DNA of 40,617 nt from a virus: positions 1 to 40,617 of the IMG/VR virus record IMGVR_UViG_3300032607_000369; one strand, written 5' to 3'. Below, in pieces: positions 1 to 40,617 of the stretch; position 1 is the stretch's first letter, and each line of letters starts with the position of its first letter. The translations under genes and the position numbers were made by a program. The notes under the pieces were generated by a model. It was not told the origin of the DNA. It ran no database searches and worked only from the letters and a program-made list of their open reading frames with translations.

Positions 1-14
1 GTTACAAGCAAGCT
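1..14 (-). repeat. Terminal core of a fifth attC-like site, cut by the window edge
   Basis: The plus strand starts GTTACAAGCAAGCT. On the minus strand at 654-641 the same cassette starts GTTACAAGCAGGCT, so the two ends of the methyltransferase cassette form a 14-bp inverted repeat with one mismatch at position 11. By analogy with the other sites this is the 3-prime core box (R'') of the methyltransferase cassette, and it supplies the stop codon TAA. The rest of the site would lie beyond the window or has been lost. Confidence 0.7.
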
Positions 15-616
15 CCGAACAACCCGATCTGATTGACGATATTTGCATCATAACTTTCAGTTGCACAATTCAAGATGTGTAATCCTAATTCGTGGTTGAC
101 TGCATTTCTATCTTCTAATTTCTTAGAATGAGCGTGGTTTTTTTTGCCTACATATTGTTTCATCATTGTTCCCACTTCATCTTTCGGCAATTCTATTTTT
201 GGGATTTTAAAGTTTGACCACAAATAATGTCTACCTACTGCTGACGTTGGTGGTATAAAATATTCGTAATAACTCACTACGTTTTCCACACAAAACTTTC
301 CTTTAAAAAAGGTCTTTAAGAAAATTATTTCTTGCCATAACTCCATTTTAGGATAACGACTTTCAGTAATATAATTTATAAAATAATTTGCTCTGCTATG
401 CGTTTGGCAAGGTGGCGAAGTCCATATAAAATCGAACTCTGAATAATGGTTTAATAGATATTGATGTGCATCAGCAACTACAACTGTATCATTAGGAAAT
501 AAAGCTTTGTATTTTTCAGAAATTTTCAAATCGTATTCAACCGCTGTAATTTCGTGGTCGTTTCCCCATAGTTTACGGTTTCCACCTATTCCGCAATATA
601 AATTTAGTATTTTCAT
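2..616 (-). CDS. C5-cytosine DNA methyltransferase, small phage type
   Basis: A 204-residue protein that should transfer a methyl group from S-adenosylmethionine to cytosine C5 in DNA. Visible motifs are the SAM-binding LNLYCGIGG (residues 4-12), acidic E27 and D49, the catalytic loop TSPPCQ with Cys70, ENV at 111-113, and an Arg at 129 in GRHYLW. The target-recognition region is very short, so specificity cannot be read. The ATG at 616 is preferred over an in-frame GTG at 658, because motif I then begins a few residues in, as usual for the family. The gene is the last cassette of the array and its TAA lies in the core at 1-14. In a phage, such an enzyme usually protects DNA from host restriction. 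That role is inferred. Confidence 0.88.
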   Translation of the reverse strand: MKILNLYCGIGGNRKLWGNDHEITAVEYDLKISEKYKALFPNDTVVVADAHQYLLNHYSEFDFIWTSPPCQTHSRANYFINYITESRYPKMELWQEIIFLKTFFKGKFCVENVVSYYEYFIPPTSAVGRHYLWSNFKIPKIELPKDEVGTMMKQYVGKKNHAHSKKLEDRNAVNHELGLHILNCATESYDANIVNQIGLFGACL

Positions 617-645
617 AAGTTCATTTTGTTTTAAATTAAAAGCCT

Positions 646-729
646 GCTTGTAACACACGATAAGTGCTATTTGCCGAAAGTAGGTTTCCGCATAAGCAAA
701 CAGCCCCTATCGCGGGAACGTTATAAGCC
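646..729 (-). repeat. attC-like site B (84 bp), between cassette 3 and the methyltransferase cassette
   Basis: Read on the minus strand, it starts with box GGCTTATAAC, then a 5-nt spacer GTTCC, a stem arm CGCGATAGGGGCTGTTTGC, a loop, the opposing arm, a 1-nt spacer, and box GTTACAAGC. The arms pair at about 15 of 19 positions. The two outer boxes fit their own cassettes better than each other: GGCTTATAAC is the exact complement of the start of cassette 3, and GTTACAAGC matches the end of the methyltransferase cassette. Unlike sites C, D and E it holds no ATG. Calling it attC-like is inference from architecture. Confidence 0.75.
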
Positions 730-930
730 ATTAAGCGAAATAACCTCTGCTCTTGCTTCGTCTTTAGTTTTAAAAACACCAATTAGCTTTATAAATCTTT
801 TTTGGCTTTTGCAATATGTAGTAATCCACCATCCATCAGTAAATTTAAAAATATCTGAATTAGAATAACGGCTTATAACAGCGTTTTTGCAAGATTGTGA
901 CATTCCTGTATTTTTGTCTGTATTTTCCAT
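721..930 (-). CDS. Cassette 3 protein, 69 aa, unknown function, N-terminus from the upstream attC-like site
   Basis: Function is not recognised. Residues 1-17 (MENTDKNTGMSQSCKNA) are encoded by attC-like site C, and Val18 is the GTT core at 879. The remaining 52 residues, from VISRYSNSD to the C-terminus, form a short domain with a WW pair and a basic middle. The region after the core has no in-frame ATG, GTG or TTG, so translation must start inside the upstream site. The TAA stop lies in the terminal core TTATAAC. The first 20 residues closely match those of the protein at 1329-1577, while the bodies are unrelated. This suggests a modular exchange at the core. Confidence 0.65.
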   Translation of the reverse strand: MENTDKNTGMSQSCKNAVISRYSNSDIFKFTDGWWITTYCKSQKRFIKLIGVFKTKDEARAEVISLNGL

Positions 931-1008
931 AATTTAAAGTTTAGTTTATTTTTGTTAATATTAGTCTTGAATAGTTCACAACCTCGCAAAGACGCAGGAC
1001 GTTATGCC
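870..1008 (-). repeat. attC-like site C (139 bp), between cassettes 2 and 3, carrying a start codon
   Basis: Minus-strand order: box GGCATAAC (1008-1001), 5-nt spacer GTCCT, arm GCGTCTTTGCGAGGTTGTGA, a long loop of about 70 nt, the opposing arm, a 1-nt spacer, and box GTTATAAGCC (879-870). The arms pair at about 16 of 20 positions. The loop contains CTAAACTTTAAATTATG, whose ATG (930) opens the reading frame of cassette 3. Box GGCATAAC complements the start of cassette 2, and GTTATAAGCC complements the end of cassette 3. Confidence 0.8.
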
Positions 1009-1253
1009 TCATTGTGTAGAACACAACCAAAATCATTTCTAGTAATTAACTCTCCTCCAATACCTTCACCTGAACATATGGCATCAATCATTCCGTTGCT
1101 TTTATCTTCATCGGCAATATTGCATATTTTATAATCTTCTGAATATCCTTGTAAAACATAGAAATTATCAATCCAATGTTTACAAGTAGAACAACGAGGC
1201 ATAACACTCGTTTGGCTCAATGCCTTATTTTCGTTTATATCGTTTTTCATCAC
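1002..1253 (-). CDS. Cassette 2 protein, 83 aa, cysteine-rich, probably zinc-binding
   Basis: The body begins MPRCSTCKHW, with a Cys-x2-Cys pair and further cysteines in KICN, AICS and FGCV, so a small zinc-binding fold is plausible. Its exact function is unknown. The frame opens at an ATG in attC-like site D (1253 or 1250), reads through the GTT core as Val, and could also start at the ATG within the core GTTATGCC (1202), which would give the protein starting MPRC. The stop TAA lies in the downstream core GGCATAAC at 1002-1004. Cassette ends are GTTATGCCTC-G/A-TTGT inverted repeats. Confidence 0.68.
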   Translation of the reverse strand: MMKNDINENKALSQTSVMPRCSTCKHWIDNFYVLQGYSEDYKICNIADEDKSNGMIDAICSGEGIGGELITRNDFGCVLHNEA

Positions 1254-1322
1254 GTTTATTTTAAATTAGAAATTATTGTTTTCATAACTCGGCACTAAGC
1301 CAAGCGAGGGAACGTTAGCAGT
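1198..1322 (-). repeat. attC-like site D (about 125 bp), between cassettes 1 and 2, carrying a start codon
   Basis: Minus-strand order: box ACTGCTAAC (1322-1314), 5-nt spacer GTTCC, arm CTCGCTTGGCTTAGTGCC, loop with ATG at 1253/1250, opposing arm, 1-nt spacer, box GTTATGCC (1205-1198). The arms match at about 15 of 18 positions. This site shows the exchange signature best: its two boxes do not complement each other (TGCTAAC against GGCATAAC), but each complements the far end of its own cassette exactly. Confidence 0.8.
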
Positions 1323-1328
1323 AATGTT

Positions 1329-1577
1329 CTAACGCAACTGCATTTGATTGTAAAATTCAAATTTTTCATCCGTAAGACATTGGTATTTTATTAATTTCCA
1401 TCCGTCTTTATTTGCTATTGATAACATTTCATCGTCAATGTATTTCATATCTTCTTCGCTCCAACTATTAGAAAATTTACCATCATTGATATTTAACCAG
1501 CAATATATAAAAACACTACTGCTAACAGCGTTTTTGTCGCATTGTGGCATCGGTGTATTTTTGTCTGTATTCGGCAT
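1329..1577 (-). CDS. Cassette 1 protein, 82 aa, unknown function, N-terminus from the upstream attC-like site
   Basis: No family was recognised. Residues 1-17 (MPNTDKNTPMPQCDKNA) come from attC-like site E, and Val18 is the GTT core at 1526. The body contains a short hydrophobic stretch (VFIYCWLNI) and an acidic segment (WSEEDMKYIDDEM). The first in-frame ATG after the core is 26 codons further on, so the upstream ATG is the likely start. The N-terminal tag is nearly the same as in the protein at 721-930. The TAG stop sits next to the terminal inverted repeat (1314-1328), a few bases before the core, unlike the other cassettes, which stop inside it. Confidence 0.65.
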   Translation of the reverse strand: MPNTDKNTPMPQCDKNAVSSSVFIYCWLNINDGKFSNSWSEEDMKYIDDEMLSIANKDGWKLIKYQCLTDEKFEFYNQMQLR

Positions 1578-1656
1578 AATTTTAAGTTTAGGTATTGTTA
1601 GTAATTATTAGTTTTTAATCGCCCACAACGAGGACAAAGACGCAATACGTTATGCC
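1519..1656 (-). repeat. attC-like site E (138 bp), upstream end of the cassette array, carrying a start codon
   Basis: Minus-strand order: box GGCATAAC (1656-1649), 5-nt spacer GTATT, arm GCGTCTTTGTCCTCGTTGTGG, loop, opposing arm CCACAATGCGACAAAAACGC, 1-nt spacer, box GTTAGCAG (1526-1519). It resembles site C closely, including the segment CTAAACTT-AAATTATG and the ACAGACAAAAATACA coding stretch. The ATG at 1577 opens cassette 1. Its first box has no partner elsewhere in the window, so the cassette it once closed has lost its own start or was not acquired by the same route. Confidence 0.78.
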
Positions 1657-1724
1657 AATACTATCACCAATCCTGCTATAAAGGTAAGAAACGAAAGTAC
1701 TGCTATTGCTATAAATCCTCGCAT
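1650..1724 (-). CDS. Predicted 24-aa single-pass membrane peptide
   Basis: ATG at 1724 opens a 24-codon frame, MRGFIAIAVLSFLTF and onward, that is almost wholly hydrophobic (one transmembrane segment) with one Arg near the N-terminus. It overlaps the end of the gene at 1709-2026 by 16 nt in another frame, which fits translational coupling. Its TAA is the one in core box GGCATAAC of attC-like site E. No function can be given. It could be a chance frame, but the composition and stop position favour a real peptide. Confidence 0.5.
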   Translation of the reverse strand: MRGFIAIAVLSFLTFIAGLVIVLA

Positions 1725-2026
1725 AAGTCTTCTATAAAATTATCAGCTTCTTGCCTGTTGTCAAACTCAAATATTCCGTAGTTAACAAATCCCTCTAGCG
1801 ATTCTAGTCTAGCAAATTCCGAAGGGAGATGCTTCTTCAAATCGTTTGTAATAGTAGCGGATCTAACTTCTTCGTCGTATATATCCATCATCACATAGAC
1901 TTTTTTAGTCTTCTTAACGAACTCAAATATGTAGTTGACAAAATTCTCAAACTCTTCAAACGTATCGAAGAAATATTCGTCACTACCTTCAACATCTTTA
2001 GAAAACCAATAATTAAAACTTATCAT
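1709..2026 (-). CDS. Hypothetical acidic protein, 105 aa
   Basis: Not recognised. The sequence is rich in Asp, Glu and aromatic residues, for example EYFFDTFEEFENFVNYIFEF, with a hydrophobic patch VYVMMDIYD in the middle and an acidic C-terminus (FIEDLCEDL). No metal-binding or catalytic pattern is visible. The start overlaps the stop of the upstream gene in ATGA, which supports operon membership and the chosen start. The acidic, aromatic composition resembles small phage inhibitors, but no specific role is supported. Confidence 0.75.
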   Translation of the reverse strand: MISFNYWFSKDVEGSDEYFFDTFEEFENFVNYIFEFVKKTKKVYVMMDIYDEEVRSATITNDLKKHLPSEFARLESLEGFVNYGIFEFDNRQEADNFIEDLCEDL

Positions 2027-2226
2027 TTTACGTATTTATTAATTAATAACCAATCTACTATTCTAACTTTCATCGTATCTAGGAATCTAACATAAGCCTT
2101 CTCAGACCTGTCCTCCTCGTCGATAAACCTGCCAACGTAATAACACTCTCTTCCGGTCTTTGTTAAGAAAGGATTTGCGTTAGCAGGAATCTCCAGACCT
2201 TTATACATTTTATTTCCTGGTCTCAT
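2023..2226 (-). CDS. Hypothetical protein, 67 aa
   Basis: Not recognised. The protein has a middle segment RECYYVGRFIDEEDRSEKAYVRF with alternating aromatic and charged residues, which suggests a small beta-rich fold. A second ATG at residue 7 (2208) lies 1 nt after the stop of the upstream gene, with AGGAAATAA just before it. It is at least as good a start as 2226, which would overlap the upstream gene by 17 nt. The stop TGA overlaps the next ATG. Confidence 0.72.
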   Translation of the reverse strand: MRPGNKMYKGLEIPANANPFLTKTGRECYYVGRFIDEEDRSEKAYVRFLDTMKVRIVDWLLINKYVK

Positions 2227-2470
2227 CTAAAGAATATTTTTTAAATAAACTCTGAATTTCTTCTATGCAGTCTGTTGTTGCTGCTATATGGTTTTCTGAA
2301 GGATTGTCTTTTCCTTTAAATAGATATACGCAAAAATACTTTCCTTCCAACCAACCTGAAATAGCATAATAATATTCCCAATTACTTTTTGACCCTCTGT
2401 AATAAGTACCTATTTTACTTCTAGGACTTCTCTTTAAATACGTTATTAACTTTTTTGCTTGTGATTTCAT
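2210..2470 (-). CDS. Hypothetical protein, 86 aa
   Basis: Not recognised. A basic N-terminus (MKSQAKKLITYLKRSPRSK) is followed by an aromatic stretch with WEYYYAISGWLEG and YFCVYLFKG, then a helical C-terminus CIEEIQSLFKKYSL. Base usage is like that of the neighbours and the gene is spaced 3 nt from the one upstream. No motif permits a function. Confidence 0.72.
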   Translation of the reverse strand: MKSQAKKLITYLKRSPRSKIGTYYRGSKSNWEYYYAISGWLEGKYFCVYLFKGKDNPSENHIAATTDCIEEIQSLFKKYSLDETRK

Positions 2471-2473
2471 AAT

Positions 2474-2875
2474 TTATACTTTTGTTATTGTAAAATCCGA
2501 ATATCTTTTAGTAATTAATCCATCTTGAATAGAATCTATTAGTCTTTGTCTGATATCCATATCTGCTTCTTTTTCGCTATCAAAGTAAAACTTTAGATCA
2601 TCAAAGTTACTTGTAACTTCATACTCAAAATTTACTGTTTTAATATCATCATTAGTAAACTTATAGCCACATTCAGTGCAGTTGTAGTATCCTTTGTAAG
2701 TATCTCCTAAGTCGTATACAACTTCGTCAATCTCTACTTGCTCTTTTTCATTTTGCTCATCTGATTGAGTTTTCTCGCATCCGCAGATGTCTCCTACGAA
2801 ATATTGGTCTGTGTAATCGTCACACATTGACTCAAAGCACCTGTCTTCTCTACTGTTTCCGTAAATTCCGCTCAT
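2474..2875 (-). CDS. Hypothetical protein with a zinc-ribbon-like CxxC, 133 aa
   Basis: Not assigned to a family. It has a Cys-rich N-terminus (RCFESMCDDY, DICGCE) and a CTECGY knuckle near residue 70, so it may bind zinc. The C-terminal third contains FYFDSEKEADMDIRQRLIDSI, predicted helix. The start is preceded by a 24-bp sequence (2880-2903) that also occurs before the gene at 11854-12129. This hints at a shared translation or transcription signal. Confidence 0.72.
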   Translation of the reverse strand: MSGIYGNSREDRCFESMCDDYTDQYFVGDICGCEKTQSDEQNEKEQVEIDEVVYDLGDTYKGYYNCTECGYKFTNDDIKTVNFEYEVTSNFDDLKFYFDSEKEADMDIRQRLIDSIQDGLITKRYSDFTITKV

Positions 2876-2879
2876 AATT

Positions 2880-2903
2880 TCTATTTGTTTCTGTAAATGT
2901 AGT
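2880..2903 (-). promoter_or_regulatory. 24-bp repeated upstream element, copy 1
   Basis: Contains ACATTTACAGAAACAAATAG on the minus strand, just before the ATG at 2875. An identical 24-bp copy lies at 12131-12154 before another gene. Position right at the start codon suggests a ribosome-binding or operator role. This is inference only. Confidence 0.45.
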
Positions 2904-2936
2904 ATCTATATACTAATTAAAAATTAGTATTAACAA

Positions 2937-3194
2937 TTATTTAACGAAATTAATTTCGTAGTCTATCCATACCTCAACTCTAAAACCTTGTTCTTTAAGC
3001 TCTTGCACACGTAATTCTTGTAATGGCTTTAAAACTCCTTTCGGCTGTTTCACCTCTACAAATAAGGTCTCACCATTGCGTAGAGCCATAAGATCAGGTA
3101 TTCCATTCATAGTAGTCTTTATCAATTTAACTACAATCCAACCTTCTCTCTTGAGTCGATCAGATATCTTCTTTTGTCTAGCTTGCTCTATCAT
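2937..3194 (-). CDS. VRR-NUC domain nuclease, 85 aa
   Basis: A single-domain PD-(D/E)xK nuclease of the VRR-NUC family, which in phages is linked to processing of branched or recombining DNA. The visible signature is GIPDLMAL (catalytic Asp) followed by LFVEVKQPKG, giving the ExK pair, and a C-terminal QELKEQGFRVEVW helix-strand typical of the fold. Length fits stand-alone phage members. It sits beside the SF2 helicase and primase-helicase, so a joint role in replication or recombination is likely. Its start overlaps the upstream stop by 4 nt. Confidence 0.88.
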   Translation of the reverse strand: MIEQARQKKISDRLKREGWIVVKLIKTTMNGIPDLMALRNGETLFVEVKQPKGVLKPLQELRVQELKEQGFRVEVWIDYEINFVK

Positions 3195-3538
3195 AACAGC
3201 TCCTCTCCTGTTAATGCGAAGTAAATGTTTTGAAGTTGATGAACATAATTTATATTAAAAGAAACTAAAATCATTTCCAATCCTTTTTTTATATAAAATT
3301 CTGTATTAAAAAATTCTCCATTTCTACTTTTAGACTGTGCGTGAAATCTTAAGTTTTCAAAATCATAATTCCAACCATTATAAACAAACCCAAACTTTAA
3401 TAACCACTCTTCTGTTAGTGGTATTGTCTCACATACCTTATGCATACTCCATCCGTCGACACTTACTGTACTGACTCTTTTAACTCCGTTTTCAGTATTA
3501 ACATAATTTCCTATTCTTAATTCATTTGGTTGTATCAT
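3191..3538 (-). CDS. Conserved hypothetical protein of Bacteroidota phages and elements, 115 aa
   Basis: The beginning ELRIGNYV, the block IPLTEEWLLKFGF and the end VHQLQNIYFALTGEEL are a pattern I recognise from many uncharacterised proteins of Bacteroidota phages and integrated elements. The recognition is from memory, not a search. No catalytic residues stand out and function is unknown. It lies between the helicase and the VRR-NUC nuclease in one operon. Confidence 0.82.
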   Translation of the reverse strand: MIQPNELRIGNYVNTENGVKRVSTVSVDGWSMHKVCETIPLTEEWLLKFGFVYNGWNYDFENLRFHAQSKSRNGEFFNTEFYIKKGLEMILVSFNINYVHQLQNIYFALTGEELL

Positions 3539-3555
3539 AATTTCATCTTTTAATG

Positions 3556-4776
3556 CTAATCAAGATTAGCCTTGAATATTTTTAATGTGTAATCTTTTTT
3601 CTGCATTACGGTCTTGTATATCTTCTTTTCGATTCCTCTCTTAGCGAAGATCCAAAAAACCTGGTTATGCTGTCGCTCCATCGTTGTAAGTCTATCTCTA
3701 GATTGCCAATATGATACTGCGGAAAAGTCAATGTTATAATATACTAAATACTTTGCAGCTTTCAAAGATATCCCTTCTCTGCCCGAAACAATCTGAAGAG
3801 CTATCCATTTATCGGTGGTATTAAACTCTTCTAAGTCATTAGTTATCTTATCACCCATTGTGGCTTTAATACAGTCGTATTCAGCGGTGAATTTGTAAAA
3901 GACAGCTATCTTGTCCTCTTTGAATTTATCGTTGATAAAAACCGCCTTAGAATCGTCTATTACTTTTCTGCTTCCATCTTCAAACTTAACCGTTCCACTA
4001 TACAATTGATGGCACTTCTGCATCATTTTAACTCCTGTATCTCCTAGGATTAAATCTCCTTCAGGATTCTTGACAAATTGATCTCTCTTTAGCCTTTCGA
4101 TAATCGCATAGGTAATTGGCTTCATCTCTACCTCAAAAATCGTCTCTTCAACTGTTGTTGTAAAACCTGCTTTTGCTTGAGTGAGCGTAATTAAATAAGG
4201 ATTTACTACTTCCTTTATCTCTTTTTCCCTTCCTTCGGAGTAATCTTTCACGATAGCATAGCCAAGTCTCTTATCTTTCACATTCACGTAATCGTGACAC
4301 CACTTGTAGAAATTGGTGTGCTTGAAAGGAGAATGATTAGATATCCAAAACTGATGAAACCATTGAGAGTGCGACTCTGGACTTGGAGTTCCGGATAGGA
4401 ATATCATTGGCAAATGTCTGTACTTTTGCTTAAAGAGTTTTGCTACTTTGTTAGGCTTCGGGAACGCACCAAAGCGGTGATGTTCATCGTGAATCACTAA
4501 ATCAAAATCCTCGTTTACTTTATGCAGACTCTCGTCATTTACAACGGTTATCTTGAAGGTATATGCAAATTCTGCATAGTCGTCTAATATAGACGAAATG
4601 GCTTTTTTCTTTGTAGCGAACAACACGTTCTTAGCTCCGTATAGCTTAGCTATCTCTAACGCAGTAGCTGTCTTGCCTGTGCGTACTTCCATAGTCAGAT
4701 AAACGATATTTAAGCATCTAAGAACTGAAAGTCCTTTGTTAGCGAGATCTGATTGATATGGTCTAAGTTGTTTCAT
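3556..4776 (-). CDS. SF2 (SNF2/DEAD-like) DNA helicase, 406 aa
   Basis: ATP-driven DNA translocase or helicase. The N-terminal RecA-like domain has a Q-like LRPYQSD start, Walker A EVRTGKT (residues 30-36), motif II DEHH (97-100) and motif III SGTP (128-131). The C-terminal domain ends with VSGREGISLKAAKYLVYYN and SYWQSRDRLTT, corresponding to motifs V and VI. The size is compact, as in phage replication helicases. With the VRR-NUC and primase-helicase genes it forms a replication/recombination module. Its start overlaps a 51-codon gene just upstream by 14 nt. Confidence 0.88.
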   Translation of the reverse strand: MKQLRPYQSDLANKGLSVLRCLNIVYLTMEVRTGKTATALEIAKLYGAKNVLFATKKKAISSILDDYAEFAYTFKITVVNDESLHKVNEDFDLVIHDEHHRFGAFPKPNKVAKLFKQKYRHLPMIFLSGTPSPESHSQWFHQFWISNHSPFKHTNFYKWCHDYVNVKDKRLGYAIVKDYSEGREKEIKEVVNPYLITLTQAKAGFTTTVEETIFEVEMKPITYAIIERLKRDQFVKNPEGDLILGDTGVKMMQKCHQLYSGTVKFEDGSRKVIDDSKAVFINDKFKEDKIAVFYKFTAEYDCIKATMGDKITNDLEEFNTTDKWIALQIVSGREGISLKAAKYLVYYNIDFSAVSYWQSRDRLTTMERQHNQVFWIFAKRGIEKKIYKTVMQKKDYTLKIFKANLD

Positions 4777-4918
4777 CTATTTCTTTTTTACATTTCCAAC
4801 AAAAAGTAACTTTATAATCATCATAATACCATCTTTTCGTGTGATAAAATTTATTTCCTATAGTTTTCCAATAACTCATATAGGAATGGTTACAGAAAAA
4901 TTGTGTTATAAATTTCAT
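4763..4918 (-). CDS. Small hypothetical protein, 51 aa, possible zinc-binding
   Basis: ATG at 4918 lies 2 nt after the primase-helicase stop, and the frame ends with TAG at 4763, overlapping the helicase start by 14 nt. The product begins MKFITQFFCNHSYMSYW and ends near FCWKCKKEIDETT. The CNH and CWKC elements could bind a metal ion, in the manner of small treble-clef or ribbon proteins. It fills what would otherwise be the largest gap in this operon. Function is unknown. Confidence 0.68.
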   Translation of the reverse strand: MKFITQFFCNHSYMSYWKTIGNKFYHTKRWYYDDYKVTFCWKCKKEIDETT

Positions 4919-4920
4919 AA

Positions 4921-7242
4921 TTAAAATTCTATTTCGTTAATATCTTGTTTATCATCTGTCTTAATTACGAACCAATGGCTTGATGCTGAATGACCATCGT
5001 TGTAGATGTAACCCATGTAAGAGCAGTACTTCTGTATCCAAATGTTAAACCTCTTGCGTTGTAGCCACTTTTTAAAATCTTGATATTCATCTACAAAATT
5101 GTCGTAGTATAATTTCTTCTCTAATCTGCAATTGCGACCTACGTTCTCGTTATCTCCTATCCATTCTAAGAACTCCATTGATGTTTCGGCTATAAACTTA
5201 CGAAGCTTAATGTTTTTAGCGTTCTGAGGAACTAGTCCTAGCTTTAAAAATGATTGTAAACACCTAACCATATAATTATCGAACTTTAAGAACTCAATAT
5301 CTTCCCAATCATCAAATAATTGCTTTCCAAATTCGTCAAATGGACTTAAATTCTTGCCGTAATACTGAGCTATCTCTACCTCGAACCTTCTTCTATCGTG
5401 GCTATTCCCTTCTCCTTTGATTGCGTAGTTAGTAGAGATTACCATCTTAGGAGAGTCTTCTACTTTCAATTTAATAGCATCTTTGTTCTTACGTTCCAAT
5501 GTCATTCCTTCAGTTACTAGAGAGAATTTATTCTCAAAGTTAAAGTTACGTATAACATCATCAAAAACAAGTACTTGAGTCTCTGTTGATACTGTCTGAT
5601 AAGGGAATGATTTCTTATCGTCAAAGGTCTTACCATCTAAAATAGCAATCTTTCTTATCTGATTAATGCCTTGGATGAACAATCCTTTTCCAGTCCCTCC
5701 TTCAGGATTATCTGTTATAGTCTCATCATTCAATATAATAGCCTTATTATTCATTTTATTCTTGTACGTAGATATTAGATATCCAATAACACACTCCATA
5801 GATAATGGCTCATTGCTAGAGATGTTATTCACAAAAACTTTGTACTCATTCTCAAATTCCTCTAACAATTCAAAGTCTCTGTTGATGATTTGATTCTCCC
5901 AAATGTAACCTCCTACGGTAAAATATTCAACCAATTCAATTGAGTCTTTAGTAATCTCTAACACTCCGTTCCTAAATGCGATAAAAGACTTTTGCCTCGT
6001 GTCTCTAAGCATCATCAGCTCTATCGTTGGCAACATCAAAAGATACACCTCTGAAAATAAGTTGTTATACTTAGCACAGTAGTTCCATACCTCCATCTCT
6101 TCTCTCTGAATAAGATACCCCAATACAAAATCTTTGATCCTCTCTACCGATGTCTCAACTACTTTGTTCTCGTGAACGTAAACTAAAGTCGGTTCAGTTG
6201 CTTCGTGTGGAAAGTACTTCTTAAATCCGTTTCGCTCTAGGAAATCCTTGTAGCGGAATGAATTTATAGATATTTTACCCTTATCATCTACAACCCAGAA
6301 CGCAGTATGCTCAGAGTCATTATTCAAATCGTCAACAATCTCTTCGTCTACCTGATACTTATCCATTACAAATTTCTTCCCTCTCTTCAGGTCAGAACGC
6401 ATTAAGTCTATCTTAGTGTAATCTTCAAAGAACTTAGAGTCAAATGTCCTCTTTCTGTAGGCTGATTTTATAGTGGTTTTTGCTTCCGAGTCAGTAAAGT
6501 CTCCATCAATAACATTTGTTAAGATATATCCCTCTGCAGTGTACTCTGATATTCCGTACTCACAGAATGCTCCTGCTAAATCGAAGATAAACGCATTACG
6601 TTCGCCATCTACAAAACCTTTCTTCCAATCAAACTGCATAATCTTATCTATAATCTTACCTTCATCACTTAGAGGAACTAAAGGAACTTTCTCAGACATT
6701 GTGTAACCCTCATCAATAAGGGTTGGTTCAAAAAGTTTCGCATCCATATTGATAAATATGTTTGGATCATAAGACTCAAAACAAACTCTGTCTACATTTG
6801 AATTGGCTATGTCAAAATACTCATAATTGAATTGCTTCTGAAATGCCTTGAAGAATTTAGGGTGAGTTGCCTTGGTAGCCTCAGGTATTTTAACCACTCC
6901 TTTTATACCTTTACCGCTAGGAGAAATAAATAGAGATATAAAGTGAGGGTTTTGTTTTAATAGCTGCATCTGAGTTGTCATAGTTGCCTCGTCGGGGTAC
7001 TTATCAAAGTCCACAACCATAAGACCACTGTGCGTTACTAAAGAGTTGGAATTTCTCTCAGTAAACTCTCCTGAAAATAAAATACAAGGTAGTGAGTTCT
7101 TAGCAGCCTTATCTCCTTCTCTAATCTTTTCTACTAAAGCCTTTGATTTGCCTATTTTTATCCTCTCTAAGACCTTATCTATCTCCATTGAGTAAGGAAT
7201 ATCCTTTGACTTATATAAGTCCTTAAAAACGCTTATTTTCAT
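4921..7242 (-). CDS. Primase-helicase with VirE-like N-terminal domain, 773 aa
   Basis: Replication protein that should make primers and unwind DNA. Residues 1-170 resemble the BT4734/VirE N-terminal primase-polymerase-like domain, with MVVDFDK (75-81) and SPSGKGIKGVV (107-117). A helical linker (about 185-265) resembles primase C-terminal domains. The C-terminal half is a D5-type superfamily 3-like ATPase with Walker A GGTGKG (515-520), Walker B VLVFDD (557-562), a sensor-like VISTNY (601-606) and Arg-rich HDRRRFE (615-621). It is the largest gene of the left operon and probably the central replication enzyme. A separate polymerase was not seen, so host polymerase is probably used. Confidence 0.87.
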   Translation of the reverse strand: MKISVFKDLYKSKDIPYSMEIDKVLERIKIGKSKALVEKIREGDKAAKNSLPCILFSGEFTERNSNSLVTHSGLMVVDFDKYPDEATMTTQMQLLKQNPHFISLFISPSGKGIKGVVKIPEATKATHPKFFKAFQKQFNYEYFDIANSNVDRVCFESYDPNIFINMDAKLFEPTLIDEGYTMSEKVPLVPLSDEGKIIDKIMQFDWKKGFVDGERNAFIFDLAGAFCEYGISEYTAEGYILTNVIDGDFTDSEAKTTIKSAYRKRTFDSKFFEDYTKIDLMRSDLKRGKKFVMDKYQVDEEIVDDLNNDSEHTAFWVVDDKGKISINSFRYKDFLERNGFKKYFPHEATEPTLVYVHENKVVETSVERIKDFVLGYLIQREEMEVWNYCAKYNNLFSEVYLLMLPTIELMMLRDTRQKSFIAFRNGVLEITKDSIELVEYFTVGGYIWENQIINRDFELLEEFENEYKVFVNNISSNEPLSMECVIGYLISTYKNKMNNKAIILNDETITDNPEGGTGKGLFIQGINQIRKIAILDGKTFDDKKSFPYQTVSTETQVLVFDDVIRNFNFENKFSLVTEGMTLERKNKDAIKLKVEDSPKMVISTNYAIKGEGNSHDRRRFEVEIAQYYGKNLSPFDEFGKQLFDDWEDIEFLKFDNYMVRCLQSFLKLGLVPQNAKNIKLRKFIAETSMEFLEWIGDNENVGRNCRLEKKLYYDNFVDEYQDFKKWLQRKRFNIWIQKYCSYMGYIYNDGHSASSHWFVIKTDDKQDINEIEF

Positions 7243-7243
7243 C

Positions 7244-7666
7244 TTATTTCTTTGTTAAGTTATATCCAAGTTCTTCGGCTAATCTCTCTATCTCTAATTC
7301 CTTATCTGATTTCTTAGGTTTGAGGCGGTATTTAGTTGTAAATCCTGAAGCACAACTTTGCCATTCTCCCTTCCAATCTAAAAACTGCATATCCTTACCT
7401 AACCATATCACCTCATCTTTCTCTATCTCTGAGAATAGTATAACAGTACGGTCTGTTTCAAAGTCAGTCCAAAACCATCTATTACTACTGTTTCTACTTG
7501 TAACTAAATAATAACCTTCTACAGAAGCTATAGAATTACTACTAAGCCATTTGTCATAAGGGTATAATCCCTTAACTAATTCAGTAAACTCTTCAGTATG
7601 CTCTATCTTTAAAATGTGAATCCCTTTATCTAATAACTCTCTTACCTTACTCTTACTATATTTCAT
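7244..7666 (-). CDS. Hypothetical protein, 140 aa, first gene of the left operon
   Basis: Not recognised. The N-terminus MKYSKSKVRELLDKGIHILK looks helical. The middle has aromatic beta-like segments (NRWFWTDFETDRTVILF, QFLDWKGEWQ), and the C-terminus is a charged helix KSDKELEIERLAEELGYN. It is separated from the primase-helicase by 1 nt. As the first gene after the promoter at 7683-7716 it would be made earliest, but no regulatory domain is evident. Confidence 0.75.
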   Translation of the reverse strand: MKYSKSKVRELLDKGIHILKIEHTEEFTELVKGLYPYDKWLSSNSIASVEGYYLVTSRNSSNRWFWTDFETDRTVILFSEIEKDEVIWLGKDMQFLDWKGEWQSCASGFTTKYRLKPKKSDKELEIERLAEELGYNLTKK

Positions 7667-7682
7667 AATTTATATTTTTTAC

Positions 7683-7716
7683 CAAAGATATATCTAAAGA
7701 ATGGATAAAAAGGCAA
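7683..7716 (-). promoter_or_regulatory. Predicted promoter of the left operon
   Basis: On the minus strand TTG (7716-7714) is followed after 23 nt by TATCTTTG (7690-7683), a match to the Bacteroidota -7 pattern TAnnTTTG. The spacing is at the long end. It lies 17 nt before the ATG at 7666. The same TATCTTTG octamer marks the promoters at 13699 and 16403. Confidence 0.6.
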
Positions 7717-7739
7717 CATTAACAAAATCTTAACAAATA

Positions 7740-7795
7740 AAAGCCGCCTATCTTAACCCTTGGTATCATTGGGTTTATAATAATGTGGCGGCTTT
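7740..7795. repeat. Composite element copy 1, part a: GCCGCC/GGCGGC hairpin
   Basis: AAAGCCGCC (7740-7748) pairs with GGCGGCTTT (7787-7795) around a 38-nt loop and is followed by TTTTTT on the plus strand. The loop resembles that of the hairpin at 16263-16318 in the same orientation (ATCTT, CCCTTG, TAATGT shared in order). It could terminate transcription, but no plus-strand gene precedes it. Confidence 0.6.
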
Positions 7796-7816
7796 TTTCT
7801 ATTTTTAGGTCAAATT

Positions 7817-7860
7817 TAGGGACACCCCCCTTAATTATTTATATTTCTGTAGGGGTGGGT
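7817..7860. repeat. Composite element copy 1, part b: GGGACACCCCCC/GGGGTG hairpin
   Basis: CACCCC (7823-7828) pairs with GGGGTG (7852-7857), with TTTAGGGA before it. The reverse complement closely matches 16197-16239 (ACCCCTA, AT-rich loop, GGGGGGTGTCCC). It lies about 25 bp from part a, as in the second copy. Confidence 0.6.
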
Positions 7861-7873
7861 AATTTTCAATTAT

Positions 7874-7910
7874 TTATAAAAAAACTAAAGCCACTCCCGA
7901 AGGAATGGCT
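7874..7910 (-). terminator. Rho-independent terminator after the ssDNA-binding-like gene
   Basis: On the minus strand, AGCCATTCC-TTCG-GGAGTGGCT forms a stable stem (one mismatch) with a TTCG loop, followed by TTTAGTTTTTTTAT. It lies 25 bp after the stop at 7935 and fits the end of the 12983-7935 operon. Confidence 0.8.
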
Positions 7911-7934
7911 CTTTTGAACAAAACAAATAAAACA

Positions 7935-8600
7935 CTAGAAATCTAAGTCTTCTACAGTTTCTGCAACTACTTCAATCTCTTCAGTATCTTGCTGAACTAG
8001 ATAAGCCTTTAAATAAGCCTCTAAAGTGTCAAAACAAGCATCGGCATCTGTCTCTTCAGTAGCATTTAATGCCTTACCTAAAGTAAATTCAGGAGTTGAA
8101 AATGTAACAGATCCCTTCTTGCTGTCTTTAGCTCCATTCACCTCTATCCATTGTCCTGATAACGCAGCTCTGTTGGCTTGAGTGAAGTCTCCCCATTCCT
8201 TAACAGCAGAACCTTTCAACTTAATATTTGCAAGAGAATTATCCTCTAGCATAATGTAAATAGACTTAAGGTAATGTCCTCCGGCATTCTTTGCATTATC
8301 TTTAATAGCAGAGTAGATTCCTTTTGCTAAAACTCCACCCTTAGAAGCCTTAACTGTAATCTCTTGCTTCCCGATAAACTTAACTTCGTTAGCGAATATC
8401 CTTGACTCAGAAGAGTCGTTCCAACCACCTATAGTGTGTAGCTCATCAAGTAATAAGAACTTGAACGGTAATGTTTGTGTCAATTCCTTTTCATCAGCCT
8501 TGCTCCAGAAAGAGAATAATTTGTGTTTTGACTTCCATTCCATAAAACGTGTTGATGGATTTGTCATTGGTTGTGCGAATGCTTGTTTACGATTGCTCAT
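7935..8600 (-). CDS. Putative single-stranded DNA-binding protein, 221 aa
   Basis: Likely coats single-stranded DNA during replication and recombination. Evidence is indirect: a beta-rich middle with many Lys and aromatic residues, a strongly acidic tail (DTEEIEVVAETVEDLDF) ending in Phe, as in phage ssDNA-binding proteins such as the T7 gp2.5 type, and a position in an operon with a YqaJ exonuclease and thymidylate synthase, just before a terminator. I do not recognise a specific family motif. A recombination annealing protein is the main alternative. Confidence 0.6.
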   Translation of the reverse strand: MSNRKQAFAQPMTNPSTRFMEWKSKHKLFSFWSKADEKELTQTLPFKFLLLDELHTIGGWNDSSESRIFANEVKFIGKQEITVKASKGGVLAKGIYSAIKDNAKNAGGHYLKSIYIMLEDNSLANIKLKGSAVKEWGDFTQANRAALSGQWIEVNGAKDSKKGSVTFSTPEFTLGKALNATEETDADACFDTLEAYLKAYLVQQDTEEIEVVAETVEDLDF

Positions 8601-8638
8601 AATTAAATAGTATTTGTTGCTAGGATTTTAAGATGCTC

Positions 8639-8718
8639 CTAACTTACATCCGTTAATATTCTAAACGTTCCACAGAATACACAAAAGTCATACTCAACGT
8701 TTAGAAATGCTAATTTAA
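8639..8718 (-). pseudogene. Possible frame-shifted C-terminal part of a small CxxC protein
   Basis: An open frame without a start reads KLAFLNVEYDFCVFCGTF and stops with TAG at 8639. It overlaps the end of the 33-codon ORF 8715-8816 in another frame. Joined, the two would give a protein of about 58 residues with a CVFCG knuckle. Either a frameshift has broken a gene or this is chance coding. Confidence 0.3.
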
Positions 8719-8816
8719 AACTTATTTATTATACCACCAAATTTTAAGGCAAGTATTTTTCGATAAATTTTATTTACTCTTTCTGAATTTAATCCACGAC
8801 CATGGTTGTGGTTCAT
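8715..8816 (-). CDS. Small basic hypothetical peptide, 33 aa
   Basis: ATG at 8816 lies 7 nt after the stop of the gene at 8824. The product starts MNHNHGRGLNSERVNKIYRK and is basic. It may be the intact N-terminal part of a protein whose C-terminus (8639-8718) is in another frame. The remaining bases up to 8600 look like the leader of the ssDNA-binding-like gene. Confidence 0.4.
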   Translation of the reverse strand: MNHNHGRGLNSERVNKIYRKILALKFGGIINKF

Positions 8817-8823
8817 TATCCGA

Positions 8824-9090
8824 TTAATTCTTTGGATCTCCGTTTTTGCCATATTGCGATAATTTAATTGATTTTATATTTAACCTTGGAGAACCGTACC
8901 ATGCCCACATATACTCGTGAACTTCGCATCTTGAAATCCATAGAATTGTGTAGTTTGGACTATGAATAAACCCAAAACTATGAAAGTCTTTAGGGAATGC
9001 CTTGTTAAGTATCTTTCTTAACTTTTTCTTCCTAGAGCAGTCTACCTCTATCTGAAGCTCCCCTGCTGCTAATCTTTTAATCTTTTTCAT
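8824..9090 (-). CDS. Hypothetical protein, 88 aa
   Basis: Not recognised. It begins MKKIKRLAAGELQIEVDCSR with many Lys and Arg (KKKLRKILNKAF), then an aromatic half with FHSFGFIHSPNYTILWISR and EYMWAWYG. The basic first half might bind nucleic acid, but no motif supports it. The ATG overlaps the stop of the 34-codon gene upstream (ATGA). Confidence 0.7.
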   Translation of the reverse strand: MKKIKRLAAGELQIEVDCSRKKKLRKILNKAFPKDFHSFGFIHSPNYTILWISRCEVHEYMWAWYGSPRLNIKSIKLSQYGKNGDPKN

Positions 9091-9191
9091 TCCTCGATGA
9101 TATTATATGCGTTCAGCATAAGTTGATTTTCAAAGTAATAAATATTACCCATAGCTCTCATCCACTCATTAAACTTTTCTACTCTGCTCAT
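9087..9191 (-). CDS. Small hypothetical protein, 34 aa
   Basis: ATG at 9191 is 1 nt after the thymidylate synthase stop, and the TGA overlaps the ATG of the next gene, so the frame exactly fills the gap with coupling at both ends. The product (MSRVEKFNEWMRAMGNIYYF, then mostly helical) has no recognised motif. The arrangement is the main evidence that it is a gene. Confidence 0.62.
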   Translation of the reverse strand: MSRVEKFNEWMRAMGNIYYFENQLMLNAYNIIEE

Positions 9192-9192
9192 A

Positions 9193-10035
9193 TTATATTG
9201 ATATTGGTGCTATCATTTCTACTTTAACTGCTTCGTTACTCTCGTAGCCAATTAGTTTAAAGTTACTTGGATCTAAATCCTCTCCCCACAAATCAGAAGC
9301 TATTTCTAGTTCTACTTCAGGGAAATCATCATCCTTGAATATCAAAGTAGAAGCGGCTATTACGCTGTTATCGTACAAATGAACGCACTTTAAGTCTCCT
9401 TGAATGGCCAATGCTTTGTAACCTGTGATGTTCTCTAATATCCTAGCTAAGATGCCATATGAAGCTATATTAAATGGAAGACCTAAGAACAAATCTACGC
9501 TTCTCTGATTCCAATGCAACTCAAACCCAAACTCTCCACTATCTAACGGAACTCCAATTATCTGAAATCCAGTATGACAGGGTGGAAGGGCAGTATCATC
9601 TAGCTCTAGCGGATTCCAAGCTTCAACTTTAAGTCTACTAGACATAATATCCTTAATCATTCCTTCGATAAGAATATCAATTTGGTCTATCTTGCCTCCG
9701 TAGTCTCTCCATTGAACAGAATAGTTCTGTCCTACAGAGTTCTTCTCTCCTGTCTTTATCTCCCAATTCTTTGCGTCAGCGTCCCAGATATGGCAGTTAT
9801 GCTCGTGAAGAAAGTCTAAGGTATTGTCTCCTCTTAAGAACCAACATAGCTCAGTCGCTACTGTCTTAAATGGCAGTTTCTTAAGTCCTATAGCAGGAAA
9901 TCCATCTTCAAAACTATGTCTGAATGTATAACTAGGTATCTGTAGTCTCTCTACATTCCTTCTCTCATTCTTGTATGTAGCTCCGTTAGCTAATACATCT
10001 TCTAGAATGTTCTTGTAATTACGATTTATGTTCAT
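9193..10035 (-). CDS. thyA: Thymidylate synthase (ThyA type)
   Basis: Converts dUMP to dTMP with methylenetetrahydrofolate, raising the thymidine pool for an AT-rich phage. Conserved features: catalytic Cys153 in LPPCHTGFQ, phosphate-binding Arg in SSRLKVEAWNP and NQRSVD (Arg178), LGLPFNIASY with Asn189, which in this family points to dUMP and not dCMP, HLY after GDLKCV, and the C-terminal IAPISI. The 280-residue length is normal. A short insertion lies between GD and HLY compared with the usual GGDTHLY. The first 17 nt overlap the upstream gene. Confidence 0.93.
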   Translation of the reverse strand: MNINRNYKNILEDVLANGATYKNERRNVERLQIPSYTFRHSFEDGFPAIGLKKLPFKTVATELCWFLRGDNTLDFLHEHNCHIWDADAKNWEIKTGEKNSVGQNYSVQWRDYGGKIDQIDILIEGMIKDIMSSRLKVEAWNPLELDDTALPPCHTGFQIIGVPLDSGEFGFELHWNQRSVDLFLGLPFNIASYGILARILENITGYKALAIQGDLKCVHLYDNSVIAASTLIFKDDDFPEVELEIASDLWGEDLDPSNFKLIGYESNEAVKVEMIAPISI

Positions 10036-10303
10036 CTCTGATAATTTTAGCTACTTCTTCTAGCTTGTTTAATACTTCTTTTGCTGTCTCTAATCCCCAA
10101 GTACACTTGTTCAAGAAACCTTGTAGAGCTGTTTTTAGATTAGGGTAGTAAGAGTTGTCTTGGAACTCATAATAACTTGATACTCCATCTTTAGGCTTCT
10201 TTTCTCTTTGTTCAAAGAACTGTAGAATAGTGTTGTTTTCGTCGTAGATTATACGGTAGTTTTCGTTAAGATTCATATTGTGCGTTTTTAAGTAATTTAA
10301 CAA
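10019..10303 (-). CDS. Conserved hypothetical protein, 94 aa (or 85 aa)
   Basis: Not assigned. The block MNLNENYRIIYDENNTILQF starts at a second ATG (10276), 11 nt inside the upstream gene, and is a better start than 10303, which would overlap the exonuclease gene by 38 nt and has no extra conserved-looking residues. The C-terminal half is a long helix (TAKEVLNKLEEVAKIIRDEH). It lies between a recombination exonuclease and thymidylate synthase. Role unknown. Confidence 0.72.
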   Translation of the reverse strand: MLNYLKTHNMNLNENYRIIYDENNTILQFFEQREKKPKDGVSSYYEFQDNSYYPNLKTALQGFLNKCTWGLETAKEVLNKLEEVAKIIRDEHKS

Positions 10304-10994
10304 TGTAGTCTTCTTTTATTTTGATTGCCTCAGCCAATCTAACCTTCATTAAATCAATAAAGGCATCGTCTCTCTCCACGATAATGGTGTGATGATATTC
10401 TCGTCCATCTACTTGCACATAGTTGAAGAAATAGGCTCTCTTGGAATTGGAACACATCATCTGCATCTGCATCTGAGCTATGTACTCTTTATCAATATTC
10501 CCATCAGCGACAAGTTTGAAGAATTTTACTGCTCTAGGACACTTTATCTCAAGTACTGCTTCAATACCAACTACTCCATCGGGTGATGCTCCTGCGTGTT
10601 CGCCAAAGGGAAACATATAAGACTCGACTGTCTCCGGATATAACTCTTTGAACTTCGCAAAAGCAATTGGCTCCAACTCAATACCTCTCTTCATATCCCA
10701 AGACTGCATATTCTCTTCTACTTGACCGTATAAGGTTTCAATAGCTTTCTCGACTGCATAAGTCTCTCCTGTTTGACCAAGACCTCTAACGCCTAGCAGT
10801 TTGTGGATTTGACTAGCAGTAAACTTACCGTACCTGTCTTTAAACCACTCTTCGCTACGCTGTTCTCCTGCTTCTGGAGTCTTAGTTGGTAGTACTTGCG
10901 GTTCTCCGTACTTTGTAGTTCCATTTACTTTGTAGAAGTCTGCGTTCTCTTGTGCTCTCTTCTCTCTTGCTGATTTAAATTGTTCCTTGCTCAT
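10266..10994 (-). CDS. YqaJ-like viral recombinase (lambda-exonuclease fold), 242 aa
   Basis: A 5-prime to 3-prime dsDNA exonuclease expected to make single-stranded tails for annealing. Family motifs in order are QRSEEWFKDRYGKFTAS, MKRGIELEPIAF, GASPDGVVG (catalytic Asp), LEIKCP (Glu and Lys) and a QMQMQMMCS helix. The likely partner is the ssDNA-binding-like or annealing protein at 7935-8600 in the same operon. The start overlaps the stop of the PAPS-reductase-like gene by 4 nt. Confidence 0.9.
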   Translation of the reverse strand: MSKEQFKSAREKRAQENADFYKVNGTTKYGEPQVLPTKTPEAGEQRSEEWFKDRYGKFTASQIHKLLGVRGLGQTGETYAVEKAIETLYGQVEENMQSWDMKRGIELEPIAFAKFKELYPETVESYMFPFGEHAGASPDGVVGIEAVLEIKCPRAVKFFKLVADGNIDKEYIAQMQMQMMCSNSKRAYFFNYVQVDGREYHHTIIVERDDAFIDLMKVRLAEAIKIKEDYIVKLLKNAQYES

Positions 10995-11857
10995 AACTCT
11001 AGTTGATAATTAATTTCTTTTTCTGTTGGATTTCTGTCAAAATCATTTACTCCGCATAGACCATTACAATCAAAAAGAGGCTCTACCTTACAATCAGGCA
11101 TTTCATCTATGCTTTTTAAATTAGGGTAGTCTTGGTGCTTAACTAAAAACACTAAGGTATTGCCACTTTCTTTTGCTTTGTTACTTTGATCCTTTAGCAT
11201 TGTACGAGGCTCTCCTGCTTGGTCAGTTAGTTCGTGCTCCATCTCAGCCATAGCAGTAAATTTACTAGGAAATTCCCTCTGCATCTTCTGCCAGTATCCA
11301 ATACCTCCTTGAACACATCCTGTTTTAAAACAATTATTGTTAGAAAACCCTAAGCTATACATTTTAGGTATTGTAATACCTGCATCTTCAATTATCTTGA
11401 TAGTTTTTATCTTGTCATAAGCCATCATAATAAGAGGGTAAATCGCTTTTGTCTTAGGGTGGTTTTTATTCAGTCCTAAAGCTCTATTAAACTCCTTCTT
11501 CTCAAACTCAAAACCAAAAACTTGATGAGTATAATTAGCTGTCTTTTGCCAATCTTCTCTACATTTTCTCTTTAATATTGTAGAGCAAATAGCTCCTGTA
11601 GCTACATTTAAAGAAACGTGCTTTCTCCAAACATCTTGTATAGACTCATACTTTTCTCCAATGTAAGTAATAGTGTCAATCTCTTTTCCGTACCACTTCT
11701 CACAATCCAACTTAAAACGATAAGTATCATCGTCTTCGTTTTGAGTATCAATCATTATTATTTTGCATCTATCAACTCCATAGATGTCTATAGCTAATTT
11801 ACAAGCTACTGCCGATGTAACTCCTCCGCTCCACCAACAAATTATATCATTCTTCAT
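10991..11857 (-). CDS. Phosphoadenosine phosphosulfate reductase-like PP-loop enzyme, 288 aa
   Basis: An ATP-pyrophosphatase fold enzyme. The N-terminus has SGGVTSAV (residues 10-17), a PP-loop with Thr in place of the usual Asp. Later blocks are CFKTGCVQGGIGYW, a cysteine-containing motif of phage members, and a C-terminal C...CNGLC cluster. In phages such proteins are usually annotated as PAPS reductases, but the substrate is rarely known. Sulfur transfer or nucleobase modification is possible. It sits with nucleotide and recombination genes, and no phosphorothioation partner genes were seen. Confidence 0.82.
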   Translation of the reverse strand: MKNDIICWWSGGVTSAVACKLAIDIYGVDRCKIIMIDTQNEDDDTYRFKLDCEKWYGKEIDTITYIGEKYESIQDVWRKHVSLNVATGAICSTILKRKCREDWQKTANYTHQVFGFEFEKKEFNRALGLNKNHPKTKAIYPLIMMAYDKIKTIKIIEDAGITIPKMYSLGFSNNNCFKTGCVQGGIGYWQKMQREFPSKFTAMAEMEHELTDQAGEPRTMLKDQSNKAKESGNTLVFLVKHQDYPNLKSIDEMPDCKVEPLFDCNGLCGVNDFDRNPTEKEINYQLEL

Positions 11858-12129
11858 AAAAATAAGTCTTTTAAAATGTTCTTAACGTAAGTGTGGCTCT
11901 CTAAGTGGTCAATATTATTAACTAATATCTCTACTGATTTGCGTTTGCAGTTGTAAGCATACTTAAGTCGCTTAAGCTCTGATTTTAACAACTCAATTTC
12001 TTGCTCGATTATATCTGCATCGCCAATCTCAAGTTCACTAATAACCTCAGCGTAGTCCCTAACTGTCTCTAATTCGTAGAATGGAGCTTCATCATCATAA
12101 GCTCCTGTAATGTAATCATCTAAGTTCAT
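11854..12129 (-). CDS. Hypothetical acidic coiled-coil-like protein, 91 aa
   Basis: Not recognised. The N-terminal 45 residues are acidic (NLDDYITGAYDDEAPFYE), followed by a helix with heptad character (ADIIEQEIELLKSELKRLKY) and a basic end. It overlaps the PAPS-reductase-like gene by 4 nt. The 24-bp element at 12131-12154 lies just before its ATG, identical to the one at 2880-2903. Confidence 0.72.
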   Translation of the reverse strand: MNLDDYITGAYDDEAPFYELETVRDYAEVISELEIGDADIIEQEIELLKSELKRLKYAYNCKRKSVEILVNNIDHLESHTYVKNILKDLFL

Positions 12130-12130
12130 A

Positions 12131-12154
12131 TCTATTTGTTTCTGTAAATGTAGT
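12131..12154 (-). promoter_or_regulatory. 24-bp repeated upstream element, copy 2
   Basis: Identical to 2880-2903 and placed 1 nt before the ATG at 12129. It fills the whole space between this gene and the stop of the upstream gene. Two perfect copies 9.2 kb apart before unrelated genes suggest a functional signal or a copied gene start. Confidence 0.45.
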
Positions 12155-12651
12155 TAGTTTATACTATTATCGATTATTTGTTGGGAAAGTCTTAACATTT
12201 CTATCTCTTCCCAGTCTTCTAATGTGTAGTTTATTAGGTCTTTATCCCAAAGTGGACTCTCGAAGTTGCGATGCGGCTTCATAATGTCTATCACATCCAT
12301 TATTGAATATGGAATTTCGTTTTTACTAGGGTAAATTCCTATCGGAGTGTCTGCTCTAAGTGGTGAGTTCTTGCTGAATATATTGGTTAACAAATGCCTA
12401 TCCAAACTATCATAAGCTATCTCTGACTGAGCAAAAAGTTCCGTGTCAATTATCTTGTCTATTTGCTTAGGATACCTTCGGATATCGGTCTTATTTACCT
12501 TAAGAACTGCCTTTATTTCATTTATGGTTTTGCCTTGGTTTACCATATCTCTGTAAAAGCACAACCTTAAATATCTATCTTTAAATATTTTGCTCTTCTC
12601 GGTAATATCTATTCCAAATACTACTTTTAATTCCTCTATTTTATCTAACAT
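12154..12651 (-). CDS. Putative DNA-binding protein with helix-turn-helix, 165 aa
   Basis: Family not recognised. Residues 34-65 (YRDMVNQGKTINEIKAVLKV and following) look like a helix-turn-helix with a glycine in the turn. The rest is helical with a Trp-rich end (DLINYTLEDWEEIEML). Its ATG overlaps the stop of the upstream HTH gene by 7 nt. Both lie at the head of the operon next to the repeat island, so they may bind those repeats for replication or control. That is inference. Confidence 0.6.
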   Translation of the reverse strand: MLDKIEELKVVFGIDITEKSKIFKDRYLRLCFYRDMVNQGKTINEIKAVLKVNKTDIRRYPKQIDKIIDTELFAQSEIAYDSLDRHLLTNIFSKNSPLRADTPIGIYPSKNEIPYSIMDVIDIMKPHRNFESPLWDKDLINYTLEDWEEIEMLRLSQQIIDNSIN

Positions 12652-12983
12652 AATTTTGATTTAATCGTGATACAATTATCGTTGTTTTTTAATTCTCTAA
12701 TACAGTTTCTTAGCCTATGATCTTCTATGCCTAGCTCTAATGATATCTCAGTTACCGACTTATGGTTACTCATCTTAATCCAGTAATCTAATATTAGAAG
12801 CTTTTCCTTACCAAGCCAGATACTCTTATACTTTCTATTCCTTACTTCATAAAACTTGTTTATGTCGTAGTATCTGTAAACTCCAACTTGTTTTATTGGC
12901 TCTAGTTCCAATTCTTTTATTCTCTTATAAATCGCATTTCTCTCTACCTTGAGTTTCATCGATATTTGTAATGGTGTGTACAT
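12645..12983 (-). CDS. Putative regulator with two helix-turn-helix segments, 112 aa
   Basis: The N-terminus TPLQISMKLKVERNAIYKRI followed by VGVYRYYDINKFYEV resembles the excisionase/MerR type of winged helix. The C-terminal half has a second HTH-like unit (HKSVTEISLELGIEDHRLRN). It is the first gene of the operon and lies beside the repeat island, which fits a regulator or replication initiator. TAACTTTG, a -7 type box, lies only 5 nt before the ATG, so the mRNA could be leaderless or start from another promoter. Confidence 0.65.
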   Translation of the reverse strand: MYTPLQISMKLKVERNAIYKRIKELELEPIKQVGVYRYYDINKFYEVRNRKYKSIWLGKEKLLILDYWIKMSNHKSVTEISLELGIEDHRLRNCIRELKNNDNCITIKSKLC

Positions 12984-13033
12984 ATGGTCAAAGTTAATTA
13001 TTATTATTGTTATAACCTAATATTTTATTAAAA

Positions 13034-13392
13034 ATCGGTTGCCTCGGTGGGGTCGCTCCTGCGGTTCTCAAATCTGCGATTCGAAAATCGGTTGCCTCGG
13101 TGGGGTCGCTACTTTCGCTTTTTCTTCTTTGGTTTTAGGTGTTTCATAGGGTTCTTAGATCTTGCAACGCTCTTTAATTTAAGAGTCTTGTCGTAAAGTA
13201 ATTTGTATGTGTTCATAATATTTAGTGTTTAGTTATTAAATTCCATTTGCCTCGGCGGGGTCGCTCTTGCGGTTCTCAAACGCTCAGTTTAAAAATCGGT
13301 TGCCTCGGTGGGGTCGCTCGTTTTGAAATCGGTTGCCTCGGTGGGGTCTTGGATGCGTAATTTTAGATTCCGTTTGCCTCGGTGGGGTCGCT
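13034..13392. repeat. Six dispersed GC-rich repeats with core TTGCCTCGGTGGGGTCGCT
   Basis: Copies lie at about 13034-13057, 13087-13110, 13244-13265 (one change), 13295-13318, 13328-13348 (shortened) and 13371-13392. Copies 1 and 3 continue with TGCGGTTCTCAAA. They flank the 35-codon gene at 13109-13216. Their GC content is far above the surroundings. The position between divergent operons suggests an origin, partition or control site. Confidence 0.8.
13109..13216 (-). CDS. Very basic small protein, 35 aa
   Basis: ATG at 13216, preceded by TAAACACTAAATATT, opens a frame MNTYKLLYDKTLKLKSVARS and onward that ends HLKPKKKKRK. With over a third Lys or Arg it may bind nucleic acid. The stop TAG overlaps the end of one of the GC-rich repeats, and repeats flank the gene on both sides. 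No family recognised. The coding-like composition and upstream AT-rich start support it. Confidence 0.55.
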   Translation of the reverse strand: MNTYKLLYDKTLKLKSVARSKNPMKHLKPKKKKRK

Positions 13393-13513
13393 CCAGGTTG
13401 ATCGCTGATCCTGGTCGCTCCGGGTTGATCGCTAATCATGGTCGCTCCGGGTTGATCGCTAATCATGGTCGCTCTGGGTTGATCGCTGATCCTGGTCGCT
13501 CAGGGTTGATCTC
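13386..13513. repeat. 27-bp tandem repeat, four full copies and a partial one
   Basis: Units start at 13386, 13413, 13440, 13467 and 13494. Each begins GGTCGCTC and contains GGTTGATCGCT followed by GATCC or AATCAT. The GGTCGCTC core is shared with the dispersed repeats nearby. The inner part has partial dyad symmetry (TGATCGCTAATCA). Iteron-like arrays of this kind are typical of replication origins or operators. The open frames through them on both strands follow from the unit being a multiple of three. Confidence 0.85.
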
Positions 13514-13736
13514 ATTACAAAAATATAAAGGGATTCACATATATATATATAAGTAAAAGTTAAGTTATCATTTAGTAAATACGTTTTGTTTAATAAAGTT
13601 GCAATGTAACTACTTGAATTTCAATACATTTATGTTTGACTATTGTAAATTAACAAAATATTAACAGTTTCAAAAATTGAATTACTTTCTTTGTAGTATA
13701 TCTTTGTACCAACAAATAACACTAAAAACAAACACC
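13514..13736 (+). other. AT-rich leader region before the rightward operon
   Basis: No gene seen. After the tandem repeats comes an AT dinucleotide run (13539-13551), then AT-rich sequence with the promoter at 13677-13706 and a leader of about 25 nt, AAATAACACTAAAAACAAAC, before the ATG at 13737. Confidence 0.6.
13677..13706 (+). promoter_or_regulatory. Strong predicted rightward promoter
   Basis: TTG (13677-13679) and TATCTTTG (13699-13706) are separated by 19 nt, an excellent match to the Bacteroidota consensus TTG-N19-TAnnTTTG. Transcription would begin near 13712, about 25 nt before the first small ORF. Confidence 0.85.
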
Positions 13737-13832
13737 ATGACAAATCAAAACAGAAATGCAGTAATTTTCTTTACAGTTATTATAATAGCAATTGTAATAG
13801 TACATTTAATAACCCCTAATTTTTATAAATAA
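13737..13832 (+). CDS. Small membrane peptide, 31 aa
   Basis: First frame after the strong promoter. It starts MTNQNRNAVIFF, followed by a run of Ile, Val and Ala that forms one transmembrane segment, and ends with LITPNFYK. The leader before the ATG is short and AT-rich, as in Bacteroidota genes. The next ORF begins 1 nt after the stop and has the same size and design. Early membrane peptides of phages often act in takeover or exclusion, but nothing here shows which. Confidence 0.62.
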   Translation: MTNQNRNAVIFFTVIIIAIVIVHLITPNFYK

Positions 13833-13833
13833 T

Positions 13834-13929
13834 ATGAAACATTTTGAAGCGAAATTAGCTCTTTCAGTCATTATCATTGCATTTATTGCAATAGCAAATT
13901 TATTATTAATATTAATCGAAAAAATATAA
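13834..13929 (+). CDS. Second small membrane peptide, 31 aa
   Basis: Begins MKHFEAKLALSVIIIAFIAI and ends LLLILIEKI, so it has one hydrophobic segment flanked by charges. It lies 1 nt after the previous 31-codon ORF and 4 nt before the next gene. Same length and topology as its neighbour but little sequence identity, so either an old duplication or two parts of one membrane complex. Confidence 0.62.
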   Translation: MKHFEAKLALSVIIIAFIAIANLLLILIEKI

Positions 13930-13933
13930 CACT

Positions 13934-14161
13934 ATGCGAAATTTAACCGTAAAACAAAAAAACATTCTAGATAAATTTATCTTATCACAAATTAGAGTAA
14001 ATAAAAATTGGTATTCGTCGCCTTTTTTAAACAATTGTTTATCTTTAAACATTGACGACTTACCAAGCGAAATTTATCACCAATTAGAGCAAATTAATAA
14101 CAGCGAAATTTTATATCAAAACGTAGATTGCTACCTAAATGACAAAAGTTATGAACTATAG
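13934..14161 (+). CDS. Hypothetical protein, 75 aa
   Basis: Not recognised. Begins MRNLTVKQKNILDKFILSQI and contains DDLPSEIYHQLEQINNSEIL; it is predicted to be mainly helical. It lies between the membrane peptides and the GP88-like gene and overlaps the latter by 11 or 23 nt depending on which start that gene uses. Similar small proteins of the type NLxxKQxxILDKF preceding a GP88-like gene may be linked functionally, but this is a guess from position. Confidence 0.7.
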   Translation: MRNLTVKQKNILDKFILSQIRVNKNWYSSPFLNNCLSLNIDDLPSEIYHQLEQINNSEILYQNVDCYLNDKSYEL

Positions 14162-14990
14162 AACGAACGCCAGAAAGCAAGCACAAAACATAAATTTACT
14201 ACTAAAATTAAAAAAACTATCAGATATGCAAAATGTACAAAATACAACAGTAAAAGAGTTAAAAATCGAGGCGAAAAATTTTAATGTAACCAAGTTACTT
14301 TCAAACGGGTTAAGCAATGCGAAAACGGCTAAAAATGATATCAAAAGTTTTATACTTTATTTGTCCCCTTCAACACAAAATGCAAAAGGATTAAACCTTT
14401 GCCCACACGCCTCAGCAGGCTGTATTTTTGCGTGTTTAAATACTGCGGGACTTGCTGGCGTATATCCTAAAATTATTCAAGCTAGAATTAATAAGACTAA
14501 CTTTTACGTGAGCAAAAAGGCGGAATTTTTAAATTTACTCGCTCACGAAATTAGAAACGAAATAAGAAAGGCGAACGGGACAAAATTAGTCTTTAGACTT
14601 AACGGTACTTCGGATCTTGATTTTGTCTACCTACTTAAAAAATATGCAAATTTAGACTTATTAAATATCGAAAATGTATTACTGTATGATTATACAAAGG
14701 TTTTGGCACGTGCCAAACGTTATTTAAGTGCTGATAATTATACAGTAACTTTTTCAAGATCTGAGTCTAATCAAGCAGAATTTTTAGAGGCTGTTAAATT
14801 AGGTATTAATACTGCAGTTGTTTTTAGTCATTCTTTGCCAGCTACCTATGCAGGTGCAAAGGTTATCAATGGTGATAAATCAGATATTGAAATGATAAGT
14901 AATAAAGGCGTTATTTTAGGATTGAAGGCGAAGGGCAAAGCAAAGAAAGATCTTTCCGGTTTTGTAGTACCAACATTAAAAAAAATATAG
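14139..14990 (+). CDS. GP88/DUF7227-like phage protein, 283 aa
   Basis: Resembles the phage gene product 88 family, of unknown biochemical role. The diagnostic block is LNLCPHASAGCIFACLNTAG, with three cysteines, followed by QARINKTNFYV and FRLNGTSDLDF. The N-terminus is basic and helical. The C-terminal part has VTFSRSESN and GLKAKGKAKKDLSGF. The cysteine pattern suggests a metal or iron-sulfur site, though this is inference. An ATG at 14151 is an alternative start that shortens the overlap with the previous gene. Family assignment is from memory of the motif. Confidence 0.7.
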   Translation: MTKVMNYRTNARKQAQNINLLLKLKKLSDMQNVQNTTVKELKIEAKNFNVTKLLSNGLSNAKTAKNDIKSFILYLSPSTQNAKGLNLCPHASAGCIFACLNTAGLAGVYPKIIQARINKTNFYVSKKAEFLNLLAHEIRNEIRKANGTKLVFRLNGTSDLDFVYLLKKYANLDLLNIENVLLYDYTKVLARAKRYLSADNYTVTFSRSESNQAEFLEAVKLGINTAVVFSHSLPATYAGAKVINGDKSDIEMISNKGVILGLKAKGKAKKDLSGFVVPTLKKI

Positions 14991-14992
14991 TT

Positions 14993-15520
14993 ATGATAAT
15001 AGTAATAAAATCAAATCGAGTAATAGCAAAGCAGCTACAAAGCAAGATTAAAAAAGTAAGTAGTAATATGTTAATTTGCACTGGCTCCACAGTTTGGCTA
15101 CCTTTTGGTACTGATCAAATTAAAAGTAATATAGTTAGTATATTATTTACTTATAAAAAACAACGTTTTGAAATATGCTCGTTTACCGATAAACAATTGA
15201 GTTTGACAGCTTCTAAAATAGGTTTTACCGGACTAACTGAGTACAACAAAAAATTGATTAATCTACCTTTGAAGCATGCTTTTTTTTGGTACACTAACAA
15301 TAATTTAGGCCGTCAAAGTTGTACGCCTTTGAGTACTGCCCAATATAAAGATATCGTATACATTAACCGTTATAGTGATAAGATAGCGGAGCAAATGTAT
15401 TTAGACTTTCTTAACGACTTTTTAACTGTCGAATGTTTTGCGAGTCACTACAATATAACAAGAGAACAGACTCTTGACGTACTTAACCAGGGCAAACAAT
15501 TTCACACATCTAAATTTTAA
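14993..15520 (+). CDS. Hypothetical protein with C-terminal helix-turn-helix-like segment, 175 aa
   Basis: Follows the GP88-like gene after 2 nt. The N-terminal two thirds have no known motif. The C-terminal segment FLNDFLTVECFASHYNITRE followed by QTLDVLNQGKQFH resembles a helix-turn-helix seen at the end of other small phage proteins, where it often ends in a GKxxH-like stretch. A regulatory or DNA-contact role is possible but unproven. Confidence 0.68.
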   Translation: MIIVIKSNRVIAKQLQSKIKKVSSNMLICTGSTVWLPFGTDQIKSNIVSILFTYKKQRFEICSFTDKQLSLTASKIGFTGLTEYNKKLINLPLKHAFFWYTNNNLGRQSCTPLSTAQYKDIVYINRYSDKIAEQMYLDFLNDFLTVECFASHYNITREQTLDVLNQGKQFHTSKF

Positions 15521-15524
15521 TATT

Positions 15525-15734
15525 ATGCGTAAAAAATATATAATACTTGACGTTTATAAGAATGAATACTTTTATACGTTTCATGCTGCAGCAGGATTCA
15601 ATCATAAAATAAGTAATGCGACTCAGTTTAATAGTGAAGCTGCAGCGATTAATGAAATAGAGTTTTACAATGAAATTTTTCAGGGGAGATTGATTGAAAT
15701 TAAATGCTATTACTTTATTGATATGCTAGAATAA
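15525..15734 (+). CDS. Hypothetical protein, 69 aa
   Basis: The start at 15525 (ATGCGTAAAAAATATATA) is chosen over a longer in-frame possibility at 15474, because it follows the previous stop by 4 nt with an AT-rich leader. The product begins MRKKYIILDVYKNEYFYTFH and contains NSEAAAINEIEFYNEI. A small alpha/beta protein without a known family. It is the last gene of the middle operon before a long non-coding region. Confidence 0.68.
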   Translation: MRKKYIILDVYKNEYFYTFHAAAGFNHKISNATQFNSEAAAINEIEFYNEIFQGRLIEIKCYYFIDMLE

Positions 15735-16160
15735 AAAACTCATCGAGAGGAAAGCGCTTTTTTCCACACGACAAAATATCGATTTTAAAGTACCTTAACG
15801 GGTGCTTTTTTCGTTGTGGCTATATTGCTAGAGCGAAACCGTTTTTGTTCTTTATTTGCGGTCGCATTCATTCGCTGAGGCAGTTTATCGCTGGATCATT
15901 CATCCGCTGTAGCAGTATAACCAATTGCAATAGGTTTTATCTATCATTTAAGCTGGAGCTATAGCTCGCAGTATAGATATATTCTATTATAGGTTTTTGC
16001 TATTGCGTTATCGCTCCAGCATAGGTTAATGCTATGATAGGTTTTTGTTATAGAGGAATCGCTATTGCATAGAAATAAACTATACCCCCCCCTCTCCTGC
16101 GTTTTCAACCCTCTCACCAATTTTTGTAGTCTCTTATTAGGTGTAAGAATTTTCCTATTG
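15735..16160. other. Non-coding region with hairpins and repeated ATAGGTT heptamers
   Basis: No gene seen. Near the start are weak terminator-like hairpins (GGAAA/TTTCC around 15750, CCACA/TGTGG at about 15764-15819). Then come ATAGGTT at 15930, 15989, 16021 and 16037, the perfect palindrome GAGCTATAGCTC (15956-15967), the inverted pair GCTGGAGC (15952) and GCTCCAGC (16013), and a C8 run at 16085. Operators, a packaging site or an origin are possible. Confidence 0.55.
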
Positions 16161-16161
16161 A

Positions 16162-16355
16162 GGCGGCATTACGGTTTTATTTTACTCACTTATTATACAC
16201 CCCTATGTTTTAATTAATTATTTTAGGGGGGGGTGTCCCAAAATTCGGGCAAAAAACGCAAAAACGCCGCCGCATCTTCGTTAGCCCTTGCTATGACCCA
16301 CTTTAATGTGGCGGCGTTGTAAAATAAATGTTTACCAAATAAATATAATGCCGCC
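16162..16355. repeat. Composite element copy 2: nested hairpins upstream of terS
   Basis: An outer inverted repeat GGCGGCATTA (16162-16171) and TAATGCCGCC (16346-16355) encloses two hairpins. The first is ACACCCCTA (16197) with GGGGGGTGTCCC (to 16239). The second is AACGCCGCC (16263-16271) with GGCGGCGTT (16310-16318). The two inner hairpins match 7740-7860 with reversed order. The position directly before terS suggests packaging initiation, replication or termination. Confidence 0.65.
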
Positions 16356-16402
16356 ATATACCTTTTATTACTTTTCTCCTCTTTTATTAAAAATATATTA
16401 CT

Positions 16403-16410
16403 TATCTTTG
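16403..16410 (+). promoter_or_regulatory. Predicted -7 box of the late (packaging) operon promoter
   Basis: TATCTTTG is identical to the -7 boxes at 13699 and 7690. No TTG lies at the expected upstream distance, so the promoter may be weaker or need an activator, as late promoters often do. It is 55 nt before the terS start. Confidence 0.5.
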
Positions 16411-16465
16411 GAACTAATAGAATAAGATTATACTTAATAGTAAGTATAGTTGGATAAACCTATAT

Positions 16466-16969
16466 ATGCAAATGGCTAAGAAGAAACAAGAATTAACTGG
16501 ATACGATAAAGAAGGCAGGTTTTATACCGATGCTGATGTAGAGAAGGTATTCGACTCTATTATCCGTGAGATAGAATATGGACTTTCAGTTCGTGAGATA
16601 CTAAGAAGGGAAGAGACTCCATCACAGAGAACGTTCTTTAAGTGGCTAAACCTCGACGACGAGAAGGTGATTAAGTATAACCAAGCTATGAAGCTCAGAG
16701 CGCATAATTTGTTTGAGGAGATACTTGAGATAGCAGATAAGCAAGATAAGGATATGTACATTGACAGAGATGGTAATGATAGAATCGACCATAATGTTGT
16801 GAACCGTTCTAAATTGCAAGTAGATGCTAGGAAGTGGGTAGTAGGTAGAATGGATCCAACCAAGTACGGTGATAAGATGGATTTCACTACTAATCAGAAA
16901 GATTTGAATATTCCTATTCTAACGATAGATCCTTTGTCTCAGGTTGAGGACAACACGACACAAGAGTAA
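16466..16969 (+). CDS. terS: Terminase small subunit, 167 aa
   Basis: DNA-recognition part of the packaging motor. The N-terminal region has an HTH-like segment (VREILRREETPSQRTFFKWL). The C-terminal part carries the block EEILEIADKQ and VNRSKLQVDARKWVVGRMDP followed by KYGDK, characteristic of the Sf6-like small terminase family. A second ATG at 16472 is an equally good start. It is followed by the large subunit after a 90-bp insertion-like spacer, and non-coding hairpins lie upstream, where the packaging site may be. Confidence 0.88.
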   Translation: MQMAKKKQELTGYDKEGRFYTDADVEKVFDSIIREIEYGLSVREILRREETPSQRTFFKWLNLDDEKVIKYNQAMKLRAHNLFEEILEIADKQDKDMYIDRDGNDRIDHNVVNRSKLQVDARKWVVGRMDPTKYGDKMDFTTNQKDLNIPILTIDPLSQVEDNTTQE

Positions 16970-16990
16970 ATGATACAACAGCTTCAATAG
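16970..16990 (+). CDS. Six-codon leader ORF MIQQLQ before terL
   Basis: The ATG follows the terS stop directly and encodes MIQQLQ, whose first four residues equal the start of TerL (MIQQTT). It is followed by a terminator-like hairpin. It may be just a remnant of the duplicated terL start, or a leader peptide in attenuation. Confidence 0.35.
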   Translation: MIQQLQ

Positions 16991-17013
16991 AAAGTGCAAA
17001 CTAGAAGTAGTTT

Positions 17014-17049
17014 ACCCACCGTTTAAGCGAATGCATGCGGTGGTTTTTA
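17014..17049 (+). terminator. Terminator-like hairpin between terS and terL
   Basis: CCACCG (17016-17021) and CGGTGG (17038-17043) form a 6-bp stem with a 16-nt loop, followed by TTTTTA. As a Rho-independent terminator it would limit terL and structural gene transcription unless read through. Confidence 0.6.
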
Positions 17050-17059
17050 TAAAAAATAA

Positions 17060-18289
17060 ATGATACAACAGACAACAGCATTAAGAAAAATTTCTGCTTT
17101 ACGCAAGCGGATAAAAGGAATACAAGGAGGGCAAGGAGCGTCCAAGACATATTCTATCTTAATGCTAATTATAAATCACGCATCTTCAGTACCCGACAGG
17201 GAGATTTACATAGCTTCGGACGAGTTATCGAAAATGCGAATAACTGTTATTAAGGATTTCTGCAACATCATGAAGATGGTTGGCATATTCAAGAAGGAGC
17301 AATTTACGGATGGAACACTCTATAAATTTCCTAATGGCAGTTTTATAAAGTTTTTAGGATTAGATAAGGATGATATTGGAAAAGGACTTCGTTCTGACTT
17401 AGTTTTTGTTAATGAGGCGAATAAAGTAAAATTTTCTACGTATCGAGAGCTAACTTCTAGAGCCAAGCAAGTATTCTTGGATTTTAACCCGAATAAGAAG
17501 TTTTGGTTTCATACTGAGGTAATGACACGTAATGACTGCGATTTCTTGAAGCTAACGTTCTTAGACAACGAATTTCTATCGAAAGAGGAAGTAAGTGAGA
17601 TTGTAAGGTACAAGCAGAGAGGATTTGACTTAAATGGGGTTGTAACTAATACCTACTGGGCAAATATGTGGAGAGTCTATGGACTTGGAGAAGTTGGTCA
17701 AGTTGAAGGAAGGATTTACAATTGGAAACCAATTTCTTATTTTGATTATCTGAATATTGAGAAAGAAACTTATTACGGATGTGACTGGGGATTGGTAGAT
17801 CCATTTGCGGTGGTTGAGGTAAAATATTACGATGGTAATCTATATGTTCACGAATTGAACTACGCTTCAGAGAATGAGCTTAGGAGAGGACTGAATGAAA
17901 CTCAGATGCATCAGATAAACGCACATCAAGAGGAAGGATTAGTAAGTTGGCTCTTTGAGCGACTGAATATACGCAAGGAAGCTCTTATTGTCTGCGATAG
18001 CAATAGACCTACGAAGATACACGCATTAAGACGTTCTGGATGGGAATATGCGATTGCTGTTGGTGGAAAGAGTAGAGTTGTGGATAGAATTGGAACATTA
18101 CAGAGTTTGAACATATATTACACCGATTCTAGTAAGAACATAGCTCACGAGCAAGAAACGTATTGTAGAAAAAAGGATAAGTTCGAAGTAGTGCAGGAAG
18201 AGCCGGAGGACGATAACAATCATACTCTAGACGCGATAACTTACATAACTGAGAAACTGTTTAAGATGGGAGTAATCAAAAATTTATAG
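17060..18289 (+). CDS. terL: Terminase large subunit, 409 aa
   Basis: ATPase and nuclease of the packaging motor. Walker A is GIQGGQGASKT (about residues 20-30), Walker B DLVFVNEA (about 114-121), and a coupling segment lies after it (ELTSRAKQVFLDFNP). The nuclease domain has GCDWGLVDPFAV, LIVCDS and a C-terminal DDNNHTLDAITY with the expected acidic residues. The form resembles PBSX-type large terminases. The start is the second copy of the repeated ATGATACAACAG, and the first copy is followed by an in-frame stop. Confidence 0.92.
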   Translation: MIQQTTALRKISALRKRIKGIQGGQGASKTYSILMLIINHASSVPDREIYIASDELSKMRITVIKDFCNIMKMVGIFKKEQFTDGTLYKFPNGSFIKFLGLDKDDIGKGLRSDLVFVNEANKVKFSTYRELTSRAKQVFLDFNPNKKFWFHTEVMTRNDCDFLKLTFLDNEFLSKEEVSEIVRYKQRGFDLNGVVTNTYWANMWRVYGLGEVGQVEGRIYNWKPISYFDYLNIEKETYYGCDWGLVDPFAVVEVKYYDGNLYVHELNYASENELRRGLNETQMHQINAHQEEGLVSWLFERLNIRKEALIVCDSNRPTKIHALRRSGWEYAIAVGGKSRVVDRIGTLQSLNIYYTDSSKNIAHEQETYCRKKDKFEVVQEEPEDDNNHTLDAITYITEKLFKMGVIKNL

Positions 18290-18291
18290 TC

Positions 18292-18495
18292 ATGAAAGAA
18301 ATTACAAATTTATCTGACGACGACATATTAAGCAATGCCTTGAGGTTTGCATTTGATAAATGTCCTGTAGACGAAAGTGGTGCTTTAGCGGACTTTCAAA
18401 AGTATAAAAAGACTTTCTATGGATGTGTTAAGTGGATGAGAGAGAACTATAAACCTGCTTGCGATGGCTTTTTAAACGAGACTTTCACCAAGTAA
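18292..18495 (+). CDS. Hypothetical protein between terminase and portal, 67 aa
   Basis: Not recognised. Begins MKEITNLSDDDILSNALRFA and has CVKWMRENYKPACDG near the end. It is predicted helical. Position 2 nt after terL suggests a role with packaging or an unrelated small accessory gene. After it, TATATTTG at 18528-18535 is a possible -7 box only 4 nt before the portal ATG. Confidence 0.68.
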   Translation: MKEITNLSDDDILSNALRFAFDKCPVDESGALADFQKYKKTFYGCVKWMRENYKPACDGFLNETFTK

Positions 18496-18539
18496 CTTAT
18501 CTAATTAAAGTGTATGAATAAAAATATTATATTTGTAAA

Positions 18540-19721
18540 ATGGGATTTAACTTCAATATAGGTTGGAATAGCTCAATGCCGACTTCGGTAGAGCGAAATA
18601 GCGATGGGAGTTTCTTCTTTGAGACATTGACATCAGATGCTAGACACAACAGATTATTAACTGAGACTCAGAAATTAAACGCTGTTCTTAGCAATCCTGC
18701 GGTACTAAAAGTATTCACGATAAACTGTGATTTGTTTAGTATGGGTAAGATAAATCAGAAGGGTGGCGATGTTGATTTTTTATATAGCCAAAGGTCTAAA
18801 CCTAACTTCAAGCAGACTTGGACACAGTTTTTATGGGATTATATGTTTTGGGTACAAACTGGAACTGCATATCTTTGGAATCCTAGCAATGCATCAATTC
18901 TCTCCGAAAACAATACAATCCAATGGCTAAACCCTATTGGGATAGAATGGGATACTGATATTATAGATAAATTGAAAGGCTTAGTGTTTTCTGAGGCAAC
19001 CTATAAAGATATATTGAAAGGTACTGTAAAGTACAATTTAGGCAATGGTCAAACTAAAATAATTCCACTTGATGAGATAACTCCATTTTTTGATTTATCT
19101 AACTCCATTGATGGAAACTTTTACAAGGGAGCTTCGAGACTCGATGCGTTGTATAAAGTTATATCTAACTCAGAACAAGCTCTTGACGCTAAGTCTATCA
19201 ATTTAGAATTTACTAAGAAGTTCATGGTGTCGGGTAAGAACTCAGACGATAATATTATGAACTTAGTAATGCCTGATGGCGAGAAGAGTTCTATTGAATC
19301 GTCTATGCGTTCTAACAAGTCTGTTCACGCTGTTAAGACTCCTGTAAATATATCTAGATTTGTAGAGAATATTGCAAGTTTGAAATTAGATGATAGTTAC
19401 TACAATGACTTTTTTATGATTGGATCTATGTATGGTATCCCGAAGGATGTACTTGAGTCTGCTATTAGAGGTAACTCTACTTACGACAATCAAGAAAAAG
19501 CTATTGGAAGACACGTTGATTACGTTATGAAGCCTAAAGGTCAAATGCTAACAGATGAGTTAGAAGAAAAGTTTGGTTATAAAGACTTAAAAATGAGTTG
19601 GGGTCACTTATCATTCAACCAAGTGTTTGAGTTACAGAAAGAGACTGTTATCAAAGCTAAACTTGACAATGCGATACTAGCTAAGGCTAATCAATTAAAC
19701 ATAGAGGATTATGATAATTAA
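18540..19721 (+). CDS. Portal protein, 393 aa
   Basis: Forms the 12-subunit ring at the capsid vertex through which DNA passes. The order of segments fits HK97-type portals: an N-terminal arm with LTETQKLNAVLSNPAVLKVF, a wing region, FFDLSNSIDGNFYKGASRLDAL, then a long helix and a C-terminal region containing MYGIPKDVLESAI and AIGRHVDYVMKP. It lies between terminase and protease as expected. Length is near the lower end for the family. There is no good Shine-Dalgarno sequence before the ATG. Confidence 0.85.
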   Translation: MGFNFNIGWNSSMPTSVERNSDGSFFFETLTSDARHNRLLTETQKLNAVLSNPAVLKVFTINCDLFSMGKINQKGGDVDFLYSQRSKPNFKQTWTQFLWDYMFWVQTGTAYLWNPSNASILSENNTIQWLNPIGIEWDTDIIDKLKGLVFSEATYKDILKGTVKYNLGNGQTKIIPLDEITPFFDLSNSIDGNFYKGASRLDALYKVISNSEQALDAKSINLEFTKKFMVSGKNSDDNIMNLVMPDGEKSSIESSMRSNKSVHAVKTPVNISRFVENIASLKLDDSYYNDFFMIGSMYGIPKDVLESAIRGNSTYDNQEKAIGRHVDYVMKPKGQMLTDELEEKFGYKDLKMSWGHLSFNQVFELQKETVIKAKLDNAILAKANQLNIEDYDN

Positions 19722-19818
19722 AAGCTACGACGATAACAAAGAGAAGTACAAAAAGCTAATGGAAGCTCGTAAAGAATACGATAGAAAAATTGCTGAACAA
19801 AAAATCATTAAGAAATGA
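19711..19818 (+). CDS. Small charged protein between portal and protease, 35 aa
   Basis: The ATG overlaps the portal end by 11 nt and the TGA overlaps the protease ATG, so the frame exactly bridges both genes. The product starts MIIKSYDDNKEKYKKLMEAR and is a single highly charged helix. It might assist scaffolding, like a short assembly helix, but that is a guess from position. Confidence 0.62.
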   Translation: MIIKSYDDNKEKYKKLMEARKEYDRKIAEQKIIKK

Positions 19819-20546
19819 ATATAGCTGAAATAGTAAAGAATAAGGCTGAGATCATTGCCTTAAAGAAGGCTGAGATAAAAATAGTAAAAGGTGGTATAAC
19901 CGCAATTACCAAGACCTCAGCTATTAAAGGTATTTATAAAGATAGTGAGCTTATCCTAGAAAGAACTATAGTAGGAAATACTTATCTTTACATGGATTCG
20001 CATAAAGATGTTCACGCTAAAGGCTGTTTCTCTAAGTCAATAAAAGAGAATAATAATATTTTTCATCTTCACGATCACGAGTTTAAGATTACCTCTAAGA
20101 TTGGAGAACCAATGAATGTTTACGAAAAAGACATTGCATGGAAAGATTTAGGAGTAGATAAAGAAGGTACTACTCAAGCTTTGTTTATGGATACTGAGAT
20201 AATGAAAGAATATAATTCTCAAGTATTTGCTGAATATAAGAACAACAGGATAAATCAGCATTCGGTTGGAATGGTTTATGTAAAGTTGGATCTTGCAGTA
20301 AATGATGAAGCTTACGAAGACGAATACAAAGTTTATCTTGACAACATTGATTCTGTAGGTAATAAAGAAATGGCTGAGGAAGAAGGCTATTTTTGGTTAG
20401 TAAGAGAAGCTAAGTTAATAGAAATAAGTGCAGTTTTAATGGGTAGTAATCCTATTACCCCTACGATGCAAGAAAATAAGGAAGCCGACGAAGTCACTTC
20501 AATACCCGAGCCGATGGAAGTCACTCAAAAGAGAAGGAATATTTAA
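19815..20546 (+). CDS. HK97-type prohead protease, 243 aa
   Basis: Serine protease that processes the capsid precursor. It shows the HDHEFKITSKIGEP block with the catalytic His, NQHSVGMVYV with the likely nucleophile Ser, and EISAVLMGSNPITP near the end of the domain, all typical of the prohead protease family. The C-terminal tail (ENKEADEVTSIPEPMEVTQK) may be a scaffold-like extension. It lies directly before the major capsid gene, as usual. Confidence 0.88.
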   Translation: MNIAEIVKNKAEIIALKKAEIKIVKGGITAITKTSAIKGIYKDSELILERTIVGNTYLYMDSHKDVHAKGCFSKSIKENNNIFHLHDHEFKITSKIGEPMNVYEKDIAWKDLGVDKEGTTQALFMDTEIMKEYNSQVFAEYKNNRINQHSVGMVYVKLDLAVNDEAYEDEYKVYLDNIDSVGNKEMAEEEGYFWLVREAKLIEISAVLMGSNPITPTMQENKEADEVTSIPEPMEVTQKRRNI

Positions 20547-20569
20547 TTAACAATTAAACAGAGAAAATT

Positions 20570-21781
20570 ATGTTTACTTACAAAGGGCAAGATGCCATTG
20601 ACAAAATGACTCCGGTAGAAGCAGACGCTTACCAAACGGAAAAAAGAACTTTCGAGCAAGAAGCTACGAATAAGCAAATTGCTGATGCAATTGTAAAAGC
20701 TAATGAAGCTTTTGAGGCTAAGTTCAAAGATGCTAACGAGCAAATCGCTAAGCTAAAAGAGAACGCTATTGTTACTGAGAAATCAAAAGTAGTTGGATTA
20801 AAAGATGAATTAGAGGCTAACAAAGCTGTATTGAAAGAGATTGCAGGTGGAATTTCTAACAAAGAAGTTGTTGTAAAAGCACTTTCTAACAGAGCTTCTA
20901 TTGCAAACAACGAGCAAGCATATGATTTACCAGATATTGGTCAATTAGCTACTCGTAAATTATCTATGTATGACATTTTTCCTAAGTTGACTATCGGTGA
21001 TGGTAACAACAACGGAGTAATTCGTTTCTACGATTGGGACGAGGCTACTATTGCTAGAGCTGCCGCTGCCGTTGCTGAAGGAGCTATTTTTCCAGAGTCT
21101 ACTGCTAAGTACAAAAGAGGAAGTGTTACTATCCAAAAGATTGGTGATACATTACCTGTTACAGAAGAGTTCTTTGAAGATGCTCAGATGTTTGCTGCTG
21201 AACTAGGAATGTTCCTTGACACTAACGTTGCGTTGGAAGTTGATAGGCAAATTGCTTTAGGAGATGGTACAGGAAATACAATTACAGGATTAGTTGCTTC
21301 TGTTAATGCTTATGTACCTGCTGCCGCAGGAATTGCTGATGCTTCAATATACGACTTACTTGTAAAAGTGTCTGAATCTATTACTGTAGGTGGTGGTGCT
21401 AAATATATCCCTAACTTCGCAGTTATGAATATTGCAGACATCAACAAAATGAAATTAAAGAAAGACGCTAACAACAATTACGTTATGCCTCCATTTGTTG
21501 CTAGAGATGGTGCAAGTGTTTCAGGAATTACTGTAGTTGAAGCCAATATCATTCCAGTCAACACATTGGTTCTTGGAGACAATCGTTTTGCTAGAATATA
21601 TGAGAAAGGTGGAGTTGAAATGTCAAAAGGATACTCAGGAACTCAGTTCGTAGAAGACGAAATGACATTGAAAGCACGTAAGAGAATGGCATTCTTGATT
21701 AGAGCTGCTGACAAAGGTGGATTTAAGAAAGTAACTTCTATCTCTGCTGCTTTAGTAACTCTTCAATCAACACCAGTATAG
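20570..21781 (+). CDS. Major capsid protein, HK97 fold, 403 aa
   Basis: Main shell subunit. Residues 1-100 form a helical, charged delta domain (ATNKQIADAIVKANEAFEAK), probably a scaffold that the protease removes. The mature part follows, with DLPDIGQLATRKLSMYDIFP, an E-loop-like region and the HK97-type segments VIRFYDWDEATIARAAAAVA, GDTLPVTEEFFEDA and GDGTGNTITGL. Length and neighbours fit. The leader CAATTAAACAGAGAAAATT precedes the ATG. Confidence 0.9.
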   Translation: MFTYKGQDAIDKMTPVEADAYQTEKRTFEQEATNKQIADAIVKANEAFEAKFKDANEQIAKLKENAIVTEKSKVVGLKDELEANKAVLKEIAGGISNKEVVVKALSNRASIANNEQAYDLPDIGQLATRKLSMYDIFPKLTIGDGNNNGVIRFYDWDEATIARAAAAVAEGAIFPESTAKYKRGSVTIQKIGDTLPVTEEFFEDAQMFAAELGMFLDTNVALEVDRQIALGDGTGNTITGLVASVNAYVPAAAGIADASIYDLLVKVSESITVGGGAKYIPNFAVMNIADINKMKLKKDANNNYVMPPFVARDGASVSGITVVEANIIPVNTLVLGDNRFARIYEKGGVEMSKGYSGTQFVEDEMTLKARKRMAFLIRAADKGGFKKVTSISAALVTLQSTPV

Positions 21782-21785
21782 TATT

Positions 21786-21926
21786 ATGGCTAAAGTAGAG
21801 TTTACAAAGGACTTTGCTACTGAAAAAAAAGGTAATGTAATCGAGTACGATAGTCAATTGGCTGCGTACTTGGTTTATACCGAAAAGGTGGCTAAGTATT
21901 GGAAAGAAGAACCTAAAAAGAAGTAG
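21786..21926 (+). CDS. Small basic protein after the capsid gene, 46 aa
   Basis: ATG at 21786 follows the capsid stop by 4 nt, and the TAG abuts the next ATG. The product starts MAKVEFTKDFATEKKGNVIE and ends KYWKEEPKKK, resembling the short capsid-adjacent proteins with a KGxVxxYD beta motif found in many phages. Function may be in head completion. The coding fit to the gap is the main evidence. Confidence 0.66.
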   Translation: MAKVEFTKDFATEKKGNVIEYDSQLAAYLVYTEKVAKYWKEEPKKK

Positions 21927-22565
21927 ATGTATTTAATAGACCAAACATATTTTATTAAGCAATACAACATTCCTAATCTTAACGAGATGGATAGTGATGT
22001 TTTAATTAATTTAGAGCAATATATTGACAAGGATGTTAGGTCATTACTTAGAAACGCTTTAGGATATAGCCTTTTTAAAGATTTAGACAGTAATATTACA
22101 GATGGAGTTCTTAATGCAGGTGCGCCTCAGAAATGGCAAGATTTTGTTAACGGAGTTGAATATGTCAAAGACAATAAGACAGTTAAATGGAAGGGAATTG
22201 CCTATGAGGAAGGATTATCCAAGACATCCATTTTAGTGCCTTACGTTTACCACAATTGGCTCAGAGACAACATTAGTCAAGTAACAGGAGTTGGTGAAAA
22301 GGTAATCTCTGCACAAAATGCGGTAAATGCCAATTCTAATCAACGCATAGTTGCTGCATGGAATGATTTCATGAGTATGTATCAGGGTGATTATCGTTAT
22401 GGTCGAAAAGAAACGTTTTTTCTTAGAGGAGTTCGATTTACTGACTTCTTGGGAGACAATTATGACGAGGATGTTCCTTTAATTATATTCTTAGAAGACA
22501 ATGACGCTATATACACGGACGCTTTAAAAGTAACTTACGTTAAGCAAAATCAATTAGGTATATGA
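21927..22565 (+). CDS. Head-tail connector (adaptor) protein, 212 aa
   Basis: The helical N-terminus (LIDQTYFIKQYNIPNLNEMD followed by LINLEQYIDKDVRSLL) is typical of adaptor proteins that dock on the portal after DNA packaging. The block SILVPYVYHNWLRDN is common in the Bacteroidota versions. It lies between capsid and tail-tube genes. The exact equivalent in well-studied phages cannot be set. The ATG directly follows the preceding stop. Confidence 0.72.
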   Translation: MYLIDQTYFIKQYNIPNLNEMDSDVLINLEQYIDKDVRSLLRNALGYSLFKDLDSNITDGVLNAGAPQKWQDFVNGVEYVKDNKTVKWKGIAYEEGLSKTSILVPYVYHNWLRDNISQVTGVGEKVISAQNAVNANSNQRIVAAWNDFMSMYQGDYRYGRKETFFLRGVRFTDFLGDNYDEDVPLIIFLEDNDAIYTDALKVTYVKQNQLGI

Positions 22566-23086
22566 TTATAGTCGAGGACATACTAAAAGAGATATTCTCA
22601 CAACTTCCTGCTATAAAAGACAGTAATTCTGTTGATTTTTTACCTCAGTTTAATTGGGGATCTCAGAATACACTAAACTTATACTTGTCTCAGTTCAAAA
22701 AGAGTGTTAAATACCCTCTAGTTTGGCTAACAGAGACCGTTGATGAATCAGATATTTATGCTCACAAGCTAGAGAAGCCTGTAAAGTTAATTTTAGCTAA
22801 GCAGTCTAATCATCCTAAAAACACCAACCCGATAATATGGGAAACTGAGTTCACTAGCGTTCTCAATCCGTTATTAAAGAATGTAGTCACCTCTATAGAG
22901 AAAAGTGGGGTTACTTCTATAAAAGATGGAAAGTATAAGGTTAATAGGTTAGCTAATTATAGTGAGAATGAAGGTGCTGATGCTAAAACGATAGATAATT
23001 GGAATGTAGTAGTTTTTGAGGCTACGGTTATTTTTAGAGAGAAGGCAGATGGAACTGCAAAATGTATAAATACAATTAAATTCTAA
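22562..23086 (+). CDS. Probable head-tail joining or tail completion protein, 174 aa
   Basis: Starts 4 nt before the end of the connector gene. Segments such as FKKSVKYPLVWLTETVDES and VVVFEATVIFREKADG have the alternation of tail-terminator and joining proteins. Family recognition is only by position and size: it lies between the connector and the tail tube gene. An unrelated neck protein is the main alternative. Confidence 0.65.
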   Translation: MIIVEDILKEIFSQLPAIKDSNSVDFLPQFNWGSQNTLNLYLSQFKKSVKYPLVWLTETVDESDIYAHKLEKPVKLILAKQSNHPKNTNPIIWETEFTSVLNPLLKNVVTSIEKSGVTSIKDGKYKVNRLANYSENEGADAKTIDNWNVVVFEATVIFREKADGTAKCINTIKF

Positions 23087-23235
23087 TGAAGGCAAATAAA
23101 AAAAGAGTAGAGCTTAAAACGTTTAAAGTGTTAACTCCATTTACTTACGACAGACTGTATAGAAAAGGAGACTTTATTGTATTGAGTGATGAAAAGACAA
23201 TTGAAAAATTAATTAATAATAAAATCATAAGATAA
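23086..23235 (+). CDS. Small basic protein before the tail tube gene, 49 aa
   Basis: TAATG overlaps link it to both neighbours: its ATG uses the last base of the previous stop, and its TAA shares a base with the next ATG. The product starts MKANKKRVELKTFKVLTPFT and includes YRKGDFIVLSDEKTIEKLIN, a small beta-helix protein like those beside capsid genes. It shares the type of fold text with the 46-aa protein at 21786. Confidence 0.66.
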   Translation: MKANKKRVELKTFKVLTPFTYDRLYRKGDFIVLSDEKTIEKLINNKIIR

Positions 23236-24149
23236 TGATAACAGGACTAAACGTATTAAACTGCTCATCTTCAGATGTAGTAGGTACAGGATTAGCAGGT
23301 TGCAGAATCGATAGAAAACGAGTTGTTGCTATTGGATTGCTTGCAAAAGGAACGGTTTTATCGGGAACGGTAGACAAGGCTTATATTCAGAATTTACAGC
23401 AATTAGGTAAGCTTATTTACCTTAAGGGAATAATCACATTTGCTGATAATACTCCTGACCCAACAATTATAACAAGAGAAGGTTCTGGTTACAAGACTTT
23501 AGTATCTGAGCTTCCTTACGAATATCTTGCTACTTTTGATAATGGTCATAACTTTCAGAAAGCATTAAAGTCTCTTAGCGGAAACGGTAATTATGACTTA
23601 GTTTTATGGGATGTTGATGATGTTATTTGGTTGACTCAAAGTCTTGCGGGAGATGTTAAAGGTTTTGCTTTAGGAATGCACAATAGTGGTAAGTACATGG
23701 GTAACGATGGTACTAATGCTGCTTCTCAAACTTTAATGTTACAACTTACAGAAAGAAGTGAAGTTGACGAAAGAATGAGCTTCCTTACTCCAGACGATTT
23801 CTCTTCTAATGATTTAGATGGTGTAAATGATGTTAAGATTACAATCGACCCAATAGTTGCAGCTTCAACTACAATTGTGTTTTCTCCATACTTAATTGAT
23901 GGAAGTCATTTAGTAGAAGGGTTAGCACTTAGCGATATAAGAGTGACTAAAAACGGAAGCGTTGTGACTCCTACTAATCTTTCTTACGTTACTAATGAAG
24001 GCAAGATTACAGTTACTGTAGCTGCTCACGCTGCTGCCGATGCTATTACAGTTAGATTATTCGACTCAGTTCTAGTTAAGCCAGTAATATTGTCTGCTGC
24101 TGATGTATTATATAAATCAAACATAGCTACTGCGGTTGTGACAGCATAA
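23235..24149 (+). CDS. Major tail tube protein with C-terminal Ig-like domain, 304 aa
   Basis: The first 190 residues (NVLNCSSSDVVGTGLAGCRI and following) correspond to the tube domain seen in Bacteroidota siphoviruses. The last 100 (ITIDPIVAASTTIVFSPYLI, then SDIRVTKNGSVVTPTN) form an Ig-like surface domain. A strong terminator follows, matching high expression. Identification rests on position before the tape measure gene and on this domain order. Confidence 0.75.
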   Translation: MITGLNVLNCSSSDVVGTGLAGCRIDRKRVVAIGLLAKGTVLSGTVDKAYIQNLQQLGKLIYLKGIITFADNTPDPTIITREGSGYKTLVSELPYEYLATFDNGHNFQKALKSLSGNGNYDLVLWDVDDVIWLTQSLAGDVKGFALGMHNSGKYMGNDGTNAASQTLMLQLTERSEVDERMSFLTPDDFSSNDLDGVNDVKITIDPIVAASTTIVFSPYLIDGSHLVEGLALSDIRVTKNGSVVTPTNLSYVTNEGKITVTVAAHAAADAITVRLFDSVLVKPVILSAADVLYKSNIATAVVTA

Positions 24150-24172
24150 TATTTTTTAATTGTGATTACTTT

Positions 24173-24206
24173 AAAGGGAGTGGGTTAGTTCCTGCTCCTT
24201 TTTTTT
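24173..24206 (+). terminator. Rho-independent terminator after the tail tube gene
   Basis: AAAGGGAG and CTCC-TTTTTTTT enclose a short loop (GTGGGTTAGTTCCTG), with a T8 tract. It would lower expression of downstream tail genes compared with capsid and tube genes. Confidence 0.82.
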
Positions 24207-24218
24207 ATCTGTATAACT

Positions 24219-24671
24219 ATGACTATAAAAGAATATCTCGATAGGGCAATATTAGTACAATCTTCTATATTAGAAGAGACTTCTAAGGCGGTTTATAAGA
24301 ATGAGGTTCAGATAATAAGATTGAATACTGAAGACCAATTATACACTAAAGGAATTAATATTAATGGAGGAATACTTGGTGTTTATTCAGGTAATCATCA
24401 ACCTAATGCAAATTCATTGCTAAGAGGGTTCCCTAAATTAGCAGGAAGCAGATACAACTTCTTAGACTCAGGAAGATTATTTAACGACATGGAATTGAGC
24501 GTATCTAATAACCAAGTAACTATTTATAATACCGATACAGGAAATAAGCTACTAGAATTATATTCTATTACCGGTTCTGAGTTCATAGGATTGACAATAG
24601 AGAATCAGCACGTACTTAACTACGAGATAATTCAGCCAGAATTATTTACCTTTATAAAAAAATACTTATGA
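24219..24671 (+). CDS. Tail-region hypothetical protein, 150 aa
   Basis: Not assigned. Begins MTIKEYLDRAILVQSSILEE and contains GININGGILGVYSGNHQPNA and YNFLDSGRLFNDMEL. The segment around SGRLFNDM resembles small structural proteins that contain a tail-terminator-like fold in Bacteroidota phages, but I cannot confirm it. It lies between the tube terminator and the putative structured RNA. Confidence 0.68.
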   Translation: MTIKEYLDRAILVQSSILEETSKAVYKNEVQIIRLNTEDQLYTKGININGGILGVYSGNHQPNANSLLRGFPKLAGSRYNFLDSGRLFNDMELSVSNNQVTIYNTDTGNKLLELYSITGSEFIGLTIENQHVLNYEIIQPELFTFIKKYL

Positions 24672-24776
24672 CTTAGTGTCGTTAGCAACCACCGTTCGAA
24701 AGGTGAAATAAAGAAGATGCTTTAATATAGAACGACTTACTACTACTTGTAGACCATCGCCTTATAACACACTAAG
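24672..24776 (+). ncRNA. Possible structured RNA element before the chaperone/tape measure genes
   Basis: CTTAGTGT (24672-24679) pairs with ACACTAAG (24769-24776), followed by TTTT. Between them are small hairpins: CACC-GTTCGAAA-GGTG, AAAG-AAGATG-CTTT and CTAC-TT-GTAG. A competing pairing of CTTAGTGTCGTT with AACGACACTAAG at 24807-24818 reaches into the next coding region. No ORF is present. It may be a leader that controls the next gene or a small RNA. Confidence 0.4.
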
Positions 24777-24797
24777 TTTTAATTAAAAAGTAAATAA

Positions 24798-25409
24798 ATG
24801 AATAATAACGACACTAAGGTTTATGACAATATAGAAACTCTTCCCTTGTACAATTGGGATAAATACCTAAGCACTAAAGACACTAATTGGTTCAGAAATG
24901 ATTTTGATGGGAGGCAAAGTAAGCGTGATCCGTTTTTAAAGGAAGAGGAATCTATATTAGAGGAATATTTTACTGCGATTAACGATAGGTCTTTTACTAT
25001 CAAGTTGCAGAAATGGGCAAAGATTAATAACTTAATGACTAAATATAACGTTGTCAATGCATTGTTAGATAGGTTTTCGATGGGATTTGCAGATATACAA
25101 TTAGAAATGAGGTTACAGTTTGTTAAGCAGTTAAAACTCCACGGATTTAAAATGTCAGAGGTAAATACTCCCGATGGCGATGTTGAGGACATAATTAGGA
25201 TTAGACAAGAGGTTCAGGGAATAAAAACAAAGATAAAACTGTTAGAAGGAGAATTAAAAGACGATGGTAGAAAAGAGTCTGTATCACTTCAAAGGCAATT
25301 GCAAATAGCTACTGTAGGACTTAGCTATCCTTACAGGTTAAACCCAAAAGAAATATCTGTAGCTGAGTGGATTGAAATATGTAAAATGTTAGAAGAACAA
25401 AACAAATAA
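24798..25409 (+). CDS. Probable tail assembly protein upstream of the tape measure, 203 aa
   Basis: Function is inferred mainly from position. It is a soluble helical protein (RDPFLKEEESILEEYFTAIN and IRQEVQGIKTKIKLLEGELK) directly before the tape measure gene, where tail assembly chaperones usually lie. I saw no slippery sequence or second overlapping frame, so it does not follow the lambda gpG/GT frameshift pattern. The ATG region can pair with the upstream RNA element, which may affect translation. Confidence 0.6.
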   Translation: MNNNDTKVYDNIETLPLYNWDKYLSTKDTNWFRNDFDGRQSKRDPFLKEEESILEEYFTAINDRSFTIKLQKWAKINNLMTKYNVVNALLDRFSMGFADIQLEMRLQFVKQLKLHGFKMSEVNTPDGDVEDIIRIRQEVQGIKTKIKLLEGELKDDGRKESVSLQRQLQIATVGLSYPYRLNPKEISVAEWIEICKMLEEQNK

Positions 25410-25411
25410 CT

Positions 25412-28114
25412 ATGGCAAATGCAATAGATTTAGTAGTAGCTCAACAGGCACTCGACCAACTTAAAAACTTAATTGCTCAGTTAGATTTAGTAGATGCTAA
25501 AATGACTGCTATTTCTGCTAATGCTATAACATTAAGTGCTAACGCAGGAAAAGTAACAACCCCATCGGGAGGATCTAGTAACGCAGGAGGAAATGCAGCT
25601 GCTAATGCAGGTCTAATAGAAGCTTCTGCTCTTAATAAAAAGTTAGCTGACCAAATAGATTATCTTCGACTTAAAATTGCTGAACTACAAAAAACGAGAG
25701 TTGGAGGAACAAAAACTCTTTTACAAGAGACTGTTGCTTTAAAAGAGGAGCTTAGAATAGCTACAGCTACTGCTAAAGGAATAGATTTAGTTGCTATATC
25801 AAAAAAGAAATTAGAAGATCAGACAAAGAAAACAACTGCTCAGCTAGAAAGAGCTGCACTTGCTGCTGAAAAAGAAAACAGTGCTTACAATAGAACTCAA
25901 GCTCAATTAAATAAGTTGACTGCGGTTTATAATGATTTATCTGTAAGAAAAGAACGTTACAACAATTTAACAGACAACGAAGAAAAAAGATTAGTTACTT
26001 TAACTAGGGTTAACGAGAAGTACAACGGAGTTCTAAGGACTACAGATGCTGCTATAGGCAAGAACACTAGGAATGTTGGTAATTACGCAAGTGGTTGGAA
26101 TGGATTATCAAACTCTATTAATCAGCTAACTAGAGAAGCTCCTGCTTTTGCTAATAGTATGCAAACAGGTTTTATGGCACTTTCTAACAACATACCTATT
26201 TTTGTAGATGAATTAGAAAGTATAAGGGTAAAGAATGTTCAACTAGCAAAAGATGGATTAAAGACCGAAAGCGTATTTAGTGCAGTATCAGGAGCGTTCT
26301 TTTCTTGGCAAACCGCTTTAAGTGTAGGGGTTACTTTGCTTACTATTTATGGTTCTAAATTAATTGATATGGCTTTTAATACTGATGCAGCAAAGAAAGC
26401 TACAGAAAAGTTGACACAAGCTTTGAAAGATAATCAAGACCAAGTAGATGGAAATATATCGGCTTTAGAACACCAAGCAAATATTGACATTGAACTAGCT
26501 AAACAAAGAGGAGCTAGTGAAGAAGAACTTGCTGCTCTGAGAATGAAATTAGGGGTAGATGTACTTACTGAAAACGAAAAAAATAATGCAAAACTTATAG
26601 GTCAGTTAGATGGTTTTGATAGATATAGAATACTTCAAGCACAAGGTGGTAATAAAGCTTTATTATTCCTTTTAGAAAAGTATAATGGTGATGTAAATAA
26701 AGCTAGAGCTGAATTTCAAAGAAGAGAGAAAGCTTACACAGATGAAAATAGAAAACTACTTTCTGACGAACAGGAAAAGAGTTATGAATTAGTAAGAAAG
26801 CAAAATGATAAGAATACCGAGTTAGATGCTACTAACAGGACAGCGGCTCAGCAAAGAGCTAACGAAGGCTCAAAAACAATAACTTCTGACCAACAGAAAG
26901 CTGAAGAAGAGAGGTTGGCTTTGTTAGCAGAAATGCATAGAAAAGAAATAGAGCTAGAACTTGCCAAAATTAAAACTTTACTAGATGACGATACAATATA
27001 TTATACCGATAGACTTCATCAATTAGACTTAGACTTTATAAAAAGAAGTGAGCTAGAAAAGCTAAATACAGATGAAGAATTAAGACTAGCAGGAAATAGC
27101 TACGAAGCTCAGCAAATAGCATTATTAAATTCTCATATAAAAAGAATAGATTTAATAGACGACTACAACAAAAAGAAGAAGAAACTTGAAGGTCTTGATT
27201 TAGATCCTGTCAATCTGTTAGCTACTTCTGCATTGGAAGAAAAAGACCAATTTGCTTTCTTAAAAAAGAGTGCTAAAGATGCGGTTAAAAACATAAAGAC
27301 TCCTGCTACAGAACTAAAAGAGACTTGGAAAGATACTTTTAATGAGATTGCTAATGCTGCACAAAAAGCAGGAGATATAATCGCTGACTTTAGTAAAAGA
27401 AACTTTGAGAATGAATATAGAAGGCTTGAGGATCAAAAAGATATAGCTTTAAGATTTGCAGGAGAAAGTGATTTTGCTAAAAAACAAATAGAGGAACAAG
27501 CAGAAAAGCGTAGAAAAGAAATAGCTAATAGGGAAAACAAAGCGGCACAAAAACAAGCAATATTTAACATTGCTATAGATACTGCTCAAGCCGTAATAGC
27601 TACTTTAAAAAAGACAGGTTTTTTAGGAATACCTTTGTCTGTCATAGTTGGAGCCTTGGGAGCTGCTCAAATTGCAGTTGTAGCTTCTCAAAAGATTCCA
27701 CAGTATTTTGAAGGAGGTACTCACGATGGTGGATTGATGATGGTGAATGATGCGAAAGGATCTAACTACAAAGAAACAATTGTGACTCCGGATGGTAAGA
27801 TAATAAAGCCAGAGGGAAGAGATGTTGTGATGAACGCTCCAAAAGGAACTCAGATTTTTACACCTGAGCAATGGCAAGAAAAGGAATTACATAATATGCT
27901 TCAGAGCAAAGGAATCTCAATGAACGAATCCCGCCACAGCAATAGTGGATTGACTTATCAAGAGATGGATGCAATACTTGGCAAACATTTTAAGAATATT
28001 ACAACTCAAACGACTACCTTTGATAAAAAAGGATTTAGTTCTTATAGCGTAAGCAAGGGAAACAAAACCATTAGAAACGAAAATAGAGCAAGCGGTCAAG
28101 GCTTCAAAGTATAA
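25412..28114 (+). CDS. Tape measure protein, 900 aa
   Basis: Sets tail length and is threaded through the tail tube. It has long helical, Lys/Glu/Gln-rich segments (for example LEKKLADQ-like stretches near 80-200), a glycine-alanine-rich break at residues 50-70, and hydrophobic segments around 290-310 and 725-755 (FLGIPLSVIVGALGAAQIAV). The C-terminal region YFEGGTHDGGLMMVNDAKGS and NAPKGTQIFTPEQW is typical of Bacteroidota tape measures. Nine hundred residues suggest a tail of roughly 135 nm using the common 1.5 angstrom per residue rule. That length is an estimate. Confidence 0.9.
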   Translation: MANAIDLVVAQQALDQLKNLIAQLDLVDAKMTAISANAITLSANAGKVTTPSGGSSNAGGNAAANAGLIEASALNKKLADQIDYLRLKIAELQKTRVGGTKTLLQETVALKEELRIATATAKGIDLVAISKKKLEDQTKKTTAQLERAALAAEKENSAYNRTQAQLNKLTAVYNDLSVRKERYNNLTDNEEKRLVTLTRVNEKYNGVLRTTDAAIGKNTRNVGNYASGWNGLSNSINQLTREAPAFANSMQTGFMALSNNIPIFVDELESIRVKNVQLAKDGLKTESVFSAVSGAFFSWQTALSVGVTLLTIYGSKLIDMAFNTDAAKKATEKLTQALKDNQDQVDGNISALEHQANIDIELAKQRGASEEELAALRMKLGVDVLTENEKNNAKLIGQLDGFDRYRILQAQGGNKALLFLLEKYNGDVNKARAEFQRREKAYTDENRKLLSDEQEKSYELVRKQNDKNTELDATNRTAAQQRANEGSKTITSDQQKAEEERLALLAEMHRKEIELELAKIKTLLDDDTIYYTDRLHQLDLDFIKRSELEKLNTDEELRLAGNSYEAQQIALLNSHIKRIDLIDDYNKKKKKLEGLDLDPVNLLATSALEEKDQFAFLKKSAKDAVKNIKTPATELKETWKDTFNEIANAAQKAGDIIADFSKRNFENEYRRLEDQKDIALRFAGESDFAKKQIEEQAEKRRKEIANRENKAAQKQAIFNIAIDTAQAVIATLKKTGFLGIPLSVIVGALGAAQIAVVASQKIPQYFEGGTHDGGLMMVNDAKGSNYKETIVTPDGKIIKPEGRDVVMNAPKGTQIFTPEQWQEKELHNMLQSKGISMNESRHSNSGLTYQEMDAILGKHFKNITTQTTTFDKKGFSSYSVSKGNKTIRNENRASGQGFKV

Positions 28115-28116
28115 CT

Positions 28117-30717
28117 ATGGGAGAAGTATTTTATTTAGATTTCAAGAGTGATAATTTCGGTAGAGTTAAGATTGATGAACCCATCGGCTTTAGCTCTGTC
28201 GACTTTAACTTGAATCAAAAAGAAGGTGGATTTGCAAGAGACATTTCCTTTAATGGAGGAGAAGCTCCTTTTGAGTTTGTAAACTATAGAAATCACTATT
28301 TAGACCAATTACTATACTACTATCATTTTTTTGGATTTGAGAGTAGAGTTAATTTGGTCATAGAGAAAGAAGGCGTGTCTAACATAATAGGCGAATTAGA
28401 CTTCGCTAAGGCTGAATCAGACGATTTAGAGTACTTTAAATGTAAAGTGATACAAGAGAGTTCTTTTCAAATTATCAAGCGTAGAAGAGACATAAAGGTA
28501 GACTTGCTTAGCTCCTCTACAATAGATGGAGAATACATAGCTCCGTTAGTGCCTCAAAACACATTGCTGATATCAAAGCCAGTATTCCAAGATAGCAAGT
28601 GGGAGCAAACTTCTGATTACTCAAGAAGATTAATTGCGGGTATTCCTGATGAATTTGTAAAAATAAATCCTTGTCAAAACATAGTAAAATCAAATTTAGA
28701 AAATAGTGGGTCTTGGTTTAACGATACTACTTTCACATCTGAAAATCCTTCCGAAATAGATTTTTTGTTAGTCAATGCTAAAGAGAATTTAAAAGCGATA
28801 AGGATAGAAATAAACGGATTAGACTTTAGTTTTAATACAAGTGTTTCTGGTGGTGGTAACGGATATACAGATTTTAATTTTAAGATAAAATACGGAGTAG
28901 ATATTGCTAATTCTACAACAATAAATCTATTATCTGAATTTAAAAGAGAAAATGAGTCATATTCATTTAAAGGAGATTTTATACAAACAATACCATCTAT
29001 AAATAGAGGTGATTCAATTTGGCTTTACTTTGATTTTAAAATAGTACAAAGTGCAAATGCAGTTCCGTTCTTTAGACCTAGGTTTAATGTGGATGTAAAT
29101 ATAAAAGGACTTTCTACTTTAATCTCCGCAGAGAGTTCAACTTATAGCTCTATAACCCCTTCTTTTAGACTTATAGATACAATGTCTCAAGTAATAAAGT
29201 CTATATCCGGACTAGATATATCTGCTCCTAGGTTTGAGGCTTTAGGGCAGTTTTATGACAATATGTTGTTTAATGGTAACTTCTTAAGGAGAATTGTTAA
29301 TTATCCGTTCTACGTTAGCTTAGAAGATATAGAGAAGTCTATAACAGAGATGAATGGCGATTACGAGATATCTTCTAATGGAAATGTTTTCTTCGGTATA
29401 GAAGAGGATTTTTACCGACCTGTAGAAAGTGGGTTTTTTGATAATACTCAGTTCTCAGAGATGAGCAAAACCTTTAACGAAAGACATTCTATAAATAAAT
29501 TTACTTATAAATATAGCGATTTTCAAGCGTTAAAAGAAGCCGATGAACCGAATACTGCTGATAATATTCATGGAGATAGCGAGTGGGTACTTGCTAATAA
29601 AATGGTGGAGAACAAAAAAGAAGTAGAAGTTAAGTGGATTAGAGATGCCTTTTTAATTGAAAGCAACAGAAGAAAGTCTATAGAGATATCGGATAACACC
29701 GCTTCTCAAGACGACGATAAGATATTCTGCATAGACATTGTAGACACTACTGCTAGTGTATTTTTTGACGAAGTGACTACATTAAACCACGTTTATAATC
29801 AAGGAGCTAATCAATTATCATTAATAGGCGATGGTCAATTAAACTTTAGTGCCATAGGTCTTTCAACTGGGTCTACTTTTGAGATATTAGCTACTGATAA
29901 GAACATAGGAACATATACTGTCGTAACAGTTGAGGCAAACTCGATTAAACTGACGAAAACTTCATCAGGAGCTATAGGAAGTGGTAATGATGGCATAAGA
30001 GCCACAAATTATAGATACGAAATTACTCCATCGGTAACTCCTTTTACAATGAGGACTAATCAAGGATTTACTGCTTTTAATAATTTGAAGTCTCCTAATG
30101 CATACGCTAATCTAAGATATTCTGTAAAAAGAAATATTCTTAACTATTACAATAGTTATCTAGCTACCTGCAGTCTTTACAAAAAAGAAATTGCGATATT
30201 AAATTCATTCTATAAAAACAATGGAAAATGCTCAACAACATACTTAAATGATACAGTCATTGAGGATAAAAGCTTTAAGCCTACTAATCCGATTCTATCT
30301 CCGTTCGTATATAATAACATTGTTTTTGCCAATGTAGAATTTGAAGACTTTATATCTCTTCAGAATAATATTAGAGTAAATAGAGGCTACATAAGGAGTA
30401 TAGACAAAAACAGTAATGTTATTAAGCTTTATCCGATGGAGATGAGCTACGAGAACTTGTCTAAACAATTAACGATAAAAGCAGAGGATAAGTACGAGCC
30501 ATCTAGCATGACTATCTCAAAGCAAAATAAAATTATAACAATTAACTCGGAGACGAAGGTTTTGAACTTAGCTTACGAAATTGTTAGTGAGAAATTATAT
30601 ATCTTTGATGAAGTTAGACAAAGACTTTACAATGGAGTTTTTTGGAACTTAGTTTCAGTTAACGGAGCTTATCCCGAAAACTTATTGCAATTAGAACAAT
30701 GGTTAGATTTACTATAA
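28117..30717 (+). CDS. Tail tip/baseplate protein, 866 aa
   Basis: Large protein after the tape measure, where distal tail and tail-associated proteins lie. The N-terminus (GEVFYLDFKSDNFGRVKIDE and VDFNLNQKEGGFARDISFNG) and the block YNQGANQLSLIGDGQLN are similar to conserved uncharacterised tail proteins of Bacteroidota phages. No lytic domain was recognised. A role as a tail hub is likely from position and size. Confidence 0.72.
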   Translation: MGEVFYLDFKSDNFGRVKIDEPIGFSSVDFNLNQKEGGFARDISFNGGEAPFEFVNYRNHYLDQLLYYYHFFGFESRVNLVIEKEGVSNIIGELDFAKAESDDLEYFKCKVIQESSFQIIKRRRDIKVDLLSSSTIDGEYIAPLVPQNTLLISKPVFQDSKWEQTSDYSRRLIAGIPDEFVKINPCQNIVKSNLENSGSWFNDTTFTSENPSEIDFLLVNAKENLKAIRIEINGLDFSFNTSVSGGGNGYTDFNFKIKYGVDIANSTTINLLSEFKRENESYSFKGDFIQTIPSINRGDSIWLYFDFKIVQSANAVPFFRPRFNVDVNIKGLSTLISAESSTYSSITPSFRLIDTMSQVIKSISGLDISAPRFEALGQFYDNMLFNGNFLRRIVNYPFYVSLEDIEKSITEMNGDYEISSNGNVFFGIEEDFYRPVESGFFDNTQFSEMSKTFNERHSINKFTYKYSDFQALKEADEPNTADNIHGDSEWVLANKMVENKKEVEVKWIRDAFLIESNRRKSIEISDNTASQDDDKIFCIDIVDTTASVFFDEVTTLNHVYNQGANQLSLIGDGQLNFSAIGLSTGSTFEILATDKNIGTYTVVTVEANSIKLTKTSSGAIGSGNDGIRATNYRYEITPSVTPFTMRTNQGFTAFNNLKSPNAYANLRYSVKRNILNYYNSYLATCSLYKKEIAILNSFYKNNGKCSTTYLNDTVIEDKSFKPTNPILSPFVYNNIVFANVEFEDFISLQNNIRVNRGYIRSIDKNSNVIKLYPMEMSYENLSKQLTIKAEDKYEPSSMTISKQNKIITINSETKVLNLAYEIVSEKLYIFDEVRQRLYNGVFWNLVSVNGAYPENLLQLEQWLDLL

Positions 30718-30721
30718 TGCT

Positions 30722-31525
30722 ATGACAGAACCTTTTATAAATTTATACAGAACAAAAGAAGAGGCTTTCTACTTTAGAAATAGCCAAGAGAATAGGTTCT
30801 ACAACTTTGAAGGAGTTCATTTGTTGCCTAACAACACACTAAAGTATGTTCAAGTAACTAATACTCCCGATGGTTTGAATTTAGAAGATTGGACTGTAGT
30901 AGCGGTAGATTTGTGTGACGAGGTTAGAACTAACATTTCAGATTACTTTTTAATAGAGAAATTAACAAATTCGGTTAACGGAGACCCTCAGTTTTATTGG
31001 AGCTTATTAAATGTTCCTTTTGATTTTGGAGATAGATTAATATACCTAGAGATAACACAAACGTTAGGAGAGACTTTTTACTCAACACCCTTTTTACTAA
31101 CCCACGAAGGAATTGATAAAACAACACAATTTCACTACAAAGAGAAAAGGGTTGATGAGTATCAGTCAATTGGGATAAAGACTTGGTTCAGACAATCAAC
31201 TAAGCAAACTGAGTTGACTACCTATTACGAGACTTCTACTAGGAATACAGTTACTCAAGCAGTTCAAACGAGTAAGCTAGAAATATATCATTCTGAGTTA
31301 ATGGATATCGATACTTTAATAAAGACTACAGATGTTTTAGAGAATCCATATTTATATCTAAACTTAGTAAGAGGCAGTTTATTTGAAGCGGTTTCAATAC
31401 CGGACTTAACTGCTCAAGAGAATTTTGCGGAGATTAAATTTCAGATATCTACTCATAAAGGAGATAATTTTTTCGGAGATGCAGATTACTCTAATATAGA
31501 TTACGGTACAGATTATAATATTTAA
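30722..31525 (+). CDS. Tail-region hypothetical protein, 267 aa
   Basis: Not recognised. Starts MTEPFINLYRTKEEAFYFRN. It is beta-rich, and contains RLIYLEITQTLGETFYSTPF and SIGIKTWFRQSTKQTELTTY. It lies between the tail-tip protein and the fibre genes, so probably part of the distal tail. There are no enzymatic motifs. Confidence 0.7.
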   Translation: MTEPFINLYRTKEEAFYFRNSQENRFYNFEGVHLLPNNTLKYVQVTNTPDGLNLEDWTVVAVDLCDEVRTNISDYFLIEKLTNSVNGDPQFYWSLLNVPFDFGDRLIYLEITQTLGETFYSTPFLLTHEGIDKTTQFHYKEKRVDEYQSIGIKTWFRQSTKQTELTTYYETSTRNTVTQAVQTSKLEIYHSELMDIDTLIKTTDVLENPYLYLNLVRGSLFEAVSIPDLTAQENFAEIKFQISTHKGDNFFGDADYSNIDYGTDYNI

Positions 31526-31528
31526 GAT

Positions 31529-31852
31529 ATGACAACATACAATTTTCCAGACCACATAAAAGGCGATACCTTTAAATCAAGAGAGATTACTTTTGGCTTT
31601 GATTTAACAGGTGCTAAAATAGATATGCAATTCAAATCTATAAAAGGGGGTAGAGTTGTTTTCACTTGGTCTACTACCGAAGATAGTATCTCTATTACAG
31701 ATGCAATTAACGGTGTAGTTTTAATGAAGACTAGGGTATTGGGATATAGAAAAGACTCTTATATATATGACTTACAGATAACTAATTCTAATGGAGATGT
31801 TAGAACTTATTTTGGAGGCAAAATAAATATAACGCAAGATATAACGACATGA
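31529..31852 (+). CDS. Small tail-associated protein, 107 aa
   Basis: Starts MTTYNFPDHIKGDTFKSREI and includes TGAKIDMQFKSIKGGRVVFT and VYDLQITN-like strands (SYIYDLQITNSNGDVRTYFGG). The pattern resembles small BppU-like or fibre-connector domains at the base of receptor-binding proteins. Its stop overlaps the start of the large fibre gene, which suggests the two work together. Confidence 0.68.
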   Translation: MTTYNFPDHIKGDTFKSREITFGFDLTGAKIDMQFKSIKGGRVVFTWSTTEDSISITDAINGVVLMKTRVLGYRKDSYIYDLQITNSNGDVRTYFGGKINITQDITT

Positions 31853-34716
31853 TAACAATTCAAGAAATAGGAAGTTCAGAAGTCATAAACGTTTCGTTTT
31901 CAGAAATAGGGCTTCAGGGATTTAAGGGAGACCAAGGCATTGATGGCTTAATAGGACAAACAGGTATTCAGGGCATTCAGGGTATTCAGGGCATTCAGGG
32001 TATTCAGGGTCTGTCAGAAGCCACTTTTTTAGGTTCAATTACTCCATCATCAACTCCAACAGGAACAGGTAAAGCATTTTGGTTAGCCACTCAAAACGGA
32101 ACATATACCAACTTCGGGGGCAAAGTTGTAAACGCTAACTCTTTCGCAGTAATTTCAAGAGATGCGGGCGGTGTGTTTTCAATAAGTCAAACGGCTTTAG
32201 ATTTGACGAGTTATGTAAAAACAGAAACTTTGTCGAATTATTCCACTAAAACTTATACAGACACTTTTTCGGGTGAAATATTAGCTAATAAATTAGCGAT
32301 AGAAGGCTTATCTTCTGGCTATAAAGGGGTGTTGTATGTGAGTACAGTACCTTCAAGCGATGGTTTATACTTAGCGGGAGAAAGCGGAACTTACACAAAT
32401 GCGGGTAATTTAATAGTAGATTTAACTATTGGGGTTACTTATATTAATATTTCTAACACGAAAACAGTTTTTTCTAAAACAGTAATTCCGATAGATTCTT
32501 TGCCTGATTCTTTTATTAAAACTTGGGGTTTTAAAAACGCATTAAACAATGTAAGAAACGGAACTGGCAACGCTTCATTAATGGTTTTTGGGGATAGTAT
32601 AGCGAGATCTTTAATCGCAGAAGATGCCCTGAGAAATATGTATAAAACATATGGTTTTAGAGGTATTTTTTGCTCATTTATTAGTGCTTTTGGCGGACCG
32701 TTATATTCTATAAACAGAAATGGACTCAACTCAGGTGCGACAGTTTTAATTAACCAGTACAACGAATATTTTAACGGAGATGTATTTCAGTTAGCCGATA
32801 CAGGTCAGCAAGTTTCTTTTAATTTTAAAAACGTAGTTGACGAAAAAAACAGAATTGATTTTAGCACCAACAGAGCCACAATTGTTTACAAAACAGTTTC
32901 GGGCGGAGGTACATTTGACGTTTATAAATCAATCGGTGCTGGTACTAACATAAGAACTTTAATTGGTACAGTAAATACAAACGGGGCAAGTGGATTAGCG
33001 ACTACTGTTTTTGATTTTTCTAAAAGCTTAGAGTCTACCATAGAGATAGAGTGCGTTTGGGCTAGTGGCACGGTTGTTATAGTTGGTGCTTTAATGGAGG
33101 ACACGACAAAAAAAGGTTTAATTCTTTCTTTTGCAGATAAAGGGGGACTTGATATGGTAAATATTAACACGATGCCAAGTGCTAACGTGAGTGTTTTACT
33201 TAATTTAATCAAGCCAAACTGTATTACTTGGTCAATGAAAGATAGTAACGCTGTTAGTAAATTAACGGCATTAAATACGTTATTTAAAAGCGTTTATTCC
33301 CTTACCGAGTTTCTTATTATTGTTCCTTATCCTGACATTATAGCAGCAACAGAAGCACAAGCTAAAACAGCGAATTACCCTATACGAGATTGGGCGATTG
33401 CAAACAAACAAGACTATTACGACACTTTAAAAGACGTTCCATCTTATCAATATGGATTAGATAGAGGTTGGTTTGCTGATGTAACACATTTAAACGAAAC
33501 GGCTCAAAATGTATTATCTGTTAACCTATTTAAAGAGTGGGCAATTTCTCCAGCGTATAAGGGCGTTGTTTTCGATTACACAGATAGAAAAAAAACCTAT
33601 TACGCAGACGATGATATTATTTTACAACAAAAAAGTTTATCGAAAAGTTTAGTGACATTAGGTGATGGTACTTATAAAGATACAGGGGTTGTTATCGGTC
33701 AAGGCGATAGTTTTGTTTACAATCAAATTGCATTTACTCCGATAGCTAATTCTGATTTTATGTTATTGACTACTTTTAAAATACCAATAGGTCAGACATT
33801 TAGATCAATTGGAATTGTGGGAATAAGAACTTTTGCAGGTGGTATTAGTAACGGTTCTTTAAGTATCGGTTTAAACGCAACAAGCACAAGGTTAGAAGTT
33901 GTTTTAAGAACAGTATCAGGAGTATCACAGAGACACGATTCTACAGATGCTTATAATTATATTTTAGCCAATCAGGGGGGTATCAACGAAATGATATTTA
34001 TTAAAAATGATGCTGACGCAATTTTTATTAAGTTATTTATTAATGGCATCTATTTTGAATTGAACGCACTTCAACTAAACGCTGTTACCTCTTTAGATAC
34101 AGGGTTTATAAAACTAGGAGCACAAGCTGGTGACCAAACTAATACAAATTTAGTTATATTTAATTGCGGGTATAAATTAGGCTCATTTACTAAAATAGAT
34201 GTAGACCAATTATTAAGATATAAAAATACTTCATCATTCACTCTTTATAATGATTTTAATGAAAACAGGGGCGAAATATCAGCAACAAGTAAAAATGAAA
34301 AGTTTTATATAAAAGGTAATTCTTATTGGGAAAATAAAAAATATACAGATATTTTTCAAACAAAAACTACAAATGTAAATATTCAAATGGTTAGCAACCA
34401 AACCTATATTCATGATTGGATTATTAATGGAAATATTGGAAACTTTACATTGCCAATATCGGCAAATGTAGGAGATTTTATAAAAATAATCGGTTATGGT
34501 TATGCAAAATGGAGGGTCAAACAAAATGCATTTGAACAGATATTAACAGGAGTAGGAGCGACAGTAGGAACAAACGCAACGACAATAGGTATTACAGGTC
34601 AAATAGCAACTACTAATATTTATGATTGCGTTACTTTAAGATGTGCTTATAAAGATACAGGAGTTAAAATAGTTTGGGTAGTAGAAAACTTTACAGGCAC
34701 TTTAATTTTTACTTAA
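31849..34716 (+). CDS. Large tail fibre with collagen-like repeat and SGNH hydrolase domain, 955 aa
   Basis: Likely receptor-binding fibre with an esterase. Residues 21-54 are a short Gly-x-y tract (GFKGDQGIDGLIGQTGIQG with IQG repeated), which trimerises in phage fibres. The enzymatic domain has FGDSIA with nucleophile Ser250 and DVTH (Asp544, His547), the typical GDS and DxxH blocks of SGNH hydrolases. A jelly-roll-like region follows (FMLLTTFKIPIGQTFRSIGI) and then a C-terminal domain. The enzyme may deacetylate host surface polysaccharide, which is inference. Confidence 0.82.
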   Translation: MITIQEIGSSEVINVSFSEIGLQGFKGDQGIDGLIGQTGIQGIQGIQGIQGIQGLSEATFLGSITPSSTPTGTGKAFWLATQNGTYTNFGGKVVNANSFAVISRDAGGVFSISQTALDLTSYVKTETLSNYSTKTYTDTFSGEILANKLAIEGLSSGYKGVLYVSTVPSSDGLYLAGESGTYTNAGNLIVDLTIGVTYINISNTKTVFSKTVIPIDSLPDSFIKTWGFKNALNNVRNGTGNASLMVFGDSIARSLIAEDALRNMYKTYGFRGIFCSFISAFGGPLYSINRNGLNSGATVLINQYNEYFNGDVFQLADTGQQVSFNFKNVVDEKNRIDFSTNRATIVYKTVSGGGTFDVYKSIGAGTNIRTLIGTVNTNGASGLATTVFDFSKSLESTIEIECVWASGTVVIVGALMEDTTKKGLILSFADKGGLDMVNINTMPSANVSVLLNLIKPNCITWSMKDSNAVSKLTALNTLFKSVYSLTEFLIIVPYPDIIAATEAQAKTANYPIRDWAIANKQDYYDTLKDVPSYQYGLDRGWFADVTHLNETAQNVLSVNLFKEWAISPAYKGVVFDYTDRKKTYYADDDIILQQKSLSKSLVTLGDGTYKDTGVVIGQGDSFVYNQIAFTPIANSDFMLLTTFKIPIGQTFRSIGIVGIRTFAGGISNGSLSIGLNATSTRLEVVLRTVSGVSQRHDSTDAYNYILANQGGINEMIFIKNDADAIFIKLFINGIYFELNALQLNAVTSLDTGFIKLGAQAGDQTNTNLVIFNCGYKLGSFTKIDVDQLLRYKNTSSFTLYNDFNENRGEISATSKNEKFYIKGNSYWENKKYTDIFQTKTTNVNIQMVSNQTYIHDWIINGNIGNFTLPISANVGDFIKIIGYGYAKWRVKQNAFEQILTGVGATVGTNATTIGITGQIATTNIYDCVTLRCAYKDTGVKIVWVVENFTGTLIFT
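31963..32009 (+). repeat. 9-bp tandem repeats encoding the collagen-like IQG tract
   Basis: Five copies of GGTATTCAG or GGCATTCAG alternate T and C at the third position, so the true unit is 18 bp, about 2.5 copies. Slippage here would change fibre length by three residues per step without a frameshift. Confidence 0.85.
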
Positions 34717-34781
34717 TGAACATAATACTAGATAACATAGCCTTATTCACTTCCCTTCTGAGAGGTGGTGGGTTTAGTTAA
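34716..34781 (+). CDS. 21-codon ORF after the fibre gene
   Basis: ATG overlaps the fibre stop (TAATG). It encodes MNIILDNIALFTSLLRGGGF and one more residue. No family is known. It may be a remnant of a removed gene or a real peptide. The coupling to the preceding stop is the only positive sign. Confidence 0.35.
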   Translation: MNIILDNIALFTSLLRGGGFS

Positions 34782-34790
34782 AATAAGCAA

Positions 34791-34853
34791 ATGAAAAACA
34801 TTTACAAATCATGGAAAACTACGCTATTAGGAATATTCTTAAAAAATAAATAA
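34791..34853 (+). pseudogene. Fragment duplicating the start of the holin-like gene
   Basis: Encodes MKNIYKSWKTTLLGIFLKNK (20 residues). The holin-like protein at 37989 starts MKNVIKSWKTTLLGIVL. The match ends where the first hydrophobic segment would continue, and the fragment stops with TAA directly before the next ATG. It looks like a residue of a duplication or recombination. Confidence 0.72.
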
Positions 34854-35375
34854 ATGAGCAAACAAACTATAGCAGATTTAATATCTATAAACTTAATTAG
34901 CGGAAGCAAAATACCTGCATTAAAACATAGGGAAGTAGAATACGCACTTCTTGATGCTATTTTCTCTGTAGGCTTTATTACGGGAGATATAAAAGAGGTG
35001 GATTGCACTAACCAATATATTATAGATAATTTTGAAGCAAACGGACTAGGCAAGAATGAAAGAACAGGATGGGCAATATGTAATGGCAACAACGGAACAA
35101 CTAATAGAAACGGAAGAGTTTCAATGCCTTACGGAAGTTCTTATCTAACTATGCGTTTTTTAGGAGGTGCTTCAACTCATACACTATCTTTATCTGAAAT
35201 ACCTTCTCACTCGCACGGATTAAACGTAGTAAGACTTAACGAATCAGCACCTGCGGGAAGTGAGGGGATATTTAGAGGAACTACTGCTACCGAACAAACT
35301 GCTTTGGCAGGAGGGAGCACAGCGCATAACAACTTACAACCCTACATAGTTACACTATTTATACAGAAAATATGA
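34854..35375 (+). CDS. Tail collar-like fibre protein, 173 aa
   Basis: The C-terminal half matches the phage tail-collar/microcystin-dependent-protein pattern: GWAICNGNNGTTNRNGRVSM, then LSLSEIPSHSHGLNV and HNNLQPYIVTLFIQKI. The N-terminal part has a helical region (HREVEYALLDAIFSVGF). It is likely a small tip protein that sits with the fibres. Its final TGA overlaps the next ATG. Confidence 0.82.
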   Translation: MSKQTIADLISINLISGSKIPALKHREVEYALLDAIFSVGFITGDIKEVDCTNQYIIDNFEANGLGKNERTGWAICNGNNGTTNRNGRVSMPYGSSYLTMRFLGGASTHTLSLSEIPSHSHGLNVVRLNESAPAGSEGIFRGTTATEQTALAGGSTAHNNLQPYIVTLFIQKI

Positions 35376-37984
35376 CATTATTAATAGAAAAACAGACCGG
35401 TAATTATTTTAGCTTCGTCCTTAACGGAGATACTGCCAACGAAGTTTCAAATGACCAAAACAGACTCTTAACTCAAGGTTCTCTTTGCAATTTTAAGACA
35501 GGCAATGGAGCTAACATAATTAAAGAACAGAATATATCATTTTCTGATATAACATTAATAGCAGGAGGAACGTTCACGTTTGCATCTGTAGATTCATTAT
35601 GGATAAAACTTATTGAAGTTGGTTTCTTTGACGGTCTTGGTAACGGTGGAGGAGCATCCGGTGCAAATAGGTTTGATGAGTTACTAGACACTTTTACTTA
35701 CTTTGGTCACTCTAACGAGGCGGTAGTTGTTAACGCTTCTGAGACAGGTCTTACTACTATAGATTTGTTTAATTACAGTAAGTTTGTCGAATTGTCTGAC
35801 ACACCTAACACTTTAGTGCCAAATAAGATGGTTGTGGTGAACAGTTCTGGAACTTCTCTTATATTAATTGACCAACCTCAACAGTCTCAGCAATTCCTTA
35901 ATTCTGTTGGAAACTTTAATTATTCTGATTCAGGAAGTTCTGTTAGCTTTGTCGCAGCTACGGAAAAGAAACTTACTAATGATACTCTAGGATCTAATAC
36001 TGACATATCTCAATCTCCATTTGGCATCGCTACAGTTTGGAATACAGATACCAATAAGTTTGATTTTTCTCAAATGGATATTGGCGATACTGTAGATATA
36101 AGAATAGATTTAAACTTGACAAACGCAATAGGCAAAGTATTTTTAAAGATTGGTTCTATAGAATTACCTTTATTTAATTCTACTTCTGGAATTGGATTAG
36201 CATCTTATATTACTCAGTTACCGATAAACTCAAATGCTAAAACAAATGGAGCTGAAGTTTATATTAAATCTTCTATAAGTGGAACTTTAACCGTAGTTGG
36301 TTTTTACACTAGGATATTAAGAAAGAATATAAATGTAGTAAGTATTGATGGTGGATCAGACTTATCTGCTAATATAACTTCATACGACGTAACAGTAGAA
36401 TCTTCTACAGGAACTAACGCAGTTATTCCTTCAGCGACAATATCTTCAGCAGGAGTTATGTCGGCTACTGATAAAGGAGTTTTAGATGGAATTGACTCTA
36501 GACTTTTGCTTAAAGCAGATTTAGTTAATGGAGTAGTTCCTCAATCACAATTACCATCTTACGTTGATGACGTATTGGAGTTTGCTAATTTAGCAGCTTT
36601 TCCAGCAACAGGAGAAATAGGAAAAATTTATATCGCATTAGATTCTAATAAACAATATAGATGGACTGGTTCAGCTTACATTCAAATCACAAACGGTTTA
36701 ATTGCATCTACAAATGACGTTCCAGAAGGCTCTAATAATTTATACTTTTTAGCTTCAAGAGTTTTAGCTACTATTTTAACAGGATTATCTACTGTTTCAA
36801 CTTCGGTTATTACTGCTACTGATACTGTTTTGAGTGCTTTAGGTAAACTGCAAGGGCAAGTTTCTATTAATAATGCTAAAATATCTTATACTGATGCAGC
36901 AAAAGTAGCTAATATAACTATTACTCAAGCAGTAAATTTAGACACAATGGAATCTGATATTGCTAATAACAATGGTAAGGTAGGGATTACAACAACACAA
37001 GCCTCAAATATAACCACGAACAATGCTAAGATTTCTTTTGACAACACAATTTCAACAAGACTAGCTAATACAAGCGGAACAAACACAGGAGATCAAACTT
37101 TATCTAGTTTAGGTGCTGCACCTTCAAGCGGTTCAGCTAATTACATTCAAAATCAAAACGCAGCAGCTCAATCGGCTAATATGTGGATAAGTGGAACTTT
37201 AAAAGCTGCTGGAGGCAGTAGTATAGTAGGTGTAAATGGTAATTCTTTTTTAAATATATTAAATTCCAATAATTCCTCAATATTTCAACTAGAAAATAAC
37301 ATTAGCGGAAATAACATATATTCAGCTTCAAATGTTCCGCTTATGTTGTGGACAAATGGAATCACGGCTTTAACTCTATCGAATACACAAGCAGCTACAT
37401 TCGCTTCAAGTGTTACGGCAACAGGTTTAAATTCAACTACTTCAACAGATTTAAATCTATCATTAACAAGATCGGGTTCGGGGGCTATTGGTTTTAACGT
37501 TAGGAGTTCTGGAAATTTCTTTATAAATAATAGATTTGGAACAAATGTTTTTGAAATCGCAGATTTAGGCGCAGCTACATTCTCTTCAAGTGTTACTGCA
37601 ACATCACACGTAACAACAGGAGGCTCAGCAACTCAATTTGTAAAAGGGGATGGTAGTTTAACCGTAGGATATAAAGTTTATACGGCTTTATTAACTCAAA
37701 GCGGAACGGCTGCGCCAGTTGCTACGGTTTTAGAAAATACTTTAGGCGGTACGGTTGTTTGGAGTAGGACTGCAAGTGCAGGAGTTTATCAAGGTACCTT
37801 GTCTAATGCATTTATTAATTTAAAAACTTACGTAATGTTAGCTAACACAGCGGCAACAAATAGTAAATCGATAGCTTATAGGTTTAGCAGCAATATTGTA
37901 TCTGTAGTAACTTTAGATAGTTCTAATACTCAAGCTGATGATAAGCTTATTGAAACATCAATAGAAATAAGAGTTTACAATTAA
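35372..37984 (+). CDS. Second large tail fibre, 870 aa
   Basis: A fibrous protein rich in Ser, Thr, Asn and Gly. It includes GVVPQSQLPSYVDDVLEFAN, GEIGKIYIALDSNKQYRWTG and a coiled section (SINNAKISYTDAAKVANITI). Near the C-terminus, AATFASSVTATG and AATFSSSVTATS are copies about 60 residues apart, the usual beta-solenoid repetition. No enzymatic motif is seen. The last 40 residues may form the tip. Confidence 0.78.
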   Translation: MTLLIEKQTGNYFSFVLNGDTANEVSNDQNRLLTQGSLCNFKTGNGANIIKEQNISFSDITLIAGGTFTFASVDSLWIKLIEVGFFDGLGNGGGASGANRFDELLDTFTYFGHSNEAVVVNASETGLTTIDLFNYSKFVELSDTPNTLVPNKMVVVNSSGTSLILIDQPQQSQQFLNSVGNFNYSDSGSSVSFVAATEKKLTNDTLGSNTDISQSPFGIATVWNTDTNKFDFSQMDIGDTVDIRIDLNLTNAIGKVFLKIGSIELPLFNSTSGIGLASYITQLPINSNAKTNGAEVYIKSSISGTLTVVGFYTRILRKNINVVSIDGGSDLSANITSYDVTVESSTGTNAVIPSATISSAGVMSATDKGVLDGIDSRLLLKADLVNGVVPQSQLPSYVDDVLEFANLAAFPATGEIGKIYIALDSNKQYRWTGSAYIQITNGLIASTNDVPEGSNNLYFLASRVLATILTGLSTVSTSVITATDTVLSALGKLQGQVSINNAKISYTDAAKVANITITQAVNLDTMESDIANNNGKVGITTTQASNITTNNAKISFDNTISTRLANTSGTNTGDQTLSSLGAAPSSGSANYIQNQNAAAQSANMWISGTLKAAGGSSIVGVNGNSFLNILNSNNSSIFQLENNISGNNIYSASNVPLMLWTNGITALTLSNTQAATFASSVTATGLNSTTSTDLNLSLTRSGSGAIGFNVRSSGNFFINNRFGTNVFEIADLGAATFSSSVTATSHVTTGGSATQFVKGDGSLTVGYKVYTALLTQSGTAAPVATVLENTLGGTVVWSRTASAGVYQGTLSNAFINLKTYVMLANTAATNSKSIAYRFSSNIVSVVTLDSSNTQADDKLIETSIEIRVYN

Positions 37985-37988
37985 AAAT

Positions 37989-38183
37989 ATGAAAAACGTA
38001 ATTAAGTCTTGGAAAACAACGCTATTAGGAATAGTATTAATAGTTTCTGGGATAGGTTATACATTTGTAAACTTAACGCCAGATTACATATTAGTTTGTC
38101 TTTTAATAGGTAGTGGAATTGGATTTGTATTCGCCCCAGACACAGTAATTGAATTATTAAAAAAGAAAAGCAAAGAATTATAA
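37989..38183 (+). CDS. Holin-like protein with two membrane segments, 64 aa
   Basis: Begins MKNVIKSWKTTLLGIVLIVS, followed by a turn (NLTPD) and a second hydrophobic segment (YILVCLLIGSGIGFVFAP), and ends with a basic tail (LLKKKSKEL). Size and topology fit a class II-type holin or its relative, placed before the endolysin. Its stop shares a base with the next ATG. Confidence 0.72.
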   Translation: MKNVIKSWKTTLLGIVLIVSGIGYTFVNLTPDYILVCLLIGSGIGFVFAPDTVIELLKKKSKEL

Positions 38184-38476
38184 TGACTCATTTAGAATCA
38201 GAGAAAATAGATAGATTAGAAAATCATTTCCAAGTATATAAAACAGATATGGTAGACGTAAAAACTAGCGTAAACAATATTGAAATTGCTCTGATTGGCT
38301 CTAGCTTAAATGGAAATAAAGGCATGGTTCATCTTTTAGACGATATTAAGACTAGAGTAAAGGATTTAGAGGAAAAACAAATATTAGCTGATGAATTAGC
38401 AAGTAATATAAAATGGTTTCAAAGAGGAGTCTTAGGAATATTATTTGCTTATCTAACTTACTTAATAACTAAATAA
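38183..38476 (+). CDS. Coiled-coil protein with C-terminal membrane segment, 97 aa
   Basis: A charged helical N-terminus (SEKIDRLENHFQVYKTDMVD and TRVKDLEEKQ) precedes a membrane segment (FQRGVLGILFAYLTYLITK). This design matches XhlA/hemolysin-like proteins that act with holins. It overlaps both neighbours in TAATG. It may be a second holin component or antiholin. Confidence 0.68.
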   Translation: MTHLESEKIDRLENHFQVYKTDMVDVKTSVNNIEIALIGSSLNGNKGMVHLLDDIKTRVKDLEEKQILADELASNIKWFQRGVLGILFAYLTYLITK

Positions 38477-38901
38477 TGAAAAACATATCTAAATATATAA
38501 CTTACCAAGAGGCTGTTAATAGCCAAACTGCTACTAGAAAAAATATAGACAACATTCCAAATGTACTAGCATTAATTAATATGCAACTAGTTGCTTTAAG
38601 AGTATTTGATAACGTAAGAGAGCATTTTAATACTCCAATAAGAGTATCTTCATTCTTTCGATCTACCGAGTTAAACAAGGCTGTTGGAGGAGCAAAAACT
38701 TCTCAGCACATGAAAGGACAAGCTATAGATATGCAGGGAACAGGTAAATTGAGTAACAAAATGATTTTTGAATACATAAAAGAAAACGTAGACTTTGACC
38801 AATTAATTTGGGAATTTGGTGATAAAAATAATCCTGCATGGGTTCATGTATCTTACGTGTCTAAAGAAAAGAATAGAAAACAAATACTTTATATAGGATG
38901 A
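38476..38901 (+). CDS. M15-family peptidase endolysin, 141 aa
   Basis: A zinc D,D/L,D-peptidase that cuts peptidoglycan peptides. Zinc ligands are seen in SQHMKGQAIDM (His78, Asp85) and WVHVSY (His124), with the arginine-rich RVSSFFRSTELN block before them, as in the peptidase M15 family. No signal peptide is present, so it would depend on the neighbouring holin. The gene lies between the coiled-coil membrane protein and the spanin. Confidence 0.9.
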   Translation: MKNISKYITYQEAVNSQTATRKNIDNIPNVLALINMQLVALRVFDNVREHFNTPIRVSSFFRSTELNKAVGGAKTSQHMKGQAIDMQGTGKLSNKMIFEYIKENVDFDQLIWEFGDKNNPAWVHVSYVSKEKNRKQILYIG

Positions 38902-39323
38902 AATACTTATTGATATTTATGCTAATTGCCTCGGTGGGGTGTGGCTCTAGAAAAGTAGAGAAGGAAAATATTATTTCAGAAGCGACAGAATTTAAACAAT
39001 TTGCCTCGTTGGATACCACCGAGATAAAGACAAATATTGTTTGGAATGCTGATTCTTACTCTATAGAGCCAATTGATAATTCAATACCGATGGTAGTAGG
39101 TGGCAGGAGCTATTCTAACGTACGTATTAAGAAAGAAAAAGCATCTGCTGTAACTAATGTAGTAGAAAAGAAAAGAGTGTCTGAAAAAGCCTCTATTGAA
39201 GTCAAAGAGAAAGTGTCTTCCGAACTAAAAACATCAGATAAAAAAGGACTTGAAATATTTACCAAGATATCTATTATTGTTATCGCTATTGGCATAATAA
39301 TCTTAGGACGTAAATTACTTTAA
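38898..39323 (+). CDS. Unimolecular spanin (u-spanin), 141 aa
   Basis: A single protein predicted to join the outer and inner membranes for the last lysis step. N-terminal lipoprotein signal: MKYLLIFMLIASVGC with lipid-modified Cys15. It has a periplasmic stalk with charged helical stretches (EKKRVSEKASIEVKEKVSSE) and a C-terminal membrane segment IFTKISIIVIAIGIIILG followed by RKLL. This topology is that of the phage T1 gp11 u-spanin class. It directly follows the endolysin with an ATGA overlap. Bases 38925-38940 match the repeat at 13034-13392. Confidence 0.8.
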   Translation: MKYLLIFMLIASVGCGSRKVEKENIISEATEFKQFASLDTTEIKTNIVWNADSYSIEPIDNSIPMVVGGRSYSNVRIKKEKASAVTNVVEKKRVSEKASIEVKEKVSSELKTSDKKGLEIFTKISIIVIAIGIIILGRKLL

Positions 39324-39324
39324 A

Positions 39325-39627
39325 ATGAACCAGGGGAAACAAGAATATATTTTTAACGAGATAACCGATAAAATGAGAGGTATTATGCTCTCAAAAGGTA
39401 ACGACTATGCTAACGAGGATAGGCTTTCCAACTTCAAACTAGCAGGTTCTATCTGCGGACTATCTCCGGAACAAAACTGCCTTTCGTTAATAGCTACTAA
39501 GGTAGCTAGATTAGGTGTGTTGCTAAAAGAGAAGTCAGAACCGAATAACGAGAGTATAGAGGACAGCCTAGTTGATATGGCTAACTATACTTTATTATTA
39601 ATTATGATACTAAAAGATGAGGTATAG
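39325..39627 (+). CDS. Nmad1/DUF1599-like protein, 100 aa
   Basis: Resembles the nucleotide modification associated domain 1 (DUF1599): GNDYANEDRLSNFKLAG, then NCLSLIATKVARLGVLLKE and NESIEDSLVDMANYTLLLIM. The family has been predicted from gene neighbourhood to take part in DNA base modification, with no settled reaction. It sits after the lysis genes and before the metallophosphoesterase, far from the C5-methyltransferase unless the ends join. Confidence 0.82.
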   Translation: MNQGKQEYIFNEITDKMRGIMLSKGNDYANEDRLSNFKLAGSICGLSPEQNCLSLIATKVARLGVLLKEKSEPNNESIEDSLVDMANYTLLLIMILKDEV

Positions 39628-40402
39628 ACTAAGAGATAAGATTGCTGAGCAGTTAGGATTGCAACTTAATATTAGTGGTAGATATAGGCTTTCTAGCAAG
39701 CAGAATGTAGAGTATTTGAAACTGTTAAGGAGCAAGCCGTATCTTAACGGAGACCCTGATAACTTATTGATAGTCGGAGACATTCATACTCCATTTGACT
39801 TAGATGGTTATTTAGATTTCTGTAGAGAACAACAAGAGATATTTAATTGTGGTACTGTACTGTTTATTGGCGATGTGATTGACTTGCACTATTCCTCGTA
39901 TCATCCAAGTGACCCAGATGGTTATGGAGCTGGAGATGAGCTTGACCGTTCTATCGAAAGGCTACAACCTTATCACGATATGTTTCCTGACGCAAAAGTA
40001 ATCATAGGAAACCACGATAGACTTGTTTACAGAAAAGCATTTAGCGGTGGACTATCTAAAAGGTGGATCAAAGATTACAAAGAAGTTCTTAACACTCCTA
40101 CTTGGGAATTTGTTGAAAGAGTGAATTGGTTTGGTATTGATATTAACCATGGCGAAGGAGGTACTGCTAAAAACAGAATGAAAAAAGAACTATGCTCTCA
40201 AGCTCAAGGTCATTTACACTCTGAGTTATATGTGGAATTTCTACAAGGGAATGGTAAGCAAATATTCGGTTTACAAGTTGGATGTGGAGTAGACACCACT
40301 AAATATGCTTTTGAATATGGAAAGAACTACAAGAAATCAGCTATAGGATGCGGTGTTATCCTAAACAAAGGTACGTTTCCTATAGCTATTCCTATGGTTT
40401 AA
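39617..40402 (+). CDS. Calcineurin-like metallophosphoesterase, 261 aa
   Basis: Metal-dependent phosphoesterase. The metal-binding blocks are all present: GDIHTPF (Asp55, His57), GDVIDLH (Asp86), GNHDR (Asn132, His133), NHGEG (His178) and QGHLHS (His199, His201). The N-terminal 45 residues (RLRDKIAEQLGLQLNISGRY) are outside the catalytic domain and may be HTH-like. It overlaps Nmad1 by 11 nt. Substrate is unknown; phage members are sometimes nucleases or phosphatases. Its stop overlaps that of the opposite gene by 2 nt. Confidence 0.9.
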   Translation: MRYRLRDKIAEQLGLQLNISGRYRLSSKQNVEYLKLLRSKPYLNGDPDNLLIVGDIHTPFDLDGYLDFCREQQEIFNCGTVLFIGDVIDLHYSSYHPSDPDGYGAGDELDRSIERLQPYHDMFPDAKVIIGNHDRLVYRKAFSGGLSKRWIKDYKEVLNTPTWEFVERVNWFGIDINHGEGGTAKNRMKKELCSQAQGHLHSELYVEFLQGNGKQIFGLQVGCGVDTTKYAFEYGKNYKKSAIGCGVILNKGTFPIAIPMV

Positions 40403-40581
40403 AAAGGACAATCTATTTTTTTAGGCTTAGATATGAGATCGAAATACTCCCTCTGAATCTTATCAGCTATTGCGTCACGTATAAATTGGCTAACATCTAC
40501 ATTGTAAGACTTCATTTTTTGCAGCGTTAATAACTGACCCTCTGAAATCCTTAATACCTTTGTTTTAGTGTACTTTTGCAT
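40399..40581 (-). CDS. Ribbon-helix-helix-like DNA-binding protein, 60 aa
   Basis: Starts MQKYTKTKVLRISEGQLLTL, continues KMKSYNVDVSQFIRDAIADK and ends KPKKIDCPF. The strand KTKVLRIS followed by two helices is typical of ribbon-helix-helix repressors. The gene is convergent with the metallophosphoesterase, with overlapping stops. If the window ends join, it lies downstream of the left operon, after the methyltransferase cassette. Confidence 0.75.
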   Translation of the reverse strand: MQKYTKTKVLRISEGQLLTLQKMKSYNVDVSQFIRDAIADKIQREYFDLISKPKKIDCPF

Positions 40582-40617
40582 AATTGTAATACTTTTTATG
40601 GTCTTAGCAAGTAGTTA

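Follow-up and report, generated by a model that had tools for sequence, protein, structure and literature searches.

Features of the array

The window, i.e., the whole stretch of DNA that was analysed, corresponds to a complete virus record in IMG/VR (40,617 bases). It is a tailed phage that encodes a terminase, a major head protein, a tape measure protein and tail genes. The replication block includes a BT4734-like primase, and relatives with this primase at 60-81% identity are frequent in viral metagenomes. The host group of the virus is probably Bacteroidota.

Four cassette bodies lie on the minus strand at the beginning of the window (Table 1). Each starts with a GTT box and ends with the exact complement of the same box, over at least 9 bases, and at 9-mer length just four such box pairs occur in positions 1-3000. 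Dinucleotide shuffles of positions 1-1700 (n=2000) gave a mean of 0.19 box pairs; a chain of at least two arose in 4 shuffles, and a chain of three in none. The chain of four box pairs is not a product of chance, and four boxed minus-strand cassettes with exact box pairs are present in the range 1-1656, as had been claimed from a reading of the sequence alone. The contig terminates exactly at the end box of the cassette 4 body (position 1), and an acceptor end or a recombinase gene would be expected there. The genes of cassettes 1 to 3 (three of the four) start within the preceding hairpin; neither these starts nor the contig end at the box had been noted in the reading of the sequence. The start of the cassette 4 gene is probably an internal ATG outside the hairpin.

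Table 1. Features of the cassette array in the window
Feature	Coordinates	Strand	Details
24-aa hydrophobic peptide ORF	1650..1724	-	upstream edge of the array; ends in a stop codon that overlaps site A at the 5' box
attC-like hairpin site A	1518..1657	-	5' box ...GGCATAAC, 3' box GTTAGCAGT; R1 53.6 bits, E 5e-13
Cassette 1 body	1314..1526	-	box 9-mer GTTAGCAGT...ACTGCTAAC
Cassette 1 gene, 82 aa	1329..1577	-	start codon within site A, leader MPNTDKNTPMPQCDKNA/V; no match in Pfam search
attC-like hairpin site B	1197..1322	-	5' box ...CTGCTAAC, 3' box GTTATGCCT; R1 47.4 bits; fold z -1.87
Cassette 2 body	1001..1205	-	box 9-mer GTTATGCCT...AGGCATAAC
Cassette 2 gene	1002..1253	-	GTG start, 83 codons; ATG within site B, 82 codons, leader MKNDINENKALSQTS/V
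attC-like hairpin site C	871..1009	-	5' box ...GGCATAAC, 3' box GTTATAAGC; R1 50.7 bits
Cassette 3 body	720..879	-	box 9-mer GTTATAAGC...GCTTATAAC
Cassette 3 gene, 69 aa	721..930	-	start codon within site C, leader MENTDKNTGMSQSCKNA/V
attC-like hairpin site D, short loop	646..728	-	5' box ...CTTATAAC, 3' box GTTACAAGC; R1 45.3 bits; fold z -2.74
Cassette 4 body	1..654	-	box 9-mer GTTACAAGC...GCTTGTAAC
Cassette 4 gene, C5-cytosine DNA methyltransferase	2..658	-	PF00145, Pfam 3.9e-7; relatives in the arrays of L339 and L342

Structure of the hairpin sites

A covariance model, R1, was built from 32 sites, i.e., the window spacers together with spacers of Flavobacterium phages; the four window sites were part of the training set, and spacer bases were inserted or dropped in some rows for register. 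A scan of the 40.6-kb window with R1 gave exactly four matches of 45-54 bits, with E-values of 5e-13 to 1e-10 that derive from a short calibration. Since the window sites had been used in training, these matches are a consistency check; independent support for R1 comes from hundreds of sites found in sequences outside the training set. Chromosomal loci were scanned with R1 directly.

The sites share one architecture. Read inwards, the box stem (TAAC/GTTA, 4 bp) is followed by an internal loop, mostly with 5 nt in the 5' arm against 1 nt in the 3' arm. A stem of 4 bp comes next, then a C-A mismatch, another 7 bp and a bulge of one base; as many as 8 further bp and a loop that may have any length complete the hairpin. 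The bases T-A-A-C and G-T-T-A are invariant in all 32 sites. Across these sites 85% of the cells are paired, as compared with 36-47% after sliding one side, and the covariation score is 0.606 versus 0.150 in shuffles. The attC-like hairpin fold is kept by strong covariation, and it is the structure rather than the sequence that is conserved. The window spacers are imperfect palindromes; the earlier description of them as long and attC-like agrees with both the R1 matches and the covariation. When folded as single-stranded DNA, three of the four spacers did better than their shuffles (z -1.9, -2.0 and -2.7). The remaining one was no better than its shuffles (z -0.1), the probable reason being a long loop in which the signal is diluted.

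In attC sites each of the two arms contains a central spacer of about 5-6 unpaired nt, and there are extrahelical bases. In the sites described here one arm mostly has a spacer of 5 nt and the opposite arm one of 1 nt, the C-A mismatch is conserved, and an invariant T (column 52) is mispaired or wobble-paired; this mismatch and this T may play the role of the extrahelical bases. No family matching the window sites was found in Rfam. A search of IMG/VR with the pattern SCAAAAACGCTGTTA returned 119 stretches, almost all of which, where scanned, were chance matches, and it was dropped.

Cassette movement in related phages

BLAST searches with the array led to Flavobacterium phages ('Moomin') isolated on the Baltic strains LMO6 and LMO9. 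Sixteen of these phages were compared, with 4-14 recognisable cassettes each. Phages lillamy9-1 and lillamy9-3, both 38,268 bp long and from the same host, differ by the relocation of one cassette: in lillamy9-1 cassette 13 (444 bp) is flanked by cassettes 4 and 7, and in lillamy9-3 it is found at the array end. Phages mumin6-1 and mumin6-3 are 99.9% identical over 11.5 kb, with one cassette different, and snork6-2 is without the last cassette of lillamy9-1. Comparison of empty and filled joints places the exchange inside TAAC(G); the junctions are clean, share 6-7 bp and always lie at ...AAC/. In one example the empty joint ACATAAC/GTTAAAG corresponds to the filled joint ACATAAC/GCTTTGC ... 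GAGTTATAAC/GTTAAAG (slashes mark the joints). Precise gain, loss and movement of cassettes at the box are seen in relatives of the window virus, and all of the evidence for movement comes from these relatives. Related phages with the same genes always in the same order would have spoken against the sequence-only reading; what was found is relatives with fewer, extra, moved and reordered cassettes and with exchange at the AAC/GTT box.

A gene body that occurs next to different neighbours keeps its 5' spacer (identity of at least 0.89 in 21 of 24 comparisons), and the spacer on its 3' side belongs to whichever gene follows (identity under 0.75 in 22 of 23). The three contrary 5' comparisons all concern body 5; those with sniff9-2 arose because another box had been chained, which gave a wrong neighbour, and the case of mumin6-3, with body 5 preceded by the type of site of body 4, is real. 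Because the 5' spacer stays with the gene and the 3' spacer is exchanged, the mobile unit is a hairpin plus the gene downstream of it, with the crossover at the AAC before the hairpin. Compared with the cassettes of canonical integrons, the genes thus have the inverse orientation. A cassette that starts at the GTT box and carries the following spacer, as first proposed, is contradicted by the Moomin phages, in which the gene keeps its 5' spacer.

The methyltransferase of the window stands behind three different sites in the window, L339 and L342, and its relatives in L340, L341 and L343 lie outside any array. Unrelated bodies are found behind similar leaders. On long timescales, the pairing of gene and site does change. 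The swapping of bodies behind a fixed leader was rejected for recent events, in which the leader-bearing site moves with its gene.

Gene orientation and start codons

Gene orientation was counted relative to the strand of the R1 match, using longest open frames, not curated genes. Genes adjacent to the chromosomal sites beside the Flavobacterium recombinase are antisense in 111 cases and sense in 3 (the canonical layout). A mixed set of loci gave 154 antisense and 26 sense; among its loci from bacterial assemblies, many of the sense cases are on contigs with phage portal or head genes or phage-type methyltransferases (L139, L205, L200). In viral arrays sense genes prevail, with 215 versus 9 antisense in one set and 39 versus 4 in another; here the site lies at the 5' end of the gene, not at the 3' end as in integron cassettes. 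The orientation of the window array is of the viral kind.

As the genes are inverted relative to chromosomal cassettes with the same sites, the site comes to lie at the 5' end of the gene and can supply a start codon and a leader peptide. Such a start codon in the hairpin, with a frame open across the GTT into the body, is present in 24 of 73 distinct phage sites. The stem-loops of integron attC sites hinder the ribosome, and short ORFs in attC relieve this hindrance (PMC8876359). Starts encoded in the hairpin would make sense if the stem-loop, unless translated through, impedes the ribosome.

Recombinases

No recombinase was found in the window, where the recombinase-side end of the array is the first base of the contig, and no tyrosine recombinase was found in seven complete Moomin-type phages or in Polaribacter phage P12002L; the enzyme would therefore be expected to come from the host. 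A 17-base piece of the consensus site matched 71 stretches of bacterial genomes, many of them from Flavobacterium. The best integron-integrase matches were considered in 11 genomes. In five of these an array adjoins the 3' side of a tyrosine recombinase gene (product of about 350-380 aa), and the sites of this array point at the recombinase. In two the 3' end of the recombinase gene is at the contig end, in F. cauense and F. suncheonense no site was found in the 20-kb region scanned, and in the other two none was found near the recombinase. Among 15 further Flavobacterium regions chosen solely by the recombinase, 11 have adjacent sites in the same orientation. The longest chromosomal arrays hold about twenty or more sites in 17.5 kb. 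Four Flavobacterium genomes (L249, L250, L382 and L386) have the recombinase and no site within about 10 kb.

The best match of the Flavobacterium recombinase among solved structures is IntI4 (2a3v), at 141 bits. It scores 200-223 bits against TIGR02249, for which the cut-off is 265. The shortfall is due to the missing IntI-specific region: the array-adjacent recombinases skip positions ~180-238 of this model (the IntI-specific additional domain, patch III region). They also carry an N-terminal extension of roughly 75 aa. The IntI-specific region has been described as unique to IntI and required for integron-mediated recombination (PMC9668308), and for this reason the enzyme is not called IntI here. 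Three viral contigs (L469, L438 and L416) encode an IntI-like enzyme directly after the last cassette, in the order of a box complementary to the start box of the last cassette, ~60 bp and the recombinase gene (in a complete integron, the attI acceptor site lies next to the integrase gene); the IntI-specific region is absent in both of the two enzymes examined among the three.

The integron-like reading proposed from the sequence holds in part: the hairpins, the box pairs and the movement of cassettes agree with it, but the recombinase beside the sites is without the IntI-specific domain and the loop is 5 nt versus 1 nt. The array would, on this sequence evidence, work like an integron, though possibly a non-standard one.

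Cassette contents and host defence

Other viral cassettes encode N6/N4 and C5 methyltransferases, a Mom protein and a PAPS-reductase-domain protein, and the Moomin arrays hold several methyltransferases each. Phages lillamy9-1 and morran9-1 were re-grown in the original study owing to low plating on host LMO6 (Nilsson et al.), and both are without methyltransferase cassette 6, which we infer to be the gene of Nilsson et al. Cassette 6 is present in most of the compared phages isolated on LMO6; the exception, snusmum6-1, has another methyltransferase cassette. The link between cassettes and plating efficiency is a correlation; the plating results are those of Nilsson et al., whose paper makes no mention of integrons, cassettes or attC. 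With a pool so rich in DNA-modification genes, the swapping of cassettes probably alters which host restriction systems a phage survives.

Proposed mechanism and alternative explanations

Very probably, positions 1-1657 of the window (minus strand) are a phage integron-like array, in which an IntI-related recombinase moves a hairpin together with the inverted gene downstream of it and by which modification genes are swapped. Sites, structure, mobile unit, junctions, orientation and association with the recombinase enter this mechanism as direct observations; what it adds to them is a chemistry between enzyme and site, a circular intermediate and a function of the cassettes, all of which are put conditionally. 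Each mobile unit would be an attC-like hairpin followed by one gene, and the gene-sense DNA strand would fold into the hairpin. An IntI-related tyrosine recombinase would join the units at the 5' box (..A/AC, equal to G/TT on the other strand), so that hairpin and downstream gene may leave together as a putative circle or insert at another box. Translation through the 3' arm of the hairpin would keep the hairpin from blocking the ribosome. The host would provide the recombinase in trans; some phages would instead have their own gene for it directly past the array.

Canonical integron cassettes (gene plus following attC) taken from host chromosomal integrons and mobilised at the GTT at the gene start would account for the presence of the same site family in host chromosomes, and body 5 of mumin6-3 fits an exchange at this other end. 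Phage CALINs are also known, and IntI1 accepts phage attC sites (PMC9892861). The gene-to-site orientation is opposite in viruses and chromosomes, however, and it is the 5' spacer, not the 3' spacer, that stays with the gene, which refutes this explanation for the recent events in the Moomin phages and makes it very unlikely overall. Ordinary phage mosaicism, i.e., homologous or illegitimate recombination between short repeats, with the hairpins as mere repeats or terminators, can point to sites A and C, which are 75% identical over 122-nt stretches, to the mosaic nature of phages and to the reassortment of gene and site over long times. But the sites within an array are otherwise dissimilar, the junctions share merely 6-7 bp and always at the same place in the box, and covariation maintains an asymmetric hairpin that no T-run follows. 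The junctions have too little in common (6-7 bp) for homologous recombination to be accepted as the main cause, and the terminator interpretation was rejected on the asymmetric, covarying stems without T-run; mosaicism as a whole appears slightly less credible again than canonical cassettes.

The target of IS608 is recognised by the pairing of a short box with an internal guide sequence. The arrays resemble this in that hairpin plus gene are inserted on the 3' side of a short box able to pair with the foot of the hairpin, and a single-strand transposition by a Y1 HUH enzyme (IS200/IS605 type), with a hairpin end and a guide-paired short box defining the unit, would explain it. Y1 transposase (PF01797) is, however, absent from the window and from seven Moomin-type phages, an IntI-like tyrosine recombinase adjoins the arrays instead, and the length of the box and the self-complementarity of each cassette are features of integrons, so that Y1 transposition is the least probable of the explanations considered. 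The verdict is a real, mobile, integron-like array, which differs from known phage arrays in cassette polarity, site-encoded starts and leaders, and recombinase.

Comparison with known systems

Clusters of attC sites in phages are already known. Qi et al. (2023) searched 10,705 genomes with IntegronFinder and with HattCI plus Infernal and describe (PMC9892861) phage CALINs and integrons which, like the arrays studied here, have attC-like sites without an integrase in virulent phages and DNA methyltransferase cassettes; five of six tested phage sites recombined with IntI1. The Polaribacter phage is the sole Bacteroidota or Flavobacterium phage named in their main text; this phage, P12002L, gives weak matches to R1. 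The available text reports no isolate-to-isolate movement, systematic gene inversion or in-site start codons (PMC9892861).

A reversed integrase in sedentary chromosomal integrons is typical of Spirochaetota (PMC9668308). The Flavobacterium arrays resemble such integrons in lying 3' of the integrase gene, in having genes co-oriented with it and in their length; they differ in a recombinase without the IntI-specific domain and with the N-terminal extension of roughly 75 aa, in the site loop of 5 nt versus 1 nt and in the inversion of the viral genes. The IntI4/IntIA of Vibrio cholerae (2a3v) and the Flavobacterium recombinase have a C-terminal SPL motif in common, but their alignment breaks at the IntI-specific insertion, which the latter lacks. 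In class 1 integrons a site-encoded short frame, ORF-11 of attI1, aids translation of the next cassette past a stem-loop (PMC8876359), as the leaders of the phage sites may do. The attI1 leader is separate and the ribosome reinitiates, whereas the phage leader is joined in frame to the cassette protein and is part of one mobile unit with it. In the open-access literature, a scope without preprints and most subscription papers, neither phage cassettes with inverted genes nor Flavobacterium arrays of this kind were found described. The inverted cassettes, the start codons within sites, this recombinase and the observed movement of cassettes appear to be new.

Significance

We lean towards the view that Bacteroidota phages own a distinct integron lineage, with a domain-less relative of IntI, inverted genes, hairpin-encoded fused leaders and circulating sets of DNA-modification genes. 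If this is true, the leaders shared by unrelated proteins would be traces of the making of new cassettes. The arrays add to the integron world a large, apparently unrecognised branch that is common in Flavobacterium chromosomes and environmental phages. Standard searches that require the IntI-specific domain are expected to miss these sites and recombinases. The inversion of genes between chromosomal and viral arrays and the leaders within sites make the question of cassette origin testable, and the isolated, published phages amount to a natural experiment in which cassette movement can be assayed. For virulent phages, such arrays would be a concrete possible route for swapping anti-restriction genes.

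Recombinases beside the arrays

On three viral contigs the last cassette directly precedes a gene for an IntI-like recombinase, and in 3/3 a box complementary to the start box of that cassette is followed, after about 60 bp, by the recombinase gene. Flavobacterium chromosomes carry long arrays with about 20 or more sites (attC-like hairpins) of the window's type per 17.5 kb, adjoined by an IntI-like recombinase that lacks the IntI-specific domain. The contig terminates at position 1 of the window, exactly where the body of the last cassette ends in AAC. Cassette variation within the population would interrupt assembly at this point, and a recombinase gene may lie just past it.

Movement of sites and genes

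Different proteins are preceded by a near-identical hairpin-encoded leader peptide (e.g., MIE[VI]QNQLEIKPETAIAQNR and MT[ED][LI]SKN..), which looks like in-frame fusion of sites with new genes. The single clear exception to joint movement of site and gene is body 5 of mumin6-3. This body follows a hairpin linked elsewhere to body 4, and its start box is GTTAACCGC, versus GTTATAGGC in mumin6-1.

Coordinates of the features
Feature	Location	Remark
Site, first leader group	L132:2767-2904
Site, first leader group	L339:2953-3090
Site, second leader group	window:1518-1657
Site, second leader group	L259:7967-8106
Site, second leader group	L297:2041-2179
Body 5 with hairpin of body 4	L135:~7050-7815	mumin6-3, reverse-complement coordinates
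Long site array	L385:2275-17000	Flavobacterium chromosome
Long site array	L395:2907-17448	Flavobacterium chromosome
IntI-like recombinase	L469:3966-4796	viral contig, after last cassette
IntI-like recombinase	L438:10089-10916	viral contig, after last cassette
IntI-like recombinase	L416:6024-6800	viral contig, after last cassette
Thymidylate synthase	window:9193-10035	outside array
PAPS-reductase-like	window:10991-11857	outside array
Metallophosphoesterase	window:39617-40402	outside array

DNA modification and host range

The PAPS-reductase-like gene of the window's phage is possibly tied to DNA modification. Close relatives of the window's cassette methyltransferase (77-80% identical) occur in three loci (L340, L341, L343) with no site nearby, as ordinary phage genes. 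Among the Moomin phages (MN812206-MN812241), cassette 6, a methyltransferase, is missing from lillamy9-1 and morran9-1, which were grown again in the original paper owing to low plating on strain LMO6. Cassette 6 is a possible cassette-borne host-range determinant, and that paper did not recognise its mobility.
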